Below, one piece after another: positions 1 to 64,000 of a stretch of 64,000 bases of DNA. Origin of the DNA: Amycolatopsis sacchari (lineage in GTDB: Bacteria; Actinomycetota; Actinomycetes; Mycobacteriales; Pseudonocardiaceae). The notes under the pieces were generated by a model. The model was not told the DNA's origin. It saw only the letters and a list, made by a program, of their open reading frames with translations, and searched no databases. The first letter of the stretch is position 1. Each line of letters begins with the position of its first letter. The stretch spans positions 62,001 through 126,000 of the forward strand of contig NZ_FORP01000012.1 of assembly GCF_900114035.1 (NCBI RefSeq), written 5' to 3'. A program made the position numbers and the translations under genes.

Positions 1-60
1 ACGCCGGGGCCCGAGGCCGAGGCGCTGAAGAAGCTCGACGAGTTCGCGGCGCTGCGGTGA
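1..60 (+). CDS. C-terminal end of a luciferase-like (LLM) F420-dependent oxidoreductase, 5' truncated by the window
   Basis: Frame 1 reads 19 residues to a TGA at 58-60. The last residues (PGPEAEALKKLDEFAALR) almost repeat the C-terminus of the next gene (PGPEADTLRRLDEFAALR), so this is the tail of a close paralogue and the two form a tandem duplication. The next gene starts at a GTG that overlaps this stop by 4 bases, so the two are probably translationally coupled. Nothing else of the gene is visible. Confidence 0.8.
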   Translation, partial: TPGPEAEALKKLDEFAALR

Positions 61-860
61 AGGTCGGCATCAGCACCTTCGTCACCGACGAGAGCATGCC
101 GCCCGCCGCGCTGGCCAAGGCGGTGGAGGAGCGCGGTTTCGACGCGTTGTTCCTCGCGGAGCACTCGCACATCCCGGTCTCCCGCGAGACGCCGTACCCG
201 GCGGGCGGGGAGCTGCCGCGGCCGTACTTCCGCGCGCTCGACCCGTTCGTGGCACTGGCCGCGGCCGCGGCGGTGACGACGTCGCTGCGCCTGGGCACCG
301 GGGTCAGCCTGCTGGTCCAGCGTGACGTGATCCACACCGCGAAATCCGTCGCCAGCCTGCACCTGGTGTCGGGTGGGCGTGTGCTCTTCGGCGTCGGCGT
401 GGGCTGGAACCGCGAGGAGATGCGCAACCACGGCACCGACCCGCGCACGCGGGGCAGGCTGCTCGACGAGCGGATCCAGGCCCTGCGGGTCCTCTGGAAG
501 GACGACGAGGCGAGCTACTCCGGTGAGCACGTCCGGTTCGACCGGGTCTTGCAGTGGCCGAAGCCCGCGCAGCCACCGATGATCTACATCGGGGGCAACA
601 GCGAGGCCGCCGCCGACCGGGCTCGGCGGCTCGGGGACGGCTGGTTGCCCAACGCGGTGCGCGATCCCGCGCAGGTACCGGCGCAGCTCGCCATGGTGCG
701 GGACACCGGCCTGCCGGTGACGGCCACGTCGGCCCCGCCCGACGAGCGGCTGTTCGCCGCGTACGCCGAGGCCGGCGCGGAACGCGTCACGCTGTCGCTG
801 CCACCCGGGCCGGAGGCGGACACGCTCCGCAGGCTCGACGAGTTCGCCGCGCTGCGCTGA
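57..860 (+). CDS. LLM-class F420-dependent oxidoreductase
   Basis: This 267-residue protein has the luciferase-like monooxygenase fold: the N-terminal strand KVGISTFVTDES, an early AEHSHIP motif, a LGTGVSLL strand and the GVGVGWNREEM segment. That combination is typical of the short actinobacterial F420 LLM family (TIGR03619-like). Such enzymes use the deazaflavin F420 for hydride transfer; the substrate cannot be read from sequence. The start is GTG at 57, overlapping the stop of its upstream paralogue (GTGA). The C-terminus repeats that of the paralogue nearly residue for residue. A second F420 enzyme follows 47 bp later, so three F420 genes are clustered at the edge of a sterol locus. A role in steroid reduction is possible but inferred only from position. 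Confidence 0.82.
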   Translation: MKVGISTFVTDESMPPAALAKAVEERGFDALFLAEHSHIPVSRETPYPAGGELPRPYFRALDPFVALAAAAAVTTSLRLGTGVSLLVQRDVIHTAKSVASLHLVSGGRVLFGVGVGWNREEMRNHGTDPRTRGRLLDERIQALRVLWKDDEASYSGEHVRFDRVLQWPKPAQPPMIYIGGNSEAAADRARRLGDGWLPNAVRDPAQVPAQLAMVRDTGLPVTATSAPPDERLFAAYAEAGAERVTLSLPPGPEADTLRRLDEFAALR

Positions 861-907
861 AGCTCGGTACGGTTGCCCTATCGCACGTCAGAAAGGTTGA
901 TGAGGTC

Positions 908-1897
908 GTGAGTGACGTTCAGATCGGCATCGCCGCGGCGCTGGAGCAGTTCTCGCCGCGCGAATCCATCGAGCTTGCCGCGCTGTCCGAGCAGCACGGG
1001 TTCTCCGGGCAGATGGCCGCGGACCACTTCCAGCCGTGGGTGCCGCAGCAGGGGCAGGCGTCCTTCGTGTGGAGCGTGCTGGCCTCGCTCGCCGAGAACA
1101 CGACCGGTGACCTCGGTCCCGGCGTGACGTGCCCGTCGTTCCGGCTGCACCCGGCGATGGTGGCGCAGGCCGCCGCGACGCTGGAGGCCACGTACCCGGG
1201 CCGCACCTGGCTCGGCATCGGTTCCGGTGAGGCGCTCAACGAGCACATCATCGGCGGCTACTGGCCCGAGGCCCCCGAGCGCGTGCGCCGCATGTTCGAG
1301 GCGCTGGAGATCATCCGCAAGCTGTTCAGCGGCAAGGACGTCAAGCACTCCGGCGAGTTCTTCAAGCTGCACACCACGCGCCTGTGGACGCTGCCGGACA
1401 CCCCGCCGCCGGTCTACATCGCCTCCGCGGGCCCGTACACCTCGCGCAAGACCGGTGAGCTGGCCGACGGGCTGATCACGCCCGGTGCCTCGCTGGACAA
1501 GCTGGCCGGCATCCTCGACAACTTCGCGCAGGGCGCCCGCAAGGCCGGCAAGGACCCCGACACGATGCCGAAGCTGCTGCAGGTGCACCTGTCCTGGGCG
1601 GAGACCGACGAGCAGGCGCTGGCCAACGCGATGGACCAGTGGCCCAACGGCGGGATGAAGTTCCCGAAGGCCGACGTCCGCTCGCCGTTCGACTTCGCGC
1701 AGATGGCGAAGCTGGTGCGCGAGGAGGACTTCGAGGGCCGCATGGTCATCTCGTCCGATCCCGACGTGCACCGCCAGTCGCTCCAGCGCTACATCGACGC
1801 CGGGTTCAACCGGATCTACGTGCACAACGTGGGCCGGAACCAGAAGGAGTGGATCGAGGTCTTCGGCCGCGAGGTGCTGCCCAAGCTCAAGGCTTGA
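908..1897 (+). CDS. F420-dependent glucose-6-phosphate dehydrogenase-family protein
   Basis: This 329-residue LLM protein resembles mycobacterial Fgd. It has EQFSPRESIELAALSEQHG near the N-terminus, then DHFQPW, the LGIGSGEALNE loop (residues around 100-110) and a late VISSDPDVH segment. The aligned regions in Fgd bind F420 and glucose-6-phosphate. The family also contains F420 enzymes with other substrates (such as hydroxymycolate dehydrogenase), so G6P specificity is not certain. The start is taken as GTG at 908 after AGGTTGATGAGG; the reading frame is open further upstream, but that part overlaps the preceding gene in another frame. The 3' end overlaps the convergent serine hydrolase by 11 bp. 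If it is a true Fgd, it would supply reduced F420 to the two neighbouring LLM enzymes. Confidence 0.75.
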   Translation: MSDVQIGIAAALEQFSPRESIELAALSEQHGFSGQMAADHFQPWVPQQGQASFVWSVLASLAENTTGDLGPGVTCPSFRLHPAMVAQAAATLEATYPGRTWLGIGSGEALNEHIIGGYWPEAPERVRRMFEALEIIRKLFSGKDVKHSGEFFKLHTTRLWTLPDTPPPVYIASAGPYTSRKTGELADGLITPGASLDKLAGILDNFAQGARKAGKDPDTMPKLLQVHLSWAETDEQALANAMDQWPNGGMKFPKADVRSPFDFAQMAKLVREEDFEGRMVISSDPDVHRQSLQRYIDAGFNRIYVHNVGRNQKEWIEVFGREVLPKLKA

Positions 1898-2834
1898 GCA
1901 GCGCGGCGAGCTGGCCGGTGCCGTCCGTGAGCGCCTTGGCCATCGAGCGGTAGTAGGCCAGCGGCGCCGAGGTCAGCACGATCACGACGTACCGGGAGTC
2001 CTGCCCGAGCAGGCCCGTGGTGTGGAAGTAGGCGGTGTTGCCGGTGCTGCCCCAGCCCTGCTTGATCGCCCAGGTCGTGCCGGGCAGGCCGTCCGGGATG
2101 CCGAAGAACTGGTCCGTGCCGTCCGCGGCCGTTCGCGACGCGTGGTACATGGCGTCGTAGATCAGGTCGCGGGCGGTGCCGGGCACGTTGTCCTCGAGGT
2201 ACCGGTACACCGCGACCAGGTCCTCGGGGGTGACCTTGGTGGCTCCCCACTGGCCTGCCGCGCTGGGCGGCTCGGTGCTGGTCAGGCCCATCAGCTTCAC
2301 GTCCCGGGTGATGATGGACGTGCCGCCTTCGCTCACCCAGAACGCGCTGGCGACGCTGTCGTCGCTGGTCGAGAGCATCTTGGTGAGGCGGTTCTGAATG
2401 GCGGGGCCGGGCACGTGCCAGTCGTTGCGCGCGAGCACGTCGATGGCGATGAGCAGCTTCACCACCGACATGCTGGAGAACCTCGTGTCGGCGTTGAGGC
2501 TGGTGACCGCCCGGCCCGCGGTGCGGTCGTAGACCTCCAGCCCGACCTTCGCGTCGGGCACGGTCCGGCGCACGGAATCCTGCACGCGGTTGGCGAGCTG
2601 CCGGGCGTCCGCCGCGGACAGCGCCGGTGGCGGCGCCGGCGCGGAGTCCGTGGCCAGCGCCGGAGTGGTGGTCTCCGTCGGCTGGGGCTGCGACTGGGGT
2701 TGCGGTGCGGCGGAGACCCTCGTGCTGGCGGCCGAGATCGAGGCCTCGTCGTGCGTCACCGAGACCACGATCATGACTGCGGCGCCCGTCGCGACCGCTG
2801 CGAGCACGGCCCGTGCGACCGTTCCACGTTTCAC
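1887..2834 (-). CDS. Exported beta-lactamase-like serine hydrolase
   Basis: The 315-residue product starts with a signal anchor (basic MKRGTVAR, then a hydrophobic stretch to about residue 25), followed by a Ser/Thr/Pro/Gln-rich linker to about residue 70. The rest is a class A beta-lactamase/PBP-like domain. It has SVVK at 123-126 (SxxK), an SDD motif in the SDN position and KQGWG in the KTG position. The KTG replacement is relaxed, so strong beta-lactamase activity is not assured; actinobacterial relatives are annotated simply as serine hydrolases. It is monocistronic, points toward the F420 genes and overlaps their 3' end by 11 bp. It has no evident link to sterol metabolism. Confidence 0.78.
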   Translation of the reverse strand: MKRGTVARAVLAAVATGAAVMIVVSVTHDEASISAASTRVSAAPQPQSQPQPTETTTPALATDSAPAPPPALSAADARQLANRVQDSVRRTVPDAKVGLEVYDRTAGRAVTSLNADTRFSSMSVVKLLIAIDVLARNDWHVPGPAIQNRLTKMLSTSDDSVASAFWVSEGGTSIITRDVKLMGLTSTEPPSAAGQWGATKVTPEDLVAVYRYLEDNVPGTARDLIYDAMYHASRTAADGTDQFFGIPDGLPGTTWAIKQGWGSTGNTAYFHTTGLLGQDSRYVVIVLTSAPLAYYRSMAKALTDGTGQLAALLKP

Positions 2835-2952
2835 ATGCCAAGAAACGCGGTCACCCGATCGGGTTGTTGCGTCTCACCGCGAACTCAAACGTGACGCTCA
2901 GCGGATTGACAGCCCGCGCACAGCCAAGATCACCGATCGCGCCGGCGCGTGT

Positions 2953-3582
2953 TCAGTCCGCAGCGGGCCGGTCCAGCAGCAGGTGCACCGACAGCTCCAG
3001 CCGGTTCGCGACGTCGGCGGCCGAAGCGCGCCGGGTGACCCACGCGACCAGGTTCGCCATCCACACGTCGGCGATGAGGTGGAAGACCGCGCGGTCGTGC
3101 TCGGTCGGCTCCTCGATGCGCATGGCCTTGGCGAACATGTCCTCCATCAGCCGTCCGACCTGCTCGACCTCGGCGGCCGCGGTCGTGTCGGCGAACATGA
3201 ACGCCCGCACCATGGCCTCGGTCAGGTGCGGGTCGCGCTGCATCATCCGCGTGTTGCGGTTGAGCACGAAGATCAGCCGCTCGCCGGGCGTGTCACCCGG
3301 GATGGCGCTGCGCTCCAGCTTGTCCTTGGCGCGCTCGAACTCCCTGGCCAGGCCCGACACCAGCAGGTGGATCTTGGACGGGAAGTAGCGGTACAGGGTG
3401 CCCAGCGCGACGTCGGCCTTGTCGGCGACCGCGCGCATCTGGACCGCGTCGTAGCCGCCCTTGGACGCCAGCGCCAGCGTGGCGTCGATGATGCGCCGGC
3501 GGCGGTCCCGCTGCGCGGCGGAACCGAGCTCGTCGCCCAGCCCGTTCCTGGTCTGGGCGGTTGCCCTCGTCTTACCGGCCAT
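2953..3582 (-). CDS. kstR: TetR-family repressor KstR, regulator of cholesterol catabolism
   Basis: The 209-residue TetR protein matches mycobacterial KstR closely through the DNA-binding domain: ELGSAAQRDRRRRI, ASKGGYDAVQMRAVADKADVALGTLYRYFPSK, then LTEAMVRAFMFAD and TRRASAADV. KstR represses upper sterol catabolism genes and is released by 3-oxo-sterol-26-oyl-CoA or its acid (known for the family). The start is set at ATG 3582 because AGAGG lies 5 bp upstream. The longer GTG start at 3609 would place a KstR-like box inside the gene. It is divergent from fadE34, as in M. tuberculosis (Rv3574/Rv3573c). Two boxes in the shared intergenic region indicate autoregulation. Confidence 0.95.
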   Translation of the reverse strand: MAGKTRATAQTRNGLGDELGSAAQRDRRRRIIDATLALASKGGYDAVQMRAVADKADVALGTLYRYFPSKIHLLVSGLAREFERAKDKLERSAIPGDTPGERLIFVLNRNTRMMQRDPHLTEAMVRAFMFADTTAAAEVEQVGRLMEDMFAKAMRIEEPTEHDRAVFHLIADVWMANLVAWVTRRASAADVANRLELSVHLLLDRPAAD

Positions 3583-3594
3583 CGACCTCTGCTC

Positions 3595-3608
3595 CGAAAC
3601 TTGTTCCA
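3595..3608. promoter_or_regulatory. KstR-like box upstream of kstR (13/14)
   Basis: CGAAACTTGTTCCA matches TNNAACNNGTTNNA except for the first base. It lies 12 bp upstream of the chosen kstR start and would support autorepression. Confidence 0.6.
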
Positions 3609-3651
3609 CTGTCGGTGCACAGCTTACCTAACGGTCTTCCTTCGGAAAAAC

Positions 3652-3665
3652 TGAAACACGTTCTA
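3652..3665. promoter_or_regulatory. KstR box upstream of fadE34 (14/14)
   Basis: TGAAACACGTTCTA is a perfect match to TNNAACNNGTTNNA. It ends 10 bp before the fadE34 start codon, so repressor binding would cover the promoter/initiation region. Confidence 0.9.
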
Positions 3666-3675
3666 TAGTTGATCC

Positions 3676-5676
3676 ATGGTCATCGGGGTGACGGCGGAGC
3701 AGCGGGCCTGGGCGGAGTCGGTCCGGCGCGGAGCGGTGGCGGAGCTGCGTTCGGTCGCGCTGCCGGAGGAGCTGGGCGGCGTGGGCGGCACGGTGACCGA
3801 CCTCGCGGTCGGTCTCGCGGAGGCGGCCGCCGCACTGACGCCGGGGCCGCTGTTCGGCACCGCGCTGGCGGGTCTCGTGCTGGCCCGCCGTCCTGATTCG
3901 GCGCCGGCGAAGGAACTGGTCCCCCGGCTGGCCGACGGCAGCGCGCGGGCGGCGGTCGCGTTCGGACCCGGCGGCCTGGTGATGACCCCTGAACTGCGGG
4001 TGCGCGGCCGGACGGAGCCGGTGCTCGACGCGGATCCCAGGGCGTATTCGCTGCTGGCGGCCGATCGCGCCGGGGAGACGGTGTGGTTCGTGCTGCCGCC
4101 GCGTCCGGTCGAGCACGCCGATGGTCTGGACCTGTCCCGTGAAGTCGGGTTCCTCGTGCTGGACGAGGAGATCCCGCAGAGCGCCTTGCTGGACGAACCG
4201 GTCGCCGAACTCGCCGCGACGCTGGCCGCCGCCGAGGCGGCCGGTGTGGCCGACTGGTGCGTGCGCACCGCGAGCGAGTACGCGAAGGTCCGCGAGCAGT
4301 TCGGCAGGCCCATCGGTTCGTTCCAGGCCGTCAAGCACCTGTGTGCGGAGATGCTGTGCCGCGCCGAGGTCGCCGCCGCTCTGGCCTGGGACGCGGCGGA
4401 AGCGGGCGGGGCGCACCCGCTGGCGTCGGCGGTCGCGGCGGCGGGTGCGCTGGACGCGGCCGTGGACAACGCGAAGGACTGCATCCAGGTGCTGGGTGGC
4501 ATCGGGTTCACGTGGGAGCACGACGCGCACCGCTACCTGCGGCGGGCGGTGACCCTGCGGCAGCTGCTCGGCGGTTCCGGGCGGTGGCGGCGGCGCGCGG
4601 CGGAGCTCGCGTTGTCCGGGCAGCGGCGGCAGCTCGGGGTGGCGGTCGGGGAGGATCCCGTGGTGCGCAAGGAAATCGCCGCGATCGCCGCGTTGCCCGA
4701 GGGTCAGCGGCGGGTACGGCTGGCCGAGACGGGGTACCTCGTGCCGCACTGGCCACGACCCTACGGGCTCGACGCCGGTCCCGAGCAGCAGCTGGTGATC
4801 GACGCGGAGCTGCGCCGGGCGGGAGTCCGGCGGCCGGACCTGGTGATCGGCGCGTGGGCGGTGCCGACGATCCTCGAACACGGCACGGCCGAACAGCAGG
4901 AGCGGTTCGCCGGTCCCACGCTGCGGGGCGAAATCACGTGGTGCCAGCTGTTCTCCGAGCCGGAAGCGGGTTCGGACCTCGCCTCGCTCCGGACGAAAGC
5001 GACCAAAGTGGACGGTGGCTGGCGGCTGTCGGGCCAGAAGATCTGGACCTCGCTTGCGCGCGAGGCGGACTGGGCGATCTGCCTGGCCCGCACCGATCCC
5101 GACGCCCCCAAGCACCGCGGTATCACGTACTTCCTCGTCGACATGACGTCTCCCGGCATCGACATCCGGCCGCTGCGGGAGATCACCGGGGACGCCGTGT
5201 TCAACGAGGTGTTCCTCGACGACGTGTTCGTGCCCGACCGCGACGTCGTCGGCGAGGTGCACGGCGGCTGGCGCCTGGCGCGCACGACGCTGGCGAACGA
5301 GCGGGTCGCGATGGGCGGCGGGTCGTCGGTCGGCGAGGCCGTCGAGGAGCTGCTGGCGGCCGCGGCCGGCCCCAGCGAGCGGCTGGGAGCGCTGGTGACC
5401 GAGGGGACGGCGTGCTCGCTGCTCGACCTCAGGGCGACCTTGCGGCGGCTGGCGGGCCAGGACCCCGGCGCGGAGTCGAGCGTGCGGAAGCTGATCGGCG
5501 TGCGGCACCGGCAGGCGGTGGCCGAAGCGGCGCTGGACCTGCGGGGGCCCGCCGGGGTGGTGGACGGGGCCGCCCAGCACGAGTTCCTGCTCACCCGGTG
5601 CCTCAGCATCGCGGGCGGGACGGAGCAGGTGCTGCTGACGCTGGCGGCGGAACGGCTGCTCGGTCTGCCGCGCTGA
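3676..5676 (+). CDS. fadE34: Acyl-CoA dehydrogenase FadE34 (steroid C24 acyl-CoA dehydrogenase)
   Basis: The 666-residue protein is a tandem fusion of two acyl-CoA dehydrogenase modules. The first (to about residue 310) keeps only the C-terminal helical part well (REQFGRPIGSFQAVKH, QVLGGIGFTWEHDAHRY). The second has CQLFSEPEAGSDLASL, SGQKIWTS and the C-terminal AGGTEQVLLTLAAERLLGLPR. This architecture and length match FadE34/ChsE3 (711 residues in M. tuberculosis), which dehydrogenates 3-oxo-chol-4-en-24-oyl-CoA at C22-C23. It is divergent from kstR with a perfect KstR box upstream. The start ATG at 3676 has no good Shine-Dalgarno, so the transcript may be leaderless. Its product would be the substrate of the EchA19/ChsH3 hydratases elsewhere in the window. 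Confidence 0.9.
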   Translation: MVIGVTAEQRAWAESVRRGAVAELRSVALPEELGGVGGTVTDLAVGLAEAAAALTPGPLFGTALAGLVLARRPDSAPAKELVPRLADGSARAAVAFGPGGLVMTPELRVRGRTEPVLDADPRAYSLLAADRAGETVWFVLPPRPVEHADGLDLSREVGFLVLDEEIPQSALLDEPVAELAATLAAAEAAGVADWCVRTASEYAKVREQFGRPIGSFQAVKHLCAEMLCRAEVAAALAWDAAEAGGAHPLASAVAAAGALDAAVDNAKDCIQVLGGIGFTWEHDAHRYLRRAVTLRQLLGGSGRWRRRAAELALSGQRRQLGVAVGEDPVVRKEIAAIAALPEGQRRVRLAETGYLVPHWPRPYGLDAGPEQQLVIDAELRRAGVRRPDLVIGAWAVPTILEHGTAEQQERFAGPTLRGEITWCQLFSEPEAGSDLASLRTKATKVDGGWRLSGQKIWTSLAREADWAICLARTDPDAPKHRGITYFLVDMTSPGIDIRPLREITGDAVFNEVFLDDVFVPDRDVVGEVHGGWRLARTTLANERVAMGGGSSVGEAVEELLAAAAGPSERLGALVTEGTACSLLDLRATLRRLAGQDPGAESSVRKLIGVRHRQAVAEAALDLRGPAGVVDGAAQHEFLLTRCLSIAGGTEQVLLTLAAERLLGLPR

Positions 5677-5706
5677 GCTGTCGGTGGTCCCGCCTATCGT
5701 GGGACC

Positions 5707-8445
5707 GTGGAGCTCACCCCGGACACGCACGCGATCTTCGTGCCCTCGGACCCGCCGCGTGACGGCGTGCTCGCGCTGTGGGGCGACGGCGCGGGTCCCA
5801 CGCCGGTGGAGCTCGTGCTGCCGCAGGGCAAGGCGTTCCGGCGGACCACAGTGGACGCGCACGTGCTGCCGCTCGCCGAAGCGCTGCCGCTGCTGCTGTC
5901 CGTGCGCGAGCCCGCCTCCCCGGCGGTGGCCGCCTGGTCGGCCGCCGTGCACGCCGCGCTCACCCTCGTCGCGCGCGGTCGGCTGCTGCCCGCGGTCACG
6001 TCCGGCGGCGTCGACACGTGGCGCGTCGGGCCGCTCGACGGCGCCGACGAGGCGTTGCTACGTGACCTCGCGGCGGCGTTGCCGCCCGAGGCGCACGCGT
6101 TGCCGTTGTCGGGGCTCAAGCGCGTCCGCCTGCACTCGCCCGAGACGCTGGTGCGCGCGCTGTGGGACGCGACGGCCGACGTGCTGGTCCGGTCACCCGC
6201 CGCGAGCGTCGTCGCGGGCGGCCCGGCCTTCGCCTCGCCGCAGCCGACGTTGCTCGACGCGGCGGACGCGGAGTGGCTCGCCGCGCAGCAGCCCACCGGC
6301 GCCCAGCTCCAGCTGCGCGTCGAGATCCGGGAGGAGGAGCCCGGGCAGTACACCTTCGCGGCGGTGCTCGCGTTGCGCAGCGCACTCGACCCGAGTCTGG
6401 TGGTCGACGCCGCCACGCTGTGGGACGCGCCGGACGCGGTGCTCGCCCGCCTCGGCGACCAGGTCGAGGCCCAGCTGCTCCTGGCGTTGCGGCGCGGGGC
6501 GCGGGTGTGGCCCCCGCTGGGGCGTGCGCTTGAAGCCGCCACGCCTGCCGAGGTCCTGCTCACCGACGACGAGCTGGTGGAGCTGCTCGACACGGGCAGT
6601 TCCGCGCTCGGCGCGGCGGGTGTGGAAGTGCTGTGGCCACGCGGGATGTTCAGTGAGGGCGTGCGGGTGCAGGCGAGCGCCACTCCCGCCCCGGGGAGCG
6701 AGGCGAACGCCGCGTTCCGCATGACCGACCTGCTGAAGTTCCGGTGGCAGCTCAGCCTCGGCGGCGAGACGCTGACCGAGGCCGAGATCACCGCGCTCGC
6801 CGAGGCGAAGCGGCCGATGATCCGGCTGCGTGGCCAGTGGGTGCGGGTCGACAGGGGCATGCTCGCGAAGTTGCGCCGCGGGGGCCGCGAGCTGACCGCC
6901 GCCGAGGCACTGGCCGCAGCGCTGACCGGGGCGCTGGAGGTCGACGGCGAGGAGCTGGATTTCGCGCCGCCACCCGCGTTGTCCGGCCTGCTCGACCGCA
7001 TCCGCGAGGTGCCGTCCGCGCAGGTGGAAGTGCCGTCCGACCTTCAGGCGACGTTGCGGCCCTACCAGCGCGCCGGGCTCGCGTGGCTCGCGCGCATGAC
7101 GGAGCTGGGGCTGGGCGGCGTGCTCGCCGACGACATGGGGCTCGGCAAGACGATCCAGCTCATCGCGCTGCACCTGCACCGGCGTGCGCTCGGCGCGGGG
7201 CCGACGCTCGTGCTGTGCCCGACGTCGTTGCTGGGCAACTGGGAGCGCGAGTTCGCGAAGTTCGCGCCTTCGGTGCCGGTGCGGCGGTTCCACGGCGGCA
7301 GACGACACCTCGACGAGGTCGCGCCCGACGAGGTGGTGCTCGCGACGTACGGGGTGCTGCGCCGCGACCGCGAGGCGCTGGCGGAGGTGGGCTGGGGGCT
7401 GCTGGCCGCCGACGAGGCGCAGCACGTGAAGAACCCGTTGTCCCGCACGGCCAAGGAGCTGCGCCGCGTGCCCGCCGCCGCGCGCGTCGCGCTCACCGGC
7501 ACCCCGATGGAGAACCGGCTCACCGAGCTGTGGTCCATTTTGGACTGGACGACACCGGGGCTGCTCGGCTCGCTGGACCACTTCCGCCGCACCGTCGCAC
7601 GGCCGGTGGAGCGCGACCGGGACCGCGAGCGCACCGAGCGGCTGGCGGCCACCGTGCGCCCGTTCCTGTTGCGGCGCCGCAAGAGCGACCCCGAGATCGC
7701 CCCGGAGCTGCCGCGCAAGACGGAGACCGACCGGTTCGTGCCGCTGACCACCGAGCAGGCCACGCTGTACGAGGCGGTCGTGCGGGAGAACCTGGCGATC
7801 ATCCGGGAGTCGCAGGGAGTGCAGCGGCGCGGGCAGGTGCTCAAGCTGCTCACCGAGCTGAAGCAGATCTGCAACCACCCCGCGCAGTACCTCAAGCAGA
7901 GCGGGCCGCTCGCGGGCCGGTCGGGCAAGCTGACGGCGTTCGAGGAACTGCTCGACGTGATACTCGACGAGGGCGAGAGCGTGCTGGTGTTCAGCCAGTA
8001 CGTGCAGCTGGGCAAGCTGCTCGTGGCGCGGCTGGCCGAACGCGGGCTGCCCGCGGAGATGCTGTCGGGCGCGACGTCGGCGAACCGGCGTGAGGAGCTG
8101 GTGGCGCGGTTCCAGGGCGGTGACATCCCGGTGTTCGTGTTGTCGCTCAAGGCGGGCGGCGTCGGGCTCAACCTGACCCGCGCGACCCACGTGATCCACT
8201 ACGACCGCTGGTGGAACCCGGCGGTCGAGGACCAGGCGACCGACCGCGCGTACCGCATCGGGCAGGACCGGCCCGTGCAGGTGCACCGGCTGATCGCGGA
8301 GGGCACGCTGGAGGACCGCATCGCGGCGGTGCTGGAGTCCAAGCGCGGGCTGACCGAGGCCGTCGTCGGCGCGGGGGAGGACTGGCTCACGGAGCTGTCG
8401 GACGAGCAGCTGGCGGAGCTCGTGCGGCTGGGTGAGCAGCCGTGA
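5707..8445 (+). CDS. SNF2-family DEAD/DEAH-box helicase
   Basis: The 912-residue protein has a poorly conserved N-terminal half (SNF2-associated domain of bacterial HepA/SNF2 proteins). A complete SNF2 ATPase core begins near residue 450: LRPYQRAGLAWL, the Walker A DDMGLGKT at about 475-482, DEAQ at 569-572 (motif II) and LTGTPMENR (motif III). The C-terminal RecA lobe has SGATSANRREELVARF, LSLKAGGVGLNLTRA and the motif VI DQATDRAYRIGQ. It is a double-stranded-DNA translocase, presumably remodelling protein-DNA complexes. Start is GTG at 5707. Its stop overlaps the next gene's GTG by 4 bp, coupling it to a SWIM zinc-finger protein. There is no KstR box, and this gene interrupts the sterol locus. 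Confidence 0.93.
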   Translation: MELTPDTHAIFVPSDPPRDGVLALWGDGAGPTPVELVLPQGKAFRRTTVDAHVLPLAEALPLLLSVREPASPAVAAWSAAVHAALTLVARGRLLPAVTSGGVDTWRVGPLDGADEALLRDLAAALPPEAHALPLSGLKRVRLHSPETLVRALWDATADVLVRSPAASVVAGGPAFASPQPTLLDAADAEWLAAQQPTGAQLQLRVEIREEEPGQYTFAAVLALRSALDPSLVVDAATLWDAPDAVLARLGDQVEAQLLLALRRGARVWPPLGRALEAATPAEVLLTDDELVELLDTGSSALGAAGVEVLWPRGMFSEGVRVQASATPAPGSEANAAFRMTDLLKFRWQLSLGGETLTEAEITALAEAKRPMIRLRGQWVRVDRGMLAKLRRGGRELTAAEALAAALTGALEVDGEELDFAPPPALSGLLDRIREVPSAQVEVPSDLQATLRPYQRAGLAWLARMTELGLGGVLADDMGLGKTIQLIALHLHRRALGAGPTLVLCPTSLLGNWEREFAKFAPSVPVRRFHGGRRHLDEVAPDEVVLATYGVLRRDREALAEVGWGLLAADEAQHVKNPLSRTAKELRRVPAAARVALTGTPMENRLTELWSILDWTTPGLLGSLDHFRRTVARPVERDRDRERTERLAATVRPFLLRRRKSDPEIAPELPRKTETDRFVPLTTEQATLYEAVVRENLAIIRESQGVQRRGQVLKLLTELKQICNHPAQYLKQSGPLAGRSGKLTAFEELLDVILDEGESVLVFSQYVQLGKLLVARLAERGLPAEMLSGATSANRREELVARFQGGDIPVFVLSLKAGGVGLNLTRATHVIHYDRWWNPAVEDQATDRAYRIGQDRPVQVHRLIAEGTLEDRIAAVLESKRGLTEAVVGAGEDWLTELSDEQLAELVRLGEQP

Positions 8446-9596
8446 CCCCGCGCCGCACCTTCGGCGGCACCTGGTGGGGCCGGGCGTGGGTGGAGGCGCT
8501 GGAGGGGCGCGCGGAGCTGGACCCGAACCGGCTGCCGCGCGGGCGCACGTACGCGAGGAAGGGCCGGGTCAGCGCGCTGGACGTGACGTCGGGCGAGGTG
8601 CGGGCGTTCGTGCAGGGCAGCCGTTCCGTGCCGTACCGCGTGAAGATCCGCACGGCGGTCTTCGGTGACGAGCAGTGGTCCGCGCTGCTGGACATCATCG
8701 GGCGCCGCGCTGGCCATGCCGCCGCGCTGCTCGACGGCGAACTTCCGCCGGAGCTGGCCGAGGACGCGCGGGAGGCCGGGGTGGACCTGCTGCCGGGGCC
8801 GGGCGATCTGAAGCCGCGGTGCTCGTGCCCTGACACCGCCGATCCGTGCAAGCACTCGGCGGCGGTGTGTTACCTGGTGGCCGACGAGGTCGACGCGGAT
8901 CCGTTCGTGTTGTTCCTGTTGCGGGGCAGGGGTCGTGAGGCGGTGCTCTCGGAGCTGCGGGCCCGGCGGGCGCGCACCACGGTGGTCGAGGAACGGGTCG
9001 AGCCGGGGTTGTCGCCCGAGGACGCCTTCGCGCGTGCGGTCGCGCCGTTGCCCCGGCTCCCGGCGCCGCCGGCGGAGCCCGGCCAGCCGGTGACGCTGGA
9101 CCTCCCGCCGCCCGGCGTCTCGCTGCGGCCTGACGTCCTGGCCGGGCTGGCGGCGGATGCGGCGGCGCGGGCGGGCGACCTGCTGCGGGGTGGGCCGCTG
9201 GAGCTGACGGCGGAGGAGGACCTGGCCCGCCGGGCCGTGCACGGCGACGTGACCCGCCTGGCCAAGGTCGCGGGGCTGCCGGTCGGCGAACTCCGCCGCT
9301 GGGCGGCCGCTTGGCAGGCGGCGGGCCGGGGCGGGCTGGCCGTCCTGCGCGAATCCTGGCAGCCGCCACGCGGTGCGCTGCTGGCGGCCAAGGCCGAACT
9401 CGACGACGCCGACCTCCCGGGTGAGACCAAGGTCTGGCGCAACCGCCTCACCCGCGCCGAGGTCCAGCTCCGGCTGGGCCAGGACGGTCTGTGGTACCTG
9501 TTCCGCCGCGGTCCTCAGGGCTGGCTGCCCGTCGCCCCCGGCACCCGTGACCCGCTGGACGCGATGACGGACTACCCGGCGAGCGAGCGCAGGTAG
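8442..9596 (+). CDS. SWIM zinc-finger protein
   Basis: This 384-residue protein has WWGRAWVEAL near the N-terminus, and a SWIM zinc motif at residues 127-138 (C127, C129, C136, H138). The C-terminal half is low-complexity Ala/Arg/Pro-rich. SWIM domains bind DNA or protein partners and are recurrently found with SNF2 ATPases (known association). The GTG start at 8442 overlaps the helicase stop (GTGA), so the two are almost certainly one operon and one functional unit. The 3' end overlaps the convergent esterase by 25 bp. The precise role is unknown; DNA repair or chromatin-like remodelling is inferred from the partner only. Confidence 0.88.
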   Translation: MTPRRTFGGTWWGRAWVEALEGRAELDPNRLPRGRTYARKGRVSALDVTSGEVRAFVQGSRSVPYRVKIRTAVFGDEQWSALLDIIGRRAGHAAALLDGELPPELAEDAREAGVDLLPGPGDLKPRCSCPDTADPCKHSAAVCYLVADEVDADPFVLFLLRGRGREAVLSELRARRARTTVVEERVEPGLSPEDAFARAVAPLPRLPAPPAEPGQPVTLDLPPPGVSLRPDVLAGLAADAAARAGDLLRGGPLELTAEEDLARRAVHGDVTRLAKVAGLPVGELRRWAAAWQAAGRGGLAVLRESWQPPRGALLAAKAELDDADLPGETKVWRNRLTRAEVQLRLGQDGLWYLFRRGPQGWLPVAPGTRDPLDAMTDYPASERR

Positions 9597-10807
9597 GCCC
9601 ACTCCAGGAAGCGCTCCACCCCGCGGACGACGTGCGCGCTGCGGATGGACGGGAAGATGTCGAAAGCGTGCTGTGCGCCCGAAATCTCGGCGTACGCCAC
9701 CGGGTTCGGCGAAACAGCCCGCAACCGCCGCACGAACTCGCGGGCTTCGGCCACCGGGACCATCGTGTCGCGCTCGCCGTGGATGACGAAGAACGGCGGC
9801 GCCTTGTCGTTGATCCGGTCCAGCGGAGAGGCGGCGACGTAGTCCTCGTGGAACCGGACCGGGTCCTTGCCGACGACGAACCGGGCCAGCAGCGTCTTGA
9901 GCCGGTACTCGCTGGCCTTCGCACCGCTCGTCGCGGCGAAGTCGTAGACGCCGTAGTGCGGGACGCACGCCTGGATCGTCGTGTCCTCGTCCTCGAACCC
10001 CGGCTGCAGCTTCGGGTCGTTCGGGGTCAGCGCCAGCAACGCCGCGAGGTGGCCGCCCGCGGACCCGCCGGTGGCGGCGAGGAACGCCGGGTCGCCGCCG
10101 TAGCCGTCGATGTGCTCGTGGATCCACGCCACCGCCCGCTTGATCGCGACGATGTGGTCCGGCCAGTGCGCCTTGGGCGAGAGCGGGTAGTTGACCGCGA
10201 CGCCGATCCAGCCGCGCTGGGCCATGTGCTGCATCAGCGGGATGCCCTGGTGGTCCTTGCTGTCGACCATCCACGCGCCGCCGTGGATCTGCAGCAGCAC
10301 CGGCCTGCCCTCGACGGTCTCGCGCGGCCGGTAGATGTCGAGCAGGAACCGCTTGCCGCCGGGCGCGTACGCCACGTCCCGATCTCGCCGGACTTCCGGG
10401 TTGCGCATCCGGAACGGCATCACGAGCTGCCCCCACGGCGTCGCCAGGTCCTTCGGGTCCGGCGGGCGGCGCAGGTCCTCCAGGTACTGCTCGCCCAGCG
10501 CCTCGGCGAGCGCGTGCTCCACCTCGCCACGGGCTCGCTGAGCGTCGGCGATCAACGCACCGAGCCCGGCCATCGACGCCATCGACAGCGCCAGCCCGGC
10601 GCGGTCGGAACGCGAGCGCAGCCCGTGCCGCGCGAGGTGGGCCGCGGTGTCGGCGGCGGTGAGCGCGAGCAGGTGCGGGGCCAGTTCGTTCGTGAGCCAG
10701 CCGGCGAAGAACGCGGGGATCGCGGCCCGTTCACCCGGCAGGGGGCGCAGTGCGTTCGCGGTGAGGGCGAGCTGTATCGCCCGCCGGGTGAGGAAACGCG
10801 GTCGCAT
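9572..10807 (-). CDS. Alpha/beta-hydrolase esterase/lipase (hormone-sensitive-lipase-like, LipQ/LipC type)
   Basis: The 411-residue protein has a long N-terminal extension to about residue 140, then an alpha/beta hydrolase domain. It shows HGGAW at 175-179 (oxyanion hole), GGSAGG with nucleophile Ser249, and HGERDTMVP followed by QHAFDIF for the acidic residue and His. It belongs to the mycobacterial Lip esterase type. The ATG at 10807 is 28 bp from the divergent wax-ester synthase start, a pairing also seen in mycobacteria (lipQ next to a Tgs gene). It may hydrolyse acyl esters made by the neighbour; that role is inferred. The small intergenic space holds no KstR box. Confidence 0.85.
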   Translation of the reverse strand: MRPRFLTRRAIQLALTANALRPLPGERAAIPAFFAGWLTNELAPHLLALTAADTAAHLARHGLRSRSDRAGLALSMASMAGLGALIADAQRARGEVEHALAEALGEQYLEDLRRPPDPKDLATPWGQLVMPFRMRNPEVRRDRDVAYAPGGKRFLLDIYRPRETVEGRPVLLQIHGGAWMVDSKDHQGIPLMQHMAQRGWIGVAVNYPLSPKAHWPDHIVAIKRAVAWIHEHIDGYGGDPAFLAATGGSAGGHLAALLALTPNDPKLQPGFEDEDTTIQACVPHYGVYDFAATSGAKASEYRLKTLLARFVVGKDPVRFHEDYVAASPLDRINDKAPPFFVIHGERDTMVPVAEAREFVRRLRAVSPNPVAYAEISGAQHAFDIFPSIRSAHVVRGVERFLEWAYLRSLAG

Positions 10808-10835
10808 AAAGCTGATCTTAGGCTTTCCGCCTAGG

Positions 10836-12239
10836 ATGAGCAGGGTGCAACCGCTCAGTGGCCTGGACGCCAGTTTTCTGTACCTGGAAACACCTTCGCA
10901 GGTCCTGCACATCTGCGGCCTGCTCACGCTCGACGGTTCGACGATGCCCGGCGGATATCGCTTCTCCGCGTTCCGCGAGAAGCTGGCCGAACGGGTCGCC
11001 GCCATTCCGGAATTCCGCCGGAAACTGCACAATTCGCCGCTGAACTTCCTGCACCCGGTGTGGGTGGAGGACGAGGGGTTCGACGTCGACTCCCACCTCC
11101 ACCGGGTCGCCGTGCCCTCCCCGGGCGACCGGGAGACGCTGGCGGAACTGTGCGCGCACTTCGCCTCGCAGCCGCTGGACCGCGATCGCCCGCTGTGGGA
11201 GATGTACGTCATCGAGGGGCTCCCCGGCGACGGCGTCGCGGTGCTGCTGAAGATGCACCACGCCACCGTCGACGGCGTCAGCGGGGCGAACCTGATCGCG
11301 TACCTGTGCGGGCTGGAGCCCGATTCGCTGCTGCCGCTGCCCGAGCGGGAGGACAACCCGGAGCCGCCGGGCCACCTCGACCTGCTGCGCTCGAGCCTGG
11401 TGTCGCTGGCCCGCCGTCCCGTCGAGGTCGCGAAACTGCTGCCCGACCTGCTGGAGATGGCGCCGCGCTGGATCGGCCGCGCGCTCAAGCGCACCGGGAT
11501 GCCGGTGCCGTTCACCGCGCCCCGCACGTCCTTCAACCGCACGATCACGGGCCTGCGCACGGTCGCGTACACGAGCCTGGAGCTCGACGAGATCAAGTCC
11601 GTGAAGAACGCCTTCGGGGTGACGGTGAACGACGTCGTGCTGGCGCTGTGCGCCGGGGCGCTGCGCCGGTACCTGGAGGTGCGTGGCGAGCTGCCGGACG
11701 AGCCGCTGGTCGCGACGGTGCCGGTGTCGGTGCAGGACCGCGTGGAGGAGAGCACGGGCAGCAACCAGGTCTCGGCGTTCTTCGCGCAGCTGCCCACGCA
11801 GCTGGCCGACCCCGCCGCGCGGATCTACGCGATCGCGGAGAGCAACCGGGTCGCGAAGGAGCACCACTTCAGCATCAAGCCGGAGATGCTGCAGGACTGG
11901 GCGCAGTTCGCCGCGCCGCGGTTGTTCGGGGTGGCGGTGCGGGCCTATTCGGCGCTGCGGCTCGCGGAGAAGCACCCCGTGGTGCACAACCTGGTCGTCT
12001 CGAACGTGCCGGGCCCGCCCACCCCGCTGTACCTGCTCGGCGCCAAGATCACCGGTTTCTACCCGCTGGGGCCGGTGTTCCACGGCGCCGGGCTGAACGT
12101 CACCGTGTTGTCCAACGCGGGCAGGGTGGACGTGGGCCTGCTGGGCGCACGAGAACTCGTTCCAGAGTTGTGGTCGCTGGCCGACGCGCTGCCGGAGGAG
12201 ATGAAAGATCTGCTGGAGGCCGCTCGCGGTCTTGCCTGA
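10836..12239 (+). CDS. Wax ester synthase/diacylglycerol acyltransferase (WS/DGAT)
   Basis: The 467-residue protein carries the defining HHxxxDG acyltransferase motif as HHATVDG at residues 141-147. It also has PLSGLDASFLYLETP at the N-terminus, TVNDVVLALCAGALRRYL, the PVSVQ segment and NLVVSNVPGPPTPLYLLGA in the C-terminal half, all characteristic of the Tgs/WS family. It esterifies acyl-CoA to diacylglycerol or fatty alcohols, making storage lipid at the membrane. The start ATG at 10836 lies in CTAGGATGAGC. The gene ends 56 bp before the igr operon start, but a KstR box between them suggests separate control. It may store acyl-CoA released by sterol side-chain oxidation (inference). Confidence 0.92.
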   Translation: MSRVQPLSGLDASFLYLETPSQVLHICGLLTLDGSTMPGGYRFSAFREKLAERVAAIPEFRRKLHNSPLNFLHPVWVEDEGFDVDSHLHRVAVPSPGDRETLAELCAHFASQPLDRDRPLWEMYVIEGLPGDGVAVLLKMHHATVDGVSGANLIAYLCGLEPDSLLPLPEREDNPEPPGHLDLLRSSLVSLARRPVEVAKLLPDLLEMAPRWIGRALKRTGMPVPFTAPRTSFNRTITGLRTVAYTSLELDEIKSVKNAFGVTVNDVVLALCAGALRRYLEVRGELPDEPLVATVPVSVQDRVEESTGSNQVSAFFAQLPTQLADPAARIYAIAESNRVAKEHHFSIKPEMLQDWAQFAAPRLFGVAVRAYSALRLAEKHPVVHNLVVSNVPGPPTPLYLLGAKITGFYPLGPVFHGAGLNVTVLSNAGRVDVGLLGARELVPELWSLADALPEEMKDLLEAARGLA

Positions 12240-12260
12240 GCCGCACTCCTCGGCTAAGAC

Positions 12261-12274
12261 TAGAACAGGTTTCA
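12261..12274. promoter_or_regulatory. KstR box upstream of the igr operon (14/14)
   Basis: TAGAACAGGTTTCA matches TNNAACNNGTTNNA exactly and ends 21 bp before the fadE28 start, with GAGGAG between. Confidence 0.88.
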
Positions 12275-12295
12275 GTCTCAGCCTGAGGAGCCGGC

Positions 12296-13300
12296 GTGGA
12301 CTTCACCCTCGACGAGGCCCAGCGGGAGATCGCCGGCCTGGCCGCCGACGTCCTCGCGCGTGAGATCGACTTCGGCCGCCCGCCGGGGCCCGGTGGCTAC
12401 GACGAGCAGGTGTGGCGCGCGCTGGCCAAGGCCGGGCTGCTGAACCTCGCCGTGCCCGCCGAACTCGGCGGGGACGGACTGGGCCTGGCCGAGGTCGCGG
12501 TACTGCTCACCGAGCTCGGCCGCGCCGCCGCGCCGGTGCCGTCGCTGACACTGGCGTTCGGCCTGCTGCCGCTGGCGGCGCTCGGCACCCCTGAACAGCG
12601 GGCGTGGCTGCTGCCGGAGATCGCGAGCGGGGATGCGCTGGTCACGGCGGCCCCACACGAGCCGTCCGCCCCGCTGGCGACCCGGCCGGAGACTCGCGCT
12701 GTTGCCGAGAGCGGCCGGTGGCGGCTCACCGGGGTCAAGACGAACGTGCCGTTCGCGGCCGCTGCCACGCGGGTTCTCGTGCCCGCCGGGACCGGGGTGT
12801 TCCTCGTCGACCCGCGCGCCGAAGGCGTCACGGTCGCCGGGACGACCCTGCGGCTGGACGGCGTCGTGGTGGACGAGGCCGACCAGCTCGGCGGCGCCGA
12901 CGCGCTCGAAGTCCTCCGCCGGTACGCGATGGCGGGCATGCTCGCGCTCGGCGACGGCGCGCTCGCCGGGGCACTCGACCTCACCACGCGGCACGTCGCG
13001 CAGCGGCACCAGTTCGGCCGTCCGCTGGCCACCTTCCAGGCGGTCGCCCAGCAGATCGCCGACGTCTACGTCGCCTCGCGCACCGTGCACCTCGCCGCGC
13101 TGTCCGCCGTGTGGCGATTGCACACGGGCCGGGACCCGCAGCCCGATCTCGACGTCGCCGCGTACTGGCTCGCCGAGGAGGCGCCACCGGCACTGGCGAC
13201 GTGTCATCACCTGCATGGCGGACTCGGCGTCGACATCAGCTACCCGCTGCACCGGTACTACGCGCAGATCAAGGAGCTGAGCGCATGTTTGTCGAGCTGA
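12296..13300 (+). CDS. fadE28: Acyl-CoA dehydrogenase FadE28 (ChsE1 subunit)
   Basis: At 334 residues it is shorter than a standard acyl-CoA dehydrogenase and matches FadE28 (339 residues in M. tuberculosis). It has MDFTLDEAQREIAGLAADVLAREI, the helix FGRPLATFQAVAQQIADVY and the characteristic CHHLHGGLGVDISYPLHRYY near the C-terminus. FadE28 and FadE29 form an alpha2beta2 heterotetramer that dehydrogenates the three-carbon side chain of 3-oxo-pregnene-carboxyl-CoA (known). It is the first gene of the igr operon, with a GTG start preceded by GAGGAG and a KstR box. Its 3' end overlaps fadE29 by 16 bp, consistent with co-translation of the two subunits. Confidence 0.93.
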   Translation: MDFTLDEAQREIAGLAADVLAREIDFGRPPGPGGYDEQVWRALAKAGLLNLAVPAELGGDGLGLAEVAVLLTELGRAAAPVPSLTLAFGLLPLAALGTPEQRAWLLPEIASGDALVTAAPHEPSAPLATRPETRAVAESGRWRLTGVKTNVPFAAAATRVLVPAGTGVFLVDPRAEGVTVAGTTLRLDGVVVDEADQLGGADALEVLRRYAMAGMLALGDGALAGALDLTTRHVAQRHQFGRPLATFQAVAQQIADVYVASRTVHLAALSAVWRLHTGRDPQPDLDVAAYWLAEEAPPALATCHHLHGGLGVDISYPLHRYYAQIKELSACLSS

Positions 13301-14439
13301 CACCCGCTCAGCGACGGCTCCGGGCCGAGCTGCGCACGTACTTCGCCGGGCTCGTCACCCCCGGGGAACGCCGCGCGCTGCTGCGTGAGCGGCACGGCGA
13401 GACGTACCGGCGCATCGTGCGGCGGATGGGGCAGGACGGCTGGCTCGGCGTCGGCTGGCCGGAGGAGTACGGCGGGCGCGGTTTCGGTGACCTCGAGCAG
13501 CACCTGTTCGCCGACGAGGCCGCCCGCGCCGACGTGCAACTGCCCTCGGTGACGTTGCAGACCGTCGGGCCGACCCTCCAGCGTTACGGCACGGAGGCGC
13601 AGAAGAAGGCGTTCCTGCCGCGCATCCTCGCCGGGGAGGTCCACTTCGCCATCGGGTACACCGAGCCGGACGCGGGCACGGACCTGGCGTCGCTGCGCAC
13701 GAGCGCGGTCCGCGACGGGGATTCCTACGTCGTCAACGGGCAGAAGATCTTCACCACCGGCGGGCACGACGCGGACTACATCTGGCTCGCCGTCCGCACG
13801 GATCCCGCCGCTCCCAAGCACAAGGGCATCTCGATCCTCATCGTCGACACCCGCGACCCCGGCTACTCGTGGACGCCGATCATCACGTGCGACGGCGCGC
13901 ACCACGTCAACGCCACGTACTACAGCGACGTGCGCGTGCCCGACGACATGCTGGTGGGGGAGGAGAACCAGGGCTGGCGCCTGATCACCACCCAGCTCAA
14001 CCACGAACGCGTCATGCTCGGCCCCGCCGGCCGCATCGGCGCGCTGTACGACCGGGTGCACGCTTGGGCTGACGCGCGTGGCCTCCTCGACCTCCCCGAC
14101 GTGCGCCGCGCGCTGCGCGAAACCGCGGCCACCACGAGGATCAACGAGCTGCTGAACTGGCAGGTCGCCGCGTCCCCACCGGAAACACCGGTCGACGTGG
14201 CCGACGCGTCGGCCACGAAGGTCTTCGGGTCCGAGCGCCTCCAGCGGATCGGGCGGCTGCTGGAGGGGCTCGTCGCGCGGCACGGCGACCTCGGCGACCC
14301 GGAGACGGCCGAGCTCGCGGAGTGGCTCGACGTGCAGGCGCGCCGCAACCTCGTGCTGACGTTCGGCGGAGGGGTCAACGAAATCCAGCGGGAGCTGATC
14401 GCGACCGCCGGGCTGGGACTGCCGAGGGTGCCGCGATGA
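13285..14439 (+). CDS. fadE29: Acyl-CoA dehydrogenase FadE29 (ChsE2 subunit)
   Basis: The 384-residue protein has a full acyl-CoA dehydrogenase fold with GYTEPDAGTDLASL, NGQKIFTTGGHDADYIWLAVRTD and FGGGVNEIQRELIATAGLGLPR at the C-terminus. Length and order match FadE29 (387 residues), the partner of FadE28 in the C17 propionyl side-chain dehydrogenase. The ATG at 13285 is inside the end of fadE28 and is preceded by AAGGAG. The stop overlaps the chsH2 start (ATGA). FAD binding at the subunit interface is a property of the family and is not separately visible. Confidence 0.93.
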   Translation: MFVELTPAQRRLRAELRTYFAGLVTPGERRALLRERHGETYRRIVRRMGQDGWLGVGWPEEYGGRGFGDLEQHLFADEAARADVQLPSVTLQTVGPTLQRYGTEAQKKAFLPRILAGEVHFAIGYTEPDAGTDLASLRTSAVRDGDSYVVNGQKIFTTGGHDADYIWLAVRTDPAAPKHKGISILIVDTRDPGYSWTPIITCDGAHHVNATYYSDVRVPDDMLVGEENQGWRLITTQLNHERVMLGPAGRIGALYDRVHAWADARGLLDLPDVRRALRETAATTRINELLNWQVAASPPETPVDVADASATKVFGSERLQRIGRLLEGLVARHGDLGDPETAELAEWLDVQARRNLVLTFGGGVNEIQRELIATAGLGLPRVPR

Positions 14440-15299
14440 CGATCGAAGAGGCAGCGGCACGCATTGCCGCACAAGGAGAATCCCGTCCCCGGCTCGCGCG
14501 GGACCCGGTCAACCCGGCCATGGTGAACAACTGGCTGGAGGCGCTGGGCGACACCAACCCGCGCTACGCCGCCGAAGGCATCGCCCCGCCGGCGATGGCG
14601 CAGGTGTGGACGATGAACGGGCTGCACGGACAGCGCGCCGCCGACGATCCCCTGGGTGCGATGATGGCCGTACTCGACGACGCCGGGTACACCTCCGTCG
14701 TCGCGACGAACTCGGAGCAGAACTACCGGCGGCACCTGCGGCACGGCGAGCACGTCGCGGCGACCACCCGCCTGGACGGCGTTGTCGGTCCTAAAAGGAC
14801 AGCACTCGGCGAGGGCTACTTCGTGACCACCACGACCACCTGGTACGTGGGCGACGAGGTGGTCGCGGACATGATGTTCCGGGTGCTCAAGTTCAAGCCG
14901 AAGCCCGCGCAGCCCGGCGTGCTGCGGCCGGTGATCTCCCGGGACACGGAGTTCTTCTGGGAGGGTACGAAGGCGGGGGAGCTGCGGATCCAGCGTTGGG
15001 GAGACGTGCTGCGCCACCCGCCCGGGCCGATGCCGCCGGACGGCAACCTCGACGCGAAGCCGGACTGGGTCGTCGCGAGCGGGCGCGGCACGGTGTACAG
15101 CTACGTCGTGCACCACCGTCCCGCTGTGCCGGGAAAGCGCTTGCCGTTCGTGATCGCGCTGGTGGAGCTGGAGGAGGGCGTGCGGATGGTGGGCGAGGTG
15201 CTCGACGTGGAAACGGTCTACATCGGACAACGGGTGGTGGCCGAGTTCGTGCGCGTCGACGACGAGCTGACGCTGCCGGCCTGGCGGGTGGTCCCGTGA
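14436..15299 (+). CDS. chsH2: Steroid enoyl-CoA hydratase subunit ChsH2 (MaoC + DUF35)
   Basis: The 287-residue protein has an N-terminal MaoC-like hot-dog half (VNNWLEALGDTNPRYA, then HLRHGEHVAATT) and a C-terminal OB-fold DUF35 half. The zinc-ribbon cysteines of ordinary DUF35 proteins are absent here. It matches Rv3542c. ChsH2 pairs with ChsH1 to hydrate 3-oxo-4,17-pregnadiene-20-carboxyl-CoA, and its DUF35 part docks the retro-aldolase Ltp2 (known for the M. tuberculosis system). The start ATG at 14436 overlaps the fadE29 stop, and the chsH1 GTG overlaps its own stop, so the five genes are one tightly coupled operon. Confidence 0.92.
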   Translation: MTIEEAAARIAAQGESRPRLARDPVNPAMVNNWLEALGDTNPRYAAEGIAPPAMAQVWTMNGLHGQRAADDPLGAMMAVLDDAGYTSVVATNSEQNYRRHLRHGEHVAATTRLDGVVGPKRTALGEGYFVTTTTTWYVGDEVVADMMFRVLKFKPKPAQPGVLRPVISRDTEFFWEGTKAGELRIQRWGDVLRHPPGPMPPDGNLDAKPDWVVASGRGTVYSYVVHHRPAVPGKRLPFVIALVELEEGVRMVGEVLDVETVYIGQRVVAEFVRVDDELTLPAWRVVP

Positions 15300-15676
15300 T
15301 CGGCACGCAGCTGCCCCCGCTGAGGATCGAGGTCACGCCGACGTTCGTGATCTCCACCGCGCTGGCCACCCGCGACTTCCAGGACGTGCACCACGACCGG
15401 GACGCCGCGATCGCCCGTGGCTCGAAGGACATCTTCGTCAACATCCTCACCGACACCGGCCTGGTGCACCGGTTCGTGACGGACTGGGCGGGGCCGAGCT
15501 CGTTCGTGCGCTCGATCAAGATCCGGCTGGGTGTGCCCTGTTACGCCTACGACACGCTGACGCTGTCGGGCGAGGTCGTCGAGCAGGACGGCGACGAAGT
15601 GACGATCCGGGTGTCCGGTCGGGGCGATCTCGGGGAGCACTTGGCCGGCACCGTGACGGTGGGAGGTGTGTCGTGA
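15296..15676 (+). CDS. chsH1: Steroid enoyl-CoA hydratase subunit ChsH1 (MaoC domain)
   Basis: The 126-residue single hot-dog protein carries the hydratase-2 dyad as D27-x4-H32 in RDFQDVHHD, followed by FVNILTDTGLVHRFVTDW. Size and position match Rv3541c, the catalytic MaoC subunit of the ChsH1-ChsH2 hydratase, which adds water to the C17 side-chain enoyl-CoA. Start is GTG at 15296, overlapping the chsH2 stop; the stop overlaps the ltp2 GTG. Confidence 0.93.
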   Translation: MIGTQLPPLRIEVTPTFVISTALATRDFQDVHHDRDAAIARGSKDIFVNILTDTGLVHRFVTDWAGPSSFVRSIKIRLGVPCYAYDTLTLSGEVVEQDGDEVTIRVSGRGDLGEHLAGTVTVGGVS

Positions 15677-16848
15677 CGCTGTCCGGAGCGGCCGCGATCG
15701 TCGGTGTGGGGGCGACGGAGTTTTCCAAGGACTCCGGCCGCAGCGAGCTGCGCCTGGCCGCGGAGGCGGTGCAGGCGGCACTGGCCGACGCGGGTCTTCG
15801 TCCGTCCGATGTGGACGGTCTGGTGTCGTTCACGATGGACTCCAACGCGGAGGTCGCTGTCGCTCGCGAGCTGGGGATCCCGGAGCTGACGTTCTTCAGC
15901 CGCATCCACTACGGCGGCGGTGCGGCGGCTGCGACGGTGCAGCAGGCGGCGATGGCGGTGGCGACCGGGGTGGCGGACGTGGTGGTGGCGTACCGGGCGT
16001 TCAACGAGCGCTCCGGGATGCGCTTCGGGCAGGTGTCGGCCGCGGCGGCGGGGCAGGTGAACTCCTCGGGCGTGGACAACAGCTTCCATTACCCGATGGG
16101 GTTGGGCACGCCGGCCGCCACGGTGGCGATGGTGGCGCAGCGTTACCTGCACGAGTACGGCGCGACGAGCGAGGACTTCGGCCGGGTGGCGGTGGTGGAC
16201 CGCAAGCACGCGGCGACGAACCCGCGGGCGTGGTTCCACGGCAAGCCCATCACGCTGGCGGAGCACCAGGCGTCGCGGTGGATCGTGGAACCGTTGCACC
16301 TGCTGGACTGTTGCCAGGAGACCGACGGGGCGGTGGCCCTGGTGGTGACGAGCGCCGCCCGGGCGAGGGACCTGCCGCACCCGCCCGCGGTCGTGACGGC
16401 GGCGGCGCAGGGCAGCGGGCCGGACCAGTACACGATGACCAGCTACTACCGGGACGAGCTGGCGGCGCTGCCGGAGATGGGCGTGGTGGGGCGGCAGCTG
16501 TGGGCGCAGTCGGGCCTGCGGCCGGAGGACGTCGACGTGGCGGTGCTGTACGACCACTTCACCCCGTATGTGTTGCTGCAGCTGGAGGAGCTGGGTTTCT
16601 GCGGCCGCGGGGAGGCGAAGGACTTCATCGGGGGCGGGACGCTAGAACTGGACGGTGCGCTACCGCTGAACCCCCACGGCGGCCAGCTGGGGGAGGCGTA
16701 CGTGCACGGCATGAACGGCATCGCGGAGGCGGTGCGGCAGGTGCGGGGCACGGCGGTGAACCAGGTGGCCGGTGTGGAGCACGTGCTGGTGACAGCAGGC
16801 ACAGGCGTACCGACAAGCGGCCTGGTGTTAGCCCGCGACGCGGGTTGA
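15673..16848 (+). CDS. ltp2: Steroid side-chain retro-aldolase Ltp2 (thiolase-fold)
   Basis: The 391-residue thiolase-superfamily (SCP-x/lipid-transfer-like) protein has AAIVGVGATEFSKDSGRSELRLAAEA at the N-terminus. It also has HYGGGAAAATVQQAAMAVATGVADVVVAYRA, a VLYDHFTPYVLLQLEELGF segment and the C-terminal NPHGGQLGEAYVHGMNGIAEAVRQ. It matches Rv3540c (386 residues), which cleaves the 17-hydroxy side-chain CoA ester to an androstenedione-type ketone plus propionyl-CoA when bound to the DUF35 part of ChsH2. It is the last gene of the igr operon; the start GTG overlaps the chsH1 stop. A 767-bp repeat-rich gap follows. Confidence 0.93.
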   Translation: MTLSGAAAIVGVGATEFSKDSGRSELRLAAEAVQAALADAGLRPSDVDGLVSFTMDSNAEVAVARELGIPELTFFSRIHYGGGAAAATVQQAAMAVATGVADVVVAYRAFNERSGMRFGQVSAAAAGQVNSSGVDNSFHYPMGLGTPAATVAMVAQRYLHEYGATSEDFGRVAVVDRKHAATNPRAWFHGKPITLAEHQASRWIVEPLHLLDCCQETDGAVALVVTSAARARDLPHPPAVVTAAAQGSGPDQYTMTSYYRDELAALPEMGVVGRQLWAQSGLRPEDVDVAVLYDHFTPYVLLQLEELGFCGRGEAKDFIGGGTLELDGALPLNPHGGQLGEAYVHGMNGIAEAVRQVRGTAVNQVAGVEHVLVTAGTGVPTSGLVLARDAG

Positions 16849-16904
16849 CGCCAGGCGGCGTTCCGGCGCCGCGAGGTCGGTCGGCGGCGGGTGGGTGGGT
16901 TTGC

Positions 16905-17170
16905 CGACTGGCGGGGGATCACGCCGCCCCCGAGCCGTCAGCCGCCACCGCCGAGTCACCACTCGCCACCCGCGAGCCGTCCCCCGCCAGCCGCGAGCCG
17001 TCGGCCGCCACCCCCGAGCCGCGAGCCGTCCCCGCCAGCCGCCACCGCCGAGCCGCCAGCCGTCGGCCACCAGCCGGCGGTCGCCAAGCCGCCAGCCGTC
17101 GGTCGCCACCCCCCGAGCCGCCACCCGCCAGCCGTCAACCGCGAGCCGTCACCCGCGCCCCCCAGCCGCC
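16905..17170. repeat. Degenerate GAGCCG/GCCAGC tandem-repeat tract in the ltp2 downstream gap
   Basis: The 767-bp stretch 16849-17615 between ltp2 and the next gene has no convincing CDS. Its core is a run of variants of CGAGCCGTCCCCGCCAGC with variable spacing (about 16-18 bp). The GAGCCG core recurs many times and the phase shifts, so all plus-strand and minus-strand frames show repetitive Pro/Arg/Ser or Gly-Trp-Arg peptides. The rest of the gap (17171-17615) is GC-rich without repeats; GGGAGG just before 17616 serves the next gene. Confidence 0.7.
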
Positions 17171-17615
17171 GCCAACCGGGCATCCAGAGCCAGGGCGCGC
17201 GGTCGCAGCCAACCGGCATTGCAGGCTATGGCGCGCGCGGTCGCCAACCGGCATCACAAGCTGGCGGCCTGACGTGAGCTCGCGACCCGATTGACCACCG
17301 CCGACGGGTGCGCCCTGCCCCGCGACGCCACTTGGCGACCGGCGGCCAGGCTCCACCCCGCGGCGCCGCTTGACGACCGGCCAGGGCCGCCCACTCCCCG
17401 CTGATCCACGAGGCGCGCCCCGCCTCTCCGGCCATTGACGGGCGCGGTCACCCGGCCGAAGGAGACCGCTCACTCGCATGGCGCAACTACCGTCACCAAC
17501 CGAGAAGGCGCGGTATCCCACAAGGGATCCCGCCACGCCACGACGGCGGGTGATGGTGCATTTCACCTGCTTGACGGCTAGCTCGGGGACTACCGCGTCG
17601 GCGACGGTGGGAGGT

Positions 17616-18185
17616 ATGCACATCCCGGACTTCCTCGCGTGGAGCCTCACGGTGCTTTTCGCGTTGCTGGCTGTGCCTAGTGTGTACCGGTTGACGCGGC
17701 TGCACGGCGGGGTCGATGCCGATGTGCGGCAGCGTGATCTGGCCGAGCTCCTGATGGTCGTGGTGATGATCGCGATGGTGTCCCCGCTGGGCGGGCCCAT
17801 CCCGGCGGCGGGCTGGCAGGCTGTGCTGGCCTTGACGGCGGGCTGGTTCGCGGTCGCGGCGTTCCGGGGGCGGCAGTGTTCCCCGGTGCACCACACGGTT
17901 TGTGCCGCGGCGATGTTGTACATGATCACGGCGATGCCCCGGCACGGCATGGAACACGGCCCGTGGCTCACGATGTCGGAGATGCCGGGCCGGCTGGCGT
18001 GGCCCGTGCTCGCGGTGCTGGCCGTCGCGTACTTCGCCGTGGACACAACGAGATCCGGCTTGGCGGCATGGCGCGAGGTGCGCGGTGCCCCGGTCCGGGA
18101 GGTGCTGCTGACCCGCCCGGTCCACCGTGCGGCGATGGGCGCGGGCATGGCGTACATGCTGATCGCCGGCGTGGTCCCGGCCTGA
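17616..18185 (+). CDS. DUF5134-like small membrane protein
   Basis: The 189-residue hydrophobic protein begins at ATG 17616 behind GGGAGG. It has about five to six membrane segments (FLAWSLTVLFALLAVPSVY; LLMVVVMIAMVSPL; AVLALTAGWFAVAAF; a short helix around AAAMLYMITAM; PVLAVLAVAYFAVD; MGAGMAYMLIAGVV). Histidines and methionines (YMITAMPRHGMEHG) cluster in one loop, as in the actinobacterial DUF5134 family of unknown function. It converges on chsH3 with 3 bp between their ends. A longer in-frame start at 17478 is open but lacks a ribosome site. No KstR box is near, and a link to sterol degradation is not supported. Confidence 0.7.
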   Translation: MHIPDFLAWSLTVLFALLAVPSVYRLTRLHGGVDADVRQRDLAELLMVVVMIAMVSPLGGPIPAAGWQAVLALTAGWFAVAAFRGRQCSPVHHTVCAAAMLYMITAMPRHGMEHGPWLTMSEMPGRLAWPVLAVLAVAYFAVDTTRSGLAAWREVRGAPVREVLLTRPVHRAAMGAGMAYMLIAGVVPA

Positions 18186-18188
18186 ACG

Positions 18189-19046
18189 TCACGTCGTGAT
18201 CAGCACCGCGTCCGCGAGCGCGGGGGCATCCCGCTCGACGGTGTTGGTGGCGAGCAGTAGTCGTTTCCCGTCCTGCCACACCCGTGTCCGCAAGGTTTCG
18301 CCCGGGAACACGACGCCCGCGAAGCGCGCCGAGAACGACTGCGCACGCGTGACGTCGCCGTCCAGCACCGCGTCGGTCACGGCCTTCGCGACCATCCCGT
18401 AGGTGCACAGGCCGTGCAGGATCGGCGCGTCGAACCCGGCGCCGCGGGCGAACTCCGGGTCGGCGTGCAAGGGATTCCGGTCACCGCACAACCGGTACAG
18501 CAGCGCCTGCTGTGGCAACGTCGGCGTGTCGATCGTGGCGTCCGGCTCCCGATCGGGCCGCTCCACCTTTTCGGAGTCACCCCGTCGTCCCCCGAAGCCG
18601 CCCTCACCTCGCGCAAAAATTCTCGACTGCGCGGTCCACAGTGGAGTACCATCGGAACCGGCAACGCTCGTCTCGCTCACCACGACCGCGGCCTTGCCCT
18701 TGTCCAGCACATCGACAACCCGAGTGTGCCCGACGGCTTTCCCCTCGACCGGGATCGGCCTGTGCACGGTGACGGCCTGCGCGCCGTGCACGACTTTCGC
18801 CAGGTCTATCTCGATGCCCGGCATCCGTACGGCGGGCGCGTCGACGCTGCGCAGGTTCGCCGCGACCGTCGCGAAAGTGGGCAGCACATGGAGGTCGCGC
18901 TCGTAGGCGTAGCGCAATTCCGCCGGGTTCGTGGGATCCGAGCCGGCGCCGAGTGCGAGGTGGTACAGCAAAACATCGGACGCCGTCCAGGAAAAGCTGA
19001 CCTCACCGAGGTCGGCACCGATGGCGAGCGCGGGGTCGATGGGCAC
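18189..19046 (-). CDS. chsH3: MaoC-type steroid enoyl-CoA hydratase ChsH3
   Basis: The 285-residue double hot-dog hydratase-2 protein has an N-terminal non-catalytic repeat and a C-terminal repeat. The C-terminal repeat contains the motif YRLCGDRNPLHADPEFARGAGF (consensus YxxSGDxNPLHxDPxxA). It matches Rv3538 (ChsH3, formerly called hsd4B), reported to hydrate the C22-C23 enoyl-CoA of the C24 side chain to the opposite C22 stereoisomer from EchA19. It is the last gene of the kstD operon. The GTG start at 19046 lies 9 bp after the kshB stop, and its RBS overlaps the end of kshB. A broad R-specific hydratase role is the alternative. Confidence 0.85.
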   Translation of the reverse strand: MPIDPALAIGADLGEVSFSWTASDVLLYHLALGAGSDPTNPAELRYAYERDLHVLPTFATVAANLRSVDAPAVRMPGIEIDLAKVVHGAQAVTVHRPIPVEGKAVGHTRVVDVLDKGKAAVVVSETSVAGSDGTPLWTAQSRIFARGEGGFGGRRGDSEKVERPDREPDATIDTPTLPQQALLYRLCGDRNPLHADPEFARGAGFDAPILHGLCTYGMVAKAVTDAVLDGDVTRAQSFSARFAGVVFPGETLRTRVWQDGKRLLLATNTVERDAPALADAVLITT

Positions 19047-19055
19047 GCGGCACTC

Positions 19056-20645
19056 CTACTCGTAGGTGACCGACACCTCGTCGGTCAGCGGCACCGACTG
19101 GCAGGCGAGGACGATGCCGTCGGCGATGTCGTCGGAGTCGAGGACCTCGTTGTTGAGCATCTTGACCTCCCCGGCGACGAGGCGGCAGGCGCAGGCACTG
19201 CACTGCCCCTCGCGGCACGAGTAGGGCGCGTCGAGCCCTTGGTCCAGCAGGAAGTCGAGCAACTTTCGCTGCCGCGGCCAGGCGTACTCGTGCCGCACCC
19301 CGTCGAGGTCCACCCGCAGCCTGGTCGCCCCGTCGCTGGGAGACGCCGGTTCGGCGCCGCTCTGTCCGGCAACGGGCGCACCCGCCCCGGCCGGCGGCGC
19401 TTCGCCGGCGAGAGCGGCCGTGTCGGGTTGCTCCCCGTCCTTCGCCGGGATCGCCGCGGGCCGCTGCGTGTCCTTGGCCAGGGTGGTTTGGAATTGCTCG
19501 GTCTGGCCAGCCCCAGTGGTCGCTCCGGGCCGCCTGGTTTGGTTGGCTTCGCTGATTACTCCGAGCTGCTCAGCGGTCTCGGCTACGGTCGTCGTCCCGG
19601 ACTCCGTGCTCTCGGCTACGGCGGCCGTCCCGGGCTGCTCAGTGCCGGCGGCTGCGCTGGCTGCTCCGGGCTGCTCGGTGCTCTCGGCTACGGCCGCCGT
19701 CCCGAACTGCTCCGTGCCCTCGGCTATGGTGGCCGCTTCGGGCTGCTTCGTGCTCCCGGCTACGGGGGCAGCCCCGGGCTGTTCGGTGTTGTCGGCTGTG
19801 GTGGCCGCTCGGAGCTGTTCCGTGTTTTCGGCCGCGGTTGCCGCACCCAGCTGCTCCCTGTCTTCGGCCGCGGTAGCTGCTCCGGCCTCTCTCGCCGTAC
19901 CGGGCTCCTTTGCCCGGCCGGCGGGAGCACCTCGCTCAACCGCGAACGGATTGCCACCCAGCGACACGAACCTTTCCAGGTGAATGCGCTTCCTGGGCAC
20001 GCCGAGATCCGTCAACGCCTGTTTGGCCGCGGCCATGAACGGCGCCGGGCCACACAGGAACGCTTCGAACTCGGCGAACGGCCTCGCCAGAGCGCGCAGC
20101 TGCTCGACGTTCGGCAAGCCCTGCACCGACTCGAGCCAGTGCAGCACCACGAACCGGTCCGGAAACTCCCGTGCCAGTGCGGCGAGCTCCCCGGCGAAGA
20201 TCACCGACTGCTCGTCACGATTGGCGTAGACCAGGGTGACGCGGCCCGTGCCCTGCCGCAACGCCGTCTTCAGGATCGACATCACCGGCGTGATCCCGCT
20301 GCCACCGGCGAACAGCAGCAGGTTCTCGTCGAAATCCTTCGGCGTGAACACACCCGCAGGGGCGAGCACGTCGACAGCCGCGCCAGGCCGCACGTTGGCG
20401 CAGATCCAGTTGGAGCCGTAGCCGCCCTCGGTGCGCTTCACCGTGACCTTGAGCCGCGTCCCCTCGTGCGGCGCGCTCGACAGCGAGTAGCACCGCGCCG
20501 CCTCGCCCACGCGCAACGTGAGGAACTGGCCGGGCCGATACCGGAAAGCCTCAGCTTGTTCAGGCGTCAGCTCGAAGACCACCGACCGCGCGTCCGGGGT
20601 TTCGACGATCACCTCGGCCACAGTGAGCGTGTGGACCTCAGGCAT
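19056..20645 (-). CDS. kshB: KshB, reductase of 3-ketosteroid 9alpha-hydroxylase, with an extra repeat linker
   Basis: The order of domains is that of KshB. A FAD-binding barrel with RCYSLSS (51-57) comes first, then an NAD-binding domain (LFAGGSGITPVMS, FLCGPAPFM) to about residue 235. At the C-terminus is a plant-type 2Fe-2S domain with C477, C482, C485 and C515. It passes electrons from NADH to KshA. The protein is 529 residues against about 358 for M. tuberculosis KshB. The difference is a segment at about residues 236-440, mostly ~13 degenerate 12-residue repeats of the type EQPGAATVAEST. The reading frame stays open through it. The ATG at 20645 overlaps the small upstream gene by 8 bp. 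Activity with such a long flexible tether is probable but unproven. Confidence 0.92.
   Translation of the reverse strand: MPEVHTLTVAEVIVETPDARSVVFELTPEQAEAFRYRPGQFLTLRVGEAARCYSLSSAPHEGTRLKVTVKRTEGGYGSNWICANVRPGAAVDVLAPAGVFTPKDFDENLLLFAGGSGITPVMSILKTALRQGTGRVTLVYANRDEQSVIFAGELAALAREFPDRFVVLHWLESVQGLPNVEQLRALARPFAEFEAFLCGPAPFMAAAKQALTDLGVPRKRIHLERFVSLGGNPFAVERGAPAGRAKEPGTAREAGAATAAEDREQLGAATAAENTEQLRAATTADNTEQPGAAPVAGSTKQPEAATIAEGTEQFGTAAVAESTEQPGAASAAAGTEQPGTAAVAESTESGTTTVAETAEQLGVISEANQTRRPGATTGAGQTEQFQTTLAKDTQRPAAIPAKDGEQPDTAALAGEAPPAGAGAPVAGQSGAEPASPSDGATRLRVDLDGVRHEYAWPRQRKLLDFLLDQGLDAPYSCREGQCSACACRLVAGEVKMLNNEVLDSDDIADGIVLACQSVPLTDEVSVTYE
19390..19856 (-). repeat. 36-bp degenerate coding repeats inside kshB
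   Basis: About 13 tandem 36-bp units encode 12-residue repeats starting EQ (EQLGAATAAENT, EQLRAATTADNT, EQPGAAPVAGST, KQPEAATIAEGT, EQFGTAAVAEST and so on). The period is a multiple of 3 and all units stay in frame. The units decay toward the C-terminal end (QRPAAIPAKDG). The tract sits exactly between the two folded domains. Confidence 0.88.
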
Positions 20646-20904
20646 CCAGAACCCCGAATTCCCCCTGGCGCACCGATTCCGCGACGCTCACGGTGAGCTT
20701 CTCGCACGTGTCCAGCAGAGCCGTGCTCTCGCCCGCCGCCACGTGCTCGGCGAACACGGGGCAACTTCCGGCCGCGTCGGTCGTCCACTGGATGCTCGTG
20801 TGCTTCCAGCTGTTCTTCTTCACCAGCACGCAGGTGCCGCAGTGTGAGCAGGTGTGCGGCCGCAGTCCGGCGGTGAGGAACTCGGTGCGCTCGGCGGTGG
20901 TCAC
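20638..20904 (-). CDS. Small cysteine-rich protein between kshA and kshB
   Basis: This 88-residue protein has a compact N-terminal cysteine set CSHCGTC, then lone cysteines in GSCPVF and LLDTCEK. WKHTSIQW lies between. The pattern suggests a metal or iron-sulphur site, and the rest is helical and acidic. I do not recognise a named family. The GTG start is 1 bp after the kshA stop, and its stop overlaps the kshB start by 8 bp, so it is made together with both hydroxylase components. A role in assembling or feeding the Rieske/ferredoxin centres of KshAB is plausible (inference from position and cysteines). Similar small genes beside kshA occur in other actinobacteria, to my recollection. Confidence 0.7.
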   Translation of the reverse strand: MTTAERTEFLTAGLRPHTCSHCGTCVLVKKNSWKHTSIQWTTDAAGSCPVFAEHVAAGESTALLDTCEKLTVSVAESVRQGEFGVLDA

Positions 20905-20905
20905 G

Positions 20906-22030
20906 TCAGACTCCCGCCTGCTGCCGGGCCAGGTTCTCGGCGACCTCCCGTGCCCAGACCTCGTTCGCTTTCGTCGTGTCCACTTCGAACTCGAAGCGGC
21001 GCGTCATGTCCTCGGTGACCTCCTCGATGTCCACATAGAACTGTTCGTACCAGCGGCGCAACTGGTACACGGGCCCGTCCTCCTCGCAGAGCAACGGGTT
21101 GTCGATCCGTGTCTTATTCTTCCATATCTCGACGTCCTGCAGGAAGCCCACGCCTATGCTCTTGGCGAACTTCCCGGCGATTTTGTCCGCCTGTTCGTCT
21201 GAAACGCCGGGCAGCTTCTTCACGCTGACACCCCATTGGAGGACAAAGGAGTTCGGCGTCACCGGATAGTGGCAATTGATGAGCACGTTCTCGATCTCGA
21301 ACCCCTTGAACGTGTTGACCAGTTTGTTGATCATGTAGGACGGTCCGAAGTACGAGGCCTCCGAGCGGAGCAGGTTCTCCTCCCCGCCGTAGTTGGACGC
21401 CATGCCGACGTCCGGGCGCCCCTTGGTGTTCAGGTACTGCGTCGCGATGTGGCCTTCGAAGACGTTCTTGAAGTAGGTCGGGAAGGCGTAGTGGATGTAG
21501 AAGAAGTGCGCCATGTCGACCATGTTGTCCACGATCTCGCGGCAGTTGGAGCCTTCGATGAGCACGGAGTCCCACGTCCAGTTGCTCCACTCGCCACTGA
21601 AGATCCCGTCGATCCGGGGGATGACGACGTTCTCCGGCGGCGGGTTGCCCTGTGGGTCGTGCCAGACGAACAGCTGCTTGTTCTCCTCGAGTGTGAGCCA
21701 GGAACGCGTGCGAGCGCGCAGCGGAACCCTTTTGGCGTAAGGGATGGAGACGCACTTGCCGTTGCCGGCCCAGCGCCAGTCGTGGAACGGGCAGGCGATC
21801 TCGTTGCCCTTGACGGTGCCTTGCGTGAGATCACCCCCCATGTGGCGGCAGTACCCGTCCAGGACGTTGAGCTTGCCGTCCTCGCTCTGGAACACGACTA
21901 GCTTGGTGCCGAAGGCGGAGATGGCGTGCGGCTTCCCGTCCTTGAACGAGTCGGCGAGGCCCAGGCAGTGCCAGCCCCGGGCGAAGCGCTCCGGCGGAGC
22001 CCCGGCGTCGATGGTGCGGACTTCAGTCAT
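20906..22030 (-). CDS. kshA: KshA, Rieske oxygenase of 3-ketosteroid 9alpha-hydroxylase
   Basis: The 374-residue protein has a Rieske centre with C61-R-H63 (YCRHMGGDL) and C80-P-F-H83 (CPFHDWRW). The catalytic domain has the mononuclear iron segment DNMVDMAHFFYIHYAFPTYF, with two histidines and a downstream Asp in LQDVEIW. It hydroxylates C9 of androstadienedione-type steroids, which spontaneously opens ring B after KstD action. Length and sequence match KshA (Rv3526, about 386 residues). The ATG at 22030 overlaps the kstD stop (ATGA). Electrons come from KshB two genes downstream. It is regulated from the kstD promoter with its KstR box. Confidence 0.95.
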   Translation of the reverse strand: MTEVRTIDAGAPPERFARGWHCLGLADSFKDGKPHAISAFGTKLVVFQSEDGKLNVLDGYCRHMGGDLTQGTVKGNEIACPFHDWRWAGNGKCVSIPYAKRVPLRARTRSWLTLEENKQLFVWHDPQGNPPPENVVIPRIDGIFSGEWSNWTWDSVLIEGSNCREIVDNMVDMAHFFYIHYAFPTYFKNVFEGHIATQYLNTKGRPDVGMASNYGGEENLLRSEASYFGPSYMINKLVNTFKGFEIENVLINCHYPVTPNSFVLQWGVSVKKLPGVSDEQADKIAGKFAKSIGVGFLQDVEIWKNKTRIDNPLLCEEDGPVYQLRRWYEQFYVDIEEVTEDMTRRFEFEVDTTKANEVWAREVAENLARQQAGV

Positions 22031-23802
22031 CGTCGACCTCCAGTGCGATTCTGGGCGGCCAGGTGCGCGGCCGCAAGGTAGCCGAAGACCATCGCGGGCC
22101 CGATCGTCGCGCCGGGGCCCGCGTACGTGTGGCCCATGACCGCCGCGCTGGTGTTGCCCGCCGCGTACAGCCCCTCGATCACGGACCCGTCTTCCCGCAG
22201 CACGCGGGCGTGGGGGTCGATGCGGAGCCCGCCCTTGGTGCCCAGGTCACCGGGCACGATCCTGACCGCGTAGAACGGCGGCTTGTCCAGCGGGCCGAGG
22301 CTGGGGTTGGGCTTGTTGCGGGGATCTCCGTAGTAGTGGTCGTAGGCGCTGTTCCCGCGCCCGAAGTCCTCGTCGATGCCGGTGCGGGCGAAACCGTTGA
22401 ACCGTGCGACGGTGTGTTCGAGTGCATCCGTCGGCACCCCGATGCGTTCCGCGAGCGCGTGGAGTGTTCTCGCCTTCGCGGCGACACCGGCCTTGAACCA
22501 CCGGCCGGGCAGCGGTTGCCGCGGGCCGAGCCCGGTGAACATGTAGCGGTTGCGGTAGCGCTGGTCGAACACGAGCCAGGTCGGGATGTGCTCACCAGGA
22601 CCGTCGCCCGGGCCGTACATGGCGTGCACCGCCTCGACGTACGGCGCCGACTCGTTGACGAACCGTTCCCCGCGGGCGTCGACCATCAGGCAGCCGGGCC
22701 GGGACCGCTCGGCAAGGGCGAACCACGGCCCGCCGGTGAGCGGGATCGTCGGTCCCCACCACGCGTCGTCCATCAGGTCCACGGCGGCACCGAGCTTCAG
22801 CCCGGCCACGATGGCGTCCCCGGTGTTGGCGCGTGCGCCGACGGTCCATTCGGTGCCGATCGGCTGGCGCTGGTACTTGGTGCGCATTTCCTCGTTGCGC
22901 TCGAACCCGCCGGCCGCGAGGACGACGCCCAGCCTGGCGTGGAGGACTTCGCCGCCCGTCGTCACCACTCCCGTGACCCGGCCGTCCTCGGTAACCAGGT
23001 CGACAAGCGGGGAATTGAGGCGGACCGGGACTCCGGCGTCGCGCAACCCGGTGCGCAATCCCGCCGCAAGCGCTTGCCCCATGCTGAGCAGGCGGCGCCC
23101 GGTCAAGCGGCCGGTCAGCCAGCGGCCGGCGAGGGTGAGCAGCCGGAGCGCGCCACGGGGGTGCCGCGCGAGGAGGCTCAGCCACCGGTAGTCGGCCTGG
23201 GTGATCGGGACCCCGAGGGGCGCCGCGCTGTACGGGGGTTCGAGGGCGGCGAGGTCGTCGCCGAGGAGGCGGCCGTCGAAGGGCACGGGCTCGACGGACC
23301 GGCCCGCAGCGCGCCCGCCCGGTGCTTCCGGGTGGTAGTCGGAGTAGTGGGGCACCCACTGGAACCGCAGGGGTGTCCGCCGCTGCACGAACGCGACCAC
23401 CTCCGGCCCCCGGTCCAGGAAGGTTTCGCGTAGCTCCGCGGGGACGACGTCCCCGACGATGGCTTCGAGGTAGGTCCGCGCCTGGTCAGGGGTGTCGGGC
23501 TCGTCGAGTCCGTGCCGGTGCTGCTGGAGGCGTGCGCGGGGGAGCCGGCTGGAACCGCCGTCGTTCGCCTGTGTGTCCTCGCCCGCAGCCTGTCCGGCAG
23601 CGCACAGCACCTCGTTGTTCGGAATCCACACCCCACCGCCGGACCGCGCGGTGGAGCCGCCGAACTTGCCTGCCTTCTCCAGCACCACGACCTGGAGTCC
23701 CTGGTGAGCGGCGGCGAGTGCGGCGGTCATGCCGGCTGCCCCGCTGCCGACCACGACGACGTCGTACTCCGCGTGGTCGCCGTTGCCGTGCTCGACGGCC
23801 AT
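22027..23802 (-). CDS. kstD: 3-ketosteroid delta1-dehydrogenase KstD
   Basis: The 591-residue flavoprotein has the FAD motif GSGAAGMTAALAAAHQG, the KstD signature GKFGGSTARSGGGVWIPNN, and the C-terminal FAD/catalytic segment TYAGPGATIGPAMVFGYLAA. The tyrosine in that segment corresponds to the catalytic Tyr of the Rhodococcus enzyme. It introduces the C1-C2 double bond of the steroid A ring. The start is ATG 23802 behind GGAGG; an upstream in-frame start at 23865 would put the KstR box inside the gene. Length is slightly above the usual 510-570. It is the first gene of the operon kstD-kshA-small gene-kshB-chsH3. Confidence 0.95.
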   Translation of the reverse strand: MAVEHGNGDHAEYDVVVVGSGAAGMTAALAAAHQGLQVVVLEKAGKFGGSTARSGGGVWIPNNEVLCAAGQAAGEDTQANDGGSSRLPRARLQQHRHGLDEPDTPDQARTYLEAIVGDVVPAELRETFLDRGPEVVAFVQRRTPLRFQWVPHYSDYHPEAPGGRAAGRSVEPVPFDGRLLGDDLAALEPPYSAAPLGVPITQADYRWLSLLARHPRGALRLLTLAGRWLTGRLTGRRLLSMGQALAAGLRTGLRDAGVPVRLNSPLVDLVTEDGRVTGVVTTGGEVLHARLGVVLAAGGFERNEEMRTKYQRQPIGTEWTVGARANTGDAIVAGLKLGAAVDLMDDAWWGPTIPLTGGPWFALAERSRPGCLMVDARGERFVNESAPYVEAVHAMYGPGDGPGEHIPTWLVFDQRYRNRYMFTGLGPRQPLPGRWFKAGVAAKARTLHALAERIGVPTDALEHTVARFNGFARTGIDEDFGRGNSAYDHYYGDPRNKPNPSLGPLDKPPFYAVRIVPGDLGTKGGLRIDPHARVLREDGSVIEGLYAAGNTSAAVMGHTYAGPGATIGPAMVFGYLAAAHLAAQNRTGGRR

Positions 23803-23815
23803 GTCACCTCCGAAG

Positions 23816-23829
23816 TGAAACGCGTTCCA
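23816..23829. promoter_or_regulatory. KstR box upstream of kstD (14/14)
   Basis: TGAAACGCGTTCCA is a perfect TNNAACNNGTTNNA, 13 bp upstream of the kstD start and overlapping its ribosome-site region. Confidence 0.9.
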
Positions 23830-23872
23830 GTCGAGAACCCGCCTGTTCGCCGCTCCCGTCGTCACGATAGAC

Positions 23873-23886
23873 GAGAACGTGTTTCA
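23873..23886. promoter_or_regulatory. KstR box upstream of the second ketosteroid dehydrogenase-like gene (13/14)
   Basis: GAGAACGTGTTTCA matches except for the first base, and ends 16 bp before the GTG at 23903. With the kstD box it gives each arm of the divergent promoter its own operator. Confidence 0.82.
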
Positions 23887-23902
23887 GTTCTAGGGTGGCG
23901 GG

Positions 23903-25507
23903 GTGAGTGCTTCTGTGGACGTGATCGTGATCGGCTTCGGTGCGGCCGGGGCGTGCGCGGCGATCGAGGCTGCCGACAGCGGGGCCTCGGTGCTGGTCCT
24001 GGACCGTTTCGCGGGAGGCGGTGCCACGGCGTTGAGCGGTGGTGTCGTCTACGCCGGCGGCGGCACCGAGCATCAGCGGGCAGCGGGCGTGGACGACTCC
24101 GTCGACGCCATGTACGACTACCTCCGGCTCGAGGTCGGTGACGCCGTTTCCGACGAAACGCTCCGGCGGTTCTGTCAGGGGAGCGCCGACATGATCGCCT
24201 GGCTGGAGAGCAACGGCGTGCCCTTCGAGGGCAGCCTGTGCCCGTACAAGACCTCGTACCCGAACGACGACTACTACCTGTACTACTCGGGAAGTGAGAC
24301 AGCCGGCGGCTTCCGCGAGGCCGCCAAGCCCGCTGCCCGTGGCCACCGGGTCAAGGGGCGTGGCACCTCGGGAAAACTCCTGTTCGCACGCCTCGCCGCA
24401 GCCGCACGCCGACGCGGTGTGCGTGTGCTGGACGGGACGACGGCGACCGAACTGCTCACGGACGCGGCCGGGGCGGTGTCGGGCGTGCGCGTGCGGACCC
24501 TGCGCAACGCGCCGTACTGGATACGCCGGGCGCACCGTGCACTGGGGCGTTACTCCGCCAAGCCGGGGATCTACATCCCGGCCTTGCGCAAGGTGTTGCA
24601 TCGGCGAGTCGAGCGCCTCGAACGCCGCTATGCCCGCGAGGAAACCCTTTACGCCGCCCGTGGAGTCGTGCTCGCCGCGGGTGGCTTCATTGCCAATCGG
24701 GCCCTGGTGCGGGAGCACGCGCCGGCCTATCGCGGCGGTTTGGCCTTGGGCACGTCCGCGGATGACGGGACCGCGATCCGTCTCGGTGCGGGCGTGGGGG
24801 CCGAGACCGCGCTGCTTGACCGGGTGACGGCATGGCGGTTCGTCACGCCGCCCAGTGTGTTCGTACGTGGCGTCATCGTGGACGAGGCGGGGCGCCGGGT
24901 GATCGACGAATCCCGGTACGGCGCCGCTGTGGGTGAAGCGTTGATCTCGCGACACGGTGGGAAGGGCTGGCTGCTGGTCGACGACGAAATCGTCGCCGAG
25001 GCGAAGCGGGCGGCGCGGCGAGAAGCGCAGTGGTTCCAATGGCTCCAGGTGCTGTACATGCTCAGGTTGGGGCGCGTGACAGGCGCATCGTTGGCGGAGG
25101 TCGCGGAGCGCGCCGGGATCGATGTGGCGGGCCTTGAGGCCACGGTCGAGGCGTACAACGCGGCGGCTTCGTCAGGGGCCGCGGACCCGGCAGGCAAGCC
25201 TGCTGAGTACGTCCAGTCGTTGCGCACGCCTCCGTTCTCGTTGCTGGACATCTCCATCAAACCCAGCCTGGGTTTTCCGTGTCCGATGCTCACGCTCGGT
25301 GGGCTGGTAGTGGACGAGGGGACCGGCCAGGTGTGGAACGAGGCGGGGGCGCCCATCGCCGGTCTCTACGCCGCCGGACGGTCGGCGGTGGGAATCTGTT
25401 CCAGGTCTTATGTCAGCGGCCTTTCGTTGGCGGATTGCGTGTTCTCGGGACGGCGTGCGGGTGCCGCGGCGGGCGGCCGTGATGACAAAAACGAGAACGT
25501 GTTCTAG
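23903..25507 (+). CDS. Second KstD-like flavoprotein, possibly 3-keto-5alpha-steroid delta4-dehydrogenase (Kst4D type)
   Basis: The 534-residue fumarate-reductase/KstD-fold flavoprotein has GFGAAGACAAIEAADSG (FAD) and GGGATALSGGVVYAGGG. A middle region contains YYLYYSGSETAGGFREAAKPAARGH, and the C-terminus contains SRSYVSGLSLADC. The pair Tyr503/Ser505 there fits the Tyr-x-Ser described for the active site of Rhodococcus Kst4D, so delta4-(5alpha)-dehydrogenation of saturated steroids is my preferred call. An uncharacterised ketosteroid dehydrogenase of the Rv0785/Rv1817 sort is the alternative. It is divergent from kstD with its own KstR box. Its stop codon lies inside the KstR box that serves hsaA. 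Confidence 0.75.
   Translation: MSASVDVIVIGFGAAGACAAIEAADSGASVLVLDRFAGGGATALSGGVVYAGGGTEHQRAAGVDDSVDAMYDYLRLEVGDAVSDETLRRFCQGSADMIAWLESNGVPFEGSLCPYKTSYPNDDYYLYYSGSETAGGFREAAKPAARGHRVKGRGTSGKLLFARLAAAARRRGVRVLDGTTATELLTDAAGAVSGVRVRTLRNAPYWIRRAHRALGRYSAKPGIYIPALRKVLHRRVERLERRYAREETLYAARGVVLAAGGFIANRALVREHAPAYRGGLALGTSADDGTAIRLGAGVGAETALLDRVTAWRFVTPPSVFVRGVIVDEAGRRVIDESRYGAAVGEALISRHGGKGWLLVDDEIVAEAKRAARREAQWFQWLQVLYMLRLGRVTGASLAEVAERAGIDVAGLEATVEAYNAAASSGAADPAGKPAEYVQSLRTPPFSLLDISIKPSLGFPCPMLTLGGLVVDEGTGQVWNEAGAPIAGLYAAGRSAVGICSRSYVSGLSLADCVFSGRRAGAAAGGRDDKNENVF
25493..25506. promoter_or_regulatory. KstR box of hsaADCB, overlapping the previous stop codon (13/14)
   Basis: GAGAACGTGTTCTA matches except for the first base. 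It covers two bases of the TAG of the preceding gene (25505-25507) and ends 47 bp before hsaA. Confidence 0.85.
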
Positions 25508-25553
25508 TCTTGGTCATGGAAGCGCAGGTCTGACGAGGACGGGGCAAACGCCG

Positions 25554-29015
<3,462 letters not shown>

Positions 29016-29522
29016 CCAACTCTAGCCGAAGAAACCGCACTGGGAAATCCCACTTTAGGTAGATGTGCGGGAACGTGTGTTCGATTAAACTGGCGCCTGC
29101 CTGGGGGAGGCCGCAGCTGCCGTGACAGCCTGGATCCTCTGGTGCAGAACAGTTTCCGCGCAAATGTCTGGAGGATCTCGTGGTGATGGACTATGACCTG
29201 CTCGCGATGTGGCCGCGATCTGCCGGGCGGCGACCGGTCAACCGTGTCCGGCGTGGCCGGCTGCACGGAGCAGCTGCCGGCGGAACCCCTGTCGAACGAT
29301 CTGGATCAGGCTGAGGTCTGCTGGCCGGGTGTGTTCTCGTAGCACCTCGTGCACAAGGTGAGGCTGTGTAACGCTTCCCGGTTGCGTGCGCGGGGAAGGG
29401 TCTTCGGCCTGGCCGAGTGCGGTGCCGCGTGTGTACCCGTCGCTCCCGTTGCCGGCCGGGTTCGTTGTCCGGTCTGCTGGCCCTGGCAGGAATGAACAAG
29501 CTGGCGTCGCCTGACTCCCGCC
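29016..29522. other. 507-bp intergenic stretch without recognised features
   Basis: This convergent gap lies between hsaB and fadE33. It looks less GC-rich in its first 200 bases than its surroundings and has only a small hairpin at about 29041-29055 (TGGGA-AA-TCCCA), too weak to call a terminator. Short open frames on both strands have no ribosome sites or recognisable sequences. I see no tRNA and no insertion-sequence ends. Confidence 0.5.
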
Positions 29523-30554
29523 TCAACCGGCGGTGGCGGGTGTTCGAGGAAGTAATCGTGAAAGGTGGTGGTGTGGTTGACCGAAGAGCTGGGCCGTGCC
29601 GTGTGCCCGCTTGAAAAAGCGGTGGGCGTCATGTTCCCAGGTGATGGCGATGCCGCCGTGGAGCTGGATCATCTCCGCGGCGACGGTTGAGAGTGACTCG
29701 GAGCAGTGTGCTTTCGCGACCGCGGCCAGACGTGAGACGTCGGCGTCCGGTTCGGACACCGCGAAGGCCGCTGAACGGGCGGTCTCGACCAACACGTGAA
29801 GATCGGCCATGCGGTGCTTCAGCGCCTGGAAACTTCCGATGGGCCGGCCGAACTGTTCACGCTGCTTGCTGTAGGCAACGGTGAGCTCCAACGCTCGAGC
29901 GGCGCTGCCCGCTTGCTCGGCGGCGAGAACAGCGCAGGCGACGTCCCGGACCCGGTGGAGGCCGGTGCTGAAGTCACCGTGACCGATCCTCACGGCGGGC
30001 GTGTTGCCGAAGTGGATCTCGGTGAGCCGGCGGGTCTCGTCCATCGGTGTCGAGGGGATGCGGCGAACCTGCCGGAGGTCCGCTTCGAAGAGACCCAGCC
30101 CGTCGGGAGCCTCAGCGATCACGAGGAGAATGTCCGCCAGATCTCCGTCGAGGACGTAACAGGCGCGCCCGTCGACGACGGATCCCGAGGCGGTGCAGGC
30201 GGCCTTGCTGGGGTTCCATTCGCCATCACCCGACGTCCAGGCCAGTGCTGCTGTCGAGCCTTCGGCGAGGCTCGACAGCAGCCAGGCTGCCACCTCGCCA
30301 TCGCCTGCTTCGAGGAGGGCGGAGGTGGCGAGCACGGCCGAACCGAGGAACGGGGACGGAACGAGCCTTCGTCCCAGTTCCTCGGCCACGATCTGCAGCT
30401 CGCGCAGGCCGGCGCCGAGACCGCCGTACTCTTCCGGGATCAGCAAGCCGGCGACGCCCACCTGGTCACGCAAGGGCGGCCACGGATCCGGGTGCCGTTC
30501 GACCGCAGCTCGTACGGTTCGTTGCAGGCTGACCTGCTCGTCGGTGAGGGTCAC
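29523..30554 (-). CDS. fadE33: Acyl-CoA dehydrogenase FadE33
   Basis: The 343-residue acyl-CoA dehydrogenase has LLIPEEYGGLGAGLRELQIVAEELGRRLVPSPFLGS, YSKQREQFGRPIGSFQALKHRMADLHVLVE and QLHGGIAITWEHDAHRFFKRAHG. The short length and position after fadE31-fadE32 match FadE33 (Rv3564), one of the KstR2-regulated dehydrogenases of late C/D-ring degradation. The GTG at 30554 overlaps the fadE32 stop. It is the last gene of a five-gene leftward operon. The FadE31-33 genes probably encode heteromeric enzymes acting on methyl-oxo-octanedioyl-CoA (family knowledge, partly inferred). Confidence 0.88.
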   Translation of the reverse strand: MTLTDEQVSLQRTVRAAVERHPDPWPPLRDQVGVAGLLIPEEYGGLGAGLRELQIVAEELGRRLVPSPFLGSAVLATSALLEAGDGEVAAWLLSSLAEGSTAALAWTSGDGEWNPSKAACTASGSVVDGRACYVLDGDLADILLVIAEAPDGLGLFEADLRQVRRIPSTPMDETRRLTEIHFGNTPAVRIGHGDFSTGLHRVRDVACAVLAAEQAGSAARALELTVAYSKQREQFGRPIGSFQALKHRMADLHVLVETARSAAFAVSEPDADVSRLAAVAKAHCSESLSTVAAEMIQLHGGIAITWEHDAHRFFKRAHGTAQLFGQPHHHLSRLLPRTPATAG

Positions 30555-31501
30555 GGGAGTGCCTTCAACAGGCGAGTGCGGTGGAACTGGGAGGTGCCCC
30601 AGGCGCTGGCGAGTGCTCGAACTTTCGTCAGGCGCAGGCTCAAGGGATGCTCGGCGGTGTAGCCAATCGCGCCATGGACTTGGAGTCCGGTGCGTGCGGC
30701 CAGAAGTGCGGCCTCTCCCGCAGCGACCTTCGCTGCGGAAACATCGCGTTGTCTGTCTGGCGTGGCAGCGGTGACAGCGGCGCCGTACACGAGGGGACGA
30801 GTCAGCTCCAACTGCGTCACCACATCAGCGAGGAGGTGTTTGATGGCTTGATAACGGCCGATTTCACGGCCGTACTGTTGCCGCTGCAGGGCATAGGTAA
30901 CGCTGCTGTCCAGCAGCCACTGACCTGCTCCGAGCAATTGCGCCGCGGTGGCCAGCGAGCCGAAGTCGAAGGCACGTTCGGCGTCGTCAGCGGTCCCGAT
31001 CCGGTCGCCCGGTTCGGCGCAGAACAGGCGACGGGTGGGATCAACCGATGAAAGCGGGGTTGTCGGTGCGAACACGTGCACGGTGTTGGCCTGTACGAAG
31101 ACGCGAAGGTTCGCTACGTCGGCGTCGAGGGCGTAGGGGACTTCAGGAGGTGCGGCTACGGAAGCGAGCGTTTTACCGGCGGCGATGCCTTCGAGAACTT
31201 CGTCGTCGAGGAGGGCGGGCAGGACGGCGATCGTGTCGACCCACGGTCCCGGGACTGCGTGGTAACCGAGTCGCTCGAACGCGATCACCAGGTCGACGGC
31301 CGTGGCGTCGAGACCCCCGTAGCGCTCGGGGACGGACAGGGCGGTGACGCCCAGCTCAGTCAGCCTTTGCCAGATCTTGAGGCCGGGGCCGTGTTCACCA
31401 GTGGCCCAGGCCCGAGCGGCAGCCGAGGTGTCCATACCCGTCAGGAGGTGATCCATACTCGCTGCGAACTGTCGCTGTTCGGGGGACAGGACGAACTTCA
31501 T
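30551..31501 (-). CDS. fadE32: Acyl-CoA dehydrogenase FadE32
   Basis: The 316-residue short acyl-CoA dehydrogenase has FVLSPEQRQFAASMDHLL, LSVPERYGGLDATAVDLVIAFERLGYHAVPGPWVDT, ALQRQQYGREIGRYQAIKHLLADV and a C-terminal LQVHGAIGYTAEHPLSLRLTKVRAL. Length and neighbours match FadE32 (319 residues). The ATG at 31501 overlaps the fadE31 stop (ATGA), and its own stop overlaps fadE33 (GTGA). Short ACADs of this type normally work as one subunit of a heterotetramer, here most likely with FadE31 or FadE33. Confidence 0.88.
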   Translation of the reverse strand: MKFVLSPEQRQFAASMDHLLTGMDTSAAARAWATGEHGPGLKIWQRLTELGVTALSVPERYGGLDATAVDLVIAFERLGYHAVPGPWVDTIAVLPALLDDEVLEGIAAGKTLASVAAPPEVPYALDADVANLRVFVQANTVHVFAPTTPLSSVDPTRRLFCAEPGDRIGTADDAERAFDFGSLATAAQLLGAGQWLLDSSVTYALQRQQYGREIGRYQAIKHLLADVVTQLELTRPLVYGAAVTAATPDRQRDVSAAKVAAGEAALLAARTGLQVHGAIGYTAEHPLSLRLTKVRALASAWGTSQFHRTRLLKALP

Positions 31502-32730
31502 CGGTCACCTCTGGGCAGGCCGAGCAGGCGTTCGGCGATGGTGTTGCGCTGGATCTGGTCGGTCCCGCCGTAAATCGTGCCCGCGAGCGAGAACAGCCAG
31601 CCGTCAGGCCAACGACCGTCGAGAGGTTCTTCCCGGATGGCGGCGGGACCGGATTCGCTGGCGACATGACTGGCCGAGAACGCAGGTTCCGTCAAGGAAG
31701 GAGGTACGAACCTGGCACGCACTTCAGCGGCGGTGCCGAGCACATCGAGTGCCGTCTCGTGCAGGTTCACGTCGAGATGGGACCAGAACAGCTTGTTCAC
31801 GCTCGACTCCGGGCCGAGCTCGCCACCTTCGGCGAGCCGCGTCACGGTGGCGAACGTGTAGAGCTGGTAGGCGCGAGCACCGATCCAGGCGTCCGCCACA
31901 CGGTCGGCGGTGGCCTCTGGTTCGCCGTGCCGACGCCACAACCTCACCAGCCGATCGGCCGCCGCGAGAAACCGGCCGGGGCTCCGCAGTGACAGGCCGC
32001 GCTCGTTGTTCGCCGTCGTCATCGCGACTCGCCAGCCTTGGCCCGGGGCGCCGATCACGTCGCGGTCGGGGACGAACACCTCGTCGAGGAAGATCTCGGC
32101 GAACCCCGGTTCGCCGTCGAGCTGGGCGATGGGGCGGACTTCGACGCCGTCAGTGCGGAGGTCGAACATGAAGTACGTGAGACCTCGATGCCTTTCGCTG
32201 CCGGGCTCGCTGCGGAAGAGACCGAAAGCCCGGTCGGCGAAGGCCGCTCGTGAACTCCAGGTTTTCTGCCCTGACAGCAGCCAGCCGCCGTCCGTCCTCA
32301 CCGCGGTGCTGCGCAGGGCAGCGATGTCGCTGCCGGCTTCCGGTTCCGACCACGCCTGCGCCCAGATCTCCTCGCCGCGTGCCATGGGCGGGAGGATCCG
32401 GGCCTGCTGCTCAGGGGTTCCGTGCGAGAAGAGGGTGGGAGCGAGCATGAAGATGCCATTCTGGCTGACCCTGCTCGGGGCCCCGGCGGCGTAGTACTCC
32501 TCCTCGAACAGCACCCACTCCAGAAGGCTTGCCTCCCGCCCACCGAACTCACGGGGCCACGAGACAACAGACCACCGGGCTTCGGCGAGCTTGGCTTCCC
32601 ACTGCCGGTGTTGCTCAAAACCCTCGCGGGTGTCGAAGGAGGCCAGTTGTTGTCGTGGCACGTTGTCCGCGAGCCAGGTGCGGGCTTCTTCCCGGAAGGC
32701 GAGGGTGCGCTCGTCGAGGTCGAGGTCCAT
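31498..32730 (-). CDS. fadE31: Acyl-CoA dehydrogenase FadE31
   Basis: The full-length 410-residue acyl-CoA dehydrogenase has MDLDLDERTLAFREEARTWL, WPREFGGREASLLEWVLFEEEYYAAGAP, AWSEPEAGSDIAALRSTA, LSGQKTWSSRAAFADRAF and the C-terminal GTIYGGTDQIQRNTIAERLLGLPR. Order and sequence match FadE31 (Rv3562). The ATG at 32730 has a weak GAGG upstream and follows the crotonase gene by 59 bp, the largest gap in the operon. The catalytic base cannot be assigned with confidence by eye. Confidence 0.88.
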   Translation of the reverse strand: MDLDLDERTLAFREEARTWLADNVPRQQLASFDTREGFEQHRQWEAKLAEARWSVVSWPREFGGREASLLEWVLFEEEYYAAGAPSRVSQNGIFMLAPTLFSHGTPEQQARILPPMARGEEIWAQAWSEPEAGSDIAALRSTAVRTDGGWLLSGQKTWSSRAAFADRAFGLFRSEPGSERHRGLTYFMFDLRTDGVEVRPIAQLDGEPGFAEIFLDEVFVPDRDVIGAPGQGWRVAMTTANNERGLSLRSPGRFLAAADRLVRLWRRHGEPEATADRVADAWIGARAYQLYTFATVTRLAEGGELGPESSVNKLFWSHLDVNLHETALDVLGTAAEVRARFVPPSLTEPAFSASHVASESGPAAIREEPLDGRWPDGWLFSLAGTIYGGTDQIQRNTIAERLLGLPRGDR

Positions 32731-32789
32731 GGTGGGTGTTCCTCACTCTCGTCGTCGGTCGGGGTGGGGAGCGGGAGGCATGACCGCAG

Positions 32790-33641
32790 TTACCCGCCTT
32801 GCCCTGCCCGGTTCGCGTCCCGCATCGATTGAGGTGTCTGGCCGCCGAGCGAATCGCCCCCGACTTCGGCGTTGTGCGCGTGTGCCAGGTGGTGCAGGCC
32901 GAATACCGAGTCCATACCGGGCCGGAGGCCCATCAGGTCCTCGGCCTGGTTCACCGCCTTCTTCGCCAGCGCGAGACCGAACGAAGGCATTACCGCGATC
33001 TTCTCGGCCAGGGTCATCGTGGCTGCCTCGAGTTCGGCTCGAGGGACTACGCGGTTCAGCATGCCCCACTCCAGTGCCTGCTGCGCCGAGAACCGTTCCC
33101 CGGTGAACAAGACCTCCTTCGCGGCACGCGGCCCGAGGACCCAGGGGTGCGCGAAGTACTCCACTCCCGGGATTCCCATGCGCACCACGGGATCGGCGAA
33201 AAACGCGTCGTCGGAGGCGACGATGAGATCGCAGACCCAGGCGAGCATGAGCGCTCCGGCGATGCACGCGCCCTGCACGCTCGCGATCATGGGCTTCGGT
33301 ATCTCCCGCCAGCGGCGGCACATGCCCAGGTACACCTCGGACTCGCGGGCGAACCGCTGGTCCGCACCCGGCCTGCCGACGTGGTCCCACCACAGGACGG
33401 CCTTGCGATCGAACGACAAGTCGACATCTCGCTCCGGGGTGCCGATGTCGTGTCCCGCAGAGAAGTGTTTTCCCGCGCCGGCCAGCACGATGACCTTGAC
33501 GTCGGCATCGTCGACGGCGCGGGCGAAAGCCGAGTCCAGTGCGTAGGTCATCGCGGAGTTCTGGGCGTTCCGGTACTCAGGCCGGTTCATGGTCACCACC
33601 GCGACCGGACCTCGCCGCTCGTAGTGCACAACTTCGCTCAC
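32790..33641 (-). CDS. Enoyl-CoA hydratase/isomerase-family protein in the fadD3 operon
   Basis: The 283-residue crotonase has VVTMNRPEYRNAQNSAMTYALDSAF, the oxyanion loop GAGKHFSAGHDIGTP, SVQGACIAGALMLAWVCDLIVASDDAFFADP and a C-terminal helix with HHLAHAHNAEVGGDSLGG. The usual acidic residue of the second catalytic position is not obvious (GIPGVEYFAHPW), so it may not be a classical hydratase. The GTG at 33641 overlaps the fadD3 stop. Position between fadD3 and fadE31 under a KstR2 box puts it in C/D-ring degradation; the M. tuberculosis locus as I recall it has no crotonase between these genes. No symbol assigned. Confidence 0.82.
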   Translation of the reverse strand: MSEVVHYERRGPVAVVTMNRPEYRNAQNSAMTYALDSAFARAVDDADVKVIVLAGAGKHFSAGHDIGTPERDVDLSFDRKAVLWWDHVGRPGADQRFARESEVYLGMCRRWREIPKPMIASVQGACIAGALMLAWVCDLIVASDDAFFADPVVRMGIPGVEYFAHPWVLGPRAAKEVLFTGERFSAQQALEWGMLNRVVPRAELEAATMTLAEKIAVMPSFGLALAKKAVNQAEDLMGLRPGMDSVFGLHHLAHAHNAEVGGDSLGGQTPQSMRDANRAGQGG

Positions 33642-35125
33642 GCCTGCTCCCTCAGCACTCGTTTCAGCACCTTGCCCGAGGCGTTCCGCGGCAGCTCGTC
33701 GCAGAACTCGACCTGGCGCGGCACCTTGTAGTTCGCTAGGTTTCTCCTGCAGTGGGTTAGAACGTCCTCATTGGACAGATCGGCGTCCCCCTGCCGCACC
33801 AGGTACGCCTTGCCGACTTCTCCCAACCGTGGATCGGTCACGCCGATGACCGCCGATTCTGCGACGCCCGGCAGGCGGGCCAGCACCTGCTCGACTTCGG
33901 CCGGGTAGACGTTGAACCCGCCGCAGATGTACATGTCCTTGATGCGGTCCGTGATCGTGAGGTAGCCGCGTTGGTCGACCTCGCCCACGTCTCCGGTGTG
34001 CAGCCACCCGTCGCCGTCGATCGCGGCCTCGGTCGCCGCGGGGTCGTCCAGATAACCGAGCATAACGTTGGGGCCGCGCAACAGAACCTCCCCGGTGTGG
34101 GGCTCCGTGCGGAGTTCGAAGCCCGCGGTCGCGCGACCGCAGGTCCGGGCGACGGTAACGGGATCGTCGTCCGGGCGGCACATCGTGGCGACGACCGCTT
34201 CGGTCAAACCGTAGGCGGTCAGCACGGTCTCGAACGTCAACTCGGACTGCATGCGTTCCACGAGTGCCACGGGCACTGTCGCGGCTCCGGTCACCGCCAG
34301 CCGGAGGCTGGACAGATCGTGCTCAGATCTGTCAGGGGCGTCAAGCAGCGTCTGGTAGATCGTCGGCGCCCCGGGGAGGACGGTGATCCGCTCGGCGGCG
34401 ATGAGTCGGAGTGTGCGCTCGACGTCGAAGGTGCTTTCCGGGACGAGCGTGGCCCCGGTCGAAAGAGCCGCCAGAATGCCTGCTTTGTAGCCGAAGTTGT
34501 GGAAGAATGGGTTCACCACCAGGTAGCGATCCTCGGCCGTCAGTCCGCCGCACTCGGCCCATGCGTGTGCGACTGACAGGGCCTGGCGGTGGGCGTTCAT
34601 GGCGCCCTTGCTCCGGCCTGTCGTGCCGGAGGTGAACAGGATGTCGCTGATGTCCTCGGGTTGCACCGCTTGTGCGAGCTCGTCGACACCTGTGGTGTTC
34701 CCGTCCCACTGCGCCGGCTGGGACAGGTCCAGCCGCACCACCGTGTCGGGTAGCTTCGCGCCTGCTTCTTCCAGCAGTGCCAAGCGGTCCACGCCGAGGA
34801 AGGACGACGCCACAACCAGGGCGCGCGCTTGCGTGCGCTCCAGGAGGTCCCGCATCTCCGGCCCGGTGAACCGGGTGTTGATCGGGACGAGTGTCGCGCC
34901 GAGGTGCAGCGTGCCGAGTGCCGCCACAACCCAGTGGTGGGTGTTCGGGGAGCAGACTGCGACTCGGTCGCCCGGGCGGATTCCTTCGCCGATGAGGAAA
35001 CCCGCGAAACGGCGGACGTGCTCGTGGAGCTGTGCGTAAGTCAGGCGCACCTGGCCGTCGACGATTGCTTCGCGATCGCCGAACCGTTCCGCTGCCCGGA
35101 CTACGGCGGCCGGGATGGTTTCCAT
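33638..35125 (-). CDS. fadD3: HIP:CoA ligase FadD3
   Basis: The 495-residue ANL-superfamily ligase has the P-loop DILFTSGTTGRSKGAM, the motif YGLTEAVVATMC, GYLDDPAATEAAIDGDGWLHTGDVGEVDQRGYLTITDRIKDMYICGGFNVYPAEVE and the catalytic C-terminal Lys in NASGKVLKR. Position divergent from fadE30 with a perfect KstR2 box matches FadD3 (Rv3561, 503 residues), which activates HIP as the entry to C/D-ring degradation. The start is ATG 35125 after GGGAGCG; upstream in-frame codons would run through the operator. HIP-CoA, its product, is the known effector of KstR2, so the gene feeds back on the regulon. Confidence 0.93.
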   Translation of the reverse strand: METIPAAVVRAAERFGDREAIVDGQVRLTYAQLHEHVRRFAGFLIGEGIRPGDRVAVCSPNTHHWVVAALGTLHLGATLVPINTRFTGPEMRDLLERTQARALVVASSFLGVDRLALLEEAGAKLPDTVVRLDLSQPAQWDGNTTGVDELAQAVQPEDISDILFTSGTTGRSKGAMNAHRQALSVAHAWAECGGLTAEDRYLVVNPFFHNFGYKAGILAALSTGATLVPESTFDVERTLRLIAAERITVLPGAPTIYQTLLDAPDRSEHDLSSLRLAVTGAATVPVALVERMQSELTFETVLTAYGLTEAVVATMCRPDDDPVTVARTCGRATAGFELRTEPHTGEVLLRGPNVMLGYLDDPAATEAAIDGDGWLHTGDVGEVDQRGYLTITDRIKDMYICGGFNVYPAEVEQVLARLPGVAESAVIGVTDPRLGEVGKAYLVRQGDADLSNEDVLTHCRRNLANYKVPRQVEFCDELPRNASGKVLKRVLREQA

Positions 35126-35137
35126 GAGGCGCTCCCT

Positions 35138-35151
35138 AGCAAGTGCTTGGT
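35138..35151. promoter_or_regulatory. KstR2 box between fadD3 and fadE30 (perfect)
   Basis: AGCAAGTGCTTGGT matches AnCAAGnnCTTGnT at every defined base. It lies 12 bp upstream of the fadD3 start and 162 bp upstream of fadE30, so it could serve both divergent operons. Confidence 0.9.
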
Positions 35152-35313
35152 AGGGTAGCCTACGCAGGAGGCCTCGTTTTGAACAGAGGCTCCGGACGGG
35201 TGACACTGCCCCAGCATTGAGATGGGCTCGATCGGGGCCAGCCCTCGAGCGAGGAATGCCTCTATACGGAAATGAGCCGACGGCGGACAGGGCACGGGGA
35301 CGGAGGAGTCGCG

Positions 35314-36441
35314 ATGGCCGAGTTTCGGGAACGCCTCCGGGCCTGGCTGGAGGAGAACCTCGCCGGACCCTTCGCGCACGTTCGCGGCCTCGGCGGCCCT
35401 GGCCGCGAGCACGAAGCGTTCAACGAGCGGGTCGAGTGGGAACGCCACTTGGCCAAGGCAGGGTGGAACTGCGTGGGCTGGCCCGTGGAACACGGCGGAG
35501 CCGGAGCAAGCCTGGCGGAGCAGGTCGTGTTCCACGAGGAATACGCGCGTGCGAACGCACCCGCACGTGTCAGCCATCTCGGGCAGGAACTGCTGGGCCC
35601 GACGTTGATCGCGTTCGGTACACCCGAGCAGCAACGCCGGTTCCTGCCCGCCATCCGGAATGTCGAGGAACTGTGGTGCCAGGGCTATTCCGAACCCGGC
35701 GCGGGGTCGGACTTGGCCGCGGTTTCGACGTCGGCGCGCCTCGACGGTGACGAGTGGGTGGTGCAGGGGCAGAAGATCTGGACCTCCCTCGCCCACGTCG
35801 CCGACTGGTGCTTCGTCCTCGCACGCACCGAGCCGGGATCGAAACGGCACCACGGTCTTTCCTACTTGCTCGTGCCCATGCGGCAGCCCGGCGTCGAGGT
35901 CCGGCCGATCCGCCAGCTCACGGGCACGAGCGAGTTCAACGAGGTGTTCTTCGACGGTGCCCGCACGGCGAAGGACCTCGTGGTCGGCGCCCCTGGCGAC
36001 GGCTGGCGGGTCGCCATGGGCACGCTCGCGTTCGAACGTGGCGTCGCCACGCTCGGCCAGCAGGTCGGGTTCCGGCGTGAGCTCACAGCGCTCACCGACC
36101 TCGCGCGGAGCAACGGTGCGCTGGACGACCCGGTGATCGCCGAGCGGCTCGCGCGCGCCTGGATGGGGCTGGAGGTCATGCGGGCACACGCCGTCCGCAC
36201 GCTCGGTTCGGCGGAGCCCGGCGTGGCGGAAGTGTCCAAACTGGTCTGGGCGAACTGGCACCGCGGTCTCGGCGAGCTGGCGATGATGGTGCGCGGTGCG
36301 GCGTCGATGGTCGAGGAGGACGCCTGGCAACGACTGTACCTGTTCAGCAGGGCCGACACCATCTACGGCGGCTCCAACGAGATCCAGCGGAACATCATCG
36401 CCGAGCGCGTGCTCGGCCTGCCCAGGGAGGCCCGTCCGTGA
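35314..36441 (+). CDS. fadE30: Acyl-CoA dehydrogenase FadE30
   Basis: The 375-residue acyl-CoA dehydrogenase has MAEFRERLRAWLEENLAGPF, WPVEHGGAGASLAEQVVFHEEYARANAP, GYSEPGAGSDLAAVSTSA, QGQKIWTSLAHVADWCFVLARTE and the C-terminal DTIYGGSNEIQRNIIAERVLGLPR. It matches FadE30 (Rv3560c), which dehydrogenates the propionyl side chain of 5-hydroxy-HIP-CoA. The ATG at 35314 has GGAGG 8 bp upstream; the ATG at 35272 lacks one and adds residues unlike the family. It begins the operon fadE30-ipdF-kstR2-fadA6, and its stop overlaps ipdF (GTGA). Confidence 0.92.
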   Translation: MAEFRERLRAWLEENLAGPFAHVRGLGGPGREHEAFNERVEWERHLAKAGWNCVGWPVEHGGAGASLAEQVVFHEEYARANAPARVSHLGQELLGPTLIAFGTPEQQRRFLPAIRNVEELWCQGYSEPGAGSDLAAVSTSARLDGDEWVVQGQKIWTSLAHVADWCFVLARTEPGSKRHHGLSYLLVPMRQPGVEVRPIRQLTGTSEFNEVFFDGARTAKDLVVGAPGDGWRVAMGTLAFERGVATLGQQVGFRRELTALTDLARSNGALDDPVIAERLARAWMGLEVMRAHAVRTLGSAEPGVAEVSKLVWANWHRGLGELAMMVRGAASMVEEDAWQRLYLFSRADTIYGGSNEIQRNIIAERVLGLPREARP

Positions 36442-37205
36442 TCCCCGTCCCCGATTACCCGAAGGGCGCGAACCTGTTGCGGGACAAGGTGGTCGTCGTG
36501 ACCGCGGCAGCGGGAACCGGGATCGGGTCCGCCGTCGCGAAGCGCAGCCTCGACGAGGGTGCCCACGTCGTGCTGAGCGACTGGCACGAGCGGCGTCTCC
36601 GGGAGAAGGCCGAAGAACTGGGCGACGTGCACGCGATCCCCTGCGACGTGACGGACGAGGACCAGGTGCAGGCCCTGATTGACGGTGCGCGCGCGGAATT
36701 CGGGCGGATCGACGTGCTGGTGAACAACGCAGGCCTCGGTGGCAGCAGATCCATTGTGGACATGAGCGACGACGAGTGGAACCGGGTGCTCGACGTGACG
36801 CTCAACGGGACCTTCCGGGCGATACGCGCTGCCGTGCGTGCGTTCATCGCGCAGGGCAGCGGTGGGGCGATCGTCAACAACGCGTCGGTGGTCGGCTGGC
36901 GCGCCCAAGCCGAGCAAGCGCACTACGCCGCTGCCAAGGCCGGGGTCATGGCACTCACCCGGTGTGCTGCCGTCGACGTGGCGCAGTACGGCATCCGGGT
37001 GAACGCGGTCGCGCCGAGCCTCGCCATGCACCCCTTCCTGGCCAAGGTCACCACCGAGGAGCTGCTCGCCGAGCTCACGGCTCGCGAGGTCTCGGGGAGG
37101 GCCGCGGAGCCGTGGGAGGTCGCGAATGTGATGGTATTCCTCGCCAGTGACTACGCGTCGTACCTGACCGGTGAGGTGATCTCTGTGAGCAGCCAGCATG
37201 CCTGA
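36438..37205 (+). CDS. ipdF: SDR oxidoreductase IpdF (5-hydroxy-HIP-CoA dehydrogenase)
   Basis: The 255-residue short-chain dehydrogenase has the NAD(P) motif TAAAGTGIGSAVAKRSLDEG, VLVNNAGLGG, the catalytic Ser in NNASVVGWRAQ, YAAAKAGVMALT (YxxxK) and a C-terminal FLASDYASYLTGEVISVSSQH. The TAAAGTGIG loop and GWRAQ segment are near-identical to Rv3559c (IpdF), which oxidises the C5 hydroxyl of the HIP-CoA series. Start is GTG at 36438; the 3' end overlaps kstR2 by 8 bp. Confidence 0.93.
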   Translation: MIPVPDYPKGANLLRDKVVVVTAAAGTGIGSAVAKRSLDEGAHVVLSDWHERRLREKAEELGDVHAIPCDVTDEDQVQALIDGARAEFGRIDVLVNNAGLGGSRSIVDMSDDEWNRVLDVTLNGTFRAIRAAVRAFIAQGSGGAIVNNASVVGWRAQAEQAHYAAAKAGVMALTRCAAVDVAQYGIRVNAVAPSLAMHPFLAKVTTEELLAELTAREVSGRAAEPWEVANVMVFLASDYASYLTGEVISVSSQHA

Positions 37206-37815
37206 CCAGAACTCCGGCCGCCGTGCCGAACTGCTGACCCTGGCCGCGCGCCTGTTCGCCGAGCGCGGCTACAAGGCGACCACTGTCCGCGACATCGCCG
37301 ACGCCGCCGGCATCCTTTCGGGCAGTCTGTACCACCATTTCGACTCGAAGGAGTCAATGGCGGACGAGATCCTCGGCGGCTTCCTCGACGAGCTGTTCGG
37401 CCGTTACGAGGAGATCGTCGCCGCCGGGCTCGGGCCGCGCAAGACGCTGGAGGCCGTGGTCGTGGCCTCCTTCGAAGCCATCGACGCCCACCCGGACGAA
37501 GTGGCGATCTACCAGAGCGAAGCCAAGCAGCTCGCGAAGCTTCCCCGGTTCTCCTACCTCGACCGGCGTAACACGCAGTTCCGCGAACTGTGGACGGGGC
37601 TGCTGACGGAGGGCGTCCGCGAGGGTGCCTTCCGGGCCGACCTGAACGTCGAACTGACCTACCGGTTCATCCGCGACACGGTGTGGGTCGCGGTGCACTG
37701 GTACGACCCGAAGGGGTCGCTGTCCGCTGAAGAAGTCGCCCAGCAGTACCTGGCGATCGTCCTCGACGGGATCGCCGCCCGACGCCGGCCGGTGAAGAGG
37801 AGGCCCGATGGCTGA
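37198..37815 (+). CDS. kstR2: TetR-family repressor KstR2 of the HIP (C/D-ring) regulon
   Basis: The 205-residue TetR protein has RRAELLTLAARLFAERGYKATTVRDIADAAGILSGSLYHHFDSKESMADEIL, followed by the ligand domain with IYQSEAKQLAKLPRFSYLDRRN and TYRFIRDTVWVAVHWYDPKGSLSAEEVAQQYLAIVLDGI. This matches KstR2 (Rv3557c) over its full length. HIP-CoA releases KstR2 from DNA (known). The gene lies within fadE30-ipdF-kstR2-fadA6 and overlaps both neighbours by 8 bp, so the repressor is made from the operon it controls through the box at 35138-35151. Confidence 0.94.
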   Translation: MPDQNSGRRAELLTLAARLFAERGYKATTVRDIADAAGILSGSLYHHFDSKESMADEILGGFLDELFGRYEEIVAAGLGPRKTLEAVVVASFEAIDAHPDEVAIYQSEAKQLAKLPRFSYLDRRNTQFRELWTGLLTEGVREGAFRADLNVELTYRFIRDTVWVAVHWYDPKGSLSAEEVAQQYLAIVLDGIAARRRPVKRRPDG

Positions 37816-38959
37816 GGCCTATCTGCTCGACGTGGTCCGCACGCCCGTCGGCAGGCGGGGTGGCGCGTTGAGCACCGTGCATCCCGCGGATCTGGGAGCA
37901 CACGTCATCAGTGCCGTCGTCGAGCGGGCGGGCGTGGACCCGGCACTCGTCGACGACGTGATCCTCGGCTGTACGGACACACTCGGTCCGCAGGCGGGCA
38001 ACATCGCGCGCACGTCGTGGCTGGTGGCCGGTTATCCGGATCACGTGCCGGGCGTGACCGTCGACCGGCAGTGCGGTTCGAGTCAGCAGGCGGTGCATTT
38101 CGCCGCGCAGGCGGTCATGACCGGCACCATGGACCTCGTGCTCGCCGGGGGCGTGCAGAACATGAGCCGGATCCCGATCAGTGCCGCGATGCTCGCCGGG
38201 CGCGAGTACGGCTTCGACGACCCGTTCTCCGGTTCGAAGGGCTGGCAGGAGCGGTACGGCAGCGTCGAGGTTTCGCAGTTCCGCAGTGCGGAGATGATCG
38301 CCGAGCACTGGGGTTTTTCCCGTGAGGCGATGGAGGAGTACGCCTACCGCAGCCACCGGCGTGCGATCGCGGCGATGGACGAGGGGCGGTTCGATGCGGA
38401 AGTCGTGCCGCTGGACGGTTTCCGCCACGACGAGGGGCCGCGGCGGGATACGAGCCTCGAGCGGATGGCGGGCCTGAAGCCGCTCAGCGAGGGTTCTCGG
38501 CTCACGGCCGCGGTCGCCAGCCAGATCTCCGACGGCGCGAGTGCCGCGTTGCTCGCGTCGGAGGCGTTCGTGCGCGAGCACGGGCTGACCCCGCGAGCGC
38601 GGGTGCACCACCTGTCGGTGCGCGCGGCGGATCCGGTGTGGATGCTGACCGGTCCGATCCCCGCGACAGCACAGGCGTTGCGCAAGACGGGCCTGAGCGT
38701 GGACGACATCGACCTGTTCGAGGTGAACGAGGCGTTCGCGAGCGTCGTGCTGGCGTGGCTGGAGGAGACCGGGGCGGATCCGGACCGGGTCAACGTCAAC
38801 GGCGGCGGGATCGCGCTCGGGCACCCGATCGGCGCCACGGGGACGAAACTGCTGGCGACGCTTCTGCACGAGCTGGAACGGCGAGGCGGCCGCTACGGCC
38901 TGCAGACCATGTGCGAGGGCGGCGGCACGGCCAACGTGACCATCATCGAACGGCTGTGA
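37808..38959 (+). CDS. fadA6: Thiolase FadA6
   Basis: The 383-residue thiolase has nucleophilic C89 in VDRQCGSSQQ, H339 in GGGIALGHPIGATG and C369 in TMCEGGGTAN, the full catalytic set. It matches FadA6 (Rv3556c), the beta-ketothiolase of the HIP pathway, which acts on the product of IpdAB ring-C opening. It is the last gene of the operon, with its ATG overlapping kstR2 by 8 bp. A hairpin lies 40 bp downstream. Confidence 0.93.
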   Translation: MAEAYLLDVVRTPVGRRGGALSTVHPADLGAHVISAVVERAGVDPALVDDVILGCTDTLGPQAGNIARTSWLVAGYPDHVPGVTVDRQCGSSQQAVHFAAQAVMTGTMDLVLAGGVQNMSRIPISAAMLAGREYGFDDPFSGSKGWQERYGSVEVSQFRSAEMIAEHWGFSREAMEEYAYRSHRRAIAAMDEGRFDAEVVPLDGFRHDEGPRRDTSLERMAGLKPLSEGSRLTAAVASQISDGASAALLASEAFVREHGLTPRARVHHLSVRAADPVWMLTGPIPATAQALRKTGLSVDDIDLFEVNEAFASVVLAWLEETGADPDRVNVNGGGIALGHPIGATGTKLLATLLHELERRGGRYGLQTMCEGGGTANVTIIERL

Positions 38960-38998
38960 GCCCGCATCACCGCGGTACGACCGGCGCCCAGACATGCG

Positions 38999-39019
38999 GT
39001 GCCCGGTTTCGTCGGGCAC
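38999..39019 (+). terminator. Candidate hairpin downstream of fadA6
   Basis: A perfect 7-bp stem GTGCCCG/CGGGCAC with a 7-nt loop (39006-39012) sits 40 bp after the fadA6 stop. No U-run follows, as is common in high-GC actinobacteria. The rest of the 380-bp gap 38960-39339 shows no gene on either strand; GGAAGGAG just before 39340 is the ribosome site of the next gene. Confidence 0.5.
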
Positions 39020-39339
39020 GGCACCCATCAGCCTGATCGTCCGGTTTCGTGACCAGCGCGGCTGCCACTCCGACCGCGTCGAGGGGGCGGCGCCCGCAGC
39101 CACGACATCGCCGTGCTCGGCGCCGGCGACAGCGAACGCGCCAGTTCGCAGCGCAAGCGGTCGACAACCACGCTGAGGGGCGCGCCCACCACGGACCACG
39201 GGGTGGGGGATCGATCGGTGTCACTCGGCATGACCGATCCCCGTCTCCCTGACATCCTGTGTGACGGAATCTTCGCAGTCGGCACCGAGCACTGCCTGCT
39301 TGCCGCATCATCGAAGATCAGAACCACGGAAGGAGCGCG

Positions 39340-40533
39340 ATGGACCTGCGGACCGACGCGGCGACGCTGAACGACGACCTGGTGCGGCTGAGGCGGGACC
39401 TGCACCGCATTCCCGAACTCGGCCTGCAGTTGCCCCGTACGCAGGAGAAGGTCCTCGAAGCGCTGGACGGGCTCCCGCTCGAGATCAGCACGGGCAAGGA
39501 CCTCACGTCGGTCACCGCGGTCCTGCGTGGCCAGGGCGGCGACGGCGAGGTCGTCCTGCTGCGGGGCGACATGGACGCCCTGCCCGTCACCGAGCAGACC
39601 GGCGCGGAGTACACCTCGCAGCACGAGGGCCGGATGCACGCGTGCGGCCACGACCTGCACACCGCCGGGCTCGTCGGGGCTGCACGGCTGCTGTCGCAGC
39701 ACCGCGACCGGCTCGCCGGGGACGTCGCGTTCATGTTCCAGCCCGGCGAGGAGGGCTGGAACGGGGCGGGCCACATGATCGAGGAGGGTGTGCTGGAGGC
39801 TGCGGGCCGCCCCGCTGACGCCGCCTTCGGTATCCACGTCATGTCCTCGGGCATCCCCAACGGCGTGTTCACCTGCCGGCCCGGACCGATGATGGCCGCC
39901 TCGGACGGGTTGTTCGTCCGGGTCGTCGGTGCCGGTGGCCACGGTTCGCGCCCCTATCGCGCGCTCGATCCCGTGCAGGTCGCCTGCGAGATGGTGACCG
40001 CACTGCAGACCATGGTCACGCGCCGGTTCGACGTGTTCGACCCGGTCGTCGTCACCGTGGGCACGTTCCACGCGGGGACACAGCGCAACATCATCCCCGA
40101 CGACGCGAGGTTCGAGGCCACGATCCGCAGCTTCTCCAAGGAAGCGAGGAAGAAGATCGCGCAGTACGCGGTGCAGCTGTGCCAGGAGACAGCCGCCGCG
40201 CACGGCCTCGAAGCGGAGATCGACTACGTCGAGGAGTACCCGGTGACCGTGAACTCCGGGCAGGGCCACGAATTCGCGGCCGAAACGGTGCGCGAGGTCT
40301 TCGGTGAAGAACGCTTCCAGGCCATGCCCAATCCCGTCACCGGCTCGGAGGACTTCTCGCGCGTGCTCGACCGGGTGCCGGGCGCGTTCGTGTTTCTGGG
40401 GGCCACGTTCGCCGAAGATCCTGACAACGCCCCCTACAACCACTCTCCCCGCGCCGCGTTCGACGACGGCGTCGTGGCCGACGCCGCCACTCTGCTGGCG
40501 GAACTGGCGGCCCGGCGGCTCGCGCCCCGGTGA
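39340..40533 (+). CDS. M20D-family amidohydrolase (metal-dependent amide/peptide hydrolase)
   Basis: The 397-residue M20 protein has LVRLRRDLHRIPELGLQ, RGDMDALPV, HACGHDLHTAGLVGAARLL and FQPGEEGWNGAGHMIEEG. Its metal-binding His, Cys and Glu positions are those of the IAA-amino-acid hydrolase/hippurate hydrolase group. Substrates of this group are N-acyl amino acids. The ATG at 39340 has AGGAG 4 bp upstream. It is followed 31 bp later by another amidohydrolase, probably as an operon. The pair sits between two halves of the KstR2 regulon that are adjacent in mycobacteria, so it looks like an insertion. Hydrolysis of amino-acid conjugates of steroid acids is one conceivable role (speculative). 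Confidence 0.88.
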   Translation: MDLRTDAATLNDDLVRLRRDLHRIPELGLQLPRTQEKVLEALDGLPLEISTGKDLTSVTAVLRGQGGDGEVVLLRGDMDALPVTEQTGAEYTSQHEGRMHACGHDLHTAGLVGAARLLSQHRDRLAGDVAFMFQPGEEGWNGAGHMIEEGVLEAAGRPADAAFGIHVMSSGIPNGVFTCRPGPMMAASDGLFVRVVGAGGHGSRPYRALDPVQVACEMVTALQTMVTRRFDVFDPVVVTVGTFHAGTQRNIIPDDARFEATIRSFSKEARKKIAQYAVQLCQETAAAHGLEAEIDYVEEYPVTVNSGQGHEFAAETVREVFGEERFQAMPNPVTGSEDFSRVLDRVPGAFVFLGATFAEDPDNAPYNHSPRAAFDDGVVADAATLLAELAARRLAPR

Positions 40534-40564
40534 GCGGACAGCACGGAACGGAGGTAGCGCGCGT

Positions 40565-41779
40565 ATGGGGCGGATTCTCTTTCAGGGAGGACGGGTTTTC
40601 GATGGCACGGGAAGCGACCGGGCCGCCGGTGACGTCGTGGTCGAGGACGGGCTGATCGTCGACGTCGGTACCGGTCTCGACGGGGACGAGGTGGTCGACT
40701 GCACGGGCATGACCGTGCTGCCCGGACTGTTCGACTGCCACGTGCACGTCGTCATGTCCGGTGTCGACCTGCTCCGCGCCGTGCAGCAGCCGTTCTCGTA
40801 CCAGTTCTACGAGGCCGCGCGGAACCTCCGGCGGACGTTGCAGGCCGGGATCACGACGGTGCGCGATGCCGGCGGAGCCGATCTGGGGATTCAACGGGCG
40901 GTGGAGGACGGGTTGATCCCCGGACCGCGGATGCAGATCTCGGTGAACATCATCAGCCAGACCGGCGGCCACGGTGACGACTGGATGCCGTCGGGGCAGT
41001 GCGCGGGGCCGTGGATCCCGCATCCGGGGCGTCCGGCGTCGATCGCCGACGGGCCGGACGAGATGCGCCGTGTGGCGCGGACGTTGCTGCGAGCCGGTGC
41101 GGAGGTGCTGAAGGTCTGTACCACCGGTGGTGTGCTGTCGCCGGGCGACGATCCGCGGCACTCCCAGTTCACCCCGGAGGAACTGGACGTGCTCGTCACC
41201 GAGGCGAGCATGCAGGGCAAGTACGTGATGGCGCACGCGCAGGGTGCGGAGGGTGTCAAGAACGCGGTGCGTGCGGGCATCCGTTCGGTGGAGCACGGCA
41301 TTTTCCTCGACGACGAGGCGATCGAGCTGATGCTGGAGCACCGGACGTGGCTGGTGCCGACGCTCGTCGCGCCGCTGGCGGTGCTCCGCTCGGTGCAGGC
41401 GGGTGCGGCGTTGCCCGAGGAGATGGTGCGCAAGGCCGAAGAGGTGGTGCAGGTGCACGCCGACTCGGTACGCCGTGCCGTCGAGGCCGGGGTGCGGATC
41501 GCGATGGGCACGGACGCCGGAGTCGGCCCGCACGGGGAAAACCTCGAAGAGCTGGCGCTGATGCGAGCATGCGGTATGACGCCCGCGCAGGTGCTCGCGG
41601 CGAGCACTTCGTCGTCGGCGGAGCTGCTCGGCTGGGGCGACCGGCTGGGCAGGCTGGCGCCTGGTTACCGTGCCGACCTGGTCCTCGTCGAAGGGGACGC
41701 CTACGAGTTCGAGCGCCTTCCGGGTGCGATCCGCGAAGTGTGGCGGGACGGCGTGCGTGTCGTGCCTATGACGCGGTAA
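40565..41779 (+). CDS. Amidohydrolase-superfamily metal-dependent hydrolase (prolidase/imidazolonepropionase-like)
   Basis: The 404-residue protein has an N-terminal beta domain (GRILFQGGRVFDGTGSDRAAGDVVVEDGLIVDVG), the HxH metal motif in DCHVHVVMSG, a likely metal-bridging Lys in AEVLKVCTTGGVLSP, histidines in MAHAQG and SVEHGIFLD, and an Asp in MGTDAGVGPHGENLEEL. This is a complete binuclear amidohydrolase active site of the Xaa-Pro dipeptidase-like (peptidase M38) branch. The start ATG at 40565 gives the standard N-terminus; the frame is open upstream only through the M20 gene. Two strong hairpins follow. It probably works with the M20 gene in stepwise amide hydrolysis (inference). Confidence 0.88.
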   Translation: MGRILFQGGRVFDGTGSDRAAGDVVVEDGLIVDVGTGLDGDEVVDCTGMTVLPGLFDCHVHVVMSGVDLLRAVQQPFSYQFYEAARNLRRTLQAGITTVRDAGGADLGIQRAVEDGLIPGPRMQISVNIISQTGGHGDDWMPSGQCAGPWIPHPGRPASIADGPDEMRRVARTLLRAGAEVLKVCTTGGVLSPGDDPRHSQFTPEELDVLVTEASMQGKYVMAHAQGAEGVKNAVRAGIRSVEHGIFLDDEAIELMLEHRTWLVPTLVAPLAVLRSVQAGAALPEEMVRKAEEVVQVHADSVRRAVEAGVRIAMGTDAGVGPHGENLEELALMRACGMTPAQVLAASTSSSAELLGWGDRLGRLAPGYRADLVLVEGDAYEFERLPGAIREVWRDGVRVVPMTR

Positions 41780-41811
41780 GTGCGAAGGGTTTCCCGCGCG
41801 AACGACAAGGA

Positions 41812-41856
41812 CCCCCGGGCGGCGTCGAGCTGGGGGAGAATGACGCCGCCCGGGGG
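41812..41856 (+). terminator. Strong hairpin downstream of the amidohydrolase gene (first of two)
   Basis: A perfect 15-bp stem, CCCCCGGGCGGCGTC with its exact complement at 41842-41856 and a 15-nt loop, begins 32 bp after the stop codon. Its strength fits a bidirectional high-GC terminator. Confidence 0.75.
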
Positions 41857-41862
41857 CATGTT

Positions 41863-41898
41863 GGCTCCGGCGCCCGAGGGGGAGTGTGCGCCGGAGCC
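41863..41898 (+). terminator. Second strong hairpin in tandem
   Basis: A perfect 11-bp stem, GGCTCCGGCGC with complement at 41888-41898 and a 14-nt loop, follows the first hairpin by 6 bp. It may be a back-up terminator or part of a 5' leader for the acetyltransferase. Confidence 0.65.
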
Positions 41899-41991
41899 GC
41901 CGCGGCCGCCGCGAAACTGGGGAGGAAGGCGTCGGCCGCCTCTTCCCAGCGTACAGCGGTTTCGCCAGGATGGACGCGCTACTTTGGGCCG

Positions 41992-42540
41992 ATGGGCGAG
42001 CACAAGGAGCGCATGCTGCGCGGGGAGCTGTATCGGGACAACGACCCGGAACTGGTCGAAGAACGACGAAGGGCGCAGCGGCTGTGCGAGGAGTTCAACG
42101 CCTGCCCCGACGACCAGCGCGAGCCGGTTCTCCGCGAGTTGCTTGGGGCGCTCGGCGAAGGATCGTGGATCATGCCGCGGTTCCGGTGTGATTACGGCTA
42201 CCTGATTGAAATCGGCACGAACAGTTTTCTGAACTACGACGCGATCCTGCTCGACTGCGCCCCGATCCGGATCGGGAACGACGTCTCGATCGGTCCGCGG
42301 GCGCAACTGCTCACGGCTCTGCACCCGATGGAAAACCACGAGTTGCGCCGCCGGCGGTGGGAGACCGCGGCACCCATCACCATCGGCGACAACGTGTGGT
42401 TCGGCGGCGGCGTCATCGTGTGCCCCGGCGTGACCGTCGGAAGCGACACCGTCGTGGGCGCGGGCAGTGTGGTCACCCGGGACCTGCCTTCCCGTGTCTT
42501 CGCTGCCGGGAACCCCTGCCGCGTCATCCGGGAGCTGTAG
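41992..42540 (+). CDS. Maltose/galactoside O-acetyltransferase-like hexapeptide transferase
   Basis: The 182-residue left-handed beta-helix acetyltransferase (LacA/Maa type) has ERMLRGELYRDNDPELVEERRRAQ, the cap domain FRCDYGYLIEIGTNSFLNYDAILLDCAPIRIGNDVSIGP, the catalytic His in LTALHPM, and the hexapeptide repeats PITIGDNVWFGGGVIVCPGVTVGSDTVVGAGSVVTRDLP. It transfers acetyl from acetyl-CoA to a sugar or similar hydroxyl; substrates of this group are often detoxification targets. The ATG at 41992 follows the paired hairpins, so it is probably transcribed separately. It converges on the alpha/beta hydrolase with 4 bp between their ends. Confidence 0.87.
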   Translation: MGEHKERMLRGELYRDNDPELVEERRRAQRLCEEFNACPDDQREPVLRELLGALGEGSWIMPRFRCDYGYLIEIGTNSFLNYDAILLDCAPIRIGNDVSIGPRAQLLTALHPMENHELRRRRWETAAPITIGDNVWFGGGVIVCPGVTVGSDTVVGAGSVVTRDLPSRVFAAGNPCRVIREL

Positions 42541-42544
42541 CCGC

Positions 42545-43348
42545 TCAGACGACGAGATCGGTGAGCAGCCCGGAAAGCGCTTCCCCGAACCCGGCTGCGC
42601 CGCGCTGCGGCGCGAGGTGCGCACCGGGCAGTTCGACGAACGGCAGGCCGAGTTCCAGAGCCAGCACACGGGCGGGCCGGTAGTGGTAGTACCCGCGGCT
42701 ACCTTCGCCCGCGGCGAGCACGATCGGCACCTGGCCCTGGCGCAGACCTTCCACGTCCGGCAGGTACTCGTAGAAGTTCAGCAGCTCACGCGTGAACAGC
42801 AACCGCCACTCGTCCTCGTTCGGCAGCCGGATGGTGCCGATCGTCGGCAGCCCGGCCCCGGCGATGGACTCGATGAAGCTCTTGAACGCTGTGAACAGGT
42901 CCCCGGTTTCGGCCTGCGCGACCTGTTCCGCCGCGAACTCCCGCCACTCCTCGGCGTCCGGCAGGAGCCGCACCGCAGGAGGTTCGTGGGCGACAAGGCC
43001 TTCCACCGTCTCCGGGTACCGCGCGGCGAGCGCCAGTCCGATCTGCGCACCCGCGCTGCTGCCGAACACCAGCGCCTTGCCGAACCCGCAGGCACGGATC
43101 ACCGCTCGGGCGTCCTCCGCGTGGCGCTCCACGGAAATCGGTCCGTCCGTTCTGTCCGTGCTGCGGAAATGTCCACGCCGGTCGTACAGCAGCACCGTGT
43201 ACTCCTCGGCCAGCCGCGCGGCCAGGAGCCGGTAACTGTCCGCGGAACCGATGCCCCCCGCGATCATCAGCAGAGGCGGCCCGTCCCCGAGCCGCCGCAC
43301 GTGCAGCTCGGCGTCCTCGACCTGGGCGATCCCGTCCTCGGAGTCCAT
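42545..43348 (-). CDS. Alpha/beta hydrolase at the end of the ipd operon
   Basis: The 267-residue alpha/beta hydrolase has LLMIAGGIGSADSYRLL, YDRRGHFRS, the nucleophile elbow GSSAGAQIG, and a C-terminal GAHLAPQ for the catalytic His. It looks like a small esterase/epoxide-hydrolase-type enzyme. The start is ATG 43348; a GTG at 43387, overlapping the ipdC stop by 8 bp, is an equally reasonable coupled start, and neither has a clear ribosome site. It is the last gene after echA20-ipdA-ipdB-ipdC. Mycobacterial ipd operons as I know them do not carry it, so a CoA-thioester or ester hydrolysis step in C/D-ring degradation is possible (inference). Confidence 0.82.
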   Translation of the reverse strand: MDSEDGIAQVEDAELHVRRLGDGPPLLMIAGGIGSADSYRLLAARLAEEYTVLLYDRRGHFRSTDRTDGPISVERHAEDARAVIRACGFGKALVFGSSAGAQIGLALAARYPETVEGLVAHEPPAVRLLPDAEEWREFAAEQVAQAETGDLFTAFKSFIESIAGAGLPTIGTIRLPNEDEWRLLFTRELLNFYEYLPDVEGLRQGQVPIVLAAGEGSRGYYHYRPARVLALELGLPFVELPGAHLAPQRGAAGFGEALSGLLTDLVV

Positions 43349-43379
43349 GACCGAAGTCAAGCACAGCGTGTCCGGAGGA

Positions 43380-44420
43380 TCACCCACCGCCCAGGCGACG
43401 GAGAATGGCCTCCGCGTCCGCGACGACCTCGGTCACCACGTCCGCGACGGCCGGGAGATCGTCCAGCAGCCCGACGACCTGCCCCGAAGCGAGCACCCCC
43501 GCTCCGAGGTCGCCCTCGACGAGGCCGGCACGCAGCAGCATCGGCGTGTTCGCCGCCATGATCACCTGTGCCCAGCTCCGCTCTCCGTGCATCGCCATGC
43601 CCTCACGCAGCATCCCCCGCCACGAAAGCCCGGTACGGCGCCGGAACCTCCGCGCGTTGCCCACGGCGCGCACCAGCCCTGCGAGCCGCCCCGACCGTTC
43701 CAGCGCGTCGACCAGGTCCGTGCGCAGAACGCGGTGCGGCAGCCCGTCGACCTTCGTCGTGACCACGGTGTCGCCCAGGCCCCGCTTCAGGTAGGCCTGC
43801 TTGACCGCATCCGGCACGGTGCTTTCCCGGGTGAGCAGGAAGCGCGTGCCCATCGCGACACCTGCCGCTCCGTATGCGAGCGCCGCCGCGAGGCCGCGAC
43901 CGTCGAAGAACCCGCCCGCTGCCACGACGGGGATGTCGACCGCGTCCAGCACTGACGGCAGCAACAGTGTCGTCGCCACGCCGCCGGTGTGCCCGCCGCC
44001 CTCACCGCCTTGCACGATCACGGCGTCCGCCCCCCAGGCCGCGACCTTCTCGGCATGCCGTGCCGCGCCGACGGAAGGGATCACGACGATCCCGGCGTCT
44101 TTCAGTCGTGCGATCAACTCCTTTCTCGGTGCCAGTGCGAAGGACGCGACACGCACGCCCTCACGGATCAACAGGTCCACTCGTCGTTCGGCGTCCTCCG
44201 CGTCGGCGCGCAGATTGACTCCGAACGGATTTCCCGTGCGGGCCCGCGTTTCCTTGATCGCCGCTTCGAGCTCGTCGTAAGTCATCGTGGCCGAAGCGAG
44301 AATCCCCAGTGCGCCCGCCTCGGCGGTGGCGGACACGAGGCGGGGTCCGGCGACCCAGCCCATGCCAGTTTGTACCACGGGGTGTGCGACGCCGGTCAAG
44401 TCCGTGATCGCCGTCCTCAT
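43380..44420 (-). CDS. ipdC: FMN-dependent oxidoreductase IpdC (nitronate-monooxygenase fold)
   Basis: The 346-residue TIM-barrel flavoprotein has HPVVQTGMGWVAGPRLVSATAEAGALGILASATMTYDELE, FGVNLRADAEDA, VIVQGGEGGGHTG and AAGGFFDGRGLAAALAYGAAGVAMGTRFLLT. It matches Rv3553 (IpdC) throughout. IpdC is required for C/D-ring degradation and is thought to act on the bicyclic CoA thioester before EchA20. The ATG at 44420 overlaps the ipdB stop (ATGA). Confidence 0.93.
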   Translation of the reverse strand: MRTAITDLTGVAHPVVQTGMGWVAGPRLVSATAEAGALGILASATMTYDELEAAIKETRARTGNPFGVNLRADAEDAERRVDLLIREGVRVASFALAPRKELIARLKDAGIVVIPSVGAARHAEKVAAWGADAVIVQGGEGGGHTGGVATTLLLPSVLDAVDIPVVAAGGFFDGRGLAAALAYGAAGVAMGTRFLLTRESTVPDAVKQAYLKRGLGDTVVTTKVDGLPHRVLRTDLVDALERSGRLAGLVRAVGNARRFRRRTGLSWRGMLREGMAMHGERSWAQVIMAANTPMLLRAGLVEGDLGAGVLASGQVVGLLDDLPAVADVVTEVVADAEAILRRLGGG

Positions 44421-45133
44421 CGGACTTCCTTGTCCCGCAACGATTCCGGATCGAGAACTTCACGCAGTAGGTGTAATTCGTCCGGCGTCGGTAGCCGGGT
44501 GACGGTCACGTCGCTAGTATCGATCTCGAACGTCGTGTTCTCGACCACGTCGTCCACCGAAACTCCAGGATGCACCGAAAGCAGCCGGATCCCGTCCGGC
44601 CGGAGGGCCAGCACGCCGAGGTTGGTCACCACGCGGTGCAGGTCATGGAAACGCTCACCCCCGGCTTTCCGCGCGCGTTCGAAGCCCACTCCGCACACGG
44701 TGTCCACCTCGTCGACGAAGACGCGGCGGCTGTGGCGGGGCACCCAGTAGCTCGTGCGGTGGTTGACGGTATTGCCTGGCGCGCCACGCATACCGAGCAG
44801 CTGCTTCGCCGGCCGGGAGTGGGCGCCGATCGCCGAGATGTTCTGGTTGCCGTGCCGGTCGATCTGGTTGGCACCCATGACGACGTGCCGTTTTCCATGC
44901 GGTACGACGGTGTCCAGGACCTTGCGGAACGGCTGCCAGCCCTCGACACGCCCGTCGGCGACGAGGAACGCTTCACCGTCCGACAACAGAAGATCAGGTT
45001 CGAACGTCATGCGCGCCAGGCGCGCACCGAGAGAAGGGATCAGACCCATGGGACTGGCCAGGATTTCACCATCACCGCGGAAGAGTTCCGCGCAGGCCAC
45101 CACGGCCATCTCGGCCCTCGTCACGTCGCTCAT
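44417..45133 (-). CDS. ipdB: COCHEA-CoA hydrolase beta subunit IpdB
   Basis: The 238-residue CoA-transferase-fold protein has ACAELFRGDGEILASPMGLIPSLGARLAR, MGANQIDRHGNQNISAIG, and GMRGAPGNTVNHRTSYWVPRHSRRVFVDEVD. It matches IpdB, partner of IpdA in the heterotetramer that hydrolytically opens the last steroid ring. The start is ATG 45133, overlapping the ipdA stop by 4 bp; the frame is open upstream only within ipdA. Its stop overlaps ipdC. Confidence 0.93.
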   Translation of the reverse strand: MSDVTRAEMAVVACAELFRGDGEILASPMGLIPSLGARLARMTFEPDLLLSDGEAFLVADGRVEGWQPFRKVLDTVVPHGKRHVVMGANQIDRHGNQNISAIGAHSRPAKQLLGMRGAPGNTVNHRTSYWVPRHSRRVFVDEVDTVCGVGFERARKAGGERFHDLHRVVTNLGVLALRPDGIRLLSVHPGVSVDDVVENTTFEIDTSDVTVTRLPTPDELHLLREVLDPESLRDKEVR

Positions 45134-45963
45134 GCGAAAGCCGCCACTGCCGCCTGGTAGCTCGCCTCGTCTCCGGACAGGAACCGGTCGACGAAGGCGG
45201 GCCAGAGATCCGGGTCCTTGGCGGATGCGACGTAATGCCGCTGAAAGGCTTCGTCGCGCCCATAGTCCGGGGACGCGGTGGTGAAATGCGCCCCGTGCGG
45301 TGTCTCCACCACGCCGTGCACGCTCGCTCGGTTCAGCAACAACGTCTGCACCGGTCCTTCGAACTCCTCGACGATCTTCTCGGTGGAGACGTAGCACCGG
45401 TCGGCAGCCAAGGCGAACAGTTCGTCGAAGTAGGGGTCCGGACCGAGGTATTGGGCGTTGCCATGGGCGTCGGCGCGGTTGAGGTGCACGATCGCCGCGT
45501 CGAGCTTGAGCGCGGGCACGGCGAGCAGCTCTTCGTTCCCGTACGGCGAGCGGACCGTGCGCAGCTCCGGGTTGTACCGCAGCACGTCTGACCCCAGTCC
45601 CGCACGGGTCGGCAGGAAGGGGAGCCGTTGCGCCGCTGCGGAAAGCCCAGTGCCGAACACACCTTCGTCATACTCGGTGACCTCGATCTCGCCCGACTCC
45701 CGCACGCGGTTGAACCAGGGGTCGAACGGAATCGAGTCGAGCGTGACGAAACCGAAGACCAACCGCCGGATCTTGCCGGCGGAAGCCAGTAACCCCACAT
45801 CCGGACCGCCGTATGTGACGACGGTCAGGTTCTTGAGAGGAGAGCGCAGAATTGCCCGCACGAGTGCCATCGGCTTGCGGCGTGAGCCCCAGCCGCCGAT
45901 GCCGAGCGTCATCCCGTCCCACAACTGCGAGACCACCTCCTCGGCGGTCATCCGTTTGTCCAT
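45130..45963 (-). CDS. ipdA: COCHEA-CoA hydrolase alpha subunit IpdA
   Basis: The 277-residue class I CoA-transferase-like protein has LGIGGWGSRRKPMALVRAILRSPLKNLTVVTYGGPDVGLL, AAIVHLNRADAHGNAQYLGPDPYFDELFALAADR and VSTEKIVEEFEG. It matches IpdA (Rv3551). Although the fold is that of a CoA transferase, IpdAB is known to be a retro-Claisen ring hydrolase. It overlaps echA20 by 16 bp and ipdB by 4 bp. Confidence 0.93.
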   Translation of the reverse strand: MDKRMTAEEVVSQLWDGMTLGIGGWGSRRKPMALVRAILRSPLKNLTVVTYGGPDVGLLASAGKIRRLVFGFVTLDSIPFDPWFNRVRESGEIEVTEYDEGVFGTGLSAAAQRLPFLPTRAGLGSDVLRYNPELRTVRSPYGNEELLAVPALKLDAAIVHLNRADAHGNAQYLGPDPYFDELFALAADRCYVSTEKIVEEFEGPVQTLLLNRASVHGVVETPHGAHFTTASPDYGRDEAFQRHYVASAKDPDLWPAFVDRFLSGDEASYQAAVAAFA

Positions 45964-46709
45964 TCCGCCCCCTTTTCGAGGAATGCCTGCCGGGCGCCGT
46001 CGGCGACTCCAGCGAGGTTGAGCTCGAAGGTAAAGCCTTGTTCGAACCGGTAATCGCGGTGCACTGATTGCGGGTCGATCCCGTTGATGGCGCGCTTCGC
46101 GGCCCGGATGACGCGAGTGTCCTTTGCTGCGATCCGGCGAGCGAGGTCGAGCGCTGCGTTGTCGAGTTCTTCGCGTGGCACGACGGCGTGGACGGAGCCG
46201 TGGTGGTGCAACTGGTGGGCGTCGATCGTGCTCGCCGTGTAGTACATCGCGCGCATCAGGTGCTGGGGGACGAGCCGGGCGAGGTGCGTTGCCGCGCCGA
46301 GCGCGCCCCGGTCCACTTCGGGCAGTCCGAACGTTGCGTCATCGGCGGCCACGATCACGTCCGCGTTGCCGACGAGACCGATGCCACCGCCGAGGCAGAA
46401 CCCCTGCACGGCGGCGATGACGGGTACGGCGCAGTCGTAGACCGCGGAGAAGGCGGCGGCGCAACCGTGGTTCGCACCGATCAGCGTGTCGAAGGATTCG
46501 TCGCGCTGGATCTCTTTGATGTCCACGCCGGCGTTGAAACCCCGGCCCTCGGCTCGGAGGACGACGATGTGTGTGGCGGGGTCACGTCCCGCTACGGTGA
46601 GTTCGTCGGCGAGGTCGAACCAGCCGCGGACTGGCAGGGCGTTGACCGGGGGGACGTCGACCGTGACCACGGCGATGCCGGGCTCCGGGTGCTGCGTGGT
46701 GATGGGCAT
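45948..46709 (-). CDS. echA20: Ring-D-opening crotonase EchA20
   Basis: The 253-residue crotonase has MPITTQHPEPGIAVVTVDVPPVNALP, AEGRGFNAGVDIKEIQR, AVQGFCLGGGIGLVGNADVIVAADDATFGLPEVDRGALGAATHLARLVPQHL and ARRIAAKDTRVIRAAKRAINGID. It is close to Rv3550 over its length. EchA20 hydrolyses ring D of the bicyclic CoA thioester. It is the first gene of the leftward operon echA20-ipdA-ipdB-ipdC-hydrolase. The ATG at 46709 is 20 bp from a KstR2-like box. Confidence 0.93.
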   Translation of the reverse strand: MPITTQHPEPGIAVVTVDVPPVNALPVRGWFDLADELTVAGRDPATHIVVLRAEGRGFNAGVDIKEIQRDESFDTLIGANHGCAAAFSAVYDCAVPVIAAVQGFCLGGGIGLVGNADVIVAADDATFGLPEVDRGALGAATHLARLVPQHLMRAMYYTASTIDAHQLHHHGSVHAVVPREELDNAALDLARRIAAKDTRVIRAAKRAINGIDPQSVHRDYRFEQGFTFELNLAGVADGARQAFLEKGAEWTNG

Positions 46710-46729
46710 CGGCGCCTTCTTCCAAACCT

Positions 46730-46743
46730 AGCACTTGCTTGGT
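46730..46743. promoter_or_regulatory. KstR2-like box between echA20 and the SDR operon (12/14 defined bases)
   Basis: AGCACTTGCTTGGT matches AnCAAGnnCTTGnT except that AAG in the left half reads ACT. The flanks (CCTAGCA..TGCTTGGTAGG) repeat those of the perfect box at 35138-35151. It lies in the divergent promoter expected to be KstR2-controlled. Confidence 0.72.
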
Positions 46744-46791
46744 AGGTTAACAGGACGCTCGGGAAGCGCATAGCGGTTCGGAGGTTCGCCG

Positions 46792-47514
46792 ATGCTGGAC
46801 CTGGGGCTCGACGGTGCGGTCGTGCTCGTCACCGGCGGCATGCGCGGGGTCGGAGCCGGGATCACGCGGACGTTGCTGAGAGCCGGAGCCCGGGTTGTCA
46901 CGTGCGGCCGAACCGAGCCCGAGAACCCGGTAGAGGGGGCGGAGTTCGTACGGTGTGACGTTCGCGAGCCCGGCGAGGTCGAGCGGCTCATTGGCGGGTT
47001 CAGTCGGCTGGACGTGCTGGTGAACAATGCCGGCGGTGCGCCGCCGGCCGACGCGAGCGCTTCGGCCCGGTTCCACGCGAAGGTGGTGGAGCTGAACCTC
47101 CTGGCGCCGCTGTTCGTCGCCCGGCAGGCGAATTTTGTGATGCAGCAGCAGGATTCTGGGGGTGCGATCGTGAACATCAGCAGTGTGTCGGCGACGCGAG
47201 CCTCACCGGGAACGGCCTCGTATGGGGCGGCGAAGGCGGGGCTGGACAACCTGACGGCGAGCCTCGCCGTGGAATGGGCGCCGAAAGTGCGGGTCAACGC
47301 TCTCGACGTGGGCATGGTGCGGACGGAACAGGCGCACCTGCACTACGGCGAGCGAACGGGCGAGACCGTCCCCTTAGGACGCTTAGCGGAGCCGGAAGAG
47401 ATCGGTGCCTGCGTGGCGTTCCTCGCGTCGCCGTTGGCTTCGTACGTTAGTGGGGCGACGCTTAAGGTCCACGGCGGCGGTGAGGTCCCGGCGTTTCTCG
47501 GGGAGGGCACATGA
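46792..47514 (+). CDS. SDR oxidoreductase (Rv3549c-like) of the HIP regulon
   Basis: The 240-residue short-chain dehydrogenase has LVTGGMRGVGAGITRTLLRAG (NAD(P) binding), VLVNNAGGAPPADAS, NISSVSATRASPGTASYGAAKAGLDNLT with catalytic Ser/Tyr/Lys, and EWAPKVRVNALDVGMVRTEQ. It matches Rv3549c in sequence and in position divergent from echA20. It is presumed to oxidise a hydroxyacyl-CoA in C/D-ring degradation. The ATG at 46792 has GGAGG 7 bp upstream. Its stop overlaps the next SDR start (ATGA). Confidence 0.88.
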   Translation: MLDLGLDGAVVLVTGGMRGVGAGITRTLLRAGARVVTCGRTEPENPVEGAEFVRCDVREPGEVERLIGGFSRLDVLVNNAGGAPPADASASARFHAKVVELNLLAPLFVARQANFVMQQQDSGGAIVNISSVSATRASPGTASYGAAKAGLDNLTASLAVEWAPKVRVNALDVGMVRTEQAHLHYGERTGETVPLGRLAEPEEIGACVAFLASPLASYVSGATLKVHGGGEVPAFLGEGT

Positions 47515-48407
47515 TCGTGGAGGGTCGGGTCGTCATCATCACCGGTGCCGGGCGCGGTATCGGGCGCGCGCACGCTTTGGCGTTCGCGCGGGAGGGCGCC
47601 CATGTCGTGGTGAACGACGTCGGCGCGGCTCTCGACGGGAGTGGCTCGTCCGCGGGGCCGGCGCAGCAGGTGGTCGACGAGATCGAAGCGCTGGGCGGGA
47701 AGGCGGTGGCGAACACCGACGACGTGGCGGACTGGGCGGGAGCGGAACGGCTCGTCACGACCGCGCTGGAACGCTTCGGACGGCTCGACGTGCTGGTGAA
47801 CAACGCGGGTTTCCTCCGGGACCGGATGCTCGTGAACATGGCCGAGGACGAGTGGGACGCAGTTGTGCGGGTGCACCTCAAGGGGCACTTCGCGCCGCTG
47901 CGGCACGCCGCCGCGTACTGGCGTGGGGAGGCCAAGGCAGGCCGTGTGCCGGACGCCCGCGTGATCAACACCAGCTCGGGCGCGGGTTTGCTGGGCAGCG
48001 TCGGCCAGGGCAACTACTCGGCCGCGAAAGCGGGGATCGCAGGGCTGACCCTGGTAGCGGCCGCGGAGTTCGCCCGCTACGGCGTGACCGTCAACGCTAT
48101 CGCGCCCGCGGCGCGGACTCGCATGACCGAGCCGACGTTCGACATGGCGGCGCCGGACGCGGGATTCGACGCGATGGCGCCGGAGAACGTGCCGCCGCTG
48201 GTGGTGTGGCTGGGCAGCAGGGAGTCGGCTGCGGTGACAGGTCGAGTGTTCGAAGTGGACGGTGGACGGGTGTCGCTCGCGCAGGGCTGGCGCCACGGGC
48301 CCGTGGTGGACAAGGGTGCGCGGTGGGAACCGGCCGAGCTGGGGCCGGTGGTGGGGAGGTTGCTGGCGGAGGCAGCCGAACCCGAACCCGTCTACGGCTC
48401 CGGTTGA
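47511..48407 (+). CDS. SDR oxidoreductase (Rv3548c-like, MFE2/HSD17B4-type)
   Basis: The 298-residue short-chain dehydrogenase has ITGAGRGIGRAHALAFAREGAHVVVNDVG, VLVNNAGFLRDRMLVNMAEDEWD, NTSSGAGLLGSVGQGNYSAAKAGIAGLTLVAAAEFARYGVTVNAIAPAARTRM and a C-terminal extension after AVTGRVFEVDGG. This is the pattern of hydroxyacyl-CoA dehydrogenase SDRs of the multifunctional-enzyme-2 type, and it matches Rv3548c. It is co-translated with the preceding SDR. A beta-hydroxyacyl-CoA dehydrogenase step in HIP or side-chain degradation is likely; the exact substrate is not fixed. Confidence 0.87.
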   Translation: MIVEGRVVIITGAGRGIGRAHALAFAREGAHVVVNDVGAALDGSGSSAGPAQQVVDEIEALGGKAVANTDDVADWAGAERLVTTALERFGRLDVLVNNAGFLRDRMLVNMAEDEWDAVVRVHLKGHFAPLRHAAAYWRGEAKAGRVPDARVINTSSGAGLLGSVGQGNYSAAKAGIAGLTLVAAAEFARYGVTVNAIAPAARTRMTEPTFDMAAPDAGFDAMAPENVPPLVVWLGSRESAAVTGRVFEVDGGRVSLAQGWRHGPVVDKGARWEPAELGPVVGRLLAEAAEPEPVYGSG

Positions 48408-48830
48408 GCGCTCGACGTCGGGGCGACGCAGCAGACACGCACGGGCCGGTCGGGGTGCGTGCGAGGAAGCGGAGCGGATACATGAGGCGGCCGAGCGACG
48501 GTGGCGCGCGGGAGCCGATGAGCTGCCGCCGCGTCCAGATAACCGCGCGACAGGGGGTAGATGAGGGACGTCGGCAGAGCGGAACGGCGTGTGAGGCGCC
48601 GGTGAGTTGGAGCCAGGCTGCGGTGAGGCAGCAGGCCAGGGGCGCGAGAGCAAAGCGGGGAGTTGGTGAGTTCCGGCCAGGCCGGGACGCCCGCTGGGCA
48701 TTGAAGCGGACCGGTACGCAGGGATAAGACGGCCGGATGAAGCTGGGTGCCAGCCCGCGCGGGAACGTCGGACCGCGGGCACGCCCGGGGCACCGTGGCC
48801 GCTTCCACGGCACCAGGGTGGTGAAACCCG
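48408..48830. other. Intergenic stretch with no gene found
   Basis: These 423 bases lie between the SDR gene and the hairpin before the NmrA gene. The open frames are short, have no ribosome sites and show no family-like sequence. No repeat or RNA gene is evident. Confidence 0.5.
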
Positions 48831-48866
48831 CCTCGGCCCGGGCCGTGAACGGGGCCCGGGCCGAGG
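48831..48866. terminator. Perfect 14-bp hairpin between convergent genes
   Basis: CCTCGGCCCGGGCC and its exact complement at 48853-48866 enclose an 8-nt loop. The hairpin ends 7 bp from the stop of the leftward NmrA gene, and no other gene end is near on the left, so it most likely terminates that transcript. It could act in both directions. Confidence 0.78.
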
Positions 48867-48873
48867 AGAGGGC

Positions 48874-49722
48874 TCAAAGTGACTTGACGATCTCGGCAAC
48901 CGTGTCCGCGATCGGCGTGGTGGGGCGTCCGATCAGGTCGTGCAGGTCGCTGGTGACCTCGCCGAGCAGCCCGTCCTTCGTGTTGCCGTCGAGGGCCACG
49001 ACGAAGCCCGCGGTCCCCTCTGGCAGGCCTGCTTCGAGGAGGGCTGCCTTGTGCTGCTCCGGCGTCAGGTCCGTGTAGGTCACCGGCTTGCCGGCCACCT
49101 GGGCGATCGTCTCCGCGAGCTCCGCGCGCGTCCACGCCACGTCGCCGGACAGCTCGTAGATCTTGTTCTCGTGCCCCTCACCGGTGAGCACGGCGACGGC
49201 CGCGGCGGCGTAGTCGGCTCGTGCGGCGCTCGCCGTCCGGCCCTCGCCCGCGCTGCCGATGAAGCCGCCGGTCTGCACAGCCTGCTGCACGGTCTGCTCG
49301 TAGTTCTCGTTGTACCAGCCGTTGCGCAGGATCGTGTAAGGCAGACCGGCGGCACGGATGGCCTCTTCCGTGGCCTTGTGCTCGGGCGCGAGGATGAGCG
49401 GGCTGGTGTCGGCCTTCGGGGCGCTCGTGTAGACGAGCAGGGAGACGCCTGCCTGCTTCGCGGCCTCGACGACGGCGGTGTGCTGCGGCACGCGCTTGCC
49501 GACTTCGCTACCCGAGATCAGCAGGACCTTGTCGGCCCCCTCGAGCGCGGCGGCCAGCGACGACGGGTCGTTGTAGTCCGCCTTCCGGACGGTTACGCCC
49601 AGGTCAGCGGCCTTCTCGGGGGAGCGCACGGCGGCGACGATCTGGTCCGCGGGCACCTTCTCCTTCAGCCCGGCGACGACGAGGCGGCCCAGGTGCCCGG
49701 TGGCACCGGTAACGACGATCAT
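48874..49722 (-). CDS. NmrA-type NAD(P)H:quinone oxidoreductase (Qor2-like)
   Basis: The 282-residue atypical SDR has MIVVTGATGHLGRLVVAGL (NADP motif), ALEGADKVLLISGSEVGKRVPQH, LLVYTSAPKADTSPLILAPEHKATEEAIRAAGLPYTILRNGWYNENY and ARADYAAAAVAVLTGEGHENKIYELSG. This is the YtfG/Qor2 group of quinone reductases. The ATG at 49722 has GAAGGAG 7 bp upstream. It is divergent from an HxlR-family regulator, the arrangement known for qor2/qorR in corynebacteria and ytfG in other bacteria. It probably detoxifies quinones or other electrophiles, which would also arise from steroid catechols (inference). Confidence 0.88.
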   Translation of the reverse strand: MIVVTGATGHLGRLVVAGLKEKVPADQIVAAVRSPEKAADLGVTVRKADYNDPSSLAAALEGADKVLLISGSEVGKRVPQHTAVVEAAKQAGVSLLVYTSAPKADTSPLILAPEHKATEEAIRAAGLPYTILRNGWYNENYEQTVQQAVQTGGFIGSAGEGRTASAARADYAAAAVAVLTGEGHENKIYELSGDVAWTRAELAETIAQVAGKPVTYTDLTPEQHKAALLEAGLPEGTAGFVVALDGNTKDGLLGEVTSDLHDLIGRPTTPIADTVAEIVKSL

Positions 49723-49765
49723 GCGAGTTCTCCTTCTCTGGGGTGCTGTCATGGAGTTTGTACTA

Positions 49766-49778
49766 ACTTTGCGAAAGT
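49766..49778. promoter_or_regulatory. Probable HxlR-type operator in the divergent region
   Basis: ACTTT-GCG-AAAGT is a perfect inverted repeat inside a longer imperfect one (GTAC...GTAC at 49760-49780). It is located between the two divergent genes and is unusually AT-rich for this genome. Confidence 0.6.
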
Positions 49779-49833
49779 ACCAACCATACGTAAGTGCAAT
49801 CACATTGATCCCGATCCGGCGCCGGGTACCGTG

Positions 49834-50247
49834 ATGTACATGAGTGCAGATGTGCGCGACCTCGAGCAGGACCAGCTGGTCGCGGACGTGTTCGCGCGCG
49901 CCTGCTCGTCGCGTAGCATCCTCGAGCACATCACCGGCCGCTGGGGCACGCTGGCACTTGCCGCGCTGGCCGAAGGACCGTTCCGGTTCAACGCGCTGCG
50001 GCGCAGGGTGGACGGGGTCAGCGAGAAGATGCTCGCTCAGACGTTGCAGACCCTGGAGCGCGACGGTTTCGTGCACCGGGAAGCGCAGCCGACGATCCCG
50101 CCGCGCGTGGAGTACAGCCTCACGCCGAGCGGTCGCGAGGCGGCGGAGAAGCTGCTCGAGTTGATCGACTTCGTCGAGGGCAAAGTGCCCGAGGTCGCTC
50201 GCGCCCGTGCCCGTTATGACGAGGCCAAGGCGCAGCGTCAGCAGTAG
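49834..50247 (+). CDS. HxlR/DUF24-family redox-responsive regulator (QorR-like)
   Basis: The 137-residue winged-helix protein has SSRSILEHITGRWGTLALAALAEGPFRFNALRRRVDGVSEKMLAQTLQTLERDGFVHREAQPTIPPRVEYSLTPSGREA, the classic HxlR domain. A single N-terminal cysteine (C24 here, in FARACSSR) sits where redox-sensing HxlR proteins such as QorR carry theirs. It probably represses itself and the divergent quinone reductase until the cysteine is oxidised. The start could be ATG 49834 or ATG 49840 (MYM); neither has a clear ribosome site. Confidence 0.87.
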   Translation: MYMSADVRDLEQDQLVADVFARACSSRSILEHITGRWGTLALAALAEGPFRFNALRRRVDGVSEKMLAQTLQTLERDGFVHREAQPTIPPRVEYSLTPSGREAAEKLLELIDFVEGKVPEVARARARYDEAKAQRQQ

Positions 50248-50267
50248 CGGCGGCCGGCCCCGGGAAC

Positions 50268-50639
50268 TCAGGCGCTCGCCCGCACCGTGGCGCGATGAGC
50301 GCGGTTCACCGCGACGATCTGGTCCAGCGAGTCCCGCGTGCGGATGAGGTCCTCGATATGCCGGGAGAGGCGGTCACGCTCCCGGAGCAGCAGCTCGAAC
50401 GCGGCGTCCGACGTCTCCTCGCTCGGCAGGTCCACACACGGGAGCAGGGCGGCGATGGTGCGGCTCGACAGCCCCGCGTCGTACAACCGCTGCAGGAGCA
50501 GCACGCGGTCGACGTGCTCCTCCGAGTACTGTCGCTGCCCGCTCGCGCTGCGGGTGCTCGACAGCAATCCCTGCTCCTCGTAGTAGCGCAGGGACCGGAC
50601 GCTGACTTCCGTCCGCGCCGCCAGGTCGCCGATCCGCAT
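50268..50639 (-). CDS. MerR-family regulator
   Basis: The 123-residue protein has the MerR helix-turn-helix MRIGDLAARTEVSVRSLRYYEEQGLLSSTRSASGQRQYSEEHVDRVLLLQRLYDAG, then a coiled coil (LLRERDRLSRHIEDLIRTRDSLDQIV). Only one cysteine is present (LLPCVDLP), which argues against a metal sensor; a small-molecule or thiol-stress sensor is more likely. The ATG at 50639 has GGGAG 6 bp upstream. It is divergent from an Old Yellow Enzyme gene, which it presumably controls through the inverted repeat in the 102-bp gap. Confidence 0.87.
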   Translation of the reverse strand: MRIGDLAARTEVSVRSLRYYEEQGLLSSTRSASGQRQYSEEHVDRVLLLQRLYDAGLSSRTIAALLPCVDLPSEETSDAAFELLLRERDRLSRHIEDLIRTRDSLDQIVAVNRAHRATVRASA

Positions 50640-50680
50640 GTCGTTCTCCCGCTTGTGAGCTACCGCACTCAGGCCTACCT

Positions 50681-50696
50681 CTGACGTCAATGTCAG
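50681..50696. promoter_or_regulatory. Inverted repeat, probable MerR operator
   Basis: CTGAC-N6-GTCAG lies in the divergent MerR/ene-reductase region, 45 bp before the ene-reductase start. It is the only clear dyad there. Confidence 0.6.
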
Positions 50697-50741
50697 CTCC
50701 TAGCGTAGCCGATGACGGCCTCACTCAGTAGGAGTTCTGAC

Positions 50742-51815
50742 ATGCCAACGCTTTTCGATTCACACCGGCTCGGCGAACTGACGCTGCCCAACCGTGTCGT
50801 AATGGCTCCGATGACCCGGGTTCGCGCCGCGGCCGGCGGTCTGGCGACGCCCTCGATGGCGGCGTACTACGCGCAGCGGGCGACCGCGGGGCTCATCGTG
50901 AGCGAGGGGGTGCAGCCGAGCCTGATCGGGCAGTCCAACCCCGGCACGCCCGGACTGCACACCGACGAGCAGGTCGCGTCGTGGCGTCCCGTCACCGCCG
51001 CGGTGCACACCAACGGCGGCCGGATCTTCGCGCAGCTCATGCACGGCGGGCGGGTTTCGCACCCCGACACTACCGGGATGCAGCCCGTCGGCCCCTCGGC
51101 TGTCGCAGCCGCCGGAGACGTCTTCACGCCGAGCGGACCGCGGCCCGCGCCGGTGCCGCGCGCTTTGGAGACCTCCGAAGTACCGGAGCACGCCCGGTCC
51201 TACGCCGAGGCCGCCCGCCGCGCCATCGACGCCGGGTTCGACGGCGTGGAGTTGCACGGTGCCAACGGCTATCTGATCTCGCAGTTCCTCTCGTCGAACG
51301 CCAACCTGCGCACCGACCGTTACGGCGGCTCGGTGACGAACCGCATCCGCTTCGCCGTCGAGGCTGTCTCCGGGGTGGTCGATGCCGTGGGTGCGGCCAG
51401 GACCGGGATCCGGCTGTCGCCCGGCGCGGGTTTCTGGGGTGTCGAAGAAACCGACGTGCCTGAGCTGTACTCGGCGCTACTGGCGGAACTGGCGCGTCTC
51501 GAGATCGCCTACGTCCACTTCGAGGCGACCGCCGACGATGACGTGCTGATCGCTCTGCGCCGCGCCTGGCCCGGCGCGCTCATCATGAACCCCGTGCTGC
51601 CCATGGGCCCGAAGCAGACCGACCGTGCCGAGGCCGACCGCTGGCTCGGCCTCGGCGCCGACCTCATCAGCTTCGGGCGCGCTTTCATCGCGAACCCGGA
51701 CCTCGTGGAGCGGCTCCGCGTCGGGGTTCCGCTGGCGCCGGTCGACGAGGCGACGTACTACCAGGGTGGGGACGACGGGTACCTCACCTACTCCACGTAC
51801 CAGTACGCCGCCTGA
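50742..51815 (+). CDS. Old Yellow Enzyme-family ene-reductase
   Basis: The 357-residue FMN TIM-barrel has TLPNRVVMAPMTRVRA, QLMHGGRVSHPDTTG, VELHGANGYLISQFLSSNANLRTDRYGGSVTNRIRF (the HxxN pair binding the substrate carbonyl), and LGADLISFGRAFIANPDLVERL. It reduces the C=C of alpha,beta-unsaturated carbonyls with NAD(P)H, related to NemA/XenB/OPR. The ATG at 50742 has TAGGAG 7 bp upstream; an in-frame ATG 30 bp earlier lacks one. Reduction of steroid enones or detoxification of electrophiles are both possible. It converges on cyp125 with 10 bp between their ends. Confidence 0.9.
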   Translation: MPTLFDSHRLGELTLPNRVVMAPMTRVRAAAGGLATPSMAAYYAQRATAGLIVSEGVQPSLIGQSNPGTPGLHTDEQVASWRPVTAAVHTNGGRIFAQLMHGGRVSHPDTTGMQPVGPSAVAAAGDVFTPSGPRPAPVPRALETSEVPEHARSYAEAARRAIDAGFDGVELHGANGYLISQFLSSNANLRTDRYGGSVTNRIRFAVEAVSGVVDAVGAARTGIRLSPGAGFWGVEETDVPELYSALLAELARLEIAYVHFEATADDDVLIALRRAWPGALIMNPVLPMGPKQTDRAEADRWLGLGADLISFGRAFIANPDLVERLRVGVPLAPVDEATYYQGGDDGYLTYSTYQYAA

Positions 51816-51825
51816 CGTCGATGCC

Positions 51826-53052
51826 TCAGGCGTAGGCGACCTGGTAGTGCTTGATGCCGTTGAGCCAGCCCGAGCGCAGGCGCTCGGGCTGCGCCAGCTC
51901 ACGGATACCGGGCATCTCGTCGGCGATCGCGTTGAAGATCAGGTCGATTTCCAGCCGTGCGAGGTTCGCGCCGATGCAGTAGTGCGAGCCGGTGCCGCCG
52001 AAACCGACGTGGGGGTTGTCGGCCCGGAGGACATCGAACCGCTCCGGGTGGTCGAACACCTCGGGATCGAAGTTCGCCGAACTGTAGAACAGCCCCACCC
52101 GGTCGCCTCGGCGGATGTGCTGACCGCCCAGCTCCGTGTCGGCCATCGCGGTGCGCTGGAAGGCCACGACGGGTGTCGCCCAGCGGACGATCTCATCGGG
52201 GGCCGTCTTGGGGCGCTGCTGTTTGTACAGCTCCCACTGGTCGGGGTGGTCGAGGAACGCCTTCATCCCGTGTGTGATGGCGTTGCGCGTGGTTTCGTTG
52301 CCCGCCACGGAAAGCAGGATGACGAAGAAGCCGAACTCCTCGGAGCTGAGCGCTTCACCGTCCACATCGGCCTGGATGAGTTTCGTGACGATGTCGTCCA
52401 TCGGGCAACGGCGGCGCTCCTCGGCCATGTTCCAGGCGTAGCCGACCAGTTCCGCCGACGCGGCGAGCGGTTCCACCTCGTACTCGGGATCGTCGTACCC
52501 CACCATCTGGTTCGACCAGTCGAAGATCTTCCGCCGGTCCTCCTGCGGGATGCCGATCAGCTCCGCGATGGCCTGCAGGGGCAGTTCGCACGCGACGTCC
52601 TGCACGAAATCTCCGGAGCCCTTGGCTTTCGCCTCGTGCACGATGCGGGCCGCGCGCTCGCGGAGTGTGTCCTCCAGCCTCGAGATGGCCCTCGGCGTGA
52701 AGCCCTTCGACACGATGCGGCGCAGCTTGGTGTGCTGCGGTGCGTCCATGTTCAGCAGCACCAGGCGGTTCGCGTCCATCTTCTCCGGCGTCATGGATTC
52801 GTCGAAGCGGATGATCGCCAGCTTCTCCTGGGAGGAGAACAGGTCGCTGTCGCGGGACACGGCCTTGACGTCGGCGTGCCGCGTCACCACCCAGAACCCG
52901 TCGTCACCGAAGCCGGCGAGGTTGTGGGGCTGCGGGTTCCACCACACCGGGGCCGTGCGCCGCAGCTCCGCCAGCTCCTCCAGCGGCAGGCGTTTCGCGT
53001 ACAGATCGGGATCGGTGAAGTCGAAGCCGGCGGGGATCATCGGTGTTGCCAC
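51826..53052 (-). CDS. cyp125: Cytochrome P450 CYP125, steroid C26/C27 monooxygenase
   Basis: The 408-residue P450 has GFDFTDPDLYAKRLPLEELAELRRTAPVWWN, LLNMDAPQHTKLRRIVSKGFTPRAI, the I-helix AGNETTRNAI, EIVRW (ExxR) and the heme loop GFGGTGSHYCIGANLAR with C359. Identity of motifs with Rv3545c is high, including PERLRSGWLNGIKH at the C-terminus. It oxidises the terminal methyl of cholesterol/cholestenone to the acid, starting side-chain degradation. The start is GTG 53052, with GGGAGG 5 bp upstream; the longer GTG at 53088 would lie inside the KstR box. Here it is separate from fadE28, unlike mycobacteria where it heads the igr operon. Confidence 0.94.
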   Translation of the reverse strand: MATPMIPAGFDFTDPDLYAKRLPLEELAELRRTAPVWWNPQPHNLAGFGDDGFWVVTRHADVKAVSRDSDLFSSQEKLAIIRFDESMTPEKMDANRLVLLNMDAPQHTKLRRIVSKGFTPRAISRLEDTLRERAARIVHEAKAKGSGDFVQDVACELPLQAIAELIGIPQEDRRKIFDWSNQMVGYDDPEYEVEPLAASAELVGYAWNMAEERRRCPMDDIVTKLIQADVDGEALSSEEFGFFVILLSVAGNETTRNAITHGMKAFLDHPDQWELYKQQRPKTAPDEIVRWATPVVAFQRTAMADTELGGQHIRRGDRVGLFYSSANFDPEVFDHPERFDVLRADNPHVGFGGTGSHYCIGANLARLEIDLIFNAIADEMPGIRELAQPERLRSGWLNGIKHYQVAYA

Positions 53053-53080
53053 GGCTACCTCCCGAGGTGCCACGTCGTCG

Positions 53081-53094
53081 TGGAACACGTTCTA
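53081..53094. promoter_or_regulatory. KstR box upstream of cyp125 (14/14)
   Basis: TGGAACACGTTCTA is a perfect TNNAACNNGTTNNA, 28 bp upstream of the chosen cyp125 start. Confidence 0.9.
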
Positions 53095-53246
53095 GAGCCG
53101 ATTGAAGCATACGGTGTTAACTCAGAACAGCCCTTCGGTGATACCTGTTTACTTTTTCGATTAGGATCTTGAATGAGCTGGTCGAACCGATACCTGCTCT
53201 ACTGCGGGTCGATGTGGTCTCACCTGGGCGTCAGTTGCTCTTTAGT

Positions 53247-53260
53247 GAAACCTGTTCTAG
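53247..53260. promoter_or_regulatory. KstR box upstream of fadA5 (14/14)
   Basis: TGAAACCTGTTCTA matches exactly and ends 42 bp before the fadA5 start. The 250-bp divergent region 53053-53302 carries one box per gene and is visibly AT-richer than the coding DNA. Confidence 0.9.
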
Positions 53261-54466
<1,206 letters not shown>

Positions 54467-54499
54467 CAGCGTGGGTGGGCGCTGTCCTGGGCGCGGCGC

Positions 54500-54850
54500 C
54501 ATGAGCCCCGCCGCCACCGTCGGCGCGGTCCCGGGGCTTCCGGCGCCGTGCGGCGTCGCCGACGCGATCCGCGGCACAGCTGGTGCGTTCCCGGGGGCTT
54601 CCGGCGCTGCGCGGCACCGCCGGCGCGATCCGTGGGCACCGCCGGCGCGATCCGTGGCACCGCCAACGCGATCCGCGGCACTGCTGGCGCGACCCTTGGG
54701 GCTTCCGGTGCGTGCGGCACCGCTGGCGCGATCTGCGGCGTTGCGGCGCGATCGACGGCAACGCCAACGCGATTCACGGAACTGCAGGCGCGACCTACGG
54801 CCCTGCCGGTGCGTTCCCGGGCACTGGCGAGGTGTTTCACCGGCACTGCC
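54500..54850. repeat. Degenerate 21-bp repeat tract with frame changes downstream of fadA5
   Basis: Variants of GGCGCGATCCGTGGCACCGCC (21 bp) recur through this stretch. Read on the plus strand, the same Gly/Ala-rich peptide motif (GTAGAIR, with GAFPGASG variants) appears in one frame, then another, then the first again, so indels separate the blocks. An ATG at 54502 opens MSPAATVGAVPGLP and runs about 40 residues into the first block. It is either a decayed repetitive gene or a non-coding repeat. The rest of the 1,223-bp gap (54851-55541) shows no gene. Confidence 0.65.
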
Positions 54851-55541
54851 GGCGTAATCCGGCGAGGCTGCGGCGCGTGCGGTCCTGGCGGTGCGCTGCC
54901 AGGGCCGCCAGCCCAATGCCAGCACCGCTGGCGCTGTCGGCGCGTGCCGAGGTCGCAGAGCCCATGCCGGGACGCGGTGCAAGCGCTTGCGCCTCGTGGC
55001 TTTCCGCCGTTGCCGCTCTGGTTTCGCCCGCCGGAGTACGACGCTGTAGGCGAGCCCAGGTGTGGTTGCCCGGCGGCTGTCCAGTCCCGAGAGGTGAAGC
55101 TCGGGGTGGGGTAGCCGTTCGGCGTTATCCGGCGAGGCTCATGGCGGCCCCGTTCCCGAGCGGCGACGGGACGGCGCAGGTGCCTGATGGCGTCGGCGAC
55201 CGTTCCATTTCCGAGGAGCGGTGAGGGCTCCGGCTGGAAGGCTTTCAACGGCACCGGTGCGTGCTCCCGTTGTCCTGCGGGGCGAGCGACCGCGATCGGC
55301 ACTGGCGCACCTTGCTCGGGAACGTCGTCGAACGAGCGCGACCAGCGCCGCTACCCGGCGTGGAAGCCCGACAACTACGGCCCTCAGCACCACCACATCC
55401 CGGACCGAGGACGCCATCGAGCAATCACGAACAGGCGCGATCCTGGGTGCGTTGTTCAGTTATCGCACTCCGGCGGCGACGAGTACAGGCGGATTGACCG
55501 GCGAATCAATCCCACCCCCTTTGTCCGGCCGGAGCACGTGG

Positions 55542-55649
55542 TCAGCTTTCGATAGGCCTCACCGTCCTGCTGCCGGCGTGTTCGAACCGCACACGGATCC
55601 GGCGCGCGGAACGAAGCGCCTCCTGTGCGAACTCCTGCCACCTGCTCAT
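55542..55649 (-). pseudogene. Possible N-terminal remnant of a pyridoxamine-oxidase-like protein
   Basis: A 35-residue open frame starting MSRWQEFAQEALRSARRIR resembles the usual N-terminus of actinobacterial PNPOx-fold proteins (M-x-x-W-x-x-F-x-x-x-A-P-E-L ... RF). It stops right after the RVRF segment, where the family continues into its barrel. No continuation is visible in other frames. It lies 40 bp upstream (on its strand, downstream of ltp3). The resemblance is weak and may be chance. Confidence 0.3.
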
Positions 55650-55689
55650 GTCCGCCAGTGTCGCACCAGGCACCGACAAAAACGGGACC

Positions 55690-56856
55690 TCAGGCGCCGG
55701 GCTTCTCCGATCCGACCACCCACATCGAGAAGTACTGCGAACCACCGCCGTACGCGTGCCCGACCGCTATCCGCGCGCCGTCCACCTGGTAGTCGCCGGC
55801 ACGGCCCATCACCTGCTTGGCCGCCTCCGAAAACCGCAGCATCCCCGAAGCCCCGATCGGGTTGGACGACAGCACCCCACCGGATGGGTTGACCGGCAAC
55901 CGGCCACCGATCGCGGTCTCCCCGGCCTCGGTCAGCTTCCAGCCTTCACCCTCCGGCATGAATCCGAGGTTTTCCAGCCACATCGGCTCGAACCACGAAA
56001 ACGGCACGTAGATCTCGGCGACGTCCACTTCGGACAGCGGGTCGGTGATCCCGGCCTCCCGCCACAGCGCCGCCGCCGCGTCTCGGCCTGCCTGGGGATT
56101 CACCTGATCGCGCCCCGCGAACGTGGTCGGCTCGGTTCGCATCGCCGTCGCGTGGATCCATGCCGCGCCACCGGGAACGGCGTCCCCCGCGGCCTCGTCG
56201 CCCAGCACGATCGCGCAAGCGCCGTCCGAGGAAGGGCAGGTCTCGTCGTAACGAATCGGGTCCCACAACATCTGCGAAGCCTGCACCGACTCCACCGTGA
56301 TGTCCGCCTGCCGCAGGTGCGCGTATGGGTTCAGCGCGCCGTTCCGCCGGTCCTTCGCCGCGACGATCGCGCCCACGTGTTCCGGTGCCCCGGAACGGCG
56401 GATGTACGAGCGCACGTGGGGCGCGAAGTAGCCGCCCGCACCCGCCCCGACGGGCATCTGGAACGGCGGCATGATCGACAAAGCCCACATCGCGTTCGAC
56501 TCGGACTGCTTCTCGAACGCGACCGTCAGCACCCGCCGGTGCACCCCGGCCTGCACGAGGGACGTCGCGACCAACGCCGTCGAACCGCCCACCGAACCCG
56601 CCGTGTGCACGCGCAGCAGCGGTTTCCCCGTCGCGCCAAGGGAATCGGCCAGGAACAGCTCGGGCATCATCACGCCCTCGAACAGATCGGGCGCCTTCCC
56701 GAGCACGACCGCGTCGATGTCGGCCCACTCCACCTGCGCGTCGGCCATGGCACGGTCGATCGCCTCCCGCAGCAGGCCCGGCATCGACACGTCGGTCCGC
56801 TTCGCGCGGTGGTGGGTCTGCCCGGTGCCGAGCACCGCGGCCAGTTGCTTGCCCAT
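55690..56856 (-). CDS. ltp3: Thiolase-fold lipid-transfer protein Ltp3
   Basis: The 388-residue SCP-x thiolase-family protein has MGKQLAAVLGTGQTHHRAKRTDVSMPGLLREAIDRAMADAQVEWADIDAVVLGKAPD, HTAGSVGGSTALVATSLVQAG, SSDGACAIVLGDE and the C-terminal VNPSGGVLSSNPIGASGMLRFSEAAKQVMG. The thiolase Cys is missing at the HTAGSVGGS site, as in other Ltp aldolases. Order DUF35-ltp4-ltp3 matches Rv3521-Rv3523. In Rhodococcus, ltp3/ltp4 are needed for C24-branched sterol side chains, so this points to phytosterol use. The ATG directly abuts the ltp4 stop. Confidence 0.88.
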   Translation of the reverse strand: MGKQLAAVLGTGQTHHRAKRTDVSMPGLLREAIDRAMADAQVEWADIDAVVLGKAPDLFEGVMMPELFLADSLGATGKPLLRVHTAGSVGGSTALVATSLVQAGVHRRVLTVAFEKQSESNAMWALSIMPPFQMPVGAGAGGYFAPHVRSYIRRSGAPEHVGAIVAAKDRRNGALNPYAHLRQADITVESVQASQMLWDPIRYDETCPSSDGACAIVLGDEAAGDAVPGGAAWIHATAMRTEPTTFAGRDQVNPQAGRDAAAALWREAGITDPLSEVDVAEIYVPFSWFEPMWLENLGFMPEGEGWKLTEAGETAIGGRLPVNPSGGVLSSNPIGASGMLRFSEAAKQVMGRAGDYQVDGARIAVGHAYGGGSQYFSMWVVGSEKPGA

Positions 56857-57873
56857 TCAGTCGAGTCCTTCCATGACCGCGACGAGGTTCTGCTGCAACG
56901 CGGGACCACTCGTGGCGTGCGCGAGCACCCGGTCGGCGCGGCCGGCGAAGACCTCCTCCGCCGCCGCACCGATCCGCGCCAGGCCCGCCGAAAACATCGG
57001 GTTCGCCGTCAGCGTGCCTCCGGACGGGTTGACGCGGACGTTCTCGTCGAGGCCGAATGCGGTGCGCAGGATCAGTTCCTGGTGCGTGAACGGGGCGTGC
57101 AGCTCGGCGACCTGCACGTCGTCCGCGCCGGCCGCACGTGCCGCTGCCTCCGCTGACGGAGCACGCGTCAGGTCCCGTGCGCCGAGCACGGGTGAGTCGA
57201 CACGGTGCTCGATCCCGGTGATCAACGCGGGCCGTTCGGCGAACTCCTTCGCCCGCTGTGCGGAAGCGAGGATGATGACGGCCGCACCGTCAGTGATCGG
57301 GGCGACGTCGTGACGCCGCAAGGGATCAGCGAGATATGGTTCGTCCAAAAGGGACGACGCATCGCTCCCGCGGTACTGTGCGGCGACTTCAGCGAGGTCC
57401 TTCTCGCTCCACAGTCCGGCGTCGAGCCCCATGCGTGCCTGCAGCGCTGCGATGCTGATCGAGTCGGGCCAGAGCGGGGCGACCGTGTACGGGTCGAGCT
57501 GCAGGGACAACACCCTCCTCAGCTGGCCCGCCGAGGACTTGCCGAAGCCGTACACCAGCGCGGTTTCGACCTCGCCCATCCGGATCTTCAACCACGCCTC
57601 GTACAGTGCCCACGCGGCGTCCATCTCCACGTGCGACTCGTGGATCGGCGGGAACGCGCCGATCGCGTCGACCGCCGAGATGAACGAAAACGCCCGGCCC
57701 GCGAGGTAGTCCGACGAGCCCGAGCACCAGAACCCGATGTCCTCCTTGGACAGACCGGTGCGCTGGAACACCTCGGCGAAGATGGGTACCAGCATTTCCA
57801 CCCCGTTGGTGGTGCCCTCGGTGCGGCGGACGTTCGGTGCCTGCGCGAAGGCGATCACGGCGACATCTGACAT
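56857..57873 (-). CDS. ltp4: Thiolase-fold lipid-transfer protein Ltp4
   Basis: The 338-residue thiolase-superfamily protein has MSDVAVIAFAQAPNVRRTEGTTNGVEMLVPIFAEVFQRTGLSKEDIGFWCSGSSDYLAG, AIGAFPPIHESHVEMDAAWALYEAWLKIRMGEVETALVYGFGKSSAG, DGAAVIILAS and VNPSGGTLTANPMFSAGLARIGAAAEEV. The nucleophile position (HESHVEMD) has no Cys, so an aldolase role is more likely than thiolysis. It matches Rv3522. Its start lies 11 bp after the DUF35 stop. It probably forms the retro-aldolase with Ltp3 and the DUF35 protein, in parallel to Ltp2-ChsH2 (inference). Confidence 0.87.
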   Translation of the reverse strand: MSDVAVIAFAQAPNVRRTEGTTNGVEMLVPIFAEVFQRTGLSKEDIGFWCSGSSDYLAGRAFSFISAVDAIGAFPPIHESHVEMDAAWALYEAWLKIRMGEVETALVYGFGKSSAGQLRRVLSLQLDPYTVAPLWPDSISIAALQARMGLDAGLWSEKDLAEVAAQYRGSDASSLLDEPYLADPLRRHDVAPITDGAAVIILASAQRAKEFAERPALITGIEHRVDSPVLGARDLTRAPSAEAAARAAGADDVQVAELHAPFTHQELILRTAFGLDENVRVNPSGGTLTANPMFSAGLARIGAAAEEVFAGRADRVLAHATSGPALQQNLVAVMEGLD

Positions 57874-57884
57874 CGGTGCACCTC

Positions 57885-58841
57885 TCACAGGTGGTGGGCG
57901 AAGGACTCGTACGGCGCGTCCGGCTCGCCGGTCGGCTCGAAGTGGTCGATGTTCTCCAGGCTCGTCCACCACTGGTCGCGGGGTTTCCACGCCGCGCGCA
58001 CGCGCATCCCCATGCGGACCTCGGACGCGTCGCACCCGAGCACGAGGTGCAGGAACGCGATGTCGGCGCCGTCGAGCAGGATGTACGCCGCGACGTACGG
58101 CGGTTTGATGCGCTGCCCGAGGAACGGCACGTTGACGATGCAGAACGTGGTCACGATGCCCGTGTCGGGCAGCTCGACCTCTTCCGCGGTCGGCACGCCG
58201 TCGACCGGGCACGCGCCGCGCGGCGGGATGTAGACCTTGCCGCACGCGGGGCACCGCTGGCCGATCAGCCGTCCCTCGGCGAGTCCGCGCAGGTACAGGC
58301 TTTCCTCCGGTGACGCGGAATGCTCGTAGTGCAGGTGCACCGGCGTGATCATGATGCCGTCGCGGTCCGCTGCCGGTGGTGGTTCGGGCGCGGTGCCGTC
58401 GGGTGCGTCGGCGGGCACGAAGTAGGCGATGTCGCGGATGTGCCCCACGCGCTCATCCGCCCAGCGGACGCGGACACGCAGTCCGGTGTGGACGCGATCG
58501 GGGGAGCCCGCGTCGACGGCGTGGAGCATCGCCGTGTCGGCGCCGTCGAGCTTGACCAGCGCCCACGCGAACGGGCGTTGAAGTGGTTGTCCTTCAAGGG
58601 GTTCCGCCATCCACGACCACGACAGGACCGTGCCTTCGGTGCCGACCGGGACGAACTCGGTGAGCGGTTCGGCGGTCACCGGGTCGTACTCGACCGGCGG
58701 CACGTGCACCCGGCCGTCGGAGCCGCGGACGCCCTCGATGCGGCGTTCCCGCAGGCCCTGGACGAAGCGCCCGAGCACCGGCCCGAGCGAGCGCGTGTAG
58801 TCGAAGCCGACGTCGAGCGGAGCTGACAGCACAGTAGCCAC
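57885..58841 (-). CDS. Tandem DUF35 OB-fold protein (Rv3521-like), partner of Ltp3/Ltp4
   Basis: The 318-residue protein contains two DUF35 modules. The first (to about 155) lacks zinc cysteines. The second begins with a rubredoxin-like zinc ribbon CPACGKVYIPPRGACPVDG and then an OB fold (TFCIVNVPFLGQRIKPPYVAAYILLDGADIAFLH). DUF35 proteins are obligate partners of thiolase-like aldolases. The GTG at 58841 is chosen because the KstR box begins 9 bp upstream; a GTG at 58832 is possible and neither has a strong ribosome site. First gene of DUF35-ltp4-ltp3. Confidence 0.85.
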   Translation of the reverse strand: MATVLSAPLDVGFDYTRSLGPVLGRFVQGLRERRIEGVRGSDGRVHVPPVEYDPVTAEPLTEFVPVGTEGTVLSWSWMAEPLEGQPLQRPFAWALVKLDGADTAMLHAVDAGSPDRVHTGLRVRVRWADERVGHIRDIAYFVPADAPDGTAPEPPPAADRDGIMITPVHLHYEHSASPEESLYLRGLAEGRLIGQRCPACGKVYIPPRGACPVDGVPTAEEVELPDTGIVTTFCIVNVPFLGQRIKPPYVAAYILLDGADIAFLHLVLGCDASEVRMGMRVRAAWKPRDQWWTSLENIDHFEPTGEPDAPYESFAHHL

Positions 58842-58850
58842 ATCTGGAAG

Positions 58851-58864
58851 TGAAACACGTTCTC
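58851..58864. promoter_or_regulatory. KstR box upstream of the DUF35-ltp4-ltp3 operon (13/14)
   Basis: TGAAACACGTTCTC differs from the consensus only in the last base. It lies 9 bp from the DUF35 start. Confidence 0.85.
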
Positions 58865-58895
58865 GAAATAGCGGCAAGACGCACTTGCCCGTATG

Positions 58896-58909
58896 TGGAA
58901 CACGTTCTA
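58896..58909. promoter_or_regulatory. KstR box upstream of the acyl-CoA synthetase (14/14)
   Basis: TGGAACACGTTCTA, perfect, ends 11 bp before the ATG at 58921. The two boxes in this 79-bp divergent promoter are 31 bp apart. Confidence 0.9.
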
Positions 58910-58920
58910 GATTTGGACTC

Positions 58921-60465
58921 ATGACGACTGGGCTGTGGCGGATCGCGGCGGAGGAACCGGGCACGACGGCGGTCATCGACCCCGACGGCACCGAGATCGA
59001 CTACGGGACGCTCGCCGGCAAGGCCGACGCGTACGCGCGTGGTCTCCAGGAGCTGGGCCTGGAGACCGGGGACGCCGTGGTCGTCCTGCAGCCCAACAGC
59101 CACGAGCTGCTGGCCGCGTACTTCGCCGCGATCCAGTCCGGGCTGTACGTGGTGATGGTCAACTGGCACCTGGTCGGGCACGAGATCGCCTACATCCTCA
59201 CCGACAGTGGTGCGAAGGCGTTCCTGGCGCACGAACGGTTCGCCGAAGCCGCCGTGGCTGCCGCAGACGAAGCGGGGTTGCCCGCGGAGGGGCGCTTCGC
59301 GGTGGGGCAGATCGAGGGGTTCCGCCCGGTGTCCGAGCTGGGCGCGGACGGGCAGGGGCGGCCGCCGCGGCGGACCGCGGGCTCGCCGATGCTGTACACG
59401 TCGGGGACGACCGGGCGGCCCAAGGGGGTGCGGCGGCCGCTGACGGGAGCCGATCCCGACGAGGTGCCCGCCGCGTCCGCCTGGTTCTTCGGCATCTTCG
59501 GGCTGAAACCGTTCGACGGGCACGTGCACCTGTGCGGTTCGCCGCTGTACCACACCGCGGTGCTCAACTTCGCGACGATTTCCATCCAGCTCGGGCATCC
59601 CGTGGTGCTGATGGACCGCTGGGAGCCCGAGGAGATGCTGCGGCTGATCGAGCGGTACCGCGTCACGCACAGCCACATGGTGCCGACGCAGTTCCGCCGT
59701 CTGCTGGCGTTGCCGGAGGAGGTGCGCAAGGGGTACGACGTGTCGTCGCTGCGGAACATGATCCACGGCGCGGCGCCGTGCCCGCCGGAGGTGAAGCGCC
59801 GGATGCTGGAGTGGTGGGGGCCGGTGGTGACGGACTACTACGCCGCGACCGAGGGCGGGGGCACCGTGATCAGCGGGGAGGAGTGGCTGCGGAAGCCGGG
59901 TTCGGTGGGGCGGCCGTGGCCCGGTTCGGTGGTCAAGGTCCTCGACGACGACGGCAACGAGCTGCCGCCGGGGCAGCCGGGTGCGGTGTACATGCGGATG
60001 GGCACGTCGACCTTCGAGTACCACAAGGACAAGGCGAAGACGGAGAAGGCGCGCGTGGGGGACCTGTTCACGCTCGGGGACGTCGGGTACCTCGACGAGG
60101 ACGGCTACCTGTTCCTGCACGACCGCAAGAACGACATGATCATTTCCGGCGGCGTGAACATCTACCCGGCGGAGATCGAGAACGAGCTGGTGATGCACCC
60201 GAAGGTGGCGGACGTCGCGGTGTTCGGCGTCCCGCACGACGACTGGGGCGAGGAGATCAAGGCGGTCGTGCAGCCGGCGGAGGGGGTTGTGGCGGGGGAC
60301 GAGCTGACCGCGGAGCTGCTGGAGTACGCGCGGGCGCGGCTGGCGAAGTTCAAGCTGCCGAAGTCGGTGGACTACGTGGCGGAGCTCCCGCGCGATCCGA
60401 ACGGGAAGCTGTACAAGCGGAAGCTGCGGGATCCGTACTGGGAGGGCCGCGAGCGGGCGATTTGA
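58921..60465 (+). CDS. Acyl-CoA synthetase of the FadD4 type, KstR-controlled
   Basis: The 514-residue ANL ligase has LYTSGTTGRPKGVRRPL (P-loop), YYAATEGGGTVISGEEWLRKPGSVGRPW, LGDVGYLDEDGYLFLHDRKNDMIISGGVNIYPAEIENELVMHPKVADVAVFGVPHDDWGEEIKAVVQP and the C-terminal catalytic Lys in DPNGKLYKRKL. The RRPL and GGGTVISGEEW segments resemble mycobacterial FadD4 more than FadD17 or FadD19. A perfect KstR box and divergence from DUF35-ltp4-ltp3 tie it to sterol side-chain activation, perhaps of branched chains. FadD4 orthology is a judgement from memory, so no symbol is given. Confidence 0.85.
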   Translation: MTTGLWRIAAEEPGTTAVIDPDGTEIDYGTLAGKADAYARGLQELGLETGDAVVVLQPNSHELLAAYFAAIQSGLYVVMVNWHLVGHEIAYILTDSGAKAFLAHERFAEAAVAAADEAGLPAEGRFAVGQIEGFRPVSELGADGQGRPPRRTAGSPMLYTSGTTGRPKGVRRPLTGADPDEVPAASAWFFGIFGLKPFDGHVHLCGSPLYHTAVLNFATISIQLGHPVVLMDRWEPEEMLRLIERYRVTHSHMVPTQFRRLLALPEEVRKGYDVSSLRNMIHGAAPCPPEVKRRMLEWWGPVVTDYYAATEGGGTVISGEEWLRKPGSVGRPWPGSVVKVLDDDGNELPPGQPGAVYMRMGTSTFEYHKDKAKTEKARVGDLFTLGDVGYLDEDGYLFLHDRKNDMIISGGVNIYPAEIENELVMHPKVADVAVFGVPHDDWGEEIKAVVQPAEGVVAGDELTAELLEYARARLAKFKLPKSVDYVAELPRDPNGKLYKRKLRDPYWEGRERAI

Positions 60466-60519
60466 GGTGGGGGTAGGGTGTTTGAGGGGGTTTGGTAGCG
60501 GGGGCGAGCGGTGGTGGCG

Positions 60520-60633
60520 TGAACGGACCATTCATGCAGCCGTGAGTGGCAGCGCTCGCCAAATTCTCTGAGGCAGTTCTCGACCCGATGAGGGGCCCCG
60601 CACCGAACGGTGAAGGCATGAATGGACCGTTCA
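60520..60633. repeat. 18-bp inverted repeat, arms about 80 bp apart
   Basis: TGAACGGACCATTCATGC (60520-60537) and GCATGAATGGACCGTTCA (60616-60633) are complementary but for one base. Each arm contains a near-palindrome TGAAYGGACCRTTCA. The 78 bases between hold no gene. The stretch 60466-60670 otherwise appears empty. Confidence 0.7.
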
Positions 60634-60669
60634 TCCCGTCGCGGCCGCCAGCAGCTCAGCGCCCCGCCC

Positions 60670-60967
60670 GGCGAGGCCCCGGCGGCGCCGTTTTCAAGGC
60701 TGCGGGTCGGCCTTTGTGGTTGCGTCGTCTCCGCGTCGCCGCCTGTGAGGCCAGGGGGGTGCCGTTTTCAAGGCTGCGGGTCGGCCTTTGCGGTTGCGCC
60801 GTTCCCGCGTCGCCACCTGTGAGGCCAGGGCGGCGCCGTTTTCAAGGCTGCGCGTCGGTCTTTGCGGATCCACCGGCCCCACGTCGCCACCTGTGAGCCC
60901 CCGGCGGCGCCGTTTTCAAGGCTGCGCGTCGGCCTCCGCGGATCCACCGTCCCCACGTCGCGAGGCC
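60670..60967. repeat. Four 74-bp direct tandem repeats
   Basis: The core CGCCGTTTTCAAGGCTGCG begins each unit; its GTTTTCAAGGCT lies at 60690, 60764, 60838 and 60912, a constant spacing of 74 bp. Units also share GTCGGCCTTTG, CCGCGTCGCCACCTGTGAGGCC and similar blocks. The fourth unit is cut short at its end. The period is not a multiple of 3, so the repeats cannot be a coding repeat in one frame. No gene is seen in 60466-61022. Confidence 0.9.
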
Positions 60968-61022
60968 ACAGCATCACCCCTCTCACCGCGCCGCCGCGCG
61001 TCGCGACCCACAAACCCCCGTC

Positions 61023-61811
61023 TCACCGCCCCTCGAAGCGGGGCTTGCGTTTCTCCGCGAAGGCGCGGGGGCCCTCCTTCGCGTCGGCGGACTGGAAGAC
61101 CTTCAGCCCGTACTGGGCCTCCAGCTTGAACGCCTCCTCCTCGTGCATGCCCTCCGTGTCCCGCATCGTCCTGAGGATCGCCTCCACCGCGAGCGGGCCG
61201 TTCTCCGCGATGCGCTCGGCCACCTCCAGCGCCACGTCCAGCGCCGTCCCGTCCGGCACGACCCGGCCGATCAGCCCCGCCGCCAGCGCCTCCGCCGCCG
61301 TGAGGTGCCTGCCCGTCAACAGCATCTCCGCCGCCAGCGTGTACGGGATCTGCCGCGGCAACCGCACCGCCGAACCGCCCATCGGGAACAGCCCCCACCG
61401 CGCCTCCGACACCCCGAACCGCGCGCTTTCCCCGGCGATGCGGATGTCCGTGGCCTGCAGGATCTCCGTCCCACCCGCGATCGCCGGGCCCTCGACCGCC
61501 GCGATCAACGGTTTCGTCAGCCGCCGCCCCTTCAGCAGCCCCTCGATGCGGCCGGGGTCGAACGTCCCCCGCTCGTACGAATCGGCGGGGGAGTTGCGCG
61601 CCATCGACTTCAGGTCCGCACCCGCGCAGAACGCGCCACCCGCACCGGTGAGCACGCAACACCTGATCGAGCGGTCCTGGTCCACCCGGTCCCACGCCGA
61701 AACGAGGATCTCCATCATCTCGCCGGTGATCGCGTTCCTCGCCTCCGGCCGGTTGAGCGTCACCACGAGCGTGTGCGCGCGTTGTTCCACCAGGGCGTGC
61801 GGCTCGGTCAT
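61023..61811 (-). CDS. echA19: Steroid enoyl-CoA hydratase EchA19
   Basis: The 262-residue crotonase has [37 protein letters not shown], the oxyanion loop [77 protein letters not shown] and a C-terminal [20 protein letters not shown]. It matches EchA19 (Rv3516) closely. It hydrates the C22-C23 enoyl-CoA of the C24 side chain, the same position as ChsH3 but with opposite stereochemistry in M. tuberculosis. The ATG at 61811 has GGAGG 5 bp upstream. It is divergent from fadD19, as in mycobacteria. Confidence 0.94.
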
Positions 61812-61844
61812 CGCCACCTCCAGCTCAGGACCATTGCCCAAAAC

Positions 61845-61858
61845 AATAACATGTTCTA
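61845..61858. promoter_or_regulatory. KstR box between echA19 and fadD19 (13/14)
   Basis: AATAACATGTTCTA matches except for the first base, ends 10 bp before the fadD19 start and is 33 bp from the echA19 start, so it probably serves both. Confidence 0.85.
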
Positions 61859-61868
61859 CTTTGGCTGA

Positions 61869-63464
61869 GTGGCTTACAACATCGCGGATCTCCTCGAGCA
61901 CGCCGTCGACGCCGTGCCGGATCGTCCCGCGGTCGTGTGCGCCGGCCGTCAGGTCACGTACGCGGAGCTGGACCGGCGCGCCAACCGGCTCGCGCACCAC
62001 CTCGCCGCGCAGGGGGTGGGCAAGGGCGACCACATCGGCGTGTACTCGCGAAACTCCATCGAAATGATCGAAGCGATGTACGCGGCGTACAAGCTGCGGG
62101 CCATCGCGATCAACGTCAACTACCGCTACGTGCGGGGCGAGCTGCGCTACCTGTTCACCAACGCCGACCTCGTCGCGCTCGTGCACGAGCAGCGCTACGC
62201 GGACAAGGTCGCCGACGTGCGCCCGGACGCCCCGAAACTGAAACACGTTGTAGTCGTCGAGGACGACAGCGGGACCCCCTTCGACGGCGTCCCGTACGAG
62301 ACGGCGCTGGCGGAGTCCTCCGACGAACGCGACTTCGGGGAACGCAGCTCCGACGACATCTACATGCTGTACACGGGCGGCACCACGGGCTACCCGAAAG
62401 GCGTGGTGTGGCGTCACGAGGACGTGTGGCGCGCGCTCGGTGGCGGTATCGACTTCGTCACCGGCGAGTACGTGCCCGACGAGTGGACGCTCGCCGAGAA
62501 CGGCAAGCAGGGCGCGCTCGTCCGCCTGCCCGCCGCGCCGCTGATCCACGGCGCCGCGCAGTGGGCCGCGTTCGGCGCCCTCTTCGGCGGCGGCACCGTC
62601 GTGTTCGTGCCGCAGTTCGACGCCGACGAGATCTGGCGCAACGTCGTCGAGCACAAGGTCCAGGTGCTCACCATCGTCGGGGACGCGATGGCCCGTCCGC
62701 TCATCGAGGCCTACCACCGCGGCGGCTACGACGCCTCGTCGCTCGTCGCCGTCTCCAGCCACGCCGCGCTGTTCTCCCAGTCGGTCAAGCAGGAGTACCT
62801 CAAGGCCTTCCCGAACATCGTGCTGACCGACGCGATCGGTTCGTCGGAAAGCGGTTTCACCGGCATCGGCATGGTGGCCAAGGACGCCGACCACTCGGCG
62901 GGCCCGCGCGTGAACTTCGGCAAGGACGCCGTGCTCCTCGACGACGAAAACCGCGTGGTGCCCAAGGAACCCGGCGCGACCGGGCGCATCGCGAGGCGCG
63001 GGCACGTGCCGTTGGGCTACTACAAGGACCCGGTGAAGAGCGAGCAGATCTTCGTCGACATCGACGGAGCGCGTTACGTCGTCCCCGGCGATTACGCGCG
63101 CTACGAGGAAGACGGCACCGTCACGCTGCTCGGCCGCGGTTCGCAGTGCGTCAACACCGGCGGCGAAAAGGTCTTCCCCGAAGAGGTAGAAGGCGCGCTG
63201 AAGTCCCACCCCGACGTCTTCGACGCGCTCGTCATCGGCGTGCCGGACGAGCGGCTCGGGCAGCGGGTCGCCGCGATCATCGAGACGCGCCAAGGGGAAA
63301 AGCCCGACCTCGACTCGATCGAAGCACATGTGCGCGGCGAGCTGGCCGGGTACAAGGTGCCCCGCACGATCTGGCTCGCCGACCGCGTCGGGCGCCTGCC
63401 CAGCGGGAAACCCGACTACCCGTGGGCCCAGCGCTACGCCGCCGAACACCCGCCAGCGAAGTAG
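61869..63464 (+). CDS. fadD19: Sterol side-chain acyl-CoA ligase FadD19
   Basis: The 531-residue ANL ligase has [59 protein letters not shown], the P-loop [101 protein letters not shown] and the C-terminal SGKPDYPWA. It matches FadD19 (Rv3515c), needed for activation of C26/C27 steroid acids, including C24-branched sterols in Rhodococcus. GTG start at 61869, 10 bp after a KstR box. A second, perfect KstR sequence lies inside the gene. Confidence 0.94.
62239..62252. promoter_or_regulatory. Intragenic KstR-box sequence in fadD19 (14/14)
   Basis: TGAAACACGTTGTA is a perfect TNNAACNNGTTNNA about 370 bp into fadD19 (it spans codons for LKHVV). It may be chance, a roadblock operator or a looping site. 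Confidence 0.5.
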
Positions 63465-63473
63465 GAGAGGCGC

Positions 63474-64000
63474 ATGCACACCGCCCTGTGCGACACGCTC
63501 GGCATCGAGCACCCGATCATCGGTTTCACGCCGTCCGAGCACGTCGCCGCGGCGATCAGCAAGGCCGGCGGGCTCGGCGTGCTCGGCTGCGTCCGGTTCA
63601 ACGACGCCGACGAGCTGGACCGCGTGCTGGACTGGATGGACGAGCACACCGGAGGCAGGCCGTACGGCGTGGACGTCGTGATGCCGGCGAAGGTCCCGAC
63701 CGAAGGCACGCAGGTCGACCTGGACAAGCTGATCCCCGAGGAGCACAAGGCGTTCGTCGAGCGCACGCTGAAGGACCTCGGCGTCCCCGAGCTGCCGGAG
63801 GACGCCGAGCAGCGCGCCGGTGTGCTGGGCTGGCTGCACTCGGTCGCACGCTCACACGTCGAGGTGGCGTTGCGGCACCCGATCAAGCTCATCGCCAACG
63901 CCCTGGGCTCACCGCCGGTGGACGTCATCGAGCAGGCACACGCACACGGCGTCCCCGTCGCGGCACTCGCGGGCAAGGCCGAGCACGCCCGGCGGCACGT
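63474..64000 (+). CDS. Nitronate monooxygenase-family flavoprotein, 3' truncated by the window
   Basis: The first 175 residues are visible: [74 protein letters not shown], then [41 protein letters not shown]. The pattern is the FMN TIM-barrel of the NMO/2-nitropropane dioxygenase family, nearest in form to mycobacterial Rv1533. The ATG at 63474 has GGAGAGG 5 bp upstream and follows fadD19 by 9 bp, so it is probably co-transcribed with fadD19 under KstR. It is also distantly similar in fold to IpdC. The substrate is unknown. Confidence 0.85.

Follow-up and report, generated by a model that had tools for sequence, protein, structure and literature searches.

The kshB gene in the analysed stretch of DNA from the soil actinobacterium Amycolatopsis sacchari (64,000 nucleotides, hereafter the window) is best read as encoding a working KshB whose variable, disordered hinge grew to about 210 residues through duplication of a 36 bp unit, the extra length being largely neutral. 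We assign this reading a probability of roughly 0.7. The unit would have been duplicated in this Amycolatopsis lineage, inside a hinge that is naturally variable and disordered; point changes and codon-sized insertions and deletions would then have eroded the array. Electrons would flow as in other KshB proteins, from NADH through FAD and the 2Fe-2S cluster to the Rieske cluster in KshA. On its long leash, the ferredoxin half would act more as a tethered carrier than as a hinged domain, and the added length would have been retained since the hinge tolerates extension.

Gene, domains and neighbours

The features of the locus are as follows (window coordinates).

18189..19046, minus strand: MaoC-type hydratase gene (Pfam MaoC_dehydratas), downstream of kshB
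19056..20645, minus strand: kshB, 529 amino acids from an ATG start, 3-ketosteroid 9alpha-monooxygenase reductase subunit (open reading frame, Pfam and homologue)
19059..19313, minus strand: plant-type 2Fe-2S ferredoxin domain, residues 445-529 (Pfam Fer2, E 7e-17)
19314..19943, minus strand: expanded interdomain linker, residues 235-444, 210 residues (alignment and pLDDT)
19401..19889, minus strand: 14 repeat units of type EQPGTAAVAEST, nine of 12 and five of 11 residues, within residues 253-415
19944..20645, minus strand: FAD- and NAD-binding (FNR-like) domains, residues 1-234 (Pfam and pLDDT)
20906..22030, minus strand: kshA, the Rieske oxygenase partner, 374 amino acids (Pfam KshA_C, E 3e-94, and Rieske), with its stop 260 bp upstream of the kshB start
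22027..23865, minus strand: kstD, 3-ketosteroid delta1-dehydrogenase (NCBIfam PRK07843 above cut-off), overlapping kshA by 4 bp

kshB is a single intact reading frame of 529 codons. Its product was matched by Pfam to FAD_binding_6 (residues 8-100), NAD_binding_1 (112-208) and Fer2 (446-519), all above cut-off. Cys477, Cys482, Cys485 and Cys515, which we take to be the ligands of the 2Fe-2S cluster, are invariant across 39 aligned sequences. The same holds for Arg51-Ser54 (RCYS) and, within GGSGITP (114-120), for Gly115 and Gly117-Pro120; these are presumably the FNR-type FAD- and NAD-binding motifs. A search of solved structures at E 1e-20 gave chain 5ogx as the sole match, covering the FNR part. 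The 50 Foldseek matches listed, of 1489, were flavohaemoglobins, cytochrome b5 reductases, FNR-type and other flavin reductases and P450 fusions, and those listed appear to bear on the FNR half alone.

The best named homologue was P0002 from A. bartoniae (3-ketosteroid 9alpha-monooxygenase subunit B; 87% identity, 44% of the query covered), many other homologues being named merely ferredoxin--NADP reductase. Of 25 related NCBIfam models for the kshB protein, none reached its cut-off and none was named KshB; the kshA protein was likewise matched by no NCBIfam model above cut-off for KshA. The names KshB and KshA are therefore based on Pfam matches, on homologues and on the order of the genes.

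These results agree with the earlier note, which had described a KshB adjoining its KshA, 529 codons long, with repeats in frame between NAD-binding and 2Fe-2S domains that keep their motifs. Its count of about 13 repeats holds if degenerate edge units are included (14 units as cut here), and not otherwise (9.2 copies in TRF). The frame does stay open through the repeats, as the note had stated, but taken alone this counts for little, since the linker is likewise free of stops in two of the three plus-strand frames. The remaining two minus-strand frames carry six and three stops.

Constraint on the domains

Relative to A. bartoniae, omega was 0.12 across the two kshB domains combined and 0.06 in the ferredoxin domain alone; with five relatives the ranges were 0.12-0.21 for the former and 0.06-0.17 for the latter. 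kshB retains every one of the 127 residues that do not vary among 38 relatives, and it differs at two of the 174 columns conserved at 90% or more. By these measures both domains are under purifying selection. Given this constraint and the retention of all 127 invariant residues, kshB most likely works, i.e. it encodes an active reductase.

The repeat array

TRF reported 9.2 copies with a period of 36 bp and 69% match. Nucleotide self-identity of the linker was 0.534 at a lag of 36 and 0.525 at a lag of 72. In 2000 codon shuffles the corresponding means were 0.348 (s.d. 0.018) and 0.348 (s.d. 0.019) and the maxima 0.407 and 0.412, both below the observed values; the 36 bp periodicity far exceeds chance. 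With the units as cut here, their differences in length are single codons. Identity among seven consecutive units is 68-76% whatever their spacing, and the longest exact repeat in the linker is 17 bp. Because the units differ by 24-32% at every spacing, the array looks old and eroded rather than a live minisatellite, in which greater uniformity would be expected.

Further copies of the unit, or a source for it, were sought in the rest of the genome. In the organism's own proteome the best non-self match had E 0.014 (three such matches), and in its DNA the best was 35 bp long with E 9e-4 (42 non-self matches at E <= 10). TRF applied to the 12 non-self loci of a set of 14 gave arrays scoring at least 90 in L122, L125 and L126, none with the kshB linker unit.

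Linker length among relatives

Linker lengths were measured by alignment to the A. bartoniae protein. The kshB product of the window shares with other KshB proteins, reductases of a class IA Rieske oxygenase system, the order of FAD, NAD and plant-type 2Fe-2S domains and the adjoining kshA and kstD; FNR-type domains, a C-terminal four-cysteine 2Fe-2S domain, kinship with KshB and pairing with kshA are all present. The difference lies in the hinge, with 210 residues against 14-35 in the 119 best-scoring relatives, most commonly 19 (51 of 119). The wider set of 130 loci, partly redundant, gave 14-89 residues in 126; the other four, in which either half or both had low identity, were excluded.

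Long forms were sought among proteins of about 385-1225 residues matching the FNR half, of which 202 reached E <= 1e-40 among 7998 scored. The best 120 of these 202 were used, some being fusions with other domains. When the window's own protein was excluded, 106 of the remaining 119 had a ferredoxin half of at least 30% identity and carried linkers of at most 104 residues; 13 were dropped for low ferredoxin identity. The longest KshB-like linkers, in P0227 (104 residues), P0162 from Saccharopolyspora hordei (89), P0123 (85) and P0167 (81), join the same halves and are also of low complexity, but they are at most about half as long as that of kshB, were missed by the linker search and by eye are without the 12-residue unit. 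Several long linkers are, again by eye, repetitive in their own ways and with unrelated sequences (P0227 GAGS-rich, P0133 PETPPE, P0164 APGAP, locus L221 AQAVQ).

The linker alone was searched against 5.8 billion proteins, with 7995 candidates of 291-925 residues scored, and the single match was the protein itself. Among the open-licence papers searched, none on an expanded KshB was found. The earlier statements that KshB homologues have a short hinge, which applies to the nearest relatives, and that a KshB of this form is not known to have been described stand for the sets searched. Among the sequences compared, the linker is about twice the next longest and looks to mark the end of a continuum of lengths rather than a new type. 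A short hinge would then be a usual rather than a defining trait of KshB, other KshB-like proteins reaching 104 residues.

In a survey of 19 genomes of the genus, the present one included, 18 had a kshB match at E 1e-60, and kshB of G005 was 100% identical to P0002. At L223, L224 and L225, in three members of the family (G189, G164 and G149), a KshB-like FNR half was observed with no ferredoxin motif in any frame over 3 kb, using one strict pattern; these are possibly reductases that use a separate ferredoxin. At L231 neither motif was matched under the same strict patterns.

Predicted shape and reach of the linker

The AlphaFold2 model gave pLDDT values, per block of ten residues, of 70-97 for residues 1-240, 27-50 for 241-440 and 34-46 for 471-529. 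Two low-confidence helices are drawn within the linker (260-283 and 354-367). The low values in the ferredoxin half limit the use of the model. Of the 210 linker residues, 29 are acidic, 14 basic and 18 both bulky and hydrophobic; none is a cysteine. From prediction and composition the linker is probably disordered, as had been proposed, its low pLDDT being as expected of disorder.

A Gaussian-chain estimate gave an r.m.s. reach of about 13 nm and an effective concentration of about 0.3 mM for 210 residues, compared with about 3 nm and 22 mM for 17 residues. At about 0.3 mM, internal electron hand-off need not be lost. Dihydrolipoyl acyltransferases are swinging-arm enzymes with Ala/Pro-rich linkers. 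Their carrier domain is likewise tethered through a flexible segment rich in Ala; their domains and chemistry differ from those of kshB and the analogy is one of working only.

In a review, the electron route is given as NADH, FAD of KshB, the plant-type cluster of KshB and the Rieske cluster of KshA; KshA is described as a trimer, and one KshB is said to be able to serve several KshAs (PMC4064121). A second study reports that reductases without the 2Fe-2S domain were inactive and that free ferredoxin added to KshA and reductase led to higher conversion (PMC10992505). Such behaviour makes a long leash plausible without showing selection for it.

Age of, and selection on, the units

Pairwise comparison of the nine full units gave pS 0.434, pN 0.304 and pN/pS 0.70 (bootstrap interval 0.41-1.10), the ratio reaching 1 in 6.5% of bootstraps; the third-position excess had p 0.12. 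The ratio was 0.57 for the first seven units, which hints at some constraint, and 0.70 for the first eight. By frame, it was 0.70 in the true frame, 1.08 and 0.86 in the other sense frames and 0.67 in one antisense frame. Since an antisense frame scores below the true one, the test is of low power. The linker has a third-position G+C of 0.776 and the domains one of 0.90, a difference that fits weak constraint. Overall, the evolution of the units is compatible with neutrality, coding constraint not being significant in these tests.

Synonymous divergence between units was about 0.65 (interval 0.42-1.01), compared with 0.56 for the kshB domains relative to A. bartoniae. If rates are equal, the similarity of these values places the duplication of the units at about the time of the A. 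bartoniae split. The yardstick is rough, other genes giving 0.32 (kshA), 0.50 (kstD) and 0.82 (maoC). As the array would have stayed open for so long, selection for its presence is conceivable.

Arrays and insertions elsewhere

TRF arrays scoring at least 200 occurred at 22.5, 4.2 and 37.2 per Mb in three stretches of the present genome (G000), and at 20, 20 and 15 per Mb in the relatives G005, G003 and G016, respectively. The stretch from the kshB contig (eight arrays) has 1.7-2.5 times the density of the relatives and of C32, and about nine times that of C58. Insertions of at least 15 residues numbered 12 in G000 versus two in G003 (107 orthologue pairs), seven versus five in G016 (99 pairs) and five versus three in G005 (39 pairs); these counts are rough, the kshB insert being scored as two or three and some frames perhaps not being genes. 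kshB held the largest single insertion in each of the three comparisons (106, 89 and 172 residues), so its expansion is not merely general gene behaviour. Against G003, five of the ten other insertions lie in one long repeat-rich frame, L167 11377-15816, and together roughly match the kshB insert in length; kshB is therefore not alone. That frame runs to 1480 codons, is rich in GGLPQRQP-like repeats and, relative to G003, contains five insertions of 22-67 residues; it may suit the part of a variable coding repeat better than kshB does.

kstD, in the same operon, carries an insertion (window 23455-23634, from about residue 88) that is flanked by WIPNNEVL and DTPDQAR and measures 32, 20 and 30 residues in the alignments to G003, G005 and G016, respectively; repeats of at least 12 bp were sought in it and none was found. 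Roughly 1.9 kb separate the end of kshB from a short-period array of the AGCCGCC type (window 16933-17177) that follows a lipid-transfer protein gene. In A. bartoniae a different, near-perfect 8 bp array of 23 copies (GCCCGCCA; L192 11428-11610) lies about 1.7 kb from its kshB; judged by distance, the two look to occupy the same spacer. Two other arrays (window 54557-54829, period 101 bp/21 bp, and 60673-60961, period 74 bp) lie in or near open frames that by eye resemble lipid-metabolism genes.

Alternative explanations

The long linker may instead have been selected, allowing the ferredoxin half to reach one or more KshA sites or a crowded complex without docking of the flavin half; the hinged class IA design would thereby shift towards one with free ferredoxin. 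By synonymous divergence the array dates from about the A. bartoniae split and yet is open, the first seven units have the lower pN/pS, the estimated reach and concentration leave internal hand-off feasible, and in PMC10992505 free ferredoxin raised conversion and loss of the 2Fe-2S domain abolished activity. The longer reach to KshA suggested earlier is thus physically sensible, but significant sequence-level selection on the units was not detected. The genome has a single KshA_C match at E 1e-20, as in 12 of the 18 genomes with a match (18 of 19 surveyed; two copies in the other six), and this KshA is without obvious co-change (96% identity to that of A. bartoniae, omega 0.055). Long linkers elsewhere differ in sequence and by eye share no common motif. 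We therefore regard selection for reach as unlikely, and the more specific view of a semi-detached ferredoxin, a natural intermediate between two- and three-component Rieske systems selected since about the A. bartoniae split, as a little less likely still. A functional gain from the long linker is nevertheless possible. Release of the ferredoxin half as a second product, by linker proteolysis or from an internal start such as the GTG of Val445 (window 19313, with AGG six bases ahead), is very improbable. A disordered linker would be open to proteases; however, in-frame ATG, GTG and TTG are absent at residues 228-444, where only CTG occurs (229, 266, 389 and 443), so that the two-chain outcome raised in the earlier note is weakened as far as internal initiation is concerned. 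Val445 is invariant in the 39 aligned proteins and is thus a conserved residue rather than a new start.

The note had further suggested a coding minisatellite, in which a repeat number varying between strains would tune the enzyme. The units are in-frame and tandem with a 36 bp period and more arrays lie on the same contig, but their flat 68-76% identity and the 17 bp maximum exact repeat leave little substrate for slippage, and the protein cluster with the kshB product lists three members (a count only). A live array of this kind has a very small chance of being correct. The other doubt that it raised, an artefact of assembly or sequencing, is the least probable of all: the genome is a draft of 72 contigs, but an exact repeat of only 17 bp makes misassembly unlikely, the frame is intact, and the cluster lists three contigs, the longest of 218834 bases against 217314 for our own, which suggests at least one other assembly. 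Enlargement of a tolerant hinge in a working KshB remains the preferred reading.

Significance

The hinge of this enzyme appears to accept low-complexity expansion in several relatives. kshB offers a natural case in which to ask how far the tether joining a flavin reductase to its ferredoxin can be lengthened before Rieske electron transfer suffers. 3-Ketosteroid 9alpha-hydroxylase (KSH) is used for steroid intermediates and its yield depends on electron supply, according to PMC4064121 and PMC10992505. With this use and a short-linker KshB in A. bartoniae at 88% domain identity, a comparison of long and short forms is ready to hand.
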